Shown in pieces: positions 1-64,000 of a stretch of DNA of 64,000 bases. The DNA is from Heterostelium album PN500. Lineage: Eukaryota; Evosea; Eumycetozoa; Acytosteliales; Acytosteliaceae. Below the pieces are notes generated by a model. It worked only from the letters and a program-made list of their open reading frames with translations, was not told the origin of the DNA and did not search any database. Position 1 is the stretch's first letter, and every line of letters begins with the position of its first letter. A program made the translations under genes and the position numbers. The stretch is taken from contig NW_008805103.1 in the NCBI RefSeq assembly GCF_000004825.1, positions 495,941 through 559,940 on the forward strand, read 5' to 3'.

Positions 1-564
1 ATAGTCAACCAACTGACCAAGCTTGCCAAGTCGATGGGCGCTCAGATCGTCGACAATCCCGAACACTGTACGCATTTGCTGTGCGACGGAATCAAGAGAA
101 CTGCCAAGATGCTCGTTGCCATCTCCACCGGCAAGTACATCGTCGACAAACAATGGCTGAAAGACTGCAAGAAAGTGGGTCACATTCTCAAGGAGGATCA
201 ATATATAGTGCGCGACAAGCATGCTGAGGCAGAGTGGAAGTTCAACCTGGCCGAGTCACTCCAGTTGGCGCGACACCACCACCTATTCAGTGGTTACACA
301 TTCCACATAATGGAGAACAGTGTGCCAGCGAGTTCATTCCTCACCGAACTCGTAGAGATAAACAAAGGCAAGCTCATTAAGAGCGTTACACAGAGTGCTG
401 TCAACTCACACAAAGATCTCATTGTCATCGCCGGCGAAAAAGACAGGCGCAAAGCGAAATCTCTAGTCGAAGAATTCAACCTTGTTATTCATTCCGGTGA
501 ATTGATACTTGTTTCAATACTTAGACAACAGTTGAATCTAAGTGAATGTATAATTTACCAATAA
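1..564 (+). CDS. BRCT-domain protein, C-terminal part (PTIP/PAXIP1-like)
   Basis: The reading frame is open from the first base, so this is the 3' end of a gene that starts outside the window; about 187 residues are present and no intron is seen. The first part has the C-terminal half of one BRCT repeat (CTHLLCDGIKRTAKML, then a Trp in DKQWLKDCKK). It is followed by the hallmark of paired C-terminal BRCTs in the PTIP/MDC1 class (AEAEWKFNLAESLQLAR, then LFSGYTFHI) and by a second BRCT. In the family such tandem BRCTs bind phosphoserine peptides in DNA-damage signalling. Function here is inferred from this similarity; another tandem-BRCT protein is possible. Confidence 0.75.
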   Translation: MVNQLTKLAKSMGAQIVDNPEHCTHLLCDGIKRTAKMLVAISTGKYIVDKQWLKDCKKVGHILKEDQYIVRDKHAEAEWKFNLAESLQLARHHHLFSGYTFHIMENSVPASSFLTELVEINKGKLIKSVTQSAVNSHKDLIVIAGEKDRRKAKSLVEEFNLVIHSGELILVSILRQQLNLSECIIYQ

Positions 565-3230
565 TAATAATAAAAAAAGAAATATAAATATACAATTGTT
601 TAAAAATCTATCCTTTTTTAATATTACGCTTTATTGATAATAAAAAAACTGGATTTTACAATATTTACTACTTTCACCCCCTCCTCATGTTCACACACTA
701 ATATTATTAATTTATTTTTAAGTTTATTTGCAATTTGTTTTTGGGGTGGAGATCTCACACTTAGTTATCATAGAAATTCTCATTTTTTTGAAACCAATAA
801 TTTGCAAACACATTTAAATATGGATGTTTTTTTTTGTTTTTTTTTTTGCTTTTGGATTGTCAAACAAACACTCTTTCTTGTTGAGTTTCACAACACAACA
901 CCAAACGAGTATTTTATACAGAACATTGTTTTATAACATATATTATTTTTATTATTTATTTGCAAAGAATGAAACAAACAAAATAATAATAAAGGAAAAT
1001 AGAAAAAAATTAAAAAAAAAGAATAAAAAATAACAAATAAAAAGTTGACAAGATTTTTCAAATAAAATTAAGATAAAAATAACAACAACTTAAACAAATT
1101 TGTAAGTCAATCATTAATCAATAATTATATTATACTTTTTAAACAATTGTATTTTAAATGTTTGTTGTCAAGTTCAACTCGATTTTTATTAAATTAAATT
1201 TTTAATATAAAATGGGTTGGTTTCCTGCAAAACATCTCTTTTTTACACCACATTCCTCCTCAATTTAATTTTTATTTTTGTTTTCTATTTTACAACAACA
1301 CTTTGGCTTATTGTATTGTTTTAAACACATTCAAATCATCAGGTTTAGTCAGATTGCTATTGATGGAAGGATTTGACTATAGTCATTTATAAATAGTGTT
1401 GTTGAAAGAGTGGTTTTAGCTTTACTTCTATATGTGTCAATTCAATCAATCTATTGGCAATTTTATATATTTTTGCATAAATTATTTACAAACTCTCAAT
1501 TTGTTTATCAATAATTGGGTCGTGAAGATGTGTCATTAATGATAGCTTTTCTTTAAACCATTTGTAAATAAACAACAGTCTCATATTATTAATAGAAGAA
1601 ATTTACATTTTGTTATAGATAGGATAGAGAAGTCTTAACTTAATAAAATAGAGTATTTATTTAAAGAAAAAAAGTAGTTTTCAACAAAATAATAAGCAAT
1701 GTTAAATTATGTTATGTTATGTTTGTTGTTATCAATATGATCCATTTGTAGATTAAAAAAGTCATTGGAAATGAAAATTTTGTTGCCTTTTATAATCGAT
1801 TGTAAAGAAATGCACTCACTCTAAGCAGCAAGCAAACAAGCAAACAACCTTATAGAAATTTGGAATAATAAAAATATGAAATCAATACAAATCAATCAGT
1901 CTATACACTTCATACGACAGATGTTCATATCATTAGCATGACAACTAACACTACCTACCTACCTATTGAATACATATATGTCAAGACAACACACACCCAC
2001 ACACACATTGAACAAAATAGAATCGAGTTTAACAACTAAATTCATATCAATCTACTTATATAATCTATCTATACTTTTATTTAGTAACAATCCAATTGTT
2101 TTGTTTTTAATAGTATTAATTTTTTATTATTTTTATTTATCCTTTTACCTATTATTATCAACATCAACACCATCTAATATTATTAATTTTGCTTTCATTC
2201 ATGTATATATGAGAAGTGTTAAAAGTGAAAAAATTAACAGTGTGTGTAAATATGTGTGTTTCTAATCAAAATCATATCAGTGTTTTTTTTGTTTTTCAAT
2301 AACATTAAGCCAAAATAAAACATTCGTCCCACCAATCACAATATTGAGAAATCATTTATTCCCACTCCAATTCCATTATCAGACAAATTTAATATATGAA
2401 ATATCCAAATCTATACAATTTTATCATCACCAAAAATAAATAAATATATAGACACTGTCAAAAAATATTTGTTAAAAATTTATTTTTATTTTCATAAATT
2501 TGCAAATAGTGTATTCAATCTTCACTTTCACTCCACCGATTTTCTCTTTGTAATATTAGATCTAAAATTACTTCTATTGGGTGATGTTATTGTTTTTGTT
2601 GTTGTTAATGTGTTGTCAAATATACTCACTTGAAATCATAATAAAATGTTAGTGTTGTTTGCTTACTTCACTCACTCATCACTCCATTATTTATTCATTC
2701 AATAATGATATATGACTAAAGTTACTCTATACAAATTTTGATTTTGTTACTAGCAAAAAAATAATGATGTTATAAAGAAGTAATGGTTGTAATGGTTGTA
2801 GTAGTAATATAAATATAATTTTTTATCAGGGTTTTGTTTAGGTAGTCAATAAATGAAGTTATTGATCATTAATGAAGAGTTATTGTTGTTGCTGTTGGTA
2901 ATCGTTTTTTGATGTTATTGGTTTTTGTCTAATTTGGATTGTTTGTTTGTTTATTTTTTTTATTTTATTTTGTCAATATTATTATTTTGGATTAGTATTA
3001 TTATTTTTGATGTATTAATTAAATTCTTATCCTCACATTAATAAAATTTCTAATATCTCCATTATAATAATTAATTAAAGAAAGTAAAAGTAAAGTTAGT
3101 TTAAACTGCATATATATTTATATTATTATTTCCAGGAATAGCTTTAAATCTTCAAACCATATATAACGAATAAAACCAAACACCACTACAAAACTACAAT
3201 TTTATATTTGTACATATATATATTTGAATC
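565..3230. other. Long intergenic region upstream of the ARM/BTB gene
   Basis: About 2.7 kb of AT-rich DNA with homopolymer runs and scattered CA-rich and TTG-rich stretches. Open frames of 60-100 codons exist (634-936, 1966-2265), but their translations are runs of Phe, Ile, Leu, Tyr and Asn and have no recognisable domain. I see no tRNA, hairpin or promoter motif I can defend. The length is unusual for a dictyostelid, so it could hold regulatory elements of the gene at 3231 or an unrecognised noncoding transcript. Confidence 0.4.
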
Positions 3231-5208
3231 ATGATGTCTGAAGGTGATGATGGCTCTGATCCAATCTCTGAAGCAGTTGGGTAAGATTATTATTTGAATT
3301 ACATACATTACATAGCATAACGATTAGTTCAAAGATATTAACATTCTATTTCTTATTAAATTTGTAGATTCATTGAGAATATTTTACAACCAAATATAGA
3401 TCTTCAATATCAGGGTCTAAAAGGTTTAATGCTTTGTTCAACTACTCATGTAGTTGAATTATTTAAGAATCCATCATTTTTCTATCATATAAAGAGACAT
3501 CCAAACCATAAATTAAATCATATCTCCTCTCATGGACACCATCACCAATCATCACCTATTCCAACTGGCAATGCTGCCAATCCAGGATCCAATAATTCAT
3601 CTCCATCTTCTTCACCCTCCTCATCACCCACCAACAGCCTAATAGAACCATGTAACCAATCACCTTCCAAATACTCTGACATTGACTATGATAAATACTC
3701 AAAGAAGAGAAAAAGTACACTCAAAAGTCTGATTGAACTATGTCTCTCTGAAACCAAAAAAGTTCAATCCTCTGCACTTAGATTACTTTGGCATCTATCA
3801 GCACAAGGTAGGTTATATTATTTTATTTATCTAGTGAGTTGTGAACTATAGTTTTATTAACCTTTGTTTTTTTAGCTGATTTGAAAGTATTATTATATGA
3901 AGAAGGTGTTTTGGATAAACTAAAGTATTTGATATCAAGTGATTCCCAAGCGCCAAAGGATGATATAGAGAGTAGACAGAATGGAATACACAGAACTGAG
4001 GTACAGCTGGCTTCATCAGCAATTCTACAGAATATTACAGAGTATAGATTCGAGAGAGGCGAGATCAATCCCAATCAAGTGAAGATCGTCAATGAGGGAA
4101 TCGTAGAGATGATTCTACTGCCAAGATCAAAGAGTACCGATCGTAGGGTACAATTCCTTACCACCCTCACAATTGCCAACCTCTCAATGAATGAAGAGAA
4201 CCATCAAATCCTACAGAGTCACAAAGCATTCGATATTGTCGAATCGTTTGTCACCAACAACAGTCTGCATATGGATTTGGTTTGTCATTGGATCACACTG
4301 CAACCTCACATCCCTTTGCTTCATTCAAAATATTCACAAGTGCAATTGTTTGCTCTTTATTGTTTATATAATTTAATGAGAAATGGTAAATAACAGTGTT
4401 TTATTATTAACTATCTATATTTCTATCAAGTTACTTACCAACTATGTTTTAAATTGATATAGATCAATATAAAGTCGAAGTTTGGAAAGGTTTAAGTGTC
4501 AATAATGGTGTTCAATCAATTTTCTTATTGTTACATTCTCCACATCCAAAAGTAGTTGAATTGGCAAAGAAGATCGCTGAACAACTACAGATTGAAGAGC
4601 CATCAGTCACTGTAAATACCACCAAGATCGGCACCGATCTCAAGAAGCTTTTCAATAACTCTGACTTTTCAGATATTTGTTTTGTCTGCGAAGGCAAGAA
4701 GATCTACGCTCACAAGGCTATCTGTGCTTCGCGATGTGAACAACTGCGTGCAATGTTCACATGGGGCAAAGAGTCACAGGAGAATGAAATTCACTTGCCT
4801 CACATTCCCTATGCATCGATGTACGGTGTCTTGGAGTATATTTACTGTGGAGTGGCATCGATCACCTGGGACAACGCGTGTGACTTGCTGCAGTGGGCCG
4901 ACTTCTTCTCGTTGAGCGGTCTCAAGAGCACCTGTGAATTCTTCCTATGGCACTACATTGATTTGGAGAATGCACCGATCATCCTGTCGGTCGCTGACAA
5001 CTACGGTTGCACACAGCTACGAAATGTCACTGCTAACTTTGTCGTGAGAAACTGGGAGAAGATCAAAGACACTGAGAATTGGGTTAACCTTACATCACAA
5101 GATTTAAAAAACTATATCAATGCTAAAATTTATACACTAATAACTTGTTCATGTGGCTGTTTTTGTAGTTGTATAGATGAAGAAAATAGAAGATCCGAAG
5201 ACATCTAA
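3231..5208 (+). CDS. Armadillo-repeat and BTB/POZ domain protein
   Basis: Four exons join in frame to 581 residues: 3231-3280, 3368-3807, 3876-4385 and 4463-5208. All introns have GT...AG ends. The first ATG (two in a row) follows a long AT-rich leader. Residues about 1-385 are helical with ARM-like repeats (for example RRVQFLTTLTIANLSMNEEN and LFALYCLYNLMRN), interrupted by a His/Asn/Ser/Pro-rich linker near residue 60-110. Residues about 395-500 form a BTB domain (DFSDICFVCEGKKIYAHKAI), followed by a BACK-like helical segment. ARM-BTB proteins usually act as dimeric cullin-3 adaptors or transcription cofactors; the specific role is not determinable here. The C-terminus is Cys-rich (ITCSCGCFCSC), which is odd for the family. 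Confidence 0.85.
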
Positions 5209-5701
5209 ATATTGCTAATTCAAATTGAACCAATTAAAATAAATGTTACATTTACATATAAATTTTAAACACACAACAAAAAAAACTAATATATATGTAC
5301 TTAGTTTAGTTAAGCGGTATTACTTTGTTGTTGTAAAAATAAGTGTGGAAAAGGTGATCAAAGGAATAGAAGATTAAATTTTGTTTTATTTTTTTTTTTG
5401 TAATTTTGATCAAAATTGGCCGACTTGTTGCATGATTTCATACTCTATTATGTTGTTATAATTTTATACATATCAAAAAAAAAGAGAAAGAACAGTTATC
5501 AATAACGGATAGATGAAGTTCTTCACTCCAGCTTGGATTTGAACAGAGGTGGTACTGAATTTCAGATCCCTGAATTGTTAACAATTTGAATTTACAGTGA
5601 ATTGTTTTATACTAAATAATAGATAGGTGAACGTGCATGTTGTATTTTTTATAGCATTGGAACAGATAATATAGATAGCATTGGAACAGAGATCATTGGA
5701 A
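5209..5701. other. Intergenic, short direct repeat
   Basis: AT-rich spacer between the ARM/BTB gene and the duplicated unit. A 16-base direct repeat (atagcattggaacaga) occurs at 5651-5666 and 5675-5690, just left of where homology between the two duplicated units begins. No gene is supported. Confidence 0.45.
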
Positions 5702-5965
5702 GTGTAAAGCATTTCTCTTATTATGTATTAAACTTTATCTTTTTGGTTTAAAAATTTATTTAAATAGGTTGTTTTTGTCAGTTTAATAACATTAAAAACT
5801 TTGGTGGGTTAGATATGTGTTTTTTCATTTAGTTTGTTTTTTTTTTTGTGTTGTTTAAAACATTTTTAACAAATGAATTAATTACAAACAATTTAATCAT
5901 ACATTTACTTTTATTTAAATAATAATTTGTTGCAAATAGTAAGTTAAGATTTATTGTTAGTTAAA

Positions 5966-8556
5966 ATGTTCTCATCAGAATCAGGTAAGTAAAATTAGGA
6001 TTTATTTTTAAATCTCATTTTTAATTATTTAATCCATTTGGTAGGCTCAAATATTTGTTCATTATGCTCTAAGGCATTGGAATGTGGAGAAAAAAGGTAC
6101 AGGTGTTCAGAATGTAGAGATATAAAGTTTTGTGAGGAATGTTATCACTCTCCAAAATCAAATGAATGTCATACTGATAAAGCTATCTTACCTCATCAAT
6201 GTACAATTGAGACAAGTATATTTAAATCCTAAATTCAATGAGATAATTACTCTTTTCTGAAATAATAATAATTTTTTAATTTGAACATAGAAACTGATAG
6301 CGAATATATAGAATCCAATCAATCTGACAGATTTTATCAATGTTTTGTGAATGCATTCAATAGTTTTTCTCACAGGAATTGTATTGGTGTAAGACCTGTT
6401 GCAAATGAGCCAACTGTAAATTGGTTGACATTTAAAGATGTTTATCAAAATTCTGAAATGTTTGGATCTGCTTTAAAAATAAATGTTAAAGTAAATATTA
6501 AAAATATCTTATGTCTTTATTTTTAATTATTAATATTCTAATTTTAATTATTACAGTATGAATCAAGAGTTGGAATAATGCTCAATAATGTTCCTGAATG
6601 GTATTTCGTAGAATTTGGATGTCTATTTTATGGATACACTCTTATTCCTATCAATCATTATATCAGTATGTTCAGTTAAAAATATTGTTTTATTTAATTT
6701 GATTACTAATTAATAATAAAATTACAGATAATGATCAATTATTGAATATCCTTAAGATTGGAGAACCATCAGTTCTTGTGGTTTCAAAGATAACATTTCC
6801 AAAATTACTAAATGTGATAGACAACTATTCAAATTTAACATTGATCATACATGTTGGTGATGATTATGATCAAAATTTGAAAAATCAACTTCCACAACAA
6901 ATCAAATTCAAATTATATTCTGAATTCTTATCTACTGTTTCTGAAATTGCTCCACATTCACCATTGATCAATGGTATTTTATCAATTGGTAAGGATAATT
7001 TGTGTTATAATTATATTTATAAGTTTTATTTTATTTTATTACCGAATTAATAATATATAATATATATATTAAAAAATTAATATAAATAATTTAAAAATAA
7101 TATATTATCATTTATTAAAAAAGTATTTTCAACTGGTAGTACTGGTGTTCCAAAAGGAGAGATGTGCAAAGATAGAGATACTACCAATTGTTTAAAAACC
7201 TTTTCTTCAACGAAAATAATCCCTATTTCTATCAGTTATCTTTCTCTTTGTAAGTTAGAATCTGTTTTATTTCATGATTAAATTGAGAAATATAACTAAT
7301 CATTTAAAATAGCTCATACTCAAAGGCTAATGGATTTAACTAGCATATTTCTTGGAGGTAGATTCATAATTTACTCATTTGGTACAGAGATAGAACCATT
7401 TATTAAAGAGTGTTCAATGGTTAGACCAACAATTTTCTGGAATTTCCCAACGTAATTAAAATTAATGTTTTTTATTATCTTATTTTTATTAATTAATATT
7501 CAAAATAGATTTTATAATCAAATATATTCAAAGTATCAAAGAAGATTAGAAATACTAAAGAAAGAACAACCAAATCTTTCAGATGATGAAGTTGATTCAA
7601 TAGCAATTAGAGAAACAACAAATGTTTTTGGAGATAGAATTCAACTTATAACAACAGGAGGTGCTAAAATAGCTCCAAATATTGAAATATTTTTGAAGAA
7701 ATGTTGGGGAAATCGCTTTTTTATCCAGTATGCTTGTACTGAATCATATGCTATTTCATATAATGGTAGAATTAAAAGTGATGTGGAATATAAAATCAAT
7801 GCAATACCTGGTTTCAGAGATGACAGTCCATTTCCAGTTGGTGAATTAATTGTCAAATCACCAAGAACTATTGAAGGTTATATCAACAAAGATGATTCAA
7901 ATGAAAAGAATTTCAGAAATGGATGGTTTGCCACTGGTGATATCGTTGAAGAATATGAACCTGGATACATTAGAATCCTTGAGAGAGTTAGTTTCTCTTT
8001 CAAATCATCATTTGGAAGATTTATATCGTAAGTTTTCTTTTTTTATTACAATTTTAAAGAATATTTATTATTAATTTTAAAACCTTGATACAGACCCGAA
8101 AACATTGAATCAAATTTTTATTCATCATCTTTGATTAGAAATATATTCATTTATGGAACATCATTACATCCATTTTTGGTTGGAATAGTTGTACCTTCTC
8201 AATTGGCTTTGGAGAGATTCAATCTAACATATGATCAATCAAATATTGATCAACATCAAGATCTGAAAGAATCTATCATCAATGAAATAAATATCATATC
8301 AAAACAAAAGAATGTAAGTAAAATTAATAAAACAACCAGGATTTAACTTTTTTTTCTAATTTTCTAATATATTTAATAGATTATATTTTGGGAAATTCCA
8401 AAGGCAATAAAATTGGATAATACCATTTGGACTGTTTATAATCATCTTTTAAATGGATCTTTCAAATTCGATCGAAAAGAGATCACAAAATACTATCAAG
8501 AATCTTTGGATCAATTATTATCAGGTATAAATGAAAATGGTAGTTCATTCTTCTAA
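5966..8556 (+). CDS. ZZ zinc finger - long-chain acyl-CoA synthetase fusion, copy A
   Basis: Ten exons give 646 residues: 5966-5984, 6045-6215, 6291-6490, 6557-6665, 6728-6988, 7124-7249, 7313-7451, 7509-8027, 8094-8313 and 8380-8556. Residues about 7-55 form a ZZ-type zinc finger (CSLC, RYRCSEC, FCEEC, then His/Cys ligands). The rest is an AMP-forming ACSL-type ligase that would activate long-chain fatty acids with ATP and CoA. It has the nucleotide loop STGSTGVPKG near 256, GWFATGD near 484, the ACSL-like C-domain (FISPENIE, FLVGIVVPS) and the lysine region NGSFKFDRKEITKYY near 616. The usual YGxTE adenine-site motif reads YACTES in this copy, while copy B keeps YGCTES, so copy A may be impaired. 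Start chosen by the shared leader and splice phase. Confidence 0.85.
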
Positions 8557-8992
8557 ATCAATCAACTTTTCTAAAATCTATCAGTCGTTGAAAATCTGTT
8601 CCTAAGAGTAAGAAATTTTTCAATATTGGATAGACCATTTCGATCTGATGTAGTTAAGTTAAATAAATATACAAGAGTTATCTTTTTTATCATATCAATT
8701 GATAACTAAAAATAAAATATTGTTTTTTAATTCATTTTATTTTTTTAAAAATAAATATTTTATTTTTTTTTGATTGTTCTCTCAAAAATTTTTTTTTTTT
8801 AATTTTTATTTTTTATTTGCTTTTTTTTTTTTTGTATTTGTTTATCTGTAGACACCTTTATGTTAATCTGTTATCAAAGCTTTTTAACAGCAGGCCCGAG
8901 ATCTGTATAGCGGTTTGAGGCTTACCTGCTGACGGAGCTTTGTTAGTTGTATATCGATTAGCACACTACTCCTTTTTTAAGCATTGTGAACA
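8557..8992. other. Spacer after acyl-CoA synthetase copy A
   Basis: T-rich spacer with runs of 8-13 T. From about 8850 composition changes abruptly to a balanced, GC-containing segment that holds the inverted-repeat element described separately and runs into the ATG of the decayed exonuclease gene at 8993. No gene of its own is supported. Confidence 0.5.
8876..8941. other. GC-rich nested inverted repeat, unit A
   Basis: AAAGCT at 8876-8881 pairs with AGCTTT at 8936-8941. Nested inside, CAGCAGG at 8888-8894 pairs with CCTGCTG at 8925-8931. The loop contains GGTTTGAGG, loosely like a pol III B box. The identical element recurs at 14959-15024 in unit B. It could be the 5' UTR hairpin of the exonuclease gene, a small RNA gene, or the end of an old mobile element; the sequence does not decide. 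Confidence 0.45.
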
Positions 8993-10568
8993 ATGAACGA
9001 ATATAGATGTCCTAGCAGAGAAGACTGGGTTAAACTTGCAAATATATTTAGTTTAGAGTATGAGAGTTGTAGTATTAATGAAAACAAGGATTATAAAAAG
9101 TTAATGCATAAGTTTTCAGAAGATTCTCCTGCTATTAGATATTCAAAACAGTTAATATCGATCCAAACAATATTCTTAAATGTCTTAAACTACCTAAAAC
9201 TCAATCATTATTAATGCTAATTGTAAGTATGCCTTTTAATCTATATCTATTATATTTTTATTAATTTTTTTTTAAAAAAAAAAATAGAAAAAGCCTAATG
9301 ATCAAATCTTCTGTGTCCCTACGAAGATGCCTCATTTATGGAGTTGTACAAGAAATCGTTAAATGCAGATTGTTTCTATCGTTACCCAAAGGAACAAAAA
9401 GAAACTACTTGCTTTGGAGATTGTAATGTTCAAGCTACACCAGAGGTATTGGAAAAGTGTCATGAATATCGAGCTTTATAGTGAACGAGAAGTCAGTATT
9501 TTTAAGAAAATCTACTCAGACTCACAACAAGCAATTGAATCGTTGGATATCGTTGATGCATCAGTTGATGAGGATGATGGCGATGATGACGAGCTGGACG
9601 CCGACGACCTTTTAGTGGATCTAGACACTGGAGATCTCGTCGGCACTGCCATACAGCAGTCAGACAAGCCATCGATTCACAGCCAAAGTTTTGGTTTCAC
9701 TTCCGAAATGTCTCTTGATGAAAAGTACAAAACTATCACTCGTATATTCTACCTGCGAAGAGTACTCTGTATCCGCCAATTGTCATGCTACAAAGACTCC
9801 ATTAGAGCCAAGAAGGATATATTCTTTAATATATGTCCAAATGATGGATGCCAACAAGTTTTTGCGCAGGCTGCCGCTTACAATGCTCACAAAAACACCG
9901 CTCACGCTATCCACTCAGAAGTAGATCCTTCAAAATTTGAATGGGTTATCAAACAGAAGAATGGGTTTATGGCTAAGTTCATTGCCTTGCCAACTAGCAG
10001 ACCTCTTCTACGATCTCCTCTCGATGAAAGTGAAAACCCGGCAGTAATTTTGTTGTTGGATACCGAGACCACTGGCAAATCTACATTGACATTGAGATTA
10101 CCATTGTTAACATATCCAATGGTGATACCTTTTACCAAAGAATCAATCCTACCATAGTTATAGACAAAGAAGCATCAAACGTACATAGTATGACGAATCA
10201 ATCTTTAGCTGGACATCAATATTGGAACGCAATAGAGCCTTCCCTAGTCAGTTTCTTTCAACAGTATGGTCAGAGACCTATCTATATCACTGTGAAAAGT
10301 TTGATCGAGGCATTCGAGCTACACAAATATATAATCAGGTGAGGCTGCAGCCGAATCTTTTTCAAATATATATTTTGTTGACTCAATAGCCATTATCAAA
10401 CGATTTTTCCCAACGATAGAAAGAGGTTATTCCATCGACAATCTATTGAAGGATTTTGCTATTCCAATGGATAATCCAGCCATGAGACATACTAGTTGCA
10501 AAGACATATTATCCCTTACTAAGATTCTATCACATGTATATGATAATCAATCTCTTTATTATTGTTAA
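8993..10568 (+). pseudogene. Decayed C2H2 zinc finger / DEDDh 3'-5' exonuclease gene, copy A
   Basis: Coding-like segments lie in alternating frames. They are: an N-terminal piece from ATG 8993; a frame change near 9150; a probable intron starting at about 9224 (GTAAGT); an acidic stretch (about 9550-9620); and a C2H2 finger (CPNDGC, 12 residues, H-x4-H) near 9835-9905. Then comes exonuclease motif Exo I as DTETTG at 10059-10076, a frameshift right after it, a stretch like INPTIVID...VHSMTNQSL, an in-frame TGA near 10340, and a last segment with an Exo III-like HTSCKD before the stop at 10568. The family (DnaQ/DEDDh) removes 3' nucleotides from DNA or RNA. Several frame breaks argue for a pseudogene. 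Unit B repeats several of these breaks but not all can be compared, because part is deleted there. Confidence 0.6.
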
Positions 10569-10694
10569 ATAAAAAAATAAAAAATCCAACCACTCAAATT
10601 TTATATTTTTCTTCTGTTTTTCGATGGAATGAAACAAATAGTAAAAACAAATGTTTGTAAATATCGATATAGAAGCAGAGTAATTTAATCAACA

Positions 10695-10919
10695 ATGACA
10701 GACATAGATAGTAGTAGATGTAGTATTCACAAAGATGAATTGTATAAACTGATTTGTATTGAATGTAATGTGTTGCTGTGTTCGGTTTGTTCAGTAGATC
10801 ATAATGGTCATATTTACAATCATATTCACAATCTAAAGAATAGTGATGATAATTCCAATGTATTTAAATCGAGAATCGATACATTATTGAATGTGATTAT
10901 ATTTATTAATTTTAATTAA
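10695..10919 (+). pseudogene. Truncated B-box zinc finger gene, copy A
   Basis: The first 63 residues match the B-box protein at 16192 residue for residue (CSIHKDELYKLICIECN, CSVCSVDHNGHIYNHIH). At about 10883 the match stops, the frame runs into unrelated AT-rich sequence, and it ends at 74 residues. It has kept the whole upstream region of the intact gene, so it could be transcribed, but it lacks the coiled coil and C-terminal domain. This is the right breakpoint of duplicated unit A. Confidence 0.8.
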
Positions 10920-11795
10920 CTTTTTTTTCATTGTTCTTCATAGAAATAGAAATTATCCCAAAAGGATCACTTAGCATATGTGTATAATTATAATAAATTA
11001 TTTCTAATATATAAATCAAGCTTTTAAACCAATATAATATAATTGTTTTTTTTTTTGTAATTTTGAATGCGAAATTTTGTAAACACCTCCTGTTGTTCAC
11101 AAAAACAGAAATCAATAGATCAAGAAACTAAAAAATTTACTTATTCAGGTATAATACTCTGTAGATTAAATTTATTTTAATTTATTAACTAATCTTTAAC
11201 CTCAAAAATCAAATTTTTTTAATCTATTTAAAATAATAATCCTCATCATTGAATACACACTTCTTGTTATCATTTTCTTTGGTAGACTCTGGTTGCTCCA
11301 ACTTAAACTTAAACATATAGTTTTCCATCTTTTAAAAAAAAATCATAACTAGAATAATATATTATATTCTGTACAAGTAAATATTAAAAAAACAAAAAAG
11401 CAAAAAAAAAAATTGTGGAACTGTCAAATTTTTAGATTATAGATATCTAATACCTTTCATAATGGCGGACCATCTTCTCTTCTTGATTTCAATGTTCAGA
11501 GGGTGGAGGACACAGACATAACGAAAGACAACATTGCTTCTATAGCTATTTATGATATGAAAGATTGTGAGACAATAAATAAACAAATTTGTCAATTTAA
11601 TTTAATTTAAATATGTTTAACTGTTTTTCTCATTTAAATCAATCAATCAAATCACCTTTAATGAAACTTGTCCATATCTCATACTGGTGGTAGAATATAA
11701 TGATATTTAATGAACATAAATTTTTGAAAAAAAAATGACCATGTCTCATTTTAAAAAATGAAAAAAAAGCAATTCACGCATCCCCTCACTTTGAT
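10920..11795. other. Unique spacer between duplicated units
   Basis: This stretch has no counterpart in the two units, although a simple tandem duplication would have none here. It is AT-rich and holds two short open stretches that look more protein-like than chance. One is 34 codons on the minus strand (11328-11224). The other is about 55 codons on the plus strand (11443-11610), which follows an acceptor-like tttttag. Neither matches a family I recognise; both may be debris of genes. Confidence 0.45.
11443..11610 (+). pseudogene. Possible coding fragment, unrecognised
   Basis: An open stretch without its own ATG reads FHNGGPSSLLDFNVQR and then VEDTDITKDNIASIAIYD before stopping at 11608-11610. 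Base composition is clearly less AT-rich than the flanks and an acceptor-like tttttag lies just upstream. It could be a leftover exon of a gene removed when the duplication formed. Function unknown. Confidence 0.25.
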
Positions 11796-12080
11796 GTGTA
11801 TAGCATTTCGCCAATTATGAATTAAACTTTATTATAAACCTCAATAAAAAATTTATTTAAATATTATTATTTTTATCATTTTAATTACATTTAAAACTTT
11901 GGTGGGTTAGATATGTGTTTTTTTATTTTGTTTTTTTTTTGTGTTGTTTAAAACATTTTTAACATATGAATTGCAAACAATTTAATCATACATTAACTTT
12001 TATTTATTATTATTAAAATAATAATAAATAATAATAATAATTTGTTACAAATAGTAAGTTAAGATTTATTGTTAGTTAAA

Positions 12081-14629
12081 ATGTTCTCATCAGAATCAAG
12101 TAAGTAAAATTAGGATTTATTTTCAAATCTCATTTTTAATTATTTAATCCATTTGGTAGGCTCAAATATTTGTTCATTATGCTCTAAGGCATTGGAATGT
12201 GGAGAAAAAAGGTACAGGTGTTCAGAATGTAGTGATATAAAGTTTTGTGAGGAATGTTATCACTCTCCAAAATCAAATGAATGTCATACTGATAAAGCTA
12301 TCTTACCTCATCAATGTACAATTGAGACAAGTATATTTAAATCCTAAATTCAATGAGATAATTACTCTTTTCTTAAATAATCATAATTTTTTAATTTGAA
12401 CATAGAAACTGATAGTGAATATTTAGAATCCAATGAATCTGATAGATTTTATCAATGTTTTATGAATGCATTCAATAGTTTTTCTCACAGGAATTGTATT
12501 GGTGTAAGACCTGTTGCAAATGAGCCAACTGTAAATTGGTTGACATTTAAAGATGTTTATCAAAATTCTGAAATGTTTGGATCTGCTTTAAAAATGAATG
12601 TTAAAGTAAATATTAAAAATATCTTATGTCTTTATTTTTAATTATTAATATTTTATTTTAATTTTCTAAGTATGAATCAAGAGTTGGAATAATGCTTAAT
12701 AATGTTCCTGAATGGTATTTCGTAGAATTTGGATGTCTATTTTATGGATACACTCTTATTCCTATCAATCATTATATCAGTATGTTCAATTAAAAATATT
12801 GTTTTATTTAATTTGATTACTAATTAATAATAAAATTACAGATAATGATCAATTATTGAATATCCTTAAGATTGGAGAACCATCAGTTCTTGTGGTTTCA
12901 AAGATAACATTTCCAAAATTACTAAATGTGATAAACAACTATTCAAATTTAACATTGATCATACATGTTGGTGATGATTATGATCAAAATTTGAAAAATC
13001 AACTTCCACAACAAATCAAATTCAAATTATATTCTGAATTCTTATCTACTGTTTCTGAAATTGCTCCACATTCACCATTGATCAATGGTATTTTATCAAT
13101 TGGTAAGGATAGTTATAATTATATTTATAAGTTTTATTTTAAAATTCAATAATAATTAATTTAAAAATAATATATTATCATTTATTAAAAAAGTATTTTC
13201 AACTGGTAGTACTGGTGTTCCAAAAGGAGAGATGTGCAAAGATAGAGATACTACCAATTGTTTAAAAGCCTTTTCTTTATTGAAAATAAGCCTTATTTCT
13301 ATCAGTTATCTTTCTCTTTGTAAGTTAGAATCTGTTTTATTTCATGATTATATTGAGAAATATAACTAATCATTTAAAATAGCTCATACTCAAAGGCTAA
13401 TGGATTTAACTAGCATATTTCTTGGAGGTAGATTCATAATTTACTCTTTGGGTACAGAGATAGAACCATTTATTAAAGAGTGTTCAATGGTTAGACCAAC
13501 ACATTTCTGGAATTTCCCAACGTAATTAAAATTAATTTTTTTATTTTATCTTTTTTTTATTAATTAATATTTCATAATAGATTTTATAATCAAATATATT
13601 CAAAGTATCAAAGAAGATTAGAAATACTAAAGAAAGAACAACCAAATCTTTCAGATGATGAAGTTGATTCAATAGCAATTAGAGAAACAACAAATGTTTT
13701 TGGAGATAGAATTCAACACATATCAGCAGGAGGTGCTAAAATAGCTCCACATATTGAAATATTTTTGAAGAAATGTTGGGGAAATCGCTTTTTTATCCAC
13801 TATGGTTGTACTGAATCATATGGTATTGCATCTAATGGTAGAATTAAAAGTGATGTGGAATATAAAATCAATGCAATACCTGGTTTCAGAGATGACAGTC
13901 CATTTCCAGTTGGTGAATTAATTGTCAAATCACCAAGAACTATTGAAGGTTATATCAACAAAGATGGTTCAAATGAAAAGAATTTCAGAAATGGATGGTT
14001 TGCCACTGGTGATATCGTTGAAGAATATGAACCTGGATTTATTAGAATCCTTGAGAGAGTTAGTTACTCTTTCAAATCATCATTTGGAAGATTTATATCG
14101 TAAGTTTTCTTTTTTTTATTACAATTTTAAAAGAATATTAATTAATAATTTTAAAACCTTGATACAGACCCGAAATCATTGAATCAAATTTTTATTCATC
14201 ATCTTTGATTAGAAATATATTCATTTATGGAACATCATTACATCCATTTTTGGTTGGAATAGTTGTACCTTCTCAATTGGCTTTGGAGAGATTCAATCTA
14301 ACATATGATCAATCAAATATTGATCAACATCAAGATCTGAAAGAATCTATCATCAATGAAATAAATATCATATCAAAACAAAAGAATGTAAGTAAAATTA
14401 ATAAAACAACCAGGATTTAACTTTTTTTCTAATTTTCTAATATATTTAATAGATTATATTTTGGGAAATTCCAAAGGCAATAAAATTGGATAATACCATT
14501 TGGACTGTTGATAATCATCTTTTAAATGGATCTTTCAAATTCGATCGAAAAGAAATCACAAAATACTATCAAGAATCTTTGGATCAATTATTATCAGGTA
14601 TAAATGAAAATGGTAGTTCATTCTTCTAA
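12081..14629 (+). CDS. ZZ zinc finger - long-chain acyl-CoA synthetase fusion, copy B
   Basis: Ten exons with exactly the lengths of copy A give 646 residues: 12081-12099, 12160-12330, 12406-12605, 12671-12779, 12842-13102, 13194-13319, 13383-13521, 13581-14099, 14168-14387 and 14453-14629. It has the same ZZ finger and ACSL-type ligase. Compared with copy A this version is closer to the family consensus: GGAKIAPHIE and HYGCTESYG in the adenine-site region, where copy A has GGAKIAPNIE and QYACTESYA. Exon 1 ends AGTAAGT instead of GGTAAGT, changing one Gly to Ser at the junction. Likely activates long-chain fatty acids; what the N-terminal ZZ finger binds is unknown (in other families it binds histone tails or N-degrons). 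Confidence 0.87.
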
Positions 14630-15075
14630 ATCAATCAACTTTTCTAAAATCTATCAGTCGTTGAAAACCTGTTCCTTAAGAGTAAGAAATTTTTCAATAT
14701 TGGATAGACCATTTCGATATGATGTTGTTATATTAAATAAATATACAAGAGTTATCTTTTTTATCATATCAATTGATAACTAAAAATAAAATATTGTTTT
14801 TTAATTCATTTTATTTTTTTAAAAATAAATCTTTTTTTTTTTTTGATTGTTCTCTCAAAAAATATTTTTTTTTTAATTTTTATTTTTTTATTTGCTTTTT
14901 TTTTTTTGTATTTGTTTACTTAGTTTATCTGTAGACACCTTTATGTTAATCTGTTATCAAAGCTTTTTAACAGCAGGCCCGAGATCTGTATAGCGGTTTG
15001 AGGCTTACCTGCTGACGGAGCTTTGTTAGTTGTATATCGATTAGCACACTACTCCTTTTTTAAGCATTGTGAACA
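14630..15075. other. Spacer after acyl-CoA synthetase copy B
   Basis: Same T-rich spacer as in unit A, with small indels in T runs, followed by the GC-containing inverted-repeat segment. Confidence 0.5.
14959..15024. other. GC-rich nested inverted repeat, unit B
   Basis: AAAGCT at 14959-14964 pairs with AGCTTT at 15019-15024, and CAGCAGG at 14971-14977 with CCTGCTG at 15008-15014. Identical to 8876-8941. It is conserved without a single change while the neighbouring T-rich DNA has drifted, though the duplication is young so this alone proves little. Confidence 0.45.
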
Positions 15076-16071
15076 ATGAACGAATATAGATGTCCTAGCA
15101 GAGAAGACTGGGTTAAACTTGCAAATATATTTAGTTTAGAGTATGAGAGTTGTAGTATTAATGAAAACAAGGATTATAAAAGCTAATGCATAAGTTTTCA
15201 GAAGATTCTCCTGCTATTAGATATTCAAAACAGTTAATATCGATCCAAACAATATTCTTAAATGTCTTAAACTACCTAAAACTCAATCATTATTAATGAT
15301 AATTGTAAGTATGCCTTTTAATCTATATCTATTATATTTTTATTAATTTTTTTTTTAAAAAAAAAGAAAAAGCCTAATGATCAAATCATCATCCGTCGAA
15401 CTGTGTCTCTACGAAGATGCCTCATTTATGGAGTTGTACAAGAAATCGTTAAATGCAGATTGTTTCTATCGTTACCCAAAGGAACAAAAAGAAACTACTT
15501 GCTTTGGAGATTGTAATGTTCAAGCTACACCAGAGGTATTGGAAAAGTGTCATGAATATCGAGCTTTATAGTGAACGAGAAGTCAGTATTTTTAAGAAAA
15601 TCTACTCAGACTCACAACAAGCAATTGAATCGTTGGATATCGTTGATGCATCAGTTGATGAGGATGATGGCGATGATGACGAGTTGGACGCCGACGACGA
15701 TTTAGTGGATCTAAACACTGGAGATCTCGTCGACACTGCCGTACAGCAGTCAGACAAGCCATCGACTCACAGCCAAAGTTTTGGTTCACTTCCGAAATGT
15801 CTCTTGATGAAAAGTACAAAACTATCACTCGTATATTCTACCTGCGAAGAGTACTCTGTATCCGCATGCTACAAAGACTCCATTAGAGCCAAGAAGGATA
15901 TATTCTACAAAATTGGAATGGGTTATCAAACAGAAGAATGGGTTTATGGCTAAGTTCATTGCCTTGCCAACTATCAGACCTCTTCTACGATCTCCTCTCG
16001 ATGAAAGTGAAAACCCGGCAGTAATTTTGTTGTTGGATACCGAGACCACTGGCAAATTGTTAAATAAATAA
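15076..16071 (+). pseudogene. Decayed C2H2/DEDDh exonuclease gene, copy B
   Basis: Homologous to 8993-10568 but more damaged. The first segment hits a stop after NENKDYKS because of a small deletion near 15180. The C2H2 finger is removed by a deletion near 15908. The sequence stops just after the Exo I motif (DTETTGK) with the rest of the exonuclease missing. Some breaks are shared with copy A (frame change near 15230 and the stop after HEYRAL near 15570), showing the gene was probably already dead when the segment duplicated. Confidence 0.6.
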
Positions 16072-16191
16072 ATAAAAAAATCCAACCACTCAAATTTTCA
16101 TATTTTTCTTCTGTTTTTCGATGGAATGAAACAAATAGTAAAAACAAATGTTTGTAAATATCGATATAGAAGCAGAGTAATTTAATCAACA

Positions 16192-17967
16192 ATGACAGAC
16201 ATAGATAGTAGTAGATGTAGTATTCACAAAGATGAATTGTATAAACTGATTTGTATTGAATGTAATGTGTTGCTGTGTTCGGTTTGTTCAGTAGATCATA
16301 ATGGTCATATTTACAATCATATTCACAATCTAAAGAATAGTGATGATAATTCCAATGTATTTAAATCGAGAATCGATACTTTATGGTCATCGGTAAAGAC
16401 ATCGAACGACTCTATCAAAGTATTGAAAAACAATCGTACAAAGATAACCGACCACTTTCGAGAGTTACACAACATTCTAATGAAACAAGAATACACACTA
16501 CTCAAACCAATCGATGATAACATCAATTCAGTACAAAAACACATTAAAGATATGCTTAAAGAATTGAAATCAATAGTTAATATATTAAATCAAATAACTG
16601 ATAATAAAAATAATAATAGTAATAAAAGCAGCAGTAGTAGTAGTAATGATGATAACAACACAAATATTAGTACAGATTCATATAGAATTGATAATATCAT
16701 TGAAACAATCAATGAATGTGAATCATTCGATAAGTTTGTTGATATCAATAGAGTATCATTTTTCAGTTATAATAAGAATGAAAACAACTATCCACAACTA
16801 CAAGTAAACAATAGCTATACCAATCTACAATTAATACAATCATTCAATTCGAAATACCAATTATCAAATAGTAAAGGTATTCATCATAGTCCAGTTATTC
16901 CAAGTTATAAAATCAGTATTAGTCAACTTAAAATGCAGAATATAAAGAGTGATGCCGAACAATCAATTTATGTAACTGCTTCTGAGAGTACATCTACCAG
17001 TAATACTTCAACCACATCCAACAACAACAACAATAATAACAACAATAACAATAACAGTAGTAGTGATAGTAGCAGTAGTGGTAGTAATAGTAATGTTAGT
17101 AGTAATAATAATAGTGCAAGATATATTATATCGGCAGATCGTAATAATATTAGTTTGTTAAGCATTGGTGACAATGCAGAGTCGATAGTTTTAGATAGTC
17201 AATATACTCCACCATTGTCATCGACTATAGCTGGACGTTGGACACTAAATGCAATTGCTGCGACTGTCAGTGGTAAGTACGTCTACATCTTTGGCGTGTC
17301 AAGGAGTGGTACCAAGTATTTGCGATTCAGTTTGGAATCGCGAGTTTTCGATCTTGCCGAGGACATCAGTGGCATCACCACTGGCGAATGGCTATCGGTA
17401 TGCAACGATCCTTCTAATAATGGTCACATCTACATCATCAATAACTTTGATAAAGAAAAAGCAGAGATCTCAAGATACAACATTAAATCGATGAAGTTCG
17501 AGAAAATTGGAAAGCATCGTCTCAGTAGTGAGATTACTAACGATGTCATCAAATCGTTTATCTATCACGATTGTCTCTATATGGTGACATCGGTAAGCAA
17601 CCGGATCTTCAAAATCAACAACTTACCGACACACCATAAGAATCACAGTGTTAGTAATCTCGACATTCAACTGCCATTGGAGAAGTATGTCGCCGTTACA
17701 CATGACAACCAAGGTAACATCTACATCCTTACTTTTAAACGAAAGTTCCTCAGAGTAAACGTTGATAGCAAGCAGATTGCTCATCTGACACCACTTAGCA
17801 TCAGTGAATACTGTTCAATGGTATACTCTAAAGATGGACCGTATATCTACTTGTTTGGTGGCGCTGACTATGGTAACTTTGTTTACACGATCCAGAAGGA
17901 TCTATGGACACCAATCTTTAAAGATGATCAATCAAAGAGAATCAATTGTGGTTCAGTTTTAATATAA
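16192..17967 (+). CDS. B-box zinc finger protein with coiled coil and propeller-like C-terminus
   Basis: Single exon, 591 residues. Residues about 9-45 form a B-box (CSIH, CIEC, CSVC, then His ligands). A helical segment follows (about 60-135, IKVLKNNRTKITDHFRELH), probably a coiled coil. Ser/Asn-rich linkers lie near 138-155 and 262-310. The C-terminal 240 residues consist of short beta-repeat phrases (GKYVYIFGVSRSGTKYLRF, GNIYILTFKRKFLRV, GPYIYLFGGADYGNF) like kelch or related propellers. The layout resembles a TRIM protein without a RING, so ubiquitin ligase activity cannot be assumed. The start is supported by the truncated paralogue at 10695. Confidence 0.8.
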   Translation: MTDIDSSRCSIHKDELYKLICIECNVLLCSVCSVDHNGHIYNHIHNLKNSDDNSNVFKSRIDTLWSSVKTSNDSIKVLKNNRTKITDHFRELHNILMKQEYTLLKPIDDNINSVQKHIKDMLKELKSIVNILNQITDNKNNNSNKSSSSSSNDDNNTNISTDSYRIDNIIETINECESFDKFVDINRVSFFSYNKNENNYPQLQVNNSYTNLQLIQSFNSKYQLSNSKGIHHSPVIPSYKISISQLKMQNIKSDAEQSIYVTASESTSTSNTSTTSNNNNNNNNNNNNSSSDSSSSGSNSNVSSNNNSARYIISADRNNISLLSIGDNAESIVLDSQYTPPLSSTIAGRWTLNAIAATVSGKYVYIFGVSRSGTKYLRFSLESRVFDLAEDISGITTGEWLSVCNDPSNNGHIYIINNFDKEKAEISRYNIKSMKFEKIGKHRLSSEITNDVIKSFIYHDCLYMVTSVSNRIFKINNLPTHHKNHSVSNLDIQLPLEKYVAVTHDNQGNIYILTFKRKFLRVNVDSKQIAHLTPLSISEYCSMVYSKDGPYIYLFGGADYGNFVYTIQKDLWTPIFKDDQSKRINCGSVLI

Positions 17968-18053
17968 TACTTTGATTAACAAAACAACAACAAATGTAAT
18001 AATAATAATAAAATAATGTAAATTAAATATATAGATTGTTTATATACAAAATA

Positions 18054-18083
18054 TTTTAGTTTTAGTTTTAGTTTTAGTTTTAA
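18054..18083. repeat. TTTTAG hexamer array
   Basis: About five tandem copies of ttttag between the convergent B-box and dehydrogenase genes. It probably lies in a 3' UTR. Confidence 0.7.
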
Positions 18084-18139
18084 ATCTAAATTGATTGTAA
18101 TTTGAAAGTGTAATGAGTGTATATCATATCTATATTTGT

Positions 18140-19098
18140 TTAGAGTTTTGCTAATCTGAGTGCACCATCGAGTCTAATAGTACTACCGTTCAAATATTGA
18201 TTTTCAATGATATGAACAACGAGTTGTGCAAATTCATTGGTCTTACCAAAACGATTTGGGAATGGAATGGTTGAGAGAATTGCTTTGGTAGCTGCATCTG
18301 GCAGACCTGATAACATTGGTGTGTCAAATGTACCAGGAGCGATTGTCATTATTCTCATACCCAATGGTGCAAATTCTCTTGCCAATGGTAATGTCATACT
18401 GTTTGGTTTGAAGATAATGTTAGTTAGTTAGTTCGTTAGTTCTATATTTTAATAACTATCTTAATCTATCTCTATTTACTTACCCAACAACACCAGCTTT
18501 AGAAGCACTGTAAGCAGCTTGACCCTGTTGACCTTCGAATGCAGCACACGAAGCAGTCATAACGAAAACACCCTTCTCACCATCGACCATCTCTTGTTTG
18601 TCGATGACCTCTGCAACCAAACGAATTACATTGAATGTACCGGTAAGATTGATATTAATAACTCTACTATAAACATCCAATGGAATAACACCTTTCTTTG
18701 ATAGTGTCTATATATATACATATATATAATATATACCAAATCATATTATAGATAATATATTAATAAATGATTTGATTACAACTAATAATATCTGTTAAGC
18801 ATATATTACTTACTCTAATGGCAACGGCAATACCAGCACAATTGATTGCACCATGTATCTTTTTAAACTTGTTCAATGTCTCTTTGATTGCATTCTTTAC
18901 GGATGCTTCATTTGTGATATCTGTATTCTGGAAGAGTGCTCTCTCACCTCCAAGTTCCTTTACCAATTGATTTCCACTCTCATCATTCATATCAAAGATG
19001 ACAACATTTGCATTTCTTTTGTGTAGCTCTCTAACGGTAGCTTCTCCAAGACCACTGGCTCCACCAGTAACAATAAATGTTTTATTTTCTAATTTCAT
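18140..19098 (-). CDS. 3-hydroxyacyl-CoA dehydrogenase type 2 (HSD17B10-like SDR)
   Basis: Three exons on the minus strand (19098-18814, 18707-18484, 18398-18140) give 255 residues, close to human HSD17B10 at 261. It has the NAD-binding TGGASGLG at residues 11-18, the catalytic Ser near 148 in TAS, and YSASK at 161-165. The HSD17B10-specific phrases [16 protein letters not shown], [24 protein letters not shown] and [11 protein letters not shown] are all present. The family oxidises 3-hydroxyacyl-CoAs in isoleucine and fatty-acid breakdown in mitochondria and is also a subunit of metazoan mitochondrial RNase P. Start MKLENK is chosen by homology; an in-frame upstream extension would be hydrophobic and is not needed. 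Confidence 0.93.
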
Positions 19099-19542
19099 AT
19101 TAATTAATATGTTAAAAATTAAAATGATAATTAATTCAAACAAACAAAAATAATAAATAAAATAAAAAATACTATTAAATTAAGCACACACACAAAATGA
19201 TAAAAATTTTTTATTTTGATTTTATTTTTTTATCCAAAATATCTATTTTGAACTCAACAATCTGGAATTTATAAATTTAACATTTGTAAGATGTATATAG
19301 TTTTGGTAACTTTGTCACTTTTTTGAAAATCAGATATTATGATGATAAATTAGACCTGCAAAGATGTTTTAATACAACATTGATTAATGTCGCAGAAATC
19401 AAATTAAATTTTTAAGAAAGTTCAAGTTAGTTCGAACATTTAAATTGTTGGGTGGTCAAAGTTAGAAGCACACAACTTTATTAAACCAACCCAAAATTGG
19501 AAATTTTAGTTATTATTTAATAATGAATAATTTGTATAATAA
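19099..19542. promoter_or_regulatory. Divergent intergenic region
   Basis: About 440 bases between the divergent dehydrogenase and ARPC1-like genes, AT-rich with T and A runs, so both promoters must lie here. No specific element is recognised. Confidence 0.4.
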
Positions 19543-20645
19543 ATGTTTAAAATAAAGAAATTATTAAATATTAAAAATGGATATATAAGATGTTATTCTT
19601 GGAATAGTGATAGATCAAGTAAAATAAAATATTGTTTGATTCGTTTGATTGCTCAATCAATTACTTACTTTTTACTCTCTCTCTCTCTCTTTTAGAAATA
19701 GTTTTATCTTCAAATGTTAATAATAATATTTTAATATATTCATTAAATATTAATAATAATAATAATGATAATGAAGAAGATGAAGAATGGATATTAGAAT
19801 ATGAGTTATGTCAACATGATAGAATGGTAACATCATTAGATTGGTCAGAGAAAAACAATTGTATACTATCGTGTTCCGAAGACAAGTTGGCTTGCTATTG
19901 GAGATACGATCAGGCTACCCGTCGATGGCTGCCGAGGATAACGACCGTTCGTGTATCAAAGTCGTGTGAGCAACTCGCTTGGAGTCCCCTGGGAAACAAG
20001 TTTGCACTGACCACCGCTGAGAACACTCTGATGATTCTCTTTAACACCGGCGAATCCGATCATTGGCTGTCACATCGATTCGGTCCGTCCAACTCGAGAG
20101 TTCGCGCCATCGCTTGGAATCCCGTGAATAACAACATGCTGGCGTGTGGCAACGCCCGAGGTGAACTGTACATCTACAACGCCTACATCTCGACGGTCGA
20201 CCGACTACTGCCAAACAAAATCGGTAACTTCCAACTAATAACGAAAATGAGTGATTCCGCAACTGATGGTTTCATTCAATCGATTGCATGGTCGCGAGAC
20301 GGTGTATTCTTGGCATACAGTTCGCAAGCATCGAAACTAACGATAATACAGCTACTCAGTCAATATGAATTCAAGATCATCGCAACGATAAAACTACCGA
20401 CTCTGCCGATATGCGATATGATATTCAAAGATAACAGTAAAGAGTTAATCGCATTGACATTCGACTATCAATTACTTAAATTTACATACTCACCGACTAC
20501 CAATCAATGGTCTATAACTGATATCGTAGATAGCGGTGATCATCTATTTCATCCAAAGATTAGATACTATCATGAGATAGATGGTGAACAATACTATTCG
20601 ATACAATCATCGATTGATGGTTGCTTAGCAATCATTTCAATATAA
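19543..20645 (+). CDS. Divergent ARPC1-like WD40 protein (Arp2/3 complex subunit 1 family)
   Basis: Two exons (19543-19618, 19696-20645) give 341 residues. The tiny first exon encodes the start up to SWNSDRS; the splice restores CYSWNSDRSKIVLSSN, matching the ARPC1 phrase of the form CHxWNxDRTxIAxxPN. WD-type repeats follow (QHDRMVTSLDWSEKNNCILSCS, RWLPRITTVRVSKSCEQLAWSP, VRAIAWNPVNNNMLACG, YIYNAYIS). ARPC1 anchors the Arp2/3 complex that nucleates branched actin. Differences from the canonical subunit are an Asn/Glu/Asp-rich insertion after the first strand, weak C-terminal repeats and an end at LAIISI without the usual last WD unit. It may be a second, specialised ARPC1 or a neofunctionalised paralogue. 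Confidence 0.75.
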
Positions 20646-20724
20646 TACAATAACAAATAATATTAAATTGTAAATATAATGTAAATATAATAAAGTAATA
20701 TTTAATTTTAAACATCTATTATTA

Positions 20725-21032
20725 TTAGTATTTATATATTAAAAATCCCAATTTAACTTCTAAATTCAAAGGTAATATGGAATCTGATGCCTGTTGGCTA
20801 TCATAGCTATTTTTACAATCTTTACACTCGTTCACTAGTTCTTGTAGGTTGGTCGGTGAAATGAAACCTTTGAGTCTTTCTTCATCTGTCCATTCATATT
20901 CCAAATCGTTTCTTTTAATCTTTATAGGTATCTGTTTGTAATATACTTTTATGGTTGGAATACCAGCTAAATTAAGTGTTTAATTAAACAATATATATAT
21001 TAGTATTTAACATTATATCTGTCAATCATCTC

Positions 21033-21064
<32 letters not shown>

Positions 21065-21889
21065 GTTATACAATACCAATATCATTATAATTCTCTTTCA
21101 CATAATCGTTTGAAGATTGATTTATAAAGAATACCAATATATCTTTATCTTTTGCTATAGATTGAAAGTTATCATAACTAAAATATTAACAATTAATTGT
21201 ATGAGTTTTGTTAGCATATAATAATAATAATAAATAATAATATGTTAAAGGTAAAGTATTTACGTTTGTCTTGCTAAATTGAACCAATCTACACAATATA
21301 CAATGAAAATGAGATGATTTTGATCTTCTTGTGCTGTTTCTAGAGCTTCTGTGAGTGATGAGAATTTCATTGGCTCCAACATTTGATTCTTTAGTTTCTC
21401 TAATATCATATTAGTAACATCTTTGGTTGTCAATGGTTGTGAATCCCTTTTTTTATTAAATTATTTGTTAATATATATATATTGTTATGTTTAAAGTAAT
21501 AGCTATTATATTTAGTTTACATACTCTGTTTTTATTAAAGCATCGATTTTATCATCATCTAGATCGTCTTGATCATCGTCGTCATCGTCATCGTCATCAC
21601 TATCGATCAACATTGCCAGGTTGGCAGCGGTGACACTCGATCGCTTGTTTGTTAGTTGATTCGGTGATGCTATACTCTTTGGATCGTTTTGACTGTCTTT
21701 AGCATGAATGGTATCGAATATCTGTTTGTCTTTACTCTTGATCAGCCATTTCTTTAATGAACGTTTATGTAGTTTCTTCTTTTTCTCTTTCTCCTGCTCT
21801 TTATTAATACTACTATGTTTATCTTTTACTTTAATTGATTTATCTTTTAATTTATCTTTTTCTTTTTCTTTCTTTTCTTTTTTATTCCA
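20725..21889 (-). CDS. Thioredoxin-fold protein lacking CxxC, lysine- and aspartate-rich N-terminus
   Basis: Four exons on the minus strand (21889-21525, 21446-21264, 21177-21077, 20966-20725), about 296 residues from the first open codon. The N-terminal 65 residues are Lys/Glu-rich, followed by an Asp run (near 95-110). The rest is thioredoxin-like: HLIFIVYCVDWFNLARQT, then ILVFFINQ, and the cis-proline strand AGIPTIKVYY restored across the last splice. The position of the redox CxxC is WFNLAR, so it should not be a dithiol oxidoreductase. The true start is unresolved: the frame is open back to 21889, where a TAA precedes it, and the ATG at 21890 is out of frame. An upstream exon or an A-run length error is possible. 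Confidence 0.65.
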
Positions 21890-22091
21890 TTATTAATTAA
21901 TTAACTATTTATTTTATCAACAAATAGATAGATTTATATATAATGTAAAAACAATAACAACTAACTGCCTAATCAAATAAATCAGATTACTTTTAAATTT
22001 GAATTTTCATTTTCCTTGCTTGTGTGTGTGAAAGGATCTGCTTGGCATGATCAATCAATCATCCAGTTTTGTTCATTTTAACTTCAAATAC

Positions 22092-22146
<55 letters not shown>
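22092..22146. repeat. (TAA)n microsatellite
   Basis: An uninterrupted run of about 18 TAA units ends 5 bases before the ATG at 22152. It lies in the 5' leader of that gene. Confidence 0.9.
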
Positions 22147-22147
<1 letters not shown>

Positions 22148-22151
22148 TCAA

Positions 22152-24001
22152 ATGAATGTCGATGAATTAGAGGAAGGTGAACATGAAGAACAAGATTATA
22201 ATCCAGCTGTTGTAGTTGTCAATTTACAACAACAACAGATTGGTGGAAGTAATAAAGTTGATAGTTCACCATTCGATAAACTTTCATTTGATAATATATT
22301 TAAAGTATATCTAGATAATAAAGATCAATCCACTATTTTATTAGAACAAAAGTTAAAGGACAATAAAACAACATCATCACCAACGGCAATAGAGACCTAT
22401 AGATTACAATTTAATAGATTACTTTATATATTGAATCAACATGATAATATAGATGAATCAATTGATTTTATCTTATTATTCTATAGTATTGCTATTAATA
22501 ACATCAACAATAATAATAATAATGATCATGAAAAACTAGATGATTTATATAAATTGTTTAATAATAATGTTCATCTTTGGTGTATGTTATGATAAGATAA
22601 GATAATAATACATTTATTTATTAAAAAGATACTAATTTCATGCTAATCAAGTGTTTGTAGAATTGATATATAAGTTTATAGTTGATAGACCACCACAATC
22701 AACTGAGAGAATGGAATCAATTATACATATATCAAATATCATTGAAAAGAATGATAAACATATTGATTTACTATATATAATACTTATTCCATTACTATGG
22801 GAGCAATCAGATAGATTAATTAATGTATGCATACATCAAAGAAATAACAATAGAATCAATATTTTAAATTAAGAATAAGAACTAATGCATTTTCAAATAG
22901 AATATAATAAGATATATAGGATCATTAGTATCATTCTCTATCAGTATGGAGTTTTATAAGATATTAGAGTATATCGATTTATTCCAACAATCATTGAAAC
23001 CACATTATAAACCAAATGTAATATCATTACCTAATAATAATGATAATGATAATAATGATGATAATATTGATAATGATAACAATTATATATTACCAACAAC
23101 ACTCAATCAACTTTTTGATAGTCAACAAAGATGTTCAGACAACAGTAACAATCAAGTGAATTGGTCGAATGAAAATGCATGGTCATTCATGTTCTACTTA
23201 ACCAACCAATTGTTAATAGATCATCTCATACTGTTTGAGTCGAATTCATTCGAGCAACTACCACGTAATTCCTATAGATTCAGTTCATCACTATTAAAGA
23301 TAATATTATCTTATTATTTAAATCCTTTAAATACTGTTGGTATGTAGTTGTAGCTTTATCAAAAATGTATTAACATTTAACTTACTTGCTCTCTCCATAA
23401 TTTTAATAAAGATATTCCAAATTCAGAGACTATCATACCAAAGTTGATATCTATGGTTATCAATCATTGGATTATATCACGACCATTGATAATCGTTGAA
23501 ATACCAAGTGGAATAGATATGAATATGAATAGTGACAACAAGAACAACAACAACAACAACAACATCACAACCATATTACAACTGATAGTTAGAATTTGTA
23601 TATTTGGAAGTTCGTTTCAACATTTCGATTTAATAAGTGGGCACATCGATAGAATTCATTCTACTCTATTGAATCTATTATACAAATTAGATAATAATAT
23701 TAATAATAACAATGATAGTAATAATAATAATCGTAATGATAATTATACAAAACTAAAAGATATAATCAAATCAAATTTATCAATAGATTTCTTTTTGAAT
23801 TGTATTGATCATATAAATAATAGTAATAATAACAAAGAATCAGTTTTATATATGACAAATAGACTTGCTCAGATCATACAACTACTATGTCAATTGAAAG
23901 AGAACGAAGAAAATGATGACAATAATAATATGAAATTAAAGGAATCACTAACAAAGCTATCAGTTAAAACACCTCTAATTTCAATGATATTAAAGAAATA
24001 A
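22152..24001 (+). CDS. Unrecognised helical protein with Asn runs
   Basis: Four exons (22152-22581, 22652-22824, 22901-23339, 23412-24001) join in frame to 543 residues. I do not recognise the family. The N-terminus is acidic. The body alternates amphipathic helices (YRLQFNRLLYILNQHDNIDESIDFILLFYSIAI, ELIYKFIVDRPPQ, LWEQSDRLIN) with Asn/Asp low-complexity insertions in at least four places. There is no signal peptide or obvious membrane segment. The alpha-helical pattern with Leu/Ile spacing would suit a HEAT-like or scaffold protein, but this is a guess from composition only. Confidence 0.7.
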
Positions 24002-24120
24002 TAAACAAACTATTATATATATTGATCTTATGTATTATTATTTACAATATTATTTAATTAATTTATTTATATTAATAAACTAACTGGTTAGTTAACTCTT
24101 CTTATTTTATGTTGTTTATC

Positions 24121-24638
24121 TTATCTTTTAGGTTGTGGTTGTGGTTGTTGTTGTTGTTGTTTTATTGAAGATTGTTCTTGTTTTTGTTGATCGTTTAAAT
24201 AGGTACTAAAGAATTTCTCTCTTTCTATATCGGCATCCTTTGATACTCTTATCAGCTGTTCCTCTTTCTTCTTTAGAAAAGACTCTTGATGTTTCAACTC
24301 CTTTTCGATCTCTGTGTTCTCCTCCAACATAGTACGATTGCAATGATCGTCTTTCATCAATATGAAAATATCACCAGTATAGACCCATCGTTTGTTCGTA
24401 TCGCCAGACGATCTTTGTTTATTTAAAATTGACAATGCCTCTTGATTCAATTTATATCTATGATTTAAATCTACCAACTATATATATAATATATACTGCA
24501 AAGTTAACATTCATCTCATCATTATCATCAATTAACAACATTACGTTATATATTAAACATACATACTTTTTCCTTGTGATAAAGTATTTCATCTGACAGT
24601 TCTTCTTTATAATTAAATAACTCTTCGAATTTATTCAT
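24121..24638 (-). CDS. Prefoldin-like protein, PDRG1 family
   Basis: Two exons on the minus strand (24638-24567, 24477-24121) give 142 residues, near the family length. Two long coiled-coil helices flank a beta hairpin. The PDRG1 signature is visible as EILYHKEKLVDLNHRYKLNQEAL, then WVYTGDIFILM and KELKHQESFLKKKEEQL. PDRG1 is part of the R2TP/prefoldin-like chaperone complex that helps assemble RNA polymerases and PIKK kinases. The C-terminus is a Gln/Pro tail (QQQQQPQPQPKR) not found in animals. Prefoldin subunit 4 is the main alternative. Confidence 0.75.
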
Positions 24639-25992
24639 TTCTACTACTACTACTACTACTATTATATTATCAACAAATACTCTAAAAATAATTAGATAAA
24701 AAAACGAAATATTTCGTACATGTATTGCCGCCAATTTGTTTTAAAGCAATTTAGCAAATTCACCATGGTATACCCTAATGATAAAGAAAGAGGTAACTTC
24801 AATCAATATAATTGTTATTTATAGTTTTGTTCAATGAAAGTTAATGAATAATCATTACAACTACTCTACCCAATAAGTATGTATATTGATTTGTAAGTTT
24901 TAAAAAGGAATCTTTCTAGAGAATAAAGCACAAGACTCTCTTGTTCTTCTCACATTTCTTTTGTATTTGTTTAACATTTGTCTACTTTTCGATAGATCAA
25001 TTACATTTTGATTTTACCTTTCATTCCCTACTCATAAATGTGTATGTCATTATAATTGCGATAATTATCTGGTTTGTTAATCAAGATTCGATTATTTTAC
25101 TATAAATTAATATGACAATCGACGTGCATACAAACTACTCACTTCAGACGCGTTTTTAAATTTACAACTAACACATTATCAACCAAAAAAGTAGTGTGTT
25201 ATACGATCAAGTCAGAGTATGACATTGTTTTGGCTAGTGGTGGTTACAAAAAAATATAACAAACAACTATATAGAGAGATTTTCAGTATTTTGTAATAAT
25301 ATGAATTCATATTATTTTACTTCTAGATACTTCTTTATTATTAATAATAATTATTATTTGACGTGAATTTCCGATCAAGTTTCTCTTCTTACCAATTATT
25401 ATTATGGAGAATTGATAATAAAAATAATAAATTTAATCTAAAGTAGAAATAAATTTGTGTATTTTAACAAACTATGAAAATGAAATGTAATTTAACCTAA
25501 TACTCACCATCGTGAGATTTATAGAATAAAACTATTTGTTACTTGGTTTACTGAAAAAACAATTCAGATCAAAATGTGTCTCTGTGAAAATGAACCAATG
25601 ACTACTTATCTTACTTTATATCTTCCATTTTTAGTTTTTCCTAGATTTATAAAGTTATCCAATTTAAGCTACATGTATATCCTTTGTGAGATAAAATATT
25701 TCTTATTTTCAACTAATACTTTGCCAGCAATGTATCGGAGCAATAATGGGAAACGATCTATCCTTTATCTACAATTACAACATTTAAATAAATTGTTGTT
25801 CTAGAAATGGTACCAAAATTAATATAAATACTACTGAACTTTCTAACAAAAGAATTTTTAATATTCAAATAACTTTAGTATTTCAACTACATGATCCAAC
25901 CAATAGTTATAATCTAAAGACATTTAATTATTATTTTTTTTTAACTAAAAAATTATCTGTTTCTAGAAAATTCTTTTTAGAAAACCAATAAT
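24639..25992. other. Intergenic region upstream of the P450 gene
   Basis: About 1.35 kb of AT-rich DNA. It holds a perfect 22-base palindrome at 25295-25316 (listed separately) and a short ATG-initiated stretch at about 24765 (MVYPNDKERG...) that could be a first exon of an unrecognised small gene but has no convincing continuation. A 76-codon open frame at 25574 is Tyr/Leu/Phe-rich and is not supported. Confidence 0.4.
25295..25316. other. Perfect 22-base palindrome
   Basis: The sequence centred on GAATTC reads the same on both strands for 22 bases (arms AATAATATGAA). It lies about 680 bases upstream of the P450 start. It could be a dimeric transcription-factor site or a chance AT-rich palindrome. 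Confidence 0.6.
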
Positions 25993-27659
25993 ATGTCGTC
26001 AACCAATGCAATAGATTATTTTTGTTCGTTAACAAAAAAGACACCCATAAATTTCAACCAATATATTAAATACGAATATGTTTTTGTTTTATTTTTTATG
26101 ATTATATTTATATTATTAGATGTAAGACAAATAAAAACAACTTTAATAAAAATCAAGAATTAAATTTTAATCATATTTATTTTTTTAGGTACACAAAAGA
26201 TCGCATCCACACATTAAAAATAGTAATAAATTTGCAGTATTTGATTTTCTATATTCTATTTTCAACAATAGATTTCATTTATTCTTTAGACATCAATTTG
26301 AAGCCAATCCAGACCAATCTATTTTCAAAATTAATTTACTATTACAGGATTTAATTGTAATCACCGATCCAGAATATATTAAACATGTCTGCAACAATAG
26401 ACCACTTAAATACACCAGGATTGAAGGTTTAATCGAGGGACTGAATGGATGTGGAAAGAATGTATTCAGTGGAGAAGGTTCTCAGTGGTCTCACCATCGA
26501 AAAGTTACAGCCAGTCAATTCAATACGTTTAAACTGCCAAAGATGGAAAAGCCAATCAATCAGATTGTAGATCGTTTTGTTAAAAAATTGGAAACTCATA
26601 CGATTGAACAACCTCATCAATCAGTGAACTTCTCCAAAGAAGTTAGTTCTTATACATTAGATGTCTTGTTTAAAACCGGGTTTGGATACGATTTAAATTC
26701 AATCGAGAGTGGTCAGGTTGGTACCACTCCAAAAATAATTAAGAGATTAGAGTGCGTAATGGGAAATATCACCAAACGTTGTTTATCTCCATTTCACTAT
26801 TGGAAATATTATACAACCTTTACTGTATGTAATCAGTCATTGATAATTTATTAATTTTAGCTAGTTCTAATAATTTTTTTCTGCTAATATTATTTTTCTT
26901 TAGGAATCTAAATTTAATAAATTCTTGGATTTAGTAAAGGATTTTAAGAATCATTTTATTCAACAAGATTATGCGATAACTGAAGAAGCTGGATTATTAC
27001 ATTCTTTGATGGTTCAGATGAAACAAGGTTTGATTGATGACGATGAAATCTATGCCAATATGTTGTGCTATATTATTGCTGGACACGATACCTCTTCCAA
27101 AGCCATCTCCTATGCCATTTGGTATTTAGCCAAACATCCAGATATACTTCAGAAAGTTAAAAAAGAAGTGGTTGATGTGTTGGCAAACACCGAAAATTCA
27201 TATCTCTCCAATAAAGACATTGATAAACTCCAACTACTTCAACAGGTGCTTCTGGAATCGATGCGTTTGAAACCGTTGGTATCTTTTATACTTTTGGAGT
27301 GTATCGAAGACGATGTCGTTGGTGATACCGAAATCTATGCAGGTGCTCAAGTGGTTCTGACGACAGAGGCAGTCTATAGAAATGCAGAGTACTTCCCAGA
27401 GCCAGAGGAATTCAAACCGGAACGATGGGAAGGTGTTTCCTTTGAAAGATGTACCGATTACAATCTGTTCGCATTTGGATACGGTCCTAGAATGTGTCCA
27501 GGACGTAAGATGGTCCGAGTTCAAATGTTGATTCTCTTTGCAAAATTGATTGCCAATTTCGATATTAAACTGGCAGAAAACTCGATAGAACTTGTAGACG
27601 AACATGTTTTCGTTCTTTCACCAGAAGGTGGAGTGAATATTCATTTAATAAAGAACTAA
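25993..27659 (+). CDS. Cytochrome P450, membrane-anchored
   Basis: Three exons (25993-26121, 26189-26824, 26904-27659) give 506 residues. The start at 25993 is chosen because it supplies an N-terminal anchor (residues about 30-43, YVFVLFFMIIFILL) in frame with the rest; a later ATG at 26098 would remove it. Landmarks are the I-helix oxygen motif AGHDTSS near 313, ExxR as ESMR near 372, FKPERW, and the heme loop FGYGPRMCPGR near 445-455 with its Cys ligand. It would be an ER monooxygenase using electrons from P450 reductase. The substrate is unknown. Confidence 0.95.
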
Positions 27660-28046
27660 CCTTTAAAGTTAACTCTTATCGAAAAAAAAATAACAGATTT
27701 CGTTCATTTTGTCTCTCTATTCTCTGTATATATTAAATATTTATTTATTAGAAATATAATATCATATCATTTTTTAAAACTATAACACAGCAATAATGAT
27801 TATTTAGTTGAATAGCTATAATTAATTTTTACTATTATTGTTTGATTGTTATTGTATTACTATTCTTAATATTATCATAACATTGATTGAAATAATAGAA
27901 TGACGAAATACTATTGTCAATGAATGGCACTTGATCAAACTATTTTTTAAAAAAAAAATTTTTGTTACTGTATTTTAATGATAATTATTCTTCTGACAGT
28001 TTAATTGATCATCTTTTAATATACAGCAACTCGATCGATTGTAGAT
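27660..28046. other. Intergenic, AT-rich
   Basis: About 390 bases with no gene; a long A run near 27948-27960 and AT-rich sequence likely forming the P450 3' end and the promoter of the next gene. Confidence 0.4.
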
Positions 28047-29026
28047 ATGTTAATGCAAAGATTTAGACAATGTACTTCACTATCTACAATTACTACTTAT
28101 CATAATATATCTAGGTTAATGTTGAAAACATCAATCGGTATAAACGATCGTTGTTGCTTAAACGATATTAATAGATTATTATATTCAACGTTATCATCGA
28201 GTACTAGTAGTAGTAATAATAATAGTAGATTAAATCATCATCATTATTATAACACCAATAATAATAACAATAGTAGTGGTAATACTTTTAAAAATCATTA
28301 TAATAAAAGTAGTAGTAGTAGTAGTTCTAGCAATAATATAAATAATAGATCTTCTTCGTTAACAAGTCAAGATATTTCGAATTTAGAGAACAAGTTAGTA
28401 GAGCTATCAAATGAATGGTGTAGATTAGATGGCATTAGAAGTGAATTGGCATTGTCTAACGTTGAGCAATTCGAACATCAACAACAACAGTTATCAAATA
28501 TCATTGTCAATCAGAGAGATATCCTTTTCACCATAGATTCAATTAAATATCTATTGAACATAAACAACAATATCAATAATAGTAATCAATTAGATGATAA
28601 TATATATAATTTTAAACATATGTCAATTAATAATCAATATCAATTCGAACGATCATTATTAAATAAAATACCACTAAATAACTACAATATTAATAATAAT
28701 AATGATGATAACTATAATAATAGTAATAATAGTAATAATGAAGATATGATATTACAATTAAATGGTCATAAGCTATTGAGAGATACCTACTTAATGTTAG
28801 AATTAATCATTGGTAGAATAGAGAGAAACATTACCTATGGTGGTAAGGTTGGTGAGTTGGTTAGCAAACAACTTCAGACATTGCTTCTCTCGTATAAGAG
28901 TAACAGTCGGTTCCTATTGATTAGTATTCCCGATTGGTCAGAGAAGTACAACGAACAAAGAGCTGCTGTCATTCAATCGATAGAGAATCAACTATTGGCA
29001 TGGACAACAACAACAACCGATACACC

Positions 29027-29058
<32 letters not shown>

Positions 29059-29159
29059 TTCATACATTAAATCTATTAATCAACACAAGAGATCTTTTAC
29101 ATACATTATACTATGGTTTTATAAATCAAAAAGATAATAACAATATCAATAACAATATC

Positions 29160-29190
<31 letters not shown>

Positions 29191-29789
29191 GTTATAAAGA
29201 ATATATAAAACATTATTTAGATAGAATGGTAGTGGTACATAATGAGATAGAGGAATGTCTATTAAATACCAATGAGAAAGCAAAGAACGTACGTCAGAGA
29301 ACTGTTAATACTTCCACCTCCGCTATAAGGTCAATGATAGAGAGTGATCTGTCGTTGGTTAGAAGTGTGGTGAATGACAATCGTAACAGATATCCTTTGG
29401 AACTCTTGGAGAATGATAAGATGCTATATAGACGACTACCATATACAAGTTCATTAATATTCAAATCGAAATCAAATTCAAATTCATCAAAAGTAAATAG
29501 CTATAATAATAATTATTACAATAACAACAATAATTATAACAAGATACAAGAAAAATATAAATTATTTAGAAATATAGATAATAATAATAATAATAATAAT
29601 AATGATCATGATGATATTGATTACATCGATATACTAGATTCAAAAGAAATAATAGATAACAACAACAATAATAATAATAATAATAATGAAGATGATTTTA
29701 ATGATGAACAAGAAATAGTTAAACAATCAAAATCAAAAGCATATCATCAACTTCCAAAAAGAAACGGTCCAAGATGGAAACATTGGTAA
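28047..29789 (+). CDS. Asn-rich protein of unknown function, possible mitochondrial protein
   Basis: Single exon, 580 residues. I do not recognise the family. The first 50 residues are basic, lack acidic residues early on and are Ser/Thr/Leu-rich (MLMQRFRQCTSLSTITTYHN), as in mitochondrial targeting sequences. Asn runs interrupt the protein at about ten places. Between them are helical conserved-looking parts (NLENKLVELSNEWCRLDGIR; LLRDTYLMLELIIGRIERN; VGELVSKQLQTLLLSY; YLDRMVVVHNEIEECL). The protein ends in a basic, Trp-containing tail (LPKRNGPRWKHW). Helical spacing is compatible with a PPR or other repeat protein, but no PPR motif is clear. Confidence 0.75.
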
Positions 29790-29949
29790 TTGACAAATGT
29801 CATTATAAATAAATTTATTTATATTACTATCATTAAAATTGTTTGAACAATGATTGCCTCAATTTTAAAAAGGAAAAAACAAAAAAATCAAAATTTTTTT
29901 TTTTATTAAAAGACTTTTAATTTGTTGTTGTATTTTTATTTGTATTATA

Positions 29950-29991
<42 letters not shown>

Positions 29992-30160
29992 TTAAAGTTA
30001 GAAAAGATAGTGTTAGATATAGATTTAAGAAAGATAGTGTTAGATATTTGAAAGAAAACAAAACTAGGAAATAGAGATAATCATAATCATAAATAGTGTT
30101 TAGTTAAACATTTAGTTTAGTTTAGTTTGTTAGTTTTGTGAAAAATCTAATAAGAAATAG
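29790..30160. other. Intergenic with (ATT)n repeat
   Basis: About 370 bases holding an (ATT)n run at about 29948-29988 and two direct repeats of aagatagtgttagata (near 30005 and 30028) just upstream of the RhoGAP gene. No gene. Confidence 0.5.
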
Positions 30161-32808
30161 ATGTCATCACAACAACAGCAACAACAGCAACAACAACAAC
30201 AAGGTTATAAAACCTTTGGTTTGAAGATTGGATTTCCTGCAGGATTTCCAATGAAGTACAAGAGTATTAGATTCCCAGACTATAATATAAGTGTACGCGA
30301 AGCTGTAAACTACATCAGTAGTAAGCAGATCATACCGAAACCAGAGAGTTATGTTCTACAGATATCGTATATCGACGGACCTGGAACTGGCTCATCGTCT
30401 GGAGCGAGTCAATCGTTGTCCTCCTCGACTGGCATGAGCGCACCGGTTGCGGGTGGACAACGACCGGAAAAACGTGTCGTAAAGTGGATGGATGACACTG
30501 CCAAACTCTCGTCGTATCCACTTGGCGCGGCTGATGTCGTCCTCGAAATGCGCAAGCGTCTGCAACCTGTGAAAGTGGTGTGCGCGACACAATCGATGCG
30601 TCTGGTTGCCGACGTCTCCAAGCCGATGGGAGATCTTCTCGATTTCATCGCCTGCAAGTTCAAGCTGTCGACAAGTGACTCGGCTCGCTACCGCTTGTTC
30701 CACAACAACGTGGAGTTGCCAACCCAACTCGATATTCGCGCGCTCAACATCGACACGCAAATTCCATTCTTTGTTCATAATAGCGCCGATCCCAAGTCTG
30801 AGAAAGACGACCCCTCGCTCTACAACGAGGAGCAAGACAGCGACGACGATTCCTTCTCTGGCAATCTGTCGCTCGAGGTGCCGGCAAAGTCGTTGGTGCC
30901 ACTCAAGGAAGGCTATCTCAAGAAGCAGAACCGAAAGAAGTCGTATAACACTCGGTACTTTATCCTGACGGACAAGTTCCTCTTCTACTACAAGTCGCCA
31001 CATGACCGTAAGGCATCGGGAATCATCAACTACAAGGAGCATGTCATTCGCGTGATGGTACCGCCTCGCGATGCCAAACTCGAGTTGATACCGAAAGACA
31101 GCTATCAACAGAACTCGGCGTCGGTACACACACATCCCGGTAGCTACGTCATCAAATTCGACACCGAACAGGAAATGAAATCTTGGAATATCGCACCGTT
31201 CACATTCCAGTCGCCAACACCAGCACCGTCGTCGTCGTTGTCGTCGGCAGCACAACCTGTCAAAGGTGGAAAAGTTGCAAGCAAAGCAGTCTTTGGTGTA
31301 CCGGTAGAGCGATCCGTACCACCAGGATCAGATGTTCCACTCATTGTCACACAAACCATCGACTATATAGAAAAGAAGGCAATGGATGTCGTAGGTATTT
31401 TCCGTCTGTCCGGTTCTGTCAACACCATCGAACAATGGAAGAAACAATACGATAGAGGTGACAAATGTGATCTATTCCAAGAGAATGATCCACATGCAAT
31501 TGCTGGTTTATTAAAATTATATCTAAGAGTAAGCAACCATATTATTAAAGTTATTATATATAACAATCGGAATCGGGATATTTATATCTATCTTTTCTTT
31601 GTTTTAGGAATTACCTGAGCCATTATTAACTTATGAAAGATATGATAAATTTATTGCTGCCCAATGTAAGTAGTATATTCGCCAAAGAAAAAAAACAAAG
31701 GAATGTTTTGGATAACTTACTAACCGAATCAATCAACTTGTTTGTTTATTTTTTAGCAATGGACGATTTAGCATCAAGAATTAAATTGATTAAACATTTA
31801 GTTAGATCATTACCACAGACAAACTATGCGATTCTATCAAAGTTGATGGCGTTTTTGGGTAGAGTTGCTCAACACTCTGCAAACAACAAGATGCAAATTC
31901 ATAATTTGTCGACTGTGTTTGGTCCCAATTTGATAAAGGAGAGAAACTCTGGTGCCGCCGGTACCAACGTTCAGAATCTTGTGGAGGACACACCGATTAT
32001 CAATGCTCTCGCTCTCTCGCTGATGAGAGACTATCCATATATCTTTGGAGACAAGGAGATTCCAGAGCAAAAGATCTACGCCAAGACACTCTACGACTAC
32101 AACGGTGGTGAGAATGGCGCGGTACCAGAGGATTTGATCTTCCCGCAGGGCGTCACCATCCGTGTCACTGCAAAGTCGCAAGACGGCTGGTGGACCGGTG
32201 AATATCAAGGCAAATCCGGACGATTCCCTGCGACCTACGTCGATTTGATCGTCACACAATCGCCAGCTTCTCTGCTCCGAACCAAATCAAACTCTAGCAT
32301 CTCCAAGAAAAAGAAATTCATGCTCGAGATGGAGAACACTCGTACCAAGACACAGGACAATGAGAAACTGCTCCAGCAGCTAAGGGAGCGCAAGGAGAAG
32401 CTTCAGAACAGCATTGCCTCGTTGAATCACGAGAAACAACAGTTGGCACAGGACGCAGCCACTCAGAAACTAATAGGAAATGTAAATACAACGAAACGAA
32501 AGCAAGCGATTGCCAACATACCAAAGACGATCGATATCCTCCTGGTGAAGTACAACGAATACAAAAAGAGTCACGACGAGCTTGCTACCATTAGAAATCT
32601 GTTGTTGGAAGAGTGCGACCAATTCAACAACAATCCAAAGGTTAAAGGAAAATTAGAAAGCAAAGAGAAAGAACTACTCCAATCAAAGATAGACACAGTA
32701 GCTTCGAAATTGGATGACTCTCTAAAGGCAAGACAAAAGAGTCTGTCATCAAAGAGAGTAATCAACGATGATTTAGCTGAATTAAAAATAACCTTAACCT
32801 TAAATTAA
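30161..32808 (+). CDS. RhoGAP protein with ubiquitin-like fold, PH, RhoGAP, SH3 and coiled coil
   Basis: Three exons (30161-31528, 31608-31665, 31757-32808) give 825 residues. After a Gln run, residues about 15-75 resemble a FERM F0/ubiquitin-like fold (FGLKIGFP, MKYKSIRFPDYNISVREAV), with a second ubiquitin-like segment about 125-205. A PH domain begins near 248 (LKEGYLKKQNRKKSYNTRYF). The RhoGAP domain spans about 378-575, with the arginine finger in VVGIFRLSGS and ELPEPLLTYERY restored across a splice; it should switch off Rac/Rho GTPases. An SH3 domain spans about 581-640 (AKTLYDYNG, DGWWTGEY, GRFPATYV). A coiled coil ends the protein. Likely an actin regulator of the dictyostelid Gac class. 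Confidence 0.92.
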
Positions 32809-32996
32809 TTACACAAAACCAAAAGACAAAACAAAACATTTATATACGATAAATAATAATAATAATATTAATACCTATACAATCTGTAAACATTAAATAA
32901 CAACAAACAACAACAAACAATAATAAAAAAAATAGTAATAATAAAAGTTGATTTATATATATTTATTAATAAACTTTAGGTGTTTATTTAGTTTAT

Positions 32997-33961
32997 TTAT
33001 TTACTTGATGGTTGTTGGGCTGGTTTCAAAGGTGGTGGTGGAAACATATAACTATAAAATTGATTGAATATACCTGCTGATAATAATGAAAATGTTTCCA
33101 TCCTAAGAATTGAATTACCAAAATTAGTTGGATAAACATTTGATAGCTTTGAAAGTTTATTGATTTCATTCTCTGTGAAACCACCTTCTGATCCGACCAT
33201 CACCAACAATCTAGGTGATACCTTTGGTATTGACAACGATTCAACACTATTGTTGTTGTTGTTGTCGTTGTTGTTTTTAATATAGTCTGTTTTGAACTTC
33301 TCTATTAGTTGTGGTAATGGTTGACCTGTTGGATGTCCAACTATAATATGTGTCCAAAGATTATCTTTTACTATTCTATTGTTTATAAATGAATTTAATG
33401 ATTCCATTGCATGTATTTTCATCATTCTATTATTTCTAATGATAATTAACTTTACAGTTAGTTAACTAAATTTGTCAAATCTTAGAGATTGATTGATTGA
33501 TTGAAATAATACTTTGATTGTTTTGCAGCTTCTATAATAATTCTTTGGTATCGATCGAATTTGTTGTCGGTGATGTTAGATGATTTTGAGGATTTAGAAT
33601 AGTCGGTCTCTATGAGGTAGAGTGATCGAACATCGAGTTCGGTTAGTTTCTCTACCATCCAGTCACCACGCGATGCCTTCGGAAGTGACGATGCAATGTC
33701 TATTCTGCTGTCGAATGTATGTTGGTTGTCAGCGCTGCTAGTACTCTCATTGATTTTACTGATGATCAGATCAGAGTGATTCTTTCCGATCGAATCGATC
33801 ACAGCGATCACCGATTGATTGCCATCGAACAACTCCACCTCCTGGCCTTCTTTCAATCTCAGACTCTTCTTTAAATGCAAATGTTGACTACCATCCAATC
33901 TTACACTACCTCTTAGCATCAAAGGTATATTCTCTACAAAGAATCTTCTGAGAATTGTCAT
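32997..33961 (-). CDS. RsmE-type 16S rRNA (uracil-N3) methyltransferase
   Basis: Two exons on the minus strand (33961-33513, 33435-32997) give 295 residues, slightly longer than bacterial RsmE. The N-terminal PUA-like half contains RRFFVE, HLKKSLRLKEGQEVELFDG and KASRGDWMVEKLTELDV. The SPOUT half has the SAM knot LVMVGSEGGFTENEI near 226-236 and GNSILRMETFSLLSAGI. The splice restores EAAKQSKNNRM, matching the bacterial EAxEQxxR. The bacterial enzyme methylates U1498 in the decoding site. In a eukaryote the likely target is mitochondrial small-subunit rRNA; the N-terminus TILRRFF is consistent with, but not proof of, import. An Asn/Asp run is inserted before the knot. Confidence 0.9.
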
Positions 33962-34152
33962 TGCTATAAATATAATCAATTTTTTTTTGTTGCCAATTTT
34001 TTGAAAATATCAAAGCTAGTTTGGTTGTTTTTAATCAATCTTAAAATCAGCTGATTAATCAATATTCTCGATTTGTATTTCTGTATTATATTATCTGTTT
34101 ATTTATTATCTATTTATTTATTATTTATTTATTTATTTATTGTTTATTTGAC

Positions 34153-36023
34153 ATGATGTATAGTAGTATTGAAAGAAGTAGTGAAGAGAGTGATGAAGAG
34201 ATTGATATCTTTAGTGAGATTGAAGATAAAAATATAGATAATAAGAGTACTAGCAATAATAACTTTATAATATGTAATAGTGATGATGCATATGATGGTA
34301 CCTTTGAATTCAATCTAGATAACAATCCATATATAAAGATTGAAGATCATCCGATAAAAGGTAGATGTGTAGTTGCCAAAAGATTCATACCAAGAGGAAC
34401 TACACTTCTTATTGACAAACCATATGTTTCAGGTGATTATTATTAGTATTATACCATTGATTCACAAAACAAACAAAACAACTTACTTTTTTGTAATATC
34501 AAAAATATATAGTTGTCAATCAAAAATATAAAAGAAATATATGTAATAGTTGTTTCAAATACTTTAGTGAATTAAATAGACAAAATGTTGTTTGTTGTCC
34601 TGGATGTGGGTAAGATTAAAATATATTATTTGGAAATCGATGAAATCGATATTTACTAATAGTATTATTTATTATTAAATTTAGTGAAATATATTATTGT
34701 TCTACTTTTTGTAAGCATTCAAGATTTAAGGAAACGAAACATAGTGATTTGGAATGTAAATGGATGTATTATTTCTCGAAAACCTATCTTCATCAACTAC
34801 TTGACGATGAGAAAGACATGGTTCTAATTATTCTGAGGATATTGGCTCGTAGACAACAAGCAAAACTCTCAATGGATTTCACTAGAGCGCCCACTTCTAG
34901 CCGACTGGATCTTCCATCGGAAATCAACGATCTCGTTGATCACATCGATGAATATTTCTCGGTTTCATTAGAGCATCAAACCAATGACAATAACAATAAC
35001 AATACACAACAACAACAACAATATATTGTTAAAAATGAAATTATAAATAATCAAGATATCTCTATAAATAGACCAACCAATATGAATATTGATGACTATA
35101 AATTGGTTTGGCAACACGACTTTGCAAAATTGTTGACTCTCACCAGAATCATTCAAAACATAATAACTCCATCGAAAAACTGTAGTTTCAAGAGTAACAT
35201 CGACAGAGATGGTGACTTTGAGATGACCGACACTACTAGTGCACCTACCTCACTACGAACCTCACTCGAAGTCATCACAAAAACAGACTTTAACCTACTG
35301 AAACTACTTGGAAAGATAAGATCAAATTACTTTGGACTGTGGACACATTCTCCTATGCCCATCATCGGCAATACCAATTCATCATTTAATCAAACTAATA
35401 CTACGACAACGACAACAATGGAATCAAGTAGTAGTAGTAGTACATCGTCACCACCACTACTACGACCACAACAATGCCACTGGGGAGGTGCAGCTGTCTA
35501 TCTCCGAATGTCACTTTTCAATCATTCTTGCTTTCCAAATTGTACAACTCTACTTCAAACCAACGATACACATCGCATTAAACTTGGTAATTCCGATATC
35601 GACGGTGCCGATTCGACCATCTACGAATTGGATCCTGAGAGAGTCAACCCTTTATCATTCCACGTGGTAACAATCAGAGATATCGAAGTTGATACTGAAT
35701 GTCTAATAACCTACATTCCACTCGACCAAAAACTAAAAGATAGACAATCACATCTGAAATCAATGTGGCTCTTTGATTGTAATTGTCAAAGATGTCAATT
35801 TGATTTATATCAACAACAACAACAACAAAAAAGTGACACCTCTTTGACCGACAACAACCAAGACACAACAACAACCAAGACAAACCTGATTCCTAACTTG
35901 GAATTTGAAAAGTATTGTTGCAATAGTGTTGGTTGTCATAGTGGAATGTTGGTACCTGACTATCCCGGAAGCACCACTGGCTCATGCCGTGAATGCAATC
36001 AATCATTCCAATTACCGAAATAA
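34153..36023 (+). CDS. SET and MYND domain protein (SMYD family)
   Basis: Three exons (34153-34432, 34513-34609, 34685-36023) give 571 residues. A Glu/Asp/Ser-rich N-terminus is followed by the first SET strand (IKGRCVVAKRFIPRGTTLL). A MYND zinc finger is assembled across two splices (CNSCFKYF, CCPGCG, YYCSTFCK, ETKHSDLEC). The central part is helical, and the SET core is near 405 (YLRMSLFNHSCFPNC, VVTIRDIEVDTECLITYIPL). The post-SET Cys cluster is CNCQRC, then CC and CRECN at the end. SMYD enzymes transfer methyl from SAM to protein lysines. Thr/Ser and Gln runs interrupt the SET domain, as is usual in dictyostelids. Confidence 0.92.
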
Positions 36024-37778
36024 ATTAATGTGAAAAAAGTGGAGATATCCATTACTGTCAATGGATATCTTCATATGAAAACAATAACTATCGCAAAACC
36101 TTAAAAACTAAACTACTAATTTAAAATATCGTTATGAACACCCAAGTGTCATAAGTGTCAAAGCCTAAATTTCTATTTAGTTTTGCCCCTTAATCAAAAA
36201 AAAAAAAAAAAAAAAATTTTTGATTTTTTGAATAAAAAATTTAGAATTTTCCACTCCCATCACACACATTTGTCCTTCTTAAAAATGTGTTTTTTTTTTT
36301 TGCAATTTTTTTTGGGTATAAGATTGTTTAATTGTGGGAACGATTTTTTTTGTGTTCTGAGAACTTTCTTCTATCTATTTTTATAATTTTTTTTTAATTT
36401 ATTTTTAAAATTTTTTTTTCACCGCACTCTTTTGTTTTATTTAAAACAAGGTGATCACACACAACTTTTTTATTCATTCCAAATTATTTTTTAGTAAAAC
36501 AACACAAAAGAAAGTTATAACATCAAACCAATAAAAAAAAAAAAAAAGCAAGTTACTTCCTCCTCATCCTCTTCTTAATTCCTCCTCTTAGTAAATATAA
36601 ATATAAATCATAATTCCTCTCCTTTTAAAAATTATATTTTAATTTTTTGCAATACACAATAAGAAAAACAAATCAAATCATAATTCCTCCCCTTTTTCCT
36701 CTCCTTAGTAAAAACTCCTCTTCTTTTTTTATCAGTACACAACATAATATATTTTTTTTTTAATTTCGATCATAAATTATAATGTTTACTCTAATGATTT
36801 TAAATAAAAAAAAAAAATTACAATTAACTACTTTATCTTTATTATCTTTTATTTTTTCATGAATATCATGTTACTAAACCAATCAATCGATCAATCACGA
36901 TTTTGTTTTATTTGTTTGTTCACATCACAATCACATATCTTTAATTTATTTATCTATTGTTATGACGTGCCATTACAATTCCATTCACTTGAATCAATAT
37001 TATTCATATTCACTTCAAACACACACACATACACAATACACCACATCACATAACCACAAATAACACACAATACCACACCCAAACAAACACATTCACACAA
37101 TTACTTAACAGATTCAAACGACTTTTGACATTTTATCACATTCAAATTATACATTATATTATTTCAATTTTATAGTTGTGTGATATGATAGATGTACAAT
37201 CGTCTGTGTTTCTTAATGTTTTATACATACCAATGTTAAAATTTAAACTTTTTTAATGAATATTAAATTCCTTTTTTATATAAATACATCCACCTACTAG
37301 TATAGTATATAGAAATATTATTTTTTACACACACATATCATTTCAAACAATATTCAAATTGTCTATTTTCCACTCCACTCACTCACTTTGAAATGAATTC
37401 TTGTCGAAGTCATCATCTCTCATACTGACCGATCCAAACTAATCCGTCTCTTGACATGACATTCTCTTTTTTTTTTTTTTTTTGAAATAACCTACTTATA
37501 TGAATAATACCTACTACAAATAATCTATATTTCATATCTCTTTTTATCTTTATGATGTTATTATATATTTATTCGATTCACAAATATTAATAATAATATA
37601 ATTTTTAAATAATACTTTTACTAACAACCAAATAATAACAACAACAACCAACTTTAATTTAAATCTTTATTATTTATTTATGTTTAATTATTAATATTTA
37701 CAGATAGAACAAAATTAATTGTTAATATATAAAAGTAAAATTCGATATTCTCAAAAAAGTAAATTATTTATAAATAAT
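36024..37778. other. Long intergenic region
   Basis: About 1.75 kb of extremely AT-rich DNA with A and T homopolymers (up to about 20 A at 36198), CA-rich stretches (37018-37110) and CTCC-rich strings (36555-36720). The start holds a sharp hairpin (36043-36070, listed separately). Small open frames are Phe/Leu/Ser-rich and not supported. It must contain the copper ATPase promoter. Confidence 0.45.
36043..36070. terminator. Hairpin in the 3' region of the SET/MYND gene
   Basis: An 11-bp perfect stem (36043-36053 with 36060-36070, arm agatatccatt) closes a 6-base loop, 20 bases after the stop codon. It may stabilise the mRNA 3' end or serve as a processing signal; a terminator role is only one reading. 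Confidence 0.4.
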
Positions 37779-40700
37779 ATGGCTACATTAATTGTTCCAA
37801 ATCTCCCAGTTTCTGGAAAGAACGCCTTTGACAGTTGCTCTTGTTCCTGTGTAAAGTGTCTCTGTAACAAACTCCTCGATAGTATCACCACATACAATGA
37901 CGCTAGTGATAACTTCACCATGGAAGTTGCAATTCAATCGTGTTGTTCCACCGATCCATCCAATTCCAACACAGCTGCCAATGCCACATCAAGCATCTCT
38001 TCCAACTGTGGTTGTGAATCAAATTCCTGTTGTGGTCTCTCCACTCTTTTCTCATACCAAGATTTCACTATTTTCGTACCAAATCTTGAAAAGTAAGTAC
38101 ACTTTTTCGTATCAATAAATTAAATACTAATTGATAAAAAAAAATATAGACAACACATTGAACCACTTGAAAAGTTATTAAATAGCTTATCAACTGTTCT
38201 CTCTGCCAAAGTCAACAATAACAAATTCGTAGAGATTCACACCAATTCACAGAGATCTATCTTCTCAATTCTCTCTGTATTCAAATCATTAAATCTTACA
38301 ATTGCCTCTGTCCAATCCAATCAATGTCCAAAGCCATCATCTTTAGATGATATTGTAAGTATAATTTGGAATAAAATAGTAAATTACTTTTTTGAAATAT
38401 ATATTAATCATGATTATTTATATTAGGATATTGATGATGATTTCATTTCACCGGAAATGAATGGTGGAAATGGTGGTAGTGCCAACTATTCAAGTGAAGA
38501 CGAGAAGGATGAAAAGATCTTCCAAATCTCTGGAATGGTCTGCCAATTGGGTTGTGCCAAAATCATTGAAACCAAGTTTATGGAGAACAGCAGAATCTCC
38601 AATGCCTACGTTAATTTCTCTGCTCAAACCTTACATATTCGTGGAGATGTATCCGATAGATCGGTCATCAGAAAGGTTGAAAAGTTGGGTTTCAAATGTG
38701 AACGTATCAAAAAAGATCAAGTCAGTTTAATTTCACCAATCGACCAATCACCAGTATGTATAATTCCACAAAAGAACAATAACAACAACTCTCCAAAGCA
38801 ACAGCAACAACAACAACGTGCAACTGAAATCGAAATGATTTCAATCGAATCATCACCTGTAAAAGAATCATTCCCAGAGATCAAAGTTGAAACTCCATCG
38901 TCTGAAACCAATACAATTGCTATCGGTGTCTATGGTATGACTTGTGCGTCGTGTGTCGGTATTGTAGAGCATGGTGTCAAGTCGGTTGCCGGTGTCGTAG
39001 AGTGCTCAGTGAATCTTTTGGCGGAGCGAGCTGAAGTTACTTATCATCCAGCTGTTGCCACTCTCAAGGACATATTGGAGATCTTGGATACTCTTGGTTA
39101 CGAAACCAAGGTTCTCCACACTCCAAAGCCAGGTACATTCTTCATTGCCATCGACGAGATGCCATCGACTTCCAATGCACTCGATGCCCAAAATTCGTTG
39201 AGTTCACTCAGCGGTGTCACTTCAGTTGAGCCACACGAGAACGACAATGGAAAGATCGTATTCAAAATCGAAGCCGACGCATTGGTCGTTGGACCAAGAA
39301 GCGCCATCAGAAAGTTGGCCGAAAGCAAAATCGTTGCGACACTCTACAGTCCCGATACTGACGAAGCTAAAGATTCACTCTTGAGAAAGCGTGAAATTCA
39401 AAAGTGGAGACGTTACTTCATCTTCTCCATTGCTTTCACCGCTCCACTGATTGTGATTGCTATGATTCTCACACCGGCCAAAGTTCCATTCGTAATGAAG
39501 GAAATTACTATGGGGTTGCCCGTGGAAGCACTTCTTGGTTTCATTCTTGCAACACCCGTTCAATTCTACACTGGTCTCACCTACTACAAGGCATCGTGGG
39601 GTGCACTTAGAAATCTTCATGGTAACATGGATCTTTTGGTTGCCATTGGTTCGAGTGCCGCCTATATCTACTCCGTCTTGTCAATCGTCTTGGGAATGGC
39701 AAATCCAGATTATATGGGTATGCATTTCTTTGAGACATCAGCATCGCTTATCACCTTTATCACTTTGGGTCGTTGGCTAGAGAATATCGCCAAGGGACAC
39801 ACCTCATCTGCCATCGTCAAGCTCATGAATCTTCAATCCAAAGAGTCGATCCTCATCAACGCCAACTATGATGAAGAGAAAGGTACTTTTGAAGCACTCT
39901 CTGAAGAGATTATCCCATCGAATTTGATTCAATACAACGATATTCTCAAGGTGGTTCCAGGTGCCTCGGTTCCAACTGACGGTGTTGTTATCTATGGTAC
40001 ATCGTCTATCGATGAATCCATGTTAACCGGAGAATCCGTTCCAGTCTCCAAGAAGCCAGGTGACGATATCACTGGTGGTACTGTCAATCTCGAGGGTGCA
40101 GTCTACGTTCGTGCCAACAAAGTCGGATCGGAATCAACTCTCTCACAAATCATCTCTCTCGTTCAACAAGCTCAAACCTCCAAAGCACCAATTCAAGAGA
40201 TTGCCGACAAGATCTCAAAGGTATTCGTTCCGGGTATCGTTCTTATTGGTTTGTTCACTTTCGCTTTGTGGATGATTCTCGGTGCAACCGATGCCTATCC
40301 AGAGAAGTGGAGAAACGGTAACAGTTCTTTCTTGTTCTCTTTCTTGGCATCGATCGCTGTCATTGTTATTGCTTGTCCATGTGCTCTTGGTTTGGCCACT
40401 CCAACTGCAGTCATGGTTGGAACTGGTGTCGGTGCTCAACTTGGTATCTTGATTAAGGGTGGAAAAGCTTTGGAGACCGCTCACAAGACATCGGCTGTTC
40501 TCTTTGACAAGACCGGTACCATCACCACCGGAAAGATGACAGTCACCGAATATCAAACTCCAGACAACTCACCAGCTCATTTGAAAGAGTTCTTTACCTT
40601 TGTAGGATCTGCCGAGAGCGGATCGGAGCATCCAATTGGTCGTGCCATTGTAAAGTATTGCAAGGAGAAGTTGGCTGCCGAAGACGGAAGATCTGAGAAG

Positions 40701-41507
40701 GAAATCCAATTCCCAATGGTCGAAGACTTCAAAGGTGTTCCGGGTCGTGGTCTTGTCTGCCACATCGAAGGAAACAAGGTTCTCATCGGTAATCTTAGTT
40801 TCATGAAGGAGAACGATATCAAAGTCGATCAACGTTATGTCGACGCTGCTCAAGAGATGGAAACCAACGGTAAAACTGTCATCTACATCATGTACAAGAG
40901 CGAATTCCGTGGAATCATGTCGATTTCCGATGTACCAAGAGACGATTCCATGATTGCCATCAAGAAACTTCATCAACTCGGTTTGAAATGCTACATGGTC
41001 ACCGGTGACAATCGTCGTGCCGCCAAGTTTATCTCAAAGGAAGTCGGTATTCCCGAGGAAAACATCTTCTCTGAAGTCATTCCAAAGGAGAAAGCCGATA
41101 AGGTTCGTCAACTCCAAGAGCAAGGTCACGTTGTCTGCTTCGTTGGTGACGGTATCAACGATTCGCCAGCACTCTCTCAAGCGGATGTCGCCGTATCCGT
41201 CGCAACCGGTACTGACATTGCTATTGAATCGTCATCGATCGTTCTCTTGAAGAACTCACTCACCGATGTCTACCGTTCGATCCATCTCTCGCGTGTAGTG
41301 TTCCGTCGTATCAGAATCAACTTCACACTGGCACTCATCTACAATCTCTGTGCAGTGCCACTGGCAGCCGGTCTCTTCCTTGTTATTTTTGGAGTTGAAC
41401 TGCCACCAATGGCAGCAGCCGCAGCAATGGTTGTAAGTTCTCTCTCTGTTCTCTGTTCATCATTATTACTCAAGCTCTACAGACCAACCAAGATCAAAAC
41501 CAAATAA
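37779..41507 (+). CDS. Copper-transporting P1B-type ATPase (CopA/ATP7-like)
   Basis: Three exons (37779-38092, 38150-38354, 38427-41507) give 1199 residues. The first 100 residues are Cys-rich (CSCSCVKCLC, SCC, CGCESNSCC). A degenerate metal-binding domain near 208 reads GMVCQLGC, with three residues between its cysteines; a canonical HMA domain near 343 has GMTCASC. The ATPase core has TGES near 706, the metal-site CPC near 822, the phosphorylated Asp in DKTGTITTG near 866, SEHPIG near 907 and GDGINDSP near 1081, with eight expected membrane helices. It pumps Cu(I) out of the cytosol using ATP. Codons are enriched for C-ending forms unlike the neighbouring receptors, which suggests strong expression. 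Confidence 0.95.
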
Positions 41508-41900
41508 AGCATGTGTTGTGATCACCATTACCAATCAACCATCACCACAACATTTTCATAGAGATTTCTCTTCAAATCACACCATTAATTAACCTGCATA
41601 TCAAATAAAAATTTATTATTCTGATCTAAAAATACAATTGAATTCTCTAAAATTAAAAACCAATTTTGGGTTGTTTTAAAATGCTCTGATTAAGTAATAA
41701 GATAACCACAATTGATAAAAAAACAAAACAAAAAGCGAATTTTATTCTTGTTGTTTAAAAGTGATTTGATCTACTACCCCATCCGTTTTACAAGTTGTGG
41801 TTATCTTTGTCAAGACTTTAGAATTAAAAGTTTGTTTTGGTCGATTATCTAAAACATTCCTTTTTTTTTTCTTTGTAGTATTAAAAGAAATATTTAAAAA
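41508..41900. other. Intergenic with a long-range inverted repeat
   Basis: About 390 bases between the ATPase and the first receptor gene, containing the 13-bp inverted repeat listed separately. No gene otherwise. Confidence 0.45.
41699..41807. other. 13-bp inverted repeat with 83-base loop
   Basis: AAGATAACCACAA at 41699-41711 is exactly complementary to TTGTGGTTATCTT at 41795-41807. The loop is less AT-rich toward the right (ctactaccccatccg). Candidates are a small hairpin RNA, a transposon remnant with terminal inverted repeats, or a 3' structure of the ATPase transcript, whose stop is 190 bases upstream. Confidence 0.55.
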
Positions 41901-42983
41901 ATGTTTAATATAGATATATTAAGTAAAGCGAATAATGTAGTTGTTTATGCTAATATAATATGTAGTTTTTTAATAATTTTAACTTTTTTTGTTTTTATAA
42001 ACAAAGATCATTTCAGATACAACTGATTATGTATTTAAGTTATAGTACAGGAGTAGGAAATTTATTTTATAATATATCCTTTTCCTACCCGGATTTTTGT
42101 TTGGCAAGTGGAATTGTTAGTATGTATTTCACTTTAGCCAAAGTATTTTGGAATTTCTGTATATGTGTCAATTTCTATCAGGTAATTTTATTATTTATAT
42201 ATATGAATTTATATAATTAATTTTTACTACTCTTTTAAAGCTTATAGTTAAAAGAAATAAAGATGCAGAGTCTTTGGAAAAGTTTTATCATTTATTTTCT
42301 TGGGGAATTCCACTACTGATATTAATTATAGTTGCCAGTACCAAAAATATTTTTTATAATGGTTCAAAGTATGTTTTTAATAGACTTATTGGCATTATAT
42401 TGTTGTTAATATAAAAGATACTAATACATTGTAAAGTTGTTTTTTGAATACTTCAGATGAAACAATGATTACATTGTGGCTGCCACTTGATTTGTTTTAT
42501 ATAATAAATTTATCAATTTATATAATAGTTGCTAGAAATATACACGACACTCTAAAAAACACTCCTGAACCTTATAGAAAAGAGAGATCCAAAGAATTTA
42601 GAGTTCAGTTTTCTATATTTGTTTCGATTGGTATGTTTTCAGTGTTCAATACATTGACTCCACTGACCAGAAGTACCACAAATGTAGATCTAGCTAATTT
42701 CCTTTTGGTATTTCAGTTATTCTTCTCCTACTTGGATGGTGTTTTAATATTTATTTGTTATTGTATCAACAAAAGGATTATCCAATCATATATTAATTTC
42801 TTCACCTATACCATTTTATCCAAATTTTGTAACATTAAAGAATTACCTAAAAAAGAAAAGAGTATATCATCAACTGAACAACAGATGGAAGAATCAAACG
42901 GTGCATCATCAATGACCATCATAAATGTTCATCATGACAATAATAATGTAAATTTCCCAAATCAATTAAACACAAACACATAG
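41901..42983 (+). pseudogene. cAMP-receptor-like GPCR, frameshifted copy
   Basis: Exons 41901-42181, 42241-42368 and 42437-42983 sum to one base short of a full frame. The break is in a T7 run at 41984-41990: upstream frame reads CSFLIILTFF, downstream frame reads RSFQIQLIMYLSYSTG, which aligns with RTFQIKLIIYLCCC of the neighbour at 43275. Beyond that the protein is a normal dictyostelid cAMP-receptor-like seven-helix receptor (CLASGIVSMYFTLAKVFWNFCICVNFYQ; SLEKFYHLFSWGIPLL; LLVFQLFFSYLDGVLIFICYCINKR). Either a recent pseudogene or a sequencing error in the homopolymer. Confidence 0.7.
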
Positions 42984-43274
42984 AAAATATAAATAAATAA
43001 ATTATTGTAATTGTTTTCATCATTGTTAATAAAAAAAACAAAATTGTGTATTGAAATCAAATTTTATTTAAATCAATCAAAAAAACACCACAAGGACATA
43101 TAAATAAATTTGTATTTTTTAATCGATTTTGGGGTGGGAACTGCCCTTTGGGTTGGTAGCTGATCATCTTGTCTTGGATAATCAAATCAAGAGATTTTAA
43201 TTTTCATAATACCAAATTTTCGTTAAGAAAATTAAAACTTTATTTATTTATCCTTTTTTATTATAATAATAAAA

Positions 43275-44402
43275 ATGTTGCATTTTATTTATGATTATAT
43301 AATAAATATATGTATTTGGATATCATTGATTAGTACATTAGGAACAATTTTTACTTTTTTAATTTTTCCAGTAGTTAGAACATTTCAAATCAAATTAATT
43401 ATATATCTATGTTGTTGTATTTTTTTTCATGACATTTTCCATAGGTTAACATACTGGATTCATGTTCCTACTTGTTTGGCAAGTGGGATTATTACAAATT
43501 ATTTTTTATTAAGTGCATTCTTTTGGAAGAGTTGTATTTCATTTAACTTATATCAGGTAATATAAAAGTTCAAATTAAAAGAAACAATAAACCTACTAAT
43601 GGTTATTTGTAGACTATAATCGTTAAAAATATAAATCATAAAAAACTAGAAATCTTTTATCATGTATTTTCTTGGGGATTACCTTTTCTGGAAGTTGTAA
43701 TTATGGCATCATTAAAACAATTCGAACTTAGTAGTGTTTTTCTAAGGTATTATAGAATTCAAATTTATTGATAAAACTATTATAATTATTAATATTTTTA
43801 TTCTCTTAATAAAAACTAAAGATGTTATTTAAAAGCTTATGGAATGGCAATAGTGTATGGAATGTATATCCCAACATTAATTTGTATTATTTTTAATATC
43901 ATTATTTATATTTTTGTTTCGACAAAAGTCCGTAAAATATTAAAAAATACACCTAATTCCTATCAGAGATGTGAAACTACTAAAGAATTAAAGGTACATC
44001 TTACTATATTCATTTCCACTGGTTTTGTAGGATTGATAAGTTTTGGAGGTACATTTTTTTTATATGCTTGGAAAGATGGAATAATTTTGTACATTATATC
44101 CAGTGTGTGTATACCATTAGAGGTAAGAACACTTTTTAACTATTCTATTTATTTATTACTAATTACAAATTAAAAATTTATAGGGTACTTTAATATTCAT
44201 TATGTATTGTATTTTGAACAAAGATATAAAAGAATCTTATAGAAAATCATTTGAAAAATTAAAAAATAGTTGTAGGAAAAATAAGAAGAACATTCACAAA
44301 AAAGAAACAAAACAAAAAGTTGAACATCATCAAATCTCATTGCCACAACTGTGTATTGAAATAAATGAAAAAATGGCTAGCAGAAATGGTGGTAAAGAAT
44401 AA
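43275..44402 (+). CDS. cAMP-receptor-like GPCR (Crl-type), intact copy
   Basis: Four exons (43275-43556, 43613-43746, 43822-44122, 44184-44402) give 311 residues with about seven hydrophobic helices. Shared with the upstream copy and the CAR/Crl family are: a conserved Cys before helix 3 in CLASGI, FWKSCISFNLYQ, LEIFYHVFSWGLPFLE, a TxKVRKILKNTP loop and a basic cytoplasmic tail. It would be a plasma-membrane receptor signalling through G proteins; the ligand is unknown. It differs from the neighbour by an extra intron (44123-44183) before the last helix, so one copy lost or gained an intron after duplication. Confidence 0.8.
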
Positions 44403-44661
44403 AATAAAAAAAAATTTTAATATTTATATTTATTTATAATTATTTGATAAATATAGTGTTTTGATTAATAATATATTCACTCACCACTTTATTCTTTTTT
44501 TTACACAAATAATCAAATTATTGTTACCACTTACTTACTGTTGATAAAAACGATTAATTATTAATATAATATAAATAGAAACATATTGATTGTTTTGTTT
44601 CGAAAAAATATTTGATTTTTTATTTATTATTATCCATATTCTAAAAACAATAAAATAAAAA

Positions 44662-47507
44662 ATGAAAGTAGAAATTTTAGATAAAAACGAAATAAATATT
44701 AGAATTTTTTGTATTTATTCAAAATTTGAATCTTTTTTAACTTGTTCTTATAAAGATGTAAGAAAATGAGTATTTTATCTTATTTTAAAAAAAAATAATA
44801 ATAATTTTAATACAAAATTATCAATTTTAGTTAAATCAAGAAATTCCAAAATCAATTAAAGATTTGGAGAATATAGTTGAAAATGATGAAGAATGGAGAA
44901 ATTGTAACAAAAACAACAGAATAGTTATTTTCAATACGACTATTGAAACAATAATTAAATATCTTGAAAATCAAGACTTAGTTAATTTTATAATTAAAGT
45001 AATAATCGATGAATTAAAAAAAGGTATATTTAAAAGTTAATGATTTTTACCAAAAATAGATATTTAATTTTAATATTAATTTTTTTTTTTTTTAAAAAAG
45101 GAGGGGAAAACAAAGATTTTCTTTTCGAATTAATTGATAACCTTTTACATAGATTATCGGTTGATCAAATTCAACTAGTTATTACAGAGTTATTTAGAGT
45201 ATCGAATGAAGTAGTTCTTGGTTATATCGATGGCTATATCTCGAGAAACAAATGTGATGCATTTGATGAACCTGCGAAAATACATGAATCCACAACTACT
45301 ACTACTGCTACTACTACTACTCTCGAGAGATTCGACCATGTCAAGTCATTCATCAAGATCATCTATGTAATTGCAATCGTTGATAGTCAATTACAAAATA
45401 TATTAAAACATCTCAAACATACTACATTGGATTCTAATTTCATAGGACTTTCATATTCAATGAACAAAGTAAGTTGCAAATCAAGTTAAATCATGATTCA
45501 CAGTTAATAATTAATATGTTAAATTTGTATTATTTCATTCAGTTTATATCATTACTTCCAAATGATTCAAGAATTGAACTAAGAGATTTACTTGTGCAAA
45601 TATCTAAACAACCTGAATTAAATATAATGGAAAGTAGTATGTATTGATTGTGTTTATTTTTGTTATAATCAAGGGTAATCTTATTAATAAAAAATAGGAT
45701 TGTTTTATGTGGTTCATCAGTTAATAAGATACTCATTGACGACGGGTGATGATTTCCAGACATTCTTTGGATCGGATATGATCAGTTTCTATATAGAGTC
45801 GATCATGAAGAGATTGACTACAATCGATGATGATCTCGTCAATATTGCTATGACACGCGATTATAGTACCAGTGATATGATGCTAATCGATTTGGAACTA
45901 ATGATATCCGGTTTCAGTTCGAATGTTCACTACCCAAAGATGATCATACAGAAGCTAATAGATAGTTACAGCCACATGTTTGAATCTACCAATTGGAAAG
46001 AGAGATATTCTATTCTAAGAATGTTAAACACTCAGAATATTTCTTATGAAAATATAGATTTTATATTTAAGTAAGTTAATAATTAGATTATATATATCGT
46101 CAAATTTGTAATAATACTAATTAAAAAAACAAAGTAGTGGATTCAAATCAATGAATATTGATGATCAGTCATCATCATCATCATCATCACTGGGTAATGA
46201 TGAACATCCATTGGTTAGATATGAATATTATACTTTGGTGTCAAGGTATTTGTCATCGAAAACTGACAAGTTTGATTTATGTTATCATTTCGTCAAGATG
46301 ATATTAAATAGAGATGAAGATATACCAATTTTGAAGACGTGCATGCTCAACTGCCTATATACTATGATGATACTCCACAACATCACGACCAACGATGAAA
46401 ATCAATTGAATGCATTCCACAGAGATATCATTACAATCATCTGCAAATATGCCAGCTCAAACGAACGTAACGTTGTAAGACAAGCACTAGCAACGGTCAT
46501 ACAATTCTCCACACATATTGGTAATGGCTTTATTCCAGTAAGTAGAAAAAAAAGACAAACCTAAACATTACATAACAAAACATAACAAAACTAATTAAAT
46601 ATTATATAATTATTATTAGTATTTTGACGATACCATTGAATGGTTTATCAAGACACTGGAATCACATCCATATTCCCATGAACTTAGATTCGATATTCTA
46701 CAATCGCTTAGTAAACTACTTGTTGTTATGGGTGTAGATTACTCACATATAACCAATAATAGATTCAACAATGGACAGATCATACAGAGATTGCTAACTA
46801 CTACATTGGCTGAAGTGGATGTATTGTCCGTCGATCAACAAAGTCTATCTAAACTGTTTGATACTTTTAGAAACTTTTGTCAATGTCCAGGATTTGATAT
46901 ACAGACATATTTAGTTAGAATAATGGATTGTGTAACAATGATTTTGATAAGCGATGAAGGTGTTCAACAGTGGACAGGCAACGAGGGAACAGTATTGGAG
47001 TTGGATCACTTCACTCAGACCTACAGTCGTTTGGAACTGGCATTGCGATTTCTACCTTACGCTTTTCACTGTCTGGAGTTTGGCGATGTCTTTCTCCCGT
47101 ATCTTAGTATTCTCACCAGAGAGTGTTTGAGAGTGATGGATACACCGTACTTCTCACAGGTTTCTCACGCAGCAATCAACATGTTGCCGCACCTGGTTCG
47201 AACATCCAAGTATTACTTCCTCCGACATTCACCACCAGATTCCAACCCACACACCATTGACAGTGAAACCCGAGAGCTTCTAACTATTATCAGAAAGAAT
47301 CTTTACAAATCAATGGAAGTCGAGATTATTCCTTTCTTGGTCAATGCTAAATCAAACATTCTACTTCAAGTAAGATATTTAAAACTAATGAATTATAACT
47401 AAACAATCACTAACATTCCATCCATTTTTTTTTTTTTGAACGTTGTATTATAGTGTATGAACATTGCAGTAAATCCAATAGATTTAAATTTCTTATTAAT
47501 CAATTAA
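44662..47507 (+). CDS. Large helical (HEAT/ARM-like) protein, family not identified
   Basis: Eight exons (44662-44757, 44831-45023, 45101-45468, 45543-45636, 45698-46070, 46135-46537, 46620-47369, 47454-47507) join in frame to 776 residues. The last exon is only 17 codons. The protein is almost entirely helical with HEAT-like spacing (LFELIDNLLHRLSVDQIQLVITELFRVSNEVV; HAAINMLPHLVRTSKYYFLRH; RLELALRFLPYAFHCLEFGDVFLPYLSILTREC). Low-complexity is limited to one Thr and one Ser run, so it is unusually well conserved in character. I cannot name it; karyopherin-like or other alpha-solenoid scaffolds are possible. Confidence 0.75.
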
Positions 47508-47737
47508 TGTATTAGAGATTTAATTATTATTTCAAATAATTAAGAAACTCTTCTCCAATATTCCCCAATGTTAAAATTTGTTACAACATTATTATTATAT
47601 ATTAATCAATTGAAATTGAATGGTTCTAATTTAATAATAAAGCATCTTTAAAAATATTTAAGAATGGCTCAAAAAACACTCGTTTTTACACACTTTTTTT
47701 TTAATGATCTGTCGGTAAATAATCTAATTAGTGCACA

Positions 47738-48155
47738 ATGGAGACAAATCTAACTAAAGAGTATCTAGATACTTTAGATAAAGAAAAGTTAATTGAATTA
47801 ATATTAAGTAGTAGTAGTAATCAGAAAGATAATAAAAATAACAATAATAATAGCAGTAACAATAAACAACAACAACAACAACCAAAAAAGAAAAAAGATA
47901 AGAAAAGAAAAAGAACAAGTGAGATAGATTTCGATAAATGTTATAAAAGATATATTGCATTGAAAGTTGCATACTTGGGTTGGGATTATCATGGGTTTGC
48001 TGCTCAACAAATCACTGAGGAAACCATTGAAGGTCATCTCATTAGAGCATTACAAAAGACTTGTTTAATCAATGATATAAAGAATTGTAATTATTCAAAG
48101 TATGCATTGTATTTTAATCATCAATTTAAGATATATCAATATCAATTTGTTACAA

Positions 48156-48194
<39 letters not shown>

Positions 48195-49409
48195 ATAATT
48201 GATTATTATTATTATAGATCAGGTAGAACAGATAAAGGTGTTTCTGCATTTGGTCAGGTGATTTCATTGTATGTAAGATCGAATTTGACTGAAGGAAACG
48301 ATCTTATACCACCTACTGTCATCGATGACGAAGCAATCGCAAAAAAGAAAGCGAATCTTCTAAAGAATAAGAAAACACACGAGGAATTCCAATTTGTAAA
48401 GATGTTGAACGGTGTTCTACCTCCTTACATCAGAGTGTTAGGTTGGTCACCTATTCCATTCCACTTCAACGCTCGTTTCAGTACACTCTATAGAACTTAC
48501 AAATACTTTTTTGATCCATCCAATCTAGATTTGAATGTAACTAATTGCTCTATCTATCTATTATTCATAAAGATTCATACATTAATGTTGTTTCTCTTTA
48601 TATATATAGTTAATGAAAGAAGCAGGTAAATCATATATTGGTGAACATGACTTTTCAAACTTTTGTAAAGTAAATATAATCATAATACGACAAAACAAAT
48701 ATTACAAGTATAAGTTTATATATATTAATTGATTCTTTATTATTATTATCATTATTAGATTGATTTAGAAAGTGTTAAATCATTTACAAGAGTTATATTA
48801 TCTTTTGATATACAACCGGTTGAATCTGGTGATTTTTCGACGAGTGGAATGTATGTTGCAACTATTTGTGGATATGCATTCCTTTGGCATCAGATAAGAT
48901 GTATGATGGCAATGTTGTTTTTAATAGGTCAAAAGAAATTCCCGACAACTGTAACTATATTATAATCATAAATATAGGTGTTAAATAATATATTTTAGCT
49001 AATCGTCGTCGAACCTTTTTGTTTTTATTTAAATAAATAAATTAATGTAGATTATTGCAGATTTATTGGATCTATCAAAAGGTATTGTAAAACCACCGTA
49101 CGAGATGGCATCTGAAGTTCCACTTGTTCTATTCGATTGTGGCTACGAAGATTTGAACTTCATATATGATAAAGGTAATTACCATTACCATTTAATTAGA
49201 TTAATCAACCATTCATTCATATTTATTAATATACTTTGTTTGATATCAATCAACAATTAACAAACAACACTGCAGAATCATATCAAAAAGTTATTCAGCA
49301 ACTATATAGTATTTGGAATGAACAATATGTCAAATCATCAGTTTCATATTTGATGTTAAACGAAATGAGAACTCTACCATTTGGTTTATCAATAGCAAAC
49401 GATAAATAA
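47738..49409 (+). CDS. PUS3: tRNA pseudouridine(38/39) synthase (Pus3/Deg1)
   Basis: Six exons (47738-48099, 48218-48536, 48610-48669, 48759-48950, 49051-49174, 49276-49409) give 396 residues. After a Lys-rich N-terminus comes the TruA-family core: VAYLGWDYHGFAAQ, the catalytic Asp near 126 in GRTDKGVSAFGQ (assembled across intron 1), FHFNARFSTLYRTYKYFF, GEHDFSNFCK, GYAFLWHQIRCMMAMLFLIG and the Pus3-like end VPLVLFDCGYEDLNF. It makes pseudouridine at positions 38 and 39 of tRNA anticodon arms. Its intron 1 contains about nine CTAA units (about 48161-48194). Confidence 0.92.
48161..48194. repeat. (CTAA)n microsatellite in PUS3 intron 1
   Basis: About eight to nine tandem ctaa/taac units inside the intron, well before the acceptor at 48217. 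Confidence 0.85.
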
Positions 49410-49540
49410 TAACAAACTGACATTCTTTTTACACAAATATAATTTGTTTTGTGAAAGAAGGCATCAATTTCAAAATCTTTTCGCACTTTGACCAATAGAT
49501 TAATATTTTTTATATATTCTTAGTTTTATCATACATATTA

Positions 49541-52005
49541 TTAAACATCTTCGTTGATTGCATTCCTATCTATACCTCTCTTTACCAACATGAAAACAGA
49601 TAGCAAGATAAGTGATACTACGATCATAATTAAAATAATTGCATAGAATGGTAGGATTGGGAGATCTTCCAAGTTCTGTTTTCGTTGTTTGTTTTGTTTA
49701 TACAATTTATTAGTATATCACTATGATGTAATATATAGATATATGATATTTACCATTCCATAGATACTTGATAATAAAACTGCTGGAATTGTGAATGCAG
49801 AGAACGCAGATACCAATAGCTCATATCTATACTTTGCATTCTCTTTCTTGTATCTCTGTATTTTGGCACGATCTCTATCGGCTCGTTCATCGCGTTGCTC
49901 TTCGAATTTAACACGACGTCGTTCCTCTAGATAATCGTTTTCCAACAACGCCAGCGTATCCTCGAGTTCTTCACGTAGTTCTTTTCTCTGCGAAGGAATA
50001 CCAAAGACACGACGCATCGCCAAGAAAAACTCTGAGAACTCCGACTGACCTCCACAGTCATCGGATGACATTGATATGGTGAAACGTGCCACCAACTTTG
50101 CCAATCCACGCGAATTCGTCAGTTCATCAAGTGTTGTTCTTTCGAATTCGAGTCGCATCGACTCTGCTTGTAGCGACGCCATTGTGCTCAACTCCTCGAG
50201 AACTGCCCGTTCTGCATGAGCGTGAAGTGCCAGCACCAAATAGACTCCTTGGAACTTGCTGTGCCAGTTCAAAACACTGCTTTCATGTTGATTCTCGACT
50301 GACCACGAGATACAAGCGATTCCCTCTCTGGAGATACCGATGTACCTGTTCAATCTAGGCACCAGAATCCTATCCAACATTCCATTCTGGTCATCGTTCA
50401 TTTCGTTGAGTGGTGGTCTATTCTTTTGTCCAAGAGCACGTCGCAAATGGAACAAATAGGTTTGTAGAGTCAGATAGCTTGGTTGGCGATCGAGTATCAC
50501 CGTAGTATGGTGGTGAGCATGTCCACCTGTTCCAACCTTTGGTATCAAATTGTTTGGATCTTCACTGGCAACCAACAGTAGCCAATTGGCAATGGTGTTC
50601 AACGATACTGTTTTATCCTTGTAGATTGACTTTACCATCTTTCTTCCAATGGATTCAAGATGTGATTCCTCAATTACTTCTTGACTTTTCATTGAAGATG
50701 GTACTTGTTGTGCTTGCTGCTGTTGTTGACTTTGCTTTTCACCTTGTTGATTAACATTAATATCTCCAGTATGTTGATGTTGACCTGGTTGTTGTTGTGT
50801 TTGCTGTTGAGTGGTATCTACAACTAGCTCTTTAAAACTCCATCCATTAGCAACCTTTCTTACTTTATGACGGAATTTAGATACATATAACCATGTTCTA
50901 AACTCTTCCAATGGGAATGTTTTGCTTGGTCCCATGTTGCTGTGGTGACTGGATGCATCTTCATGTACATGACCAACCTCTGGCATCCAATCGATGTTGA
51001 ATACTAGAATACCAACGCCAAGCGGATAAACAATGAGATTGACCGATTCAAACTTGACTTGCTTATAGATATTCTTTGGCTGTTGACCTTCACCCTCTTC
51101 AACTGTCCACAGTTTCGGTTGTGGGAATACCATTGCCTGTGCTTTCTCTGTCATTTGAAGACGACGACAACGCCAAGTTGATTTTGCATCGATATCCTTT
51201 TGGTTGACACCAATGATGTTTTTAAATTGACGACTTAGTTCCTCCAACTCTCTTGGTAACACGGTTTGCATCTGCCAGACTGCAACGCTACTCTTTCCAT
51301 CTTTGGCAATGAGACGACGATCCAGTAAACCCTGAAGCCAATATGTTGTAGGAGATTGATGATTGCTATATTGGAATGGAATGATCAAAGCTGTCTTGGT
51401 AACCAAACATCCTATATCATTATCAATGAAATCCTCAAGAATTGAAACCGATTGTTGTTGCTGCTGTTCTTGTTGTTGTGCTTTCAGCCTTGGCAATTCA
51501 TATTCATGATGGTGTAGAGCTGCAGGGTCATCTTCTTCCTCATAGTCACTTAGATCATCCGCTTGGTGGAATAAATCCATATGAGAAATTGAAGGTCTAT
51601 GTCTTCTTCTATGATAAGAATCATATATTGAATTCTAATTATTAAAATAAAAAAATAATTTGTTTTCTAAATATTAATAAATTTCTTAAAAAAAATAAAA
51701 CAATTCTAAAAGTAAAAATAAATTTCTAAATTTACCCTTCCTAATGATGGAGACAATGAATAATCTACTATATGAGATGGTACTTGTAGAAATTGTTGTT
51801 GTGGTGGTTGAGAAGATCTTGAATATCCATCAGCATATGGATATTTTCTGACGAAAGATGATCTTCTTGGTAGATTATCTATATTTGATCTTTGTTGTTC
51901 ATTGTTACTATTATTATTATTATTATTATTATTTTCCATATTATTTATATCGATTTCATCTAACAAATTTTTATATCTTCTATTATTTTTGTTATTATAG
52001 CTCAT
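49541..52005 (-). CDS. CorA-type divalent cation transporter-like membrane protein
   Basis: Three exons on the minus strand (52005-51736, 51634-49754, 49675-49541) give 761 residues. The long cytosolic part has Asn- and Gln-rich tracts. The end is CorA-like: a long helix (LALLENDYLEERRRVKFEEQRDERADRD), then YRYELLVSAFSAFTIPAVLLSSIYGMN. The diagnostic GMN motif is restored only after splicing, with GM in exon 2 and N as the first codon of exon 3. It is followed by an acidic loop (LEDLPIL) and TM2 (FYAIILIMIVVSLILLSVFMLV). CorA/Mrs2/Alr proteins are pentameric Mg2+ channels. The large N-terminal domain is much longer than usual, so specificity is uncertain. Confidence 0.82.
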
Positions 52006-52660
52006 TATTATTAAAATTGTTTTAAAAATTAGGAAATAAAAAAAAGACAAATCCTATAATTGTTATATATATATCTGATAAAAATAATAAAAAAACCATA
52101 AATCCAATAGATTAAATTCACTTGAACAATGTTCATTGGTCCAATGAGAAAAAAAAAAAAACACTTTGGAAAATTACCAAAAATAGAAATTTTAGTTATT
52201 TTTTTACAGATAGAGAAAAGTTTGGAATCAATAGTTTGTATTTTAACTAAATAGAAAAAAAAATTTTTTATCAATTTTGAAATAGAATTTGTTAAGTTCT
52301 TTAAAATATTTGTGTTGCATTATCTTTTGGAATTCCAGAGAGAACTAGATATTATCTAGATTCATCTTCAACTAAATAAGATCAACTTTTTACAACTCTC
52401 ATCAAATAAAGTGAAAGAAATATTTTAAATTAACCTATAAGAGTAGAGATAAATATGTCTTTGATACCAAATCTTCTAGTCTCAAAATGATTTAAATGAT
52501 TTTAGAGGAAAATATATAAAAACAAATCAATAAATTTAAGGATCTCAATTTGAATTACTAATTTAATAAGATGTACAGAAACTATGTATTTTTTTTTTAC
52601 AAAATCATCAGAGTTTTAAATTAAAATAAAAAAGATATTAATTTTTTTCAAAGTACAAAT
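52006..52660. promoter_or_regulatory. Divergent intergenic region
   Basis: About 650 AT-rich bases between the divergent transporter and COG8 genes. A near-palindrome (ctagatattatctag, near 52346) is the only structure seen. No gene. Confidence 0.4.
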
Positions 52661-55208
52661 ATGAATGATTCAATAATGAAGGATGAAGAGGATGAAGATG
52701 ACTTTTATAGACAACAGAATGGTAGTAGCAATAGTAGTAATAGTAATGCCACCGGTGGTGTAATATACACTGTAGAATCACTACAGAGTGAAATGAATAG
52801 CTACAGTCTAGAGAAACTGATGAAGGAACCTCAACTACTAGCTAAACACAAGCAACACACCATCGGTCAAATGAAATCATTGGCATTGCAACACTACCAA
52901 TTGTTTATAGATAATTACAATACATTGAACTTCACTCAGAATCAAGTAAGTATTAACTAACTTTAATAAGTTATTATTGTACAGGAGTAGATCACTAAAC
53001 TCTACTCTTTCAATTCATCTTAAAGATGGATACAATTAATGATAGAGTAGATTCATTGCTGGATCATCTACAATCTATATCGACCAGCTGTGAATCGTTC
53101 TCGACGATATCGAATCAACTAACTGTAAAGAGAGCATCCGTTAAGAATCTACTTGATAACTTCCCAACCATTCTGGATCTTCTCGAGATTCCACAGCTGA
53201 TGGATACATGTGTAAAGAATGGCTACTACGACGAAGCATTACAATTAGAGTCGTACGCTAAAAAGATATCGAAACAATATCCAAATATTAAAGTTATAAA
53301 TGAAATTGTATGTTATAAATATAGATATCTATTCTCGAGATTGTTATCATTGATATAATATACTTTATAATACTAATTATCAATCTGATAGATTATTGAA
53401 GTCCAAAAGAGTACACAATCATTGATTGCTAACTTACAACAACAACTTAAAGGTAACATTTCGCTTACAGACTGTATTCGAACAATTGGATTCCTAAGAA
53501 GACTGTCTATCTATAGAGAGAATGAATTGAAAACAATACTACTACATACACGTGATCAATGGTTAATGAATTCAATTAAATTTATCAATGATTCAAATCC
53601 TGTTTCTTATGTATGTTAATAATAACTATCTAACTTCATCTTCATTAACAACAACAATATTAATATTATAATCATCAATTGATGCTTTTAGTTAACAAAA
53701 CTAACAGATTGTTGTAGAACTAATATATTTGATATTGTAACACAATTCAGTGCTATTTTCTCTGATGAATCTGATGATGATGTAAGTAAAGTAATAGTAA
53801 TAGTTAGCAAGGAAACTAACTTTATTATATTATTATTATGATAGTCACAATTAGATGATTTAATATTAAATGGGTGGGTACAACAAAAGATACAAATGTA
53901 TTTAACAACACTCGAGAGAACACTGCCGTTGGTAAAGGAAGGTTCTTCAATAGCGTATATCTTGGAGAATGCAATGTACTACTCAATGTCAATGTCAAGA
54001 GTTGGTATCGATTTTAGAGGATTGCTATTGCCGATCTTTGAGAAGGTTATTACAAGTGTATTCCTCTCACATATAACAACTGCAACTCACCACTTTCTAG
54101 AGGCATTGAAATCATATAGATTCCAACAAATCATTACAAAAGAAAGCAACTATCAATCATCATCATCATCATCCAATCATCTATCACCTCCAAATACACT
54201 ATTACAACATCCACCACTTGCTATCTTGACCAACTCTTTCATCTCATCGTATATCGAACTAAAAGAATGTGCACCGCTCTCGTTGGAATACCCACTCTCT
54301 TTGAAACTTAGAGATACCATTGTAACACTGACAAGTGGTGTACTTTCATTCTACAATCAATCATCTCTTACTTCATCACAACATCCTGTATTCAATGCAT
54401 TTAGTAAAGTAAGTATTATTATTATTATTGTTATTATTATTCACTTACTTACCTATATATTATTATTATTACTTTTTAGTGTTTAGTTGAAGACTTCTTA
54501 CCATTTATTATTAGCTGTTTTGACTCTATATTTTGTAATACTAGTAAAATACCATTGATCGATATAAGTGGTATTGTTATTCCTCTCATCAAGATATATG
54601 AACCGACCAAACTTGAACAAAATCATAGAGCTATCGATGAACATTTAAAAGCTAGCAACAACACTACAGAAACAACAACAACCTCACCAATACCAACACC
54701 AACAACCCCTTCTGTCACCATTACTTCAACTTCTACCTCTACTTCTACTTCGCCTCCACCACAACCTACTATTGCTGTTTTACCATCTTCACCACAACCT
54801 TCTACACCTACCACAACTGAAATTCCCAATATCGATACAATTACTACAGCAACAACGGAAACATCGTCAACAAATGTAGAAATGCAACAACAAGATGAAA
54901 ACAAACAGCCTTTAGAAGATATTAATCAACAGCAACAACAACCAATGGTTGAAGAGGTTACCACTCAACAACCAGAAGATGATAATAATTTTAGTACTAA
55001 ACAACCAATATTGGAAAAGACAGAGGAAATGAAAGAAAATATAGTTGTAGATGAAATCAAGTCGGAAGAAAATACATTGATTGTTGAAGAACAAACTAAA
55101 CCTGTAGATGATGATGTTGCTGTTGTTACTCAGCAACTGCAATCGGATGCTACCGAAGTTCAACAACCAACAGATCCTACTCCACCTGTAGAAAATCAAG
55201 TCGAATAG
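52661..55208 (+). CDS. COG8: Conserved oligomeric Golgi complex subunit 8
   Basis: Six exons (52661-52945, 53026-53307, 53392-53610, 53692-53781, 53845-54408, 54480-55208), all phase 0, give 722 residues. COG8 landmarks are plain: ILDLLEIPQLMDTCVKNGYYDEALQL, DCIRTIGFLRRLSIYRENELKT, RDQWLMNSIKFIN, NIFDIVTQFSAIFSDE, NGWVQQKIQMYL and YSMSMSRVGIDFRG. COG tethers vesicles for retrograde transport within the Golgi. After about residue 545 the protein becomes a Thr/Pro/Ser and Gln/Glu-rich tail absent from animals. The tail ends at TAG 55206-55208, but the same frame continues with similar composition for 27 codons to TAA at 55290-55292. Confidence 0.95.
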
Positions 55209-55368
55209 ATCGAATCAGACAAACCATTGGGACCAACAACAACAACAACAACAACAATTGAATCGATACAAGAAACTAAAGATGAACAATAATAAACCTA
55301 AAACCTGTTTTATATAATATCTTTTATATATTAAATAGAATAAAGAAACCTAAATACATTCTATTTGT

Positions 55369-56507
55369 TTAACTGTCTTGTAGTTGCTCTTGTTCCTGTT
55401 CTTTCTTTAGCAACTGTCTCTTAAGTGAATCGATTAGATTCTGTTTCATTATTGAATAAACTTTATCACATCCATCTATACATAAATCAATTCCCTAAAA
55501 TATATATATATAACGAATAGATTAGACAACAATATCAAATATAATAATATCAACAATGATAACAATGATACTTACATCAACTATATTTGTATAAGAAAGT
55601 TCACCTGTTTGTAATAATTGAGTAATTTCATTGTGTGATGGCATCTTTGATACGACGACGTATCCCGCTTTGTCTAGTGTCTCTTCTTCGTGTGTGGGAT
55701 CGAGCAGTACGCTATCGTCCAAGCATACCGACGAGCACGCAGCAACCAAATCGTACATCTCTACACCGGCATCGGCCAATGCCATCGAAGCGGCAACGAT
55801 CGACGCTGCCAATGCCGATCCGGCATCACACAACACCAGTATATATATATCGATGGCAGCCTTTGGGTATTTCTCCAAACGAATGGCGCCAATGATTGCC
55901 TGTGTAATAATCAAACTATAATCTTTTTCTTTTGTACTCTCTACATAATCGGAACGAGCGTCATGCGTTGAAAACGACGCATACTTTAACTCACAATTCA
56001 GCTTCGCTGTTTCAAATAACTCTGTTTTATGTGTTGCTCTTGGTCCGTGACTTTTTAAAAAAAGATAAGATGATGAGATTAGATTATTTCATCGTTAAAA
56101 ACAACAACAACAACAACAACGATAACATCGCATCGTTAAATGAATAAACATACACTGAACATATAATCTTTGTTTGTTCTATTTCGATATATGATGATCC
56201 AGATGCACTACTTATAATACCAGTGTTCATAACTAAAAAGAAAAAGAAAACATGACTATCTATTAATAAGAGAAAACGAATGAAGACGTAAAAAGGTTAT
56301 TTTCGATACATTACATATTTGTCTAAATTGTTCGTCGGATCTTGATGTTCTCTTTACTCTTTGTTTAGGTTGTTGTTGTTGCACTAACTTTGAACCATTG
56401 TTATTTGAAGAGGTGTTGTTACTTTTTGTGGTGTTTTCGGAGGTGTTTTTTTTCAAAGATGGTATCTTTGTAGTGATGTCATTTTGGGCTCTAAAATCTA
56501 TTTTCAT
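55369..56507 (-). CDS. MTR3: Exosome complex component MTR3 (EXOSC6)
   Basis: Four exons on the minus strand (56507-56315, 56232-56154, 56050-55576, 55494-55369) give 290 residues. After a Lys/Ser/Asn-rich N-terminus the RNase PH fold reads NTGIISSASGSSYIEIEQTKIICSV, then HGPR across a splice, then AIIGAIRLEKYPKAAIDIYILVL. The MTR3-specific ALADAGVEMYDLV and DPTHEEE follow, with a C-terminal helix (GIDLCIDGCDKVYSIMKQNL). MTR3 is a catalytically inactive ring subunit of the nuclear and cytoplasmic exosome. The gene converges on COG8. Confidence 0.93.
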
Positions 56508-58166
56508 TTTTCACAAACAAACAATTTGTTGTATTTTTTTTGTTTTTTTTCAAAAATTAAAATAAGGTATTAGGAATGAAAAGTTACTTGACTCTGACAA
56601 TCTCAAATCAAAGTTTTTTTATTTTATTTTTTATTTTATTTTATTTTATTTTTTGCTTTTGATCAAAAAAGTTCCTGGGAATTGAAAAAATAAAAATAAA
56701 TCTAAAATATTTTTGTAATCAATTTGTTTTTATCAAATTGGCAAAAGACAAGAGTTATACACATAATATTAACATCTTACATCATATCATATACCTATAT
56801 ATTTTAAGAAAAGAGAACATTAAAAAAAAAATACTTTTAAAAATTTTTTTTTCTTAAGTAATAAGTAAAATAATATATTAATATTTATTTATTTATTACC
56901 AAATATAAAGTAAAGCAAAGTAAAGTTACTTTAATTAATTAATAAATAAAATCAAAAACGTAAGTTCTCATTAAATTTATTGTCAAGATATCTAATTTTT
57001 TTTTTGAGTAAAGCAAATCACAAATCTATCAGTGATCACACACACACTATATCTTCACCTTTTTTCACACAAAGTTGATTACTCAATTTGTTATTACTTA
57101 CTTATCTTTTCTTTTTGATTAGCACGCACAAATTAACACACCAAGATTCATTCATTCGCACACACTCACACACAACATAGATCATGATAAACAATAACAA
57201 CACAAACAAAACAAAAACCTAAAACACTTTGATCACCAAAATCATCAATAACAATAAAATCAAACAGATGTAAAAAAAGATACAAAGGTATATTTATGAT
57301 CCATTATTATTTTATTCTATTTAATTGATTGAAATCAGTTGGTTACCTATTCATTTTACTTCACTTTCATTAATTAGATTTATAAATAACATTAATAAAT
57401 AAATATGTATGTGTTCGTGACACGATTCGATTAGATAAGATTATAAGATATTAGAGGACACTGCTATATTATGTAATTGCCATTTAGACATCACCAAAAT
57501 TCCAAATGTTTTTTTTTAATTGTTTTATTCTTTTTATTATTAATTTATTTTATTGCAATCTATCAATCAATCAATAACAATCAGTCAATCACAATATATA
57601 TAAATCGATTGAGTTTGGTTGTTTTATTTTTAATTCCACTACACTACTACTACTTATATCTATATTTAATTACCACTACACAACAACTACATTTTTACAC
57701 AAAATTTGGTTTCATAATAAAGAAGAAAAAAAAAAAAACAAAATAAAATAAAATAAAAAAACTAATCATAATAATAATTACCTCTTTTGGTGTTTGGCGA
57801 AATAAATAAATGTTGTTTGCCTAATAAAAATTGTTTACACATCTCAAAACTCTTCATTTTTTATATTTCCCGCCTGACTGGTACAATACAATATAGTATA
57901 GTAATAATAGTAATATATTTATAAACAATAATAATAATAATATTAATATTTTATAATAAAATATTGTTATTCACACAATATAAAATCTTCTATCTCTCTT
58001 TATTGATTGATTAAAATATATATTTAAAAAAGAATAAGAAAGAGAAGAGAAGAGAGAAAAAGGAGAAAGGATTCATTTTTTTATTATTTTCAACTAAAAT
58101 CACAACTTAAAACTAACCTAACTGATTGATTCTCAATAAATTTAATTAATTAGTTGAAATGTAAAA
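56508..58166. other. Long divergent intergenic region
   Basis: About 1.65 kb, AT-rich, with ttttatttta repeats (56617-56655), CA-rich stretches (57040-57190) and an AG-rich run (58030-58070) shortly before the Gln-rich gene. An open frame at 57477 is Ile/Tyr/Leu-rich and unsupported. It must hold the promoters of MTR3 and of the gene at 58167. Confidence 0.4.
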
Positions 58167-59439
58167 ATGATGGAAAATATCAATTTTCAACAACAAACAA
58201 ATCTGTATCAACAACAGCAACAGCAACAAAATATTAATATGGGTCACTATAAATCAAATATTATACAACAGCAACAACCACCGTTACAACAACAACAATT
58301 GATTTCGAATAACAATTTAAATTTACAAAATCAACAACAACAGCAACAACAGTTGTATCAATCATTTCAACCACCTTCAAATCGTAGTCCAAATGGACAT
58401 ATCAACAATGTAAATAGTCCAAATAATAATAATAATAATAATAATAATAACCAATTCAACGGAAATATCAATGTTGAACAACAGCCACAACAACAATCCG
58501 ACCAATCTAATATGTTCAATTCACCAATTCAACAACAATATCAAACCAATAACTCTGCGATGCCAACTCCACCACCACATATTACCACTTCCAATGGTCT
58601 AAATAGTCATCCATATTCACCGATTCAACATTTGCAATCACCAGCTGTTCAAACTCTCCAATCACAAAGTCCACTCTCCCCACAACCACCTGGAACACCT
58701 GTACCATCCATTAACAATAACAATATCAATGGCAGCAGTCTAAATACTTCAAGTTCACCAAATCAACAGTACAATAATAATAACAACAATACAACAAACG
58801 GCGTTGGTTTTTCAAATAATAATTTAATTGAGGATTTCAATCAACAACAACAACAACAACAACCACAATTACCTTTAGAAACACAAAATAGTAGTAATAG
58901 TCCCAATAATAATATATATAAAAATAAAACCATTCCTTCTTCTATAAACTTTGGTGGCAATCTATCGAATGAAGTAAAAGCAGGACTGTATCAATTAAGC
59001 GAGGAAATTAGATCTCGCTCGAAGCGACTCAATATGATTCCGATGCGCCGACAAGTGTTCTATCAAGGAATGATATCTTTGGCTCCGCAAATACTGACCG
59101 TGCCAAAACTAATGAAGAGTCAGTACGTCGGAAACTCTGGCAAGCTGTATATAGTTGATAGCAACAACCCATTGCTCCGTCCGAATCTCGGCGAACAACT
59201 CACATCCACCACTCTCTTTGGTGCCAAAGTGGTACCTGTCGAACTCTACGAGTATTTCATTGACTATATCCTCAATATTTTCCTGAAATGTAGTATATTC
59301 ACTCAGGAGGAGTATGGTTTGTGCATCGAAAAAATTCATCCCAATGTACCATCCTCTGTTATTCAAGCTGGAAGTCAACAACAATTTTTACAACAACAAC
59401 AAAATATTCAGCAACAACAGCAGCAACAACAAAATATTC

Positions 59440-59508
<69 letters not shown>

Positions 59509-60131
59509 CACCTCAAAATAATAATTTACAACCAGTTCCATCTCCGCAAATTTCCAATGATTTAAGTCAAAATAATAATTTACAAACAATTCCATCACCT
59601 CAAACCAATGTCCAACAAAATGTTCAACAACAACCAAATTTGAATATACAACAAAATACACCACAACAACAAACAAATTTAAATATACAGCAACAACAAA
59701 TGTTTCAGTCGCCGCCTCCTTTGGTGCCTCAACAAACTTTGCAGCAACCACTACAACAAACTATTAATATACAACAACAACCAAACTTGCAGCATCAACA
59801 AAATTTACAACAACAACAACAACAACAATATCAAAACTTTAATCCAACCAATAATGTAAATAGTAATCAAAATATAAACATACAGCAACAAAATATTAAT
59901 ATACAACAACAACAAAATATGAACATACAACAAAACCAACAACCAATACACCAAAACCAGCAAATATATCAACAATTTCAACAACCAAATTTAAATAACA
60001 CAATTAATATACAACAACCAATTTCAACACAACCAATTTTTCAACCGCAGCAATTTCAAAATTCTTTAAATAATAATTTCAATTTGAATACTAATTTTAA
60101 TTTAAATAATAATGGTTTCAAAATAATATAA
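58167..60131 (+). CDS. Gln/Asn-rich protein with an unrecognised conserved core
   Basis: Single exon, 654 residues. The N-terminal 265 and C-terminal 240 residues are Gln/Asn/Pro/Ser low-complexity, including a Gln run of about 20 at 59439-59507 (mostly CAA). Between them, residues about 268-410 are ordinary globular sequence and presumably the functional domain: NEVKAGLYQLSEEIRSRSKRL, IPMRRQVFYQGMISLAPQIL, TLFGAKVVPVELYEYFIDYILN and FTQEEYGLCIEKIHPNVPS. I do not recognise it. The composition suits a transcription or RNA-granule factor (Mediator or chromatin-subunit-like), but that is inference from composition alone. Confidence 0.8.
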
Positions 60132-61109
60132 TCATTAGTATAATAAATATATTTTCTTTGGCAAAATTATTGTTTTCAATTTACATTCTTTTTTAAAAAA
60201 CACTATCAAGAACCGAACTTTTTTCACGGGGCGACGCAATGAAAAGGTATTGAAAAAAATTTAACATAATGTCGAATGACTTTTGCCAATCTCCCATAAT
60301 CAACGAGATTATACCGCCCTGACTTTTATGGCAATACTGACACTATTTTAAGGTAGATCAAAAAGACAATGATGGTATTATGCCACAGGCAAAATCTAGT
60401 GTACTAACGCGATGAAACAATGCCTGCCAATACCTTCAAAGATGCAATTCTCAATTTTAAAGAACCACATAGATCTTTATATCTAATTGTGAGCCGAAAG
60501 CGAGAAACACTAAAATACGAAAATTAAAAAAACAAAAACATAAAAACAAAAAAAAAAACAAATTGAAAAAATCTGATTTAATAAATAGTCAAAGAATAAA
60601 TTAAGTTAATTAATTGGTAGTGTGAGTGTTTTTGATTGTCAAACATATCAAGCGTCACCAATGTCAAAGGCGTAATTGCAAAAAAATAAAGTTGGATTGC
60701 TTGATTGACTGCTGGTTATAAAAAAAAAAAGTGAGAGGTTTGTAAAAACTTTTTTTTTTTTTTTTTTTTTTTTCTAAAAAATTGTTTTTATTGTGGTGCT
60801 ATAACCAACAGCTCCAAAGACAATAACACCCACTCAAACCATTTTTTCAAGAACTTTTTTTTAATTCAATTAATAATAGATCAATCAAAAAAAAACAAAA
60901 AAAATAAGAAAAATAAAATAACAATAAATCAAACAATCAAGCAAAAAAAGGGTGTTTGAATCAACAATAAATTAATTAATTAAACAAAACAACCAAATAA
61001 TCAAGACAATCAATCAATCACTCAATCAATCAATCCAACAAATAAAGTAAAATAGTATAGTTAATCAATCAACCAATTTTTCAAATATTTTATATAAAAT
61101 TGTATTTTT
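60132..61109. other. Intergenic with structured, GC-elevated segment
   Basis: The first 400 bases (60200-60530) are clearly less AT-rich than other spacers and hold the nested inverted repeats listed separately. From 60540 on it is A- and T-homopolymer rich (23 T near 60750), followed by aatcaatc-type repeats (61005-61075) in the leader of the kinase gene. Confidence 0.5.
60244..60436. ncRNA. Candidate structured noncoding RNA
   Basis: Four nested complementary pairs fit one multibranch fold: AAGGTATTG 60244-60252 with CAATACCTT 60428-60436; TTGCCA 60283-60288 with TGGCAA 60329-60334; ATAATC 60296-60301 with GATTAT 60307-60312; and CAGGCA 60386-60391 with TGCCTG 60421-60426. A TCCCATAA string at 60292-60299 resembles the dictyostelid upstream element of small RNA genes, but it lies inside the fold, so it would fit a shorter transcript starting near 60350. 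Strand is not determined. It could instead be a decayed mobile element. Confidence 0.35.
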
Positions 61110-64000
61110 ATGAGTGTTTCTGATAGGGAAACTAGTAGTAGTAGGATTGGTTTGACGTCGGTTGATACTAATAGTAGTGGTGGTGGCGGAGCGAGCAGCA
61201 GTCAGAGTAGCAGTAACGGTGGCAGCGGTAGTAGTACAAAAGGTGTGTCATCGCCAATACACAGCTTGCGAAAGAAAGGATTCGTAGTACGTCAGAGCAT
61301 AGAGGAATTCTTCACCAATGTACATGGTGCACTTAGTGAACTGAGTAGTAGCAATAGCAACAACAATAACAACAATCATCATGATTCACCACAGATCTCA
61401 CCTCGGTCCAACAACAACAATAACAATTCACCAATAATGTCATCGTCATCATTGTCGGGAAGTGGAAACAGTAGTAGTAGTAGTGGCATTAGTAGTAGTA
61501 ATAGTAGTAACAGTAATAATAATCACCAACATATTCAAAGATCTAATAGTAGTAAACAACTTGTATCAACATCATCAAACTCATCGTCATCCAACACATC
61601 ACCACAGTCATCAAACAGATCATCACTCTCACAACAAATGGTATGTTAATTTTCATTTATTACTTTTTAGTAAAAAACACACACACTAACACACCACTTT
61701 TAAACTTTATTAACACTAATAAAAAAAAACAAACTCACATCACCACCACACATTTAGAAATCATTGGCAAAGTTTTATCTTTTAGCACAGCAAATCGATT
61801 ATGTACATGTGGGATCTAGCACATTTCTAAAGCCAACAACACCGAATAACCCGCTACTTCCAGTTGAGAACTTCTCGAGTATTCTAAATGTACAATGGAC
61901 AACCTATTGGACAATACATCTTAATCATACGAGAACAGTACTGGACATCTTGAAATACATCTCACAAAAGACAAATAGAGAAGTAAAGTTCCTAAAGCTG
62001 GCGGATTGCGATGGTAAGATCTTGGACCACGACTATCTCTTAATGTCACACCGATCCAAGAAATTTGTTGTTTTCGAAGAGATTTTAATTGATGAACAGA
62101 ATCCACAGCAACAGAATGCTTCCACCGATACTACCACTAAATCCATAAACGTTGGATCACCTAATGCACAGAGAAAGTTACCACCTGCCCCACCACCTCG
62201 TTCGCCATCTAGCTATCCAGTTCCCATTACACCACTCACCAATAACAACAATCCACTGATGGTTCACACCGAGTTGATATCGGATCCATCATCGATGAAT
62301 GTATCCGATCGTCCCAATACAATAACACATACATTTTCAAATGGATCATTTACCATTGGTGGTGGACTTAATATTAATAGTCCAAGTTTTATCAATAGTA
62401 ACAACAATAGTAGTAGCAATTGTTCATCACCTTCATCACCATCATCATCACCTTCATCACCAATGTTAGAAGCAACCAACAGCAATAGTAATAACAATAT
62501 AAAGAAATCACCATCATCATCACCAAACACCAGCAGAAAGAATAGTAAAGAAACAACACCGGCAACCACCACATCGTCAACACAAACCAATTCTCCATAT
62601 CAGTATTGTAAATTTTTAGATAAAGTAGAGAGTGCAAACAATCCACCGACCACAGAGAAAGGCAAGATCTTGGACAACTATTTCAGTCATTACTACCAGG
62701 AGCTTTTCAAGTATATACATCAGCGAAGCAGACGTTATCAGCGAGTACTCGATTTCTGTAAGGAGTCGGGTCTGGACGAGTGCGGTGCACAAGCCTGGAC
62801 ATCAAAGCATTTCGAGAGTGAAAGCAACTTCCTCCGGAACAAACGTGCCGGTATGAAGCTAAAGGAATTCAAAATTCTCACGCAAATCGGAAAGGGTGGA
62901 TTCGGACAGGTGTTCCTCGCCATCAAGAAAGACACTGGCGACATTGTCACGCTGAAACGAATCAAAAAGCAATCGTATCAATGGGCGAATCAGAGAATAC
63001 AGGTCGCGCAGGAGAAGGCAGTGATGTCTGAGTCGAGCGGCAAATGGATAACGAAACTGCTCTACTCGTTCCAGGATTCACAGTATCTCTACCTGGCGAT
63101 GGAGTATCATTGTGGCGGCGATTTCCGCGCGCTACTCAACTCACTCGGCATGCTCAGCGAGGAGGACGCGCGATTCTACATGGCCGAGATGATCGAAGCG
63201 TTGAACTCGCTACACACACTGAAATTCACGCATCGCGATATCAAACCCGGTAATTTCGTCATCGATAAGCACGGCCATATCAAGCTGATCGACTTTGGAC
63301 TGAGTAAAGAGGGAATAGAGAGCAGGAACGGATTCAACCAAAAGACAATGTCAGACTTTAGAAAGAGTTGTATGGATGGAACGTTCTCGTTCCGCTCGAC
63401 ACTCACTCATGCCAACGGAACCAACGGTGTCGTGGCGTATCGTCGTCCTACAGCACACTCTGCGGTGGGATCACCCGAGTACATGGCACCAGAGATTGTC
63501 GCCGACGAAGGATACAACCACACCTGCGACTACTGGTCACTTGGCTGTGTCTTCATGGAGATGCTCTGTGGATTCAATCCGTTCTGCGCCGACACACCCA
63601 ACGATGTATTTATAAATATCATACAGTGGCGAGAGGTTTTAGATTGGCCTCTTTTCACACAAGAAATATCACCTGAAGCTTCTGATATTCTAAAAAGGTA
63701 AGCAGCAGCAGCAGCAGCAGTGATTAGATTAAGATTGTTATCCATTTCCAAATTATTGTTGTTATTAACTAACTATCTATTTTTCTTTATGTTTGTTTGT
63801 TTCTTTCTAGAATGTTATGTGAACCTTCAAATAGAATTAAAAGTTTAGAGGAATTCAAGTCACATCCATTTTTTAATAGGAATGGAATGACTTGGGAATC
63901 TATTTTGGAGCAGAAACCACCATTTATTCCAAAGGTAGAGAGTGATATAGATACTTCATACTTTGAAGACGCTGTAAATAATGATCCGTCTTCTTGGGAT
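61110..64000 (+). CDS. AGC-family NDR-type protein kinase, 3' end beyond window
   Basis: Exons 61110-61640, 61758-63697 and 63811 onward are in frame; the gene runs off the window. The N-terminal 380 residues are Ser/Asn-rich, with one globular segment about 178-290. The kinase domain starts near 549: IGKGGFGQVFLAIKKD, then the Lys in VTLKRIKK, HRDIKPGNF near 668, DFGLS near 688, and GSPEYMAPE near 748. A stretch of about 60 residues separates DFG from APE, and the preceding helix KRAGMKLKEFKIL is in the position of the Mob-binding region, both typical of NDR/LATS/Dbf2 kinases. These act with Mob proteins in cytokinesis and cell-shape signalling. The hydrophobic-motif phosphosite would lie beyond the end. 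Confidence 0.9.
63698..63720. repeat. (CAG)n run at a 5' splice site
   Basis: The kinase intron starts gtaagcagcagcagcag and continues with about six CAG units directly after the donor. Confidence 0.8.

Follow-up and report, generated by a model that had tools for sequence, protein, structure and literature searches.

A tandem gene pair in Heterostelium album belongs to a family joining a ZZ-type zinc finger to an adenylation domain

Introduction

The ZZ zinc fingers of HERC2, dystrobrevin, MIB1, KCMF1 and p62 share the ligand pattern C-x2-C, C-x2-C, C-x2-C, H, H. The N-degron pocket of the p62 finger contains four residues, Asp129, Asn132, Asp147 and Asp149, according to PMC6098011. Carboxylic acid reductases (CARs) are arranged as an adenylation domain (A), a carrier (T) with a GGDS motif and a reductase (R) with a YxxxK motif. 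For the Neurospora crassa enzyme (NcCAR), PMC5826065 describes His237 of the PxxH motif and Glu433 of the hinge as essential, and alanine at the A3, A5, A7 and A8 residues as not abolishing activity.

The genes described here have the ligand pattern in common with the known ZZ proteins, but join the finger to an adenylating enzyme. No paper on a ZZ-adenylation fusion, or on such enzymes in this amoeba, was found by full-text search of an open-licence library.

Structure of the tandem gene pair

The analysed stretch of the Heterostelium album PN500 genome (64,000 nucleotides of contig NW_008805103.1, referred to as the window) contained two copies of a ZZ-adenylation gene within a tandem duplication.

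5966..8556, + strand: ZZ-adenylation gene, copy 1 (646-aa spliced frame open; AMP-binding E 1.1e-35)
5966-5984, 6045-6215, 6291-6490, 6557-6665, 6728-6988, 7124-7249, 7313-7451, 7509-8027, 8094-8313, 8380-8556, + strand: exons of copy 1
12081..14629, + strand: ZZ-adenylation gene, copy 2 (646-aa spliced frame open; AMP-binding E 1.1e-37)
12081-12099, 12160-12330, 12406-12605, 12671-12779, 12842-13102, 13194-13319, 13383-13521, 13581-14099, 14168-14387, 14453-14629, + strand: exons of copy 2
5918..10887 (approximate; with a weaker match at 83% extending back to 5693), no strand assigned: first unit of the tandem duplication
12033..16384 (approximate; a weaker match reaches back to 11786), no strand assigned: second unit of the tandem duplication

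Splicing at these borders was in frame in both copies and gave 646 aa with no internal stops, and the Pfam AMP-binding profile covered most of its domain length. The exons had the same lengths in the two copies (19, 171, 200, 109, 261, 126, 139, 519, 220 and 177 bp). A preliminary description had taken this identity as an argument for a real fusion of finger and ligase; the lengths do match, but they are weak evidence, since the copies differ at merely 37 of 1941 coding bases. The exon borders are supported by the distribution of indels between the copies, which were found in introns 3, 5, 7, 8 and 9 and nowhere in the 1941 exonic bp.

The duplicated units were delimited by repeats about 6.1 kb apart and by blastn of the flanks, and the second one lacks about 100 and about 480 bp of the downstream neighbour. 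The copies are recent duplicates, with a dS of 0.018.

The ZZ finger and its gene family

6056..6196, + strand: ZZ finger, copy 1, from the first Cys through the last His, wholly within exon 2 (zinc ligands unchanged across 15 paralogues; match of the family profile to solved ZZ domains)
12171..12311, + strand: ZZ finger, copy 2, from the first Cys through the last His (same evidence)
6216..6290, + strand: post-finger intron of copy 1, 75 bp, phase 1 (position and phase common to 15/15 paralogues)
12331..12405, + strand: post-finger intron of copy 2, 75 bp, phase 1 (position and phase common to 15/15 paralogues)

At least 16 loci with a finger and an adenylation domain were detected in the H. 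album genome, the one dictyostelid genome covered by the census, and 15 of them had both parts complete. These 15 genes comprised 10 that consist of finger and adenylation domain (A-only, the window pair included) and five that continue into T and R domains (A-T-R). In the A domain, identity to copy 1 was as low as about 34% for some paralogues. The assembly breaks the frame of three of the 15 genes (L041, L049 and L051). A search of bacterial genome contigs returned two clostridial matches of 24-26% identity, obtained with poor patterns, and no relatives were found in viral contigs.

The paired cysteines reported earlier for the window fingers were confirmed: all eight zinc ligands, six Cys and two His in ZZ spacing, were invariant in 15/15 fingers. 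The copy 1 finger scored 12.5 bits against Pfam ZZ (cut-off 21.4) and slightly more, 14 bits, against C1_2 (cut-off 26); for copy 2, no profile matched at E<=0.1. Across the family, Pfam ZZ matched eight of the 15 fingers at E<=0.1 (best 1.3e-6), with two paralogues exceeding its cut-off at 33.3 and 27 bits, and C1_2 matched six (best 0.0068). A profile built from the 15 fingers matched solved ZZ domains, with HERC2 at the top (1e-5). The identity of the finger as ZZ is weak in the window copies taken singly and, with invariant ligands and profile matches considered together, clear for the family of 15. Unlike known ZZ domains, the fingers of L044 and L045 carry Asn-rich insertions after the sixth Cys and before the first His, and that of L044 contains a long Asn/Thr-rich loop.

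A phase-1 intron directly after the finger was located at the identical place in all 15 genes. Because finger and adjoining intron occur together in every one of them, the fusion of a ZZ finger with an AMP-forming enzyme, as originally claimed for the window pair, is strongly supported as genuine.

Relationship to carboxylic acid reductases

In the five A-T-R sister genes, NAD_binding_4 was above its cut-off in 5/5, and the carrier GGDS and reductase YxxxK motifs were likewise present in each; Pfam PP-binding was detected in two of the five stretches scanned, one of the five not including the site. The order of A domain, GGDS carrier and YxxxK reductase matches that of CARs, and the A4 His and the hinge Glu are present. 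The family differs from CARs in its N-terminal ZZ finger and in its scores on the CAR model NF041592: full-length L044 aligned over residues 55-1081 with 487 bits and copy 2 reached 211 bits, both below the cut-off of 1300 bits. One finger-less long-chain acyl-CoA synthetase (ACSL) from this genome reached 285 bits, so the model does not separate CARs from ACSLs. The same score undid an argument against an ACSL identity that had been considered, namely the 211 bits on NF041592 versus 121 on a FadD-type model.

The R domain of L044 matched that of a polyketide-synthase-like gene of the same genome with 234 bits and those of five bacterial CARs with 71-123 bits. Because of this difference, the A-T-R protein of the family may have been built independently.

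The window genes depart further from CARs, with T, R and the hinge Glu all missing. They terminate after the A domain, and tblastn with the five T-R segments found no T-R remnant at window positions 5001-20000. In A-domain trees, built on earlier gene models, the A-only genes formed a single clade at 100/100. The best tree favoured loss of T-R over gain; a single clade of the five A-T-R genes was not rejected (AU p 0.17).

The reading preferred here, with a probability of roughly 0.58, is that of a ZZ-docked family of carboxylate-activating enzymes, whose window members would activate an acid and be unable to reduce it. The window genes are young members of a family in this dictyostelid with an N-terminal ZZ finger on an ANL adenylation domain, to which five members add a phosphopantetheine carrier and a thioester reductase of the NAD(P)H type in the CAR layout. 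In the A-T-R members, ATP would serve to adenylate the acid, the carrier would take it up and the reductase would convert it to the aldehyde, while the ZZ finger would dock the enzyme on a partner protein. The window pair comes from a single branch in which T and R are absent and the hinge Glu has been lost. The products of the pair most likely adenylate a carboxylic acid and hand it to CoA or another acceptor, making no aldehyde, while the finger would hold them at a site.

Catalytic motifs and divergence of the A-only branch

8014..8019, + strand: A8 hinge of copy 1, reading Gly-Arg (Gly-Glu in the A-T-R paralogues; motif alignment)
14086..14091, + strand: A8 hinge of copy 2, reading Gly-Arg (motif alignment)

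The A-only branch could also be catalytically dead or fading, its members acting as two-domain binders of a ligand or partner or being incipient pseudogenes. This is a doubtful reading, although several observations give it weight. In the motif table, based on earlier gene models, the hinge Glu was absent from 10/10 A-only genes (Arg in both window copies) and kept in 5/5 A-T-R genes, and the A4 His was missing from two of the 10. The residue preceding the A8 Arg was Asp in three A-only genes, Glu in five and Ser in two. Loss of the hinge Glu is no proof of inactivity, since the table also includes an archaeal CoA ligase that lacks it. The His corresponding to His237 of NcCAR was aligned in both window copies, with the Pro of PxxH replaced by Ser. 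The A3 Lys, A5 Glu, A7 Asp, A8 Arg and A10 Lys were kept in 10/10, which speaks against a dead enzyme, but only mildly, because most of these residues are dispensable in NcCAR according to PMC5826065.

Gene integrity and divergence were similarly divided. L039, an additional copy lying upstream, is truncated and contains a stop, and two other A-only copies are frame-broken, but 8/10 A-only frames were open in the checked gene models. The window copies diverged in a neutral-like manner (30 nonsynonymous to 7 synonymous differences, Fisher p 1), as did two further close A-only pairs (p 0.11 and 0.65). Against fading of the whole branch, purifying selection was detected in four of the seven young A-only pairs tested (Fisher p 7e-7 to 1e-12), every one of which involves L040 or L041; these dN/dS values come from the earlier gene models, and the L041 pairs include a few misaligned codons.

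Positive selection for new substrates was considered and rejected: amino-acid changes were common at residues 273-430, but silent changes were raised there too. Silent differences among the young paralogues were also raised in the finger and at residues 481-530, a distribution which suggests that gene conversion has homogenised the other parts of these genes.

Comparison with long-chain acyl-CoA synthetases

The preliminary description identified the window genes as ZZ-tagged ACSLs that could couple the activation of fatty acids to ubiquitin or N-degron signals, for instance on lipid droplets or phagosomes. The AMP-binding domain is indeed present, matched across most of its length, and it retains the A5 Glu, A8 Arg and A10 Lys; the ACSL label itself was not supported in the form given, the five close paralogues being A-T-R and reductase-like. 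The finger-less ACSLs of the same genome, L053 and L054, resemble the window genes in having an ANL adenylation domain with no carrier or reductase. They differ in that they lack the ZZ finger, keep a GEY hinge that is replaced in the family, and fall outside the ZZ clade, in which the window genes group with the A-T-R genes. With added references and outgroups, the A-domain trees gave a three-way split among the family, ACSLs and bacterial reductases. Grouping of the family with the ACSL rows was rejected (p 5e-4), in a test in which the ACSL rows themselves did not form one group.

The proposed link to N-degrons in the manner of p62 was not upheld. With the p62 pocket taken from PMC6098011, Asp129 was kept in one of the 15 fingers, Asn132 in none, Asp147 in six and Asp149 in one. 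The window copies retain one of the four residues, the equivalent of Asp147, and have Lys at the Asp149 position.

A ZZ-tagged ACSL with such signalling is rather unlikely. Acyl-CoA ligase activity as such is a different matter: CoA is the simplest acceptor left, because the window genes end after the A domain with no T-R remnant nearby, and the pair may possess this activity.

Discussion

Two other explanations carry little weight beside that of docked enzymes which activate an acid. The A-only members might modify proteins, with the A domain making an acyl-adenylate and the ZZ finger presenting the end or side chain of a bound protein as the acceptor, so that the acid is attached without a thioester step; this is regarded as very improbable. 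That the finger exons constitute a small gene of their own, with the fusion an artefact of gene modelling, is hardly credible: the frame of the finger exon, unspliced past the donor, does run into a stop codon in fewer than 18 bases, which makes the fusion dependent on splicing, but the post-finger intron recurs in place and phase in all 15 paralogues, including those about 34% identical to copy 1.

Both the reductase reading of the A-T-R genes and the reading of the A-only genes can be tested with recombinant protein. If the A-T-R members reduce acids, they would be carboxylic acid reductases whose ZZ finger directs them to a partner protein. The A-only branch is a natural experiment on the fate of an adenylating enzyme without its carrier and reductase.

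A zinc finger fused to an adenylation domain in a family of genes

A search of the genome (32.9 Mb, 39 contigs) with copy 1 of the window pair revealed at least 16 loci in which this kind of adenylation (A) domain was preceded by finger sequence. The genome contains nine Dicty_spore_N matches and was accordingly treated as that of a dictyostelid. Finger and A domain were complete in 15 of these 16. The remaining locus, L039 (G000:C38:487000-491500), located on the same contig upstream of the window pair, was cut within the finger and contained a stop; over 2422 aligned bases it shared 97.8% identity with copy 2. Gene models were built by hand for the two window genes; a home-made spliced aligner served for the other loci. 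Only the window pair and the paralogues L040-L042 received a start exon. Three of the 15 loci had a frame break as assembled, and at two of them it fell in T runs (by eye), where an assembly error is possible.

Eleven finger columns, among them six Cys and two His, were invariant in all 15 fingers, and directly after the finger every paralogue had a phase-1 intron at an identical residue position. We take this constancy to rule out a chance splice model, and the fusion reported in the preliminary description to be genuine. Full-text searches of open-licence literature on finger, enzyme and amoeba brought up no description of it, the papers returned being apparently unrelated; automated databases may already list the ZZ plus A architecture.

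The window pair and its neighbourhood

The window pair was located within a tandem duplication of about 6.1 kb. The genes and neighbouring frames were as follows:

4453-5208: upstream frame with BTB/POZ (E 1.1e-22) and BACK
5966-8556, forward strand: copy 1, finger and A domain
8990-10568 and 15076-16057: downstream neighbour, duplicated along with the gene
10689-10919: B-box zinc finger frame (PF00643, E 8.8e-8), short and largely within the duplicated block
12081-14629, forward strand: copy 2, finger and A domain

The downstream neighbour had broken frames, in which one stretch resembled C2H2 and a DTETTG motif looked exonuclease-like by eye; about 100 and 480 bp were missing from its second copy. 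The two stretches scanned gave no Pfam match at E<=0.01.

With exons placed by hand, both copies gave open proteins of 646 aa, exactly at the coordinates of the preliminary description, and in-frame splicing with identical exon lengths was confirmed. The exons differed by no indel in 1941 bp, whereas five of nine introns carried indels, and 28 codon differences changed the amino acid and five were silent (dN 0.0197, dS 0.0179). The equal exon lengths had been put forward in favour of the fusion, an argument which carries little weight because the recency of the duplication alone predicts them.

Selection tests were performed on seven pairs of young A-only genes, i.e., genes encoding finger and A domain alone. 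In four pairs, all including L040 or L041, amino-acid changes were depleted relative to the neutral expectation (p 5e-8, 1e-12, 1e-8 and 7e-7). The three closer pairs, copy 1/copy 2 among them, showed no departure from neutral (p 1, 0.11 and 0.65).

Enzyme identity of the family

Among solved structures, the best relatives of copy 2 were 6oz1 (E 4e-43), which carries the label Oxidoreductase, and chains labelled carboxylic acid reductase (5msc, 1.4e-36). Against NF041592, the NCBIfam carboxylic acid reductase model, copy 2 reached 211 bits (cut-off 1300). Proof of a reductase origin from these data was considered and dropped, since a finger-less long-chain acyl-CoA synthetase (ACSL) of the same genome reached 285 bits on this model, and profile scores therefore do not decide between reductase and ACSL.

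Architecture did better than scores in indicating enzyme identity. In five paralogues (L044, L045, L050, L051 and L052) the A domain was followed by a carrier (T) and an NAD_binding_4 reductase (R) domain, and all five A-T-R proteins carried GGDS and YxxxK motifs. None of the 14 NAD_binding_4 matches in the genome adjoined the remaining family genes. The tblastn searches with five T-R segments detected no T-R remnant in window positions 5001-20000 or at two L039 flank loci, and tblastn at nine loci reaching about 0.5-0.9 kb beyond the genes detected none near the other A-only copies; the one A-T-R locus included as a control was detected. Separately, at L057 (3-2370) an acyltransferase-like frame (by eye) lay shortly downstream of an NAD_binding_4 frame, fatty acyl-CoA reductase-like, in the same orientation, an arrangement resembling a dictyostelid fusion.

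In the A-domain tree, the ZZ family formed a single clade (100/99), within which the ten A-only genes were also a single clade (100/100). The best tree nested them among the A-T-R genes, and T-R loss in the A-only branch would fit this topology; constraining the five A-T-R genes together was not rejected (AU p 0.17). A three-way split separated the ZZ family, ACSLs and bacterial reductases. With outgroups, grouping of the ZZ family with bacterial reductases was not rejected (p 0.34) and grouping with the ACSL rows was (p 5e-4), but in that tree the ACSL rows did not group together. Compared with the R domain of L061 (polyketide-synthase-like by eye, same genome), that of L044 reached 234 bits; its score was 169 for a Nostoc NRPS and 71-123 for the five bacterial reductases compared. 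Given the T-R continuation in five paralogues and the three-way split, the ACSL label originally assigned is not established.

Active-site residues

Residues essential in the N. crassa reductase include, according to PMC5826065, the hinge Glu (A8 position), the A4 His, the carrier Ser and the reductase Tyr and Lys. The hinge Glu was present in all five A-T-R proteins and lost in all ten A-only proteins; the A4 His was kept in 5/5 and 8/10, respectively. These carrier and reductase residues, kept in 5/5 A-T-R proteins, were gone with their domains in the ten A-only ones. Judged by sequence, the window proteins clearly lack the parts needed for reduction. As an archaeal CoA ligase row of the motif table also missed the hinge Glu, its loss is compatible with CoA ligation.

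The A3 Lys, A5 Glu, A7 Asp, A8 Arg and A10 Lys were present in all 15 proteins. Conservation at A3, A5, A7 and A8 supports adenylation only mildly, because Ala at these residues did not abolish N. crassa reductase activity in the same paper (PMC5826065). The acid preceding the A8 Arg was Asp in 5/5 A-T-R and only 3/10 A-only proteins. The A5 TE was flanked by Gly in copy 2, and Ala replaced both Gly in copy 1.

The finger and its putative role

The finger of copy 1 scored 12.5 bits against Pfam ZZ (cut-off 21.4) and slightly higher, 14 bits, against C1_2 (cut-off 26); that of copy 2 had no profile match at E<=0.1. Pfam ZZ matched eight of the 15 family fingers at E<=0.1 (best 1.3e-6), and two paralogues exceeded its cut-off in the genome profile search. 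Among solved chains, the family finger profile matched ZZ domains of HERC2, dystrobrevin, MIB1, KCMF1 and p62 (best E 1e-5), but also C2H2 finger proteins (2i13, 1e-4; 5v3g, 4.5e-4) and UBR boxes (0.003). In the L044 finger (L069 521-932), a long insertion rich in Asn and Thr separated the sixth Cys from the first His.

A ubiquitin/N-degron tie had been proposed. The p62 pocket residues, at positions taken from PMC6098011, were kept in only 1, 0, 6 and 1 of the 15 fingers, which speaks against such a tie in the manner of p62. Since other ZZ domains likewise have no p62 pocket according to PMC6098011, its loss counts only against this p62-like reading. By analogy with ZZ domains in general, the finger may act as a docking module.
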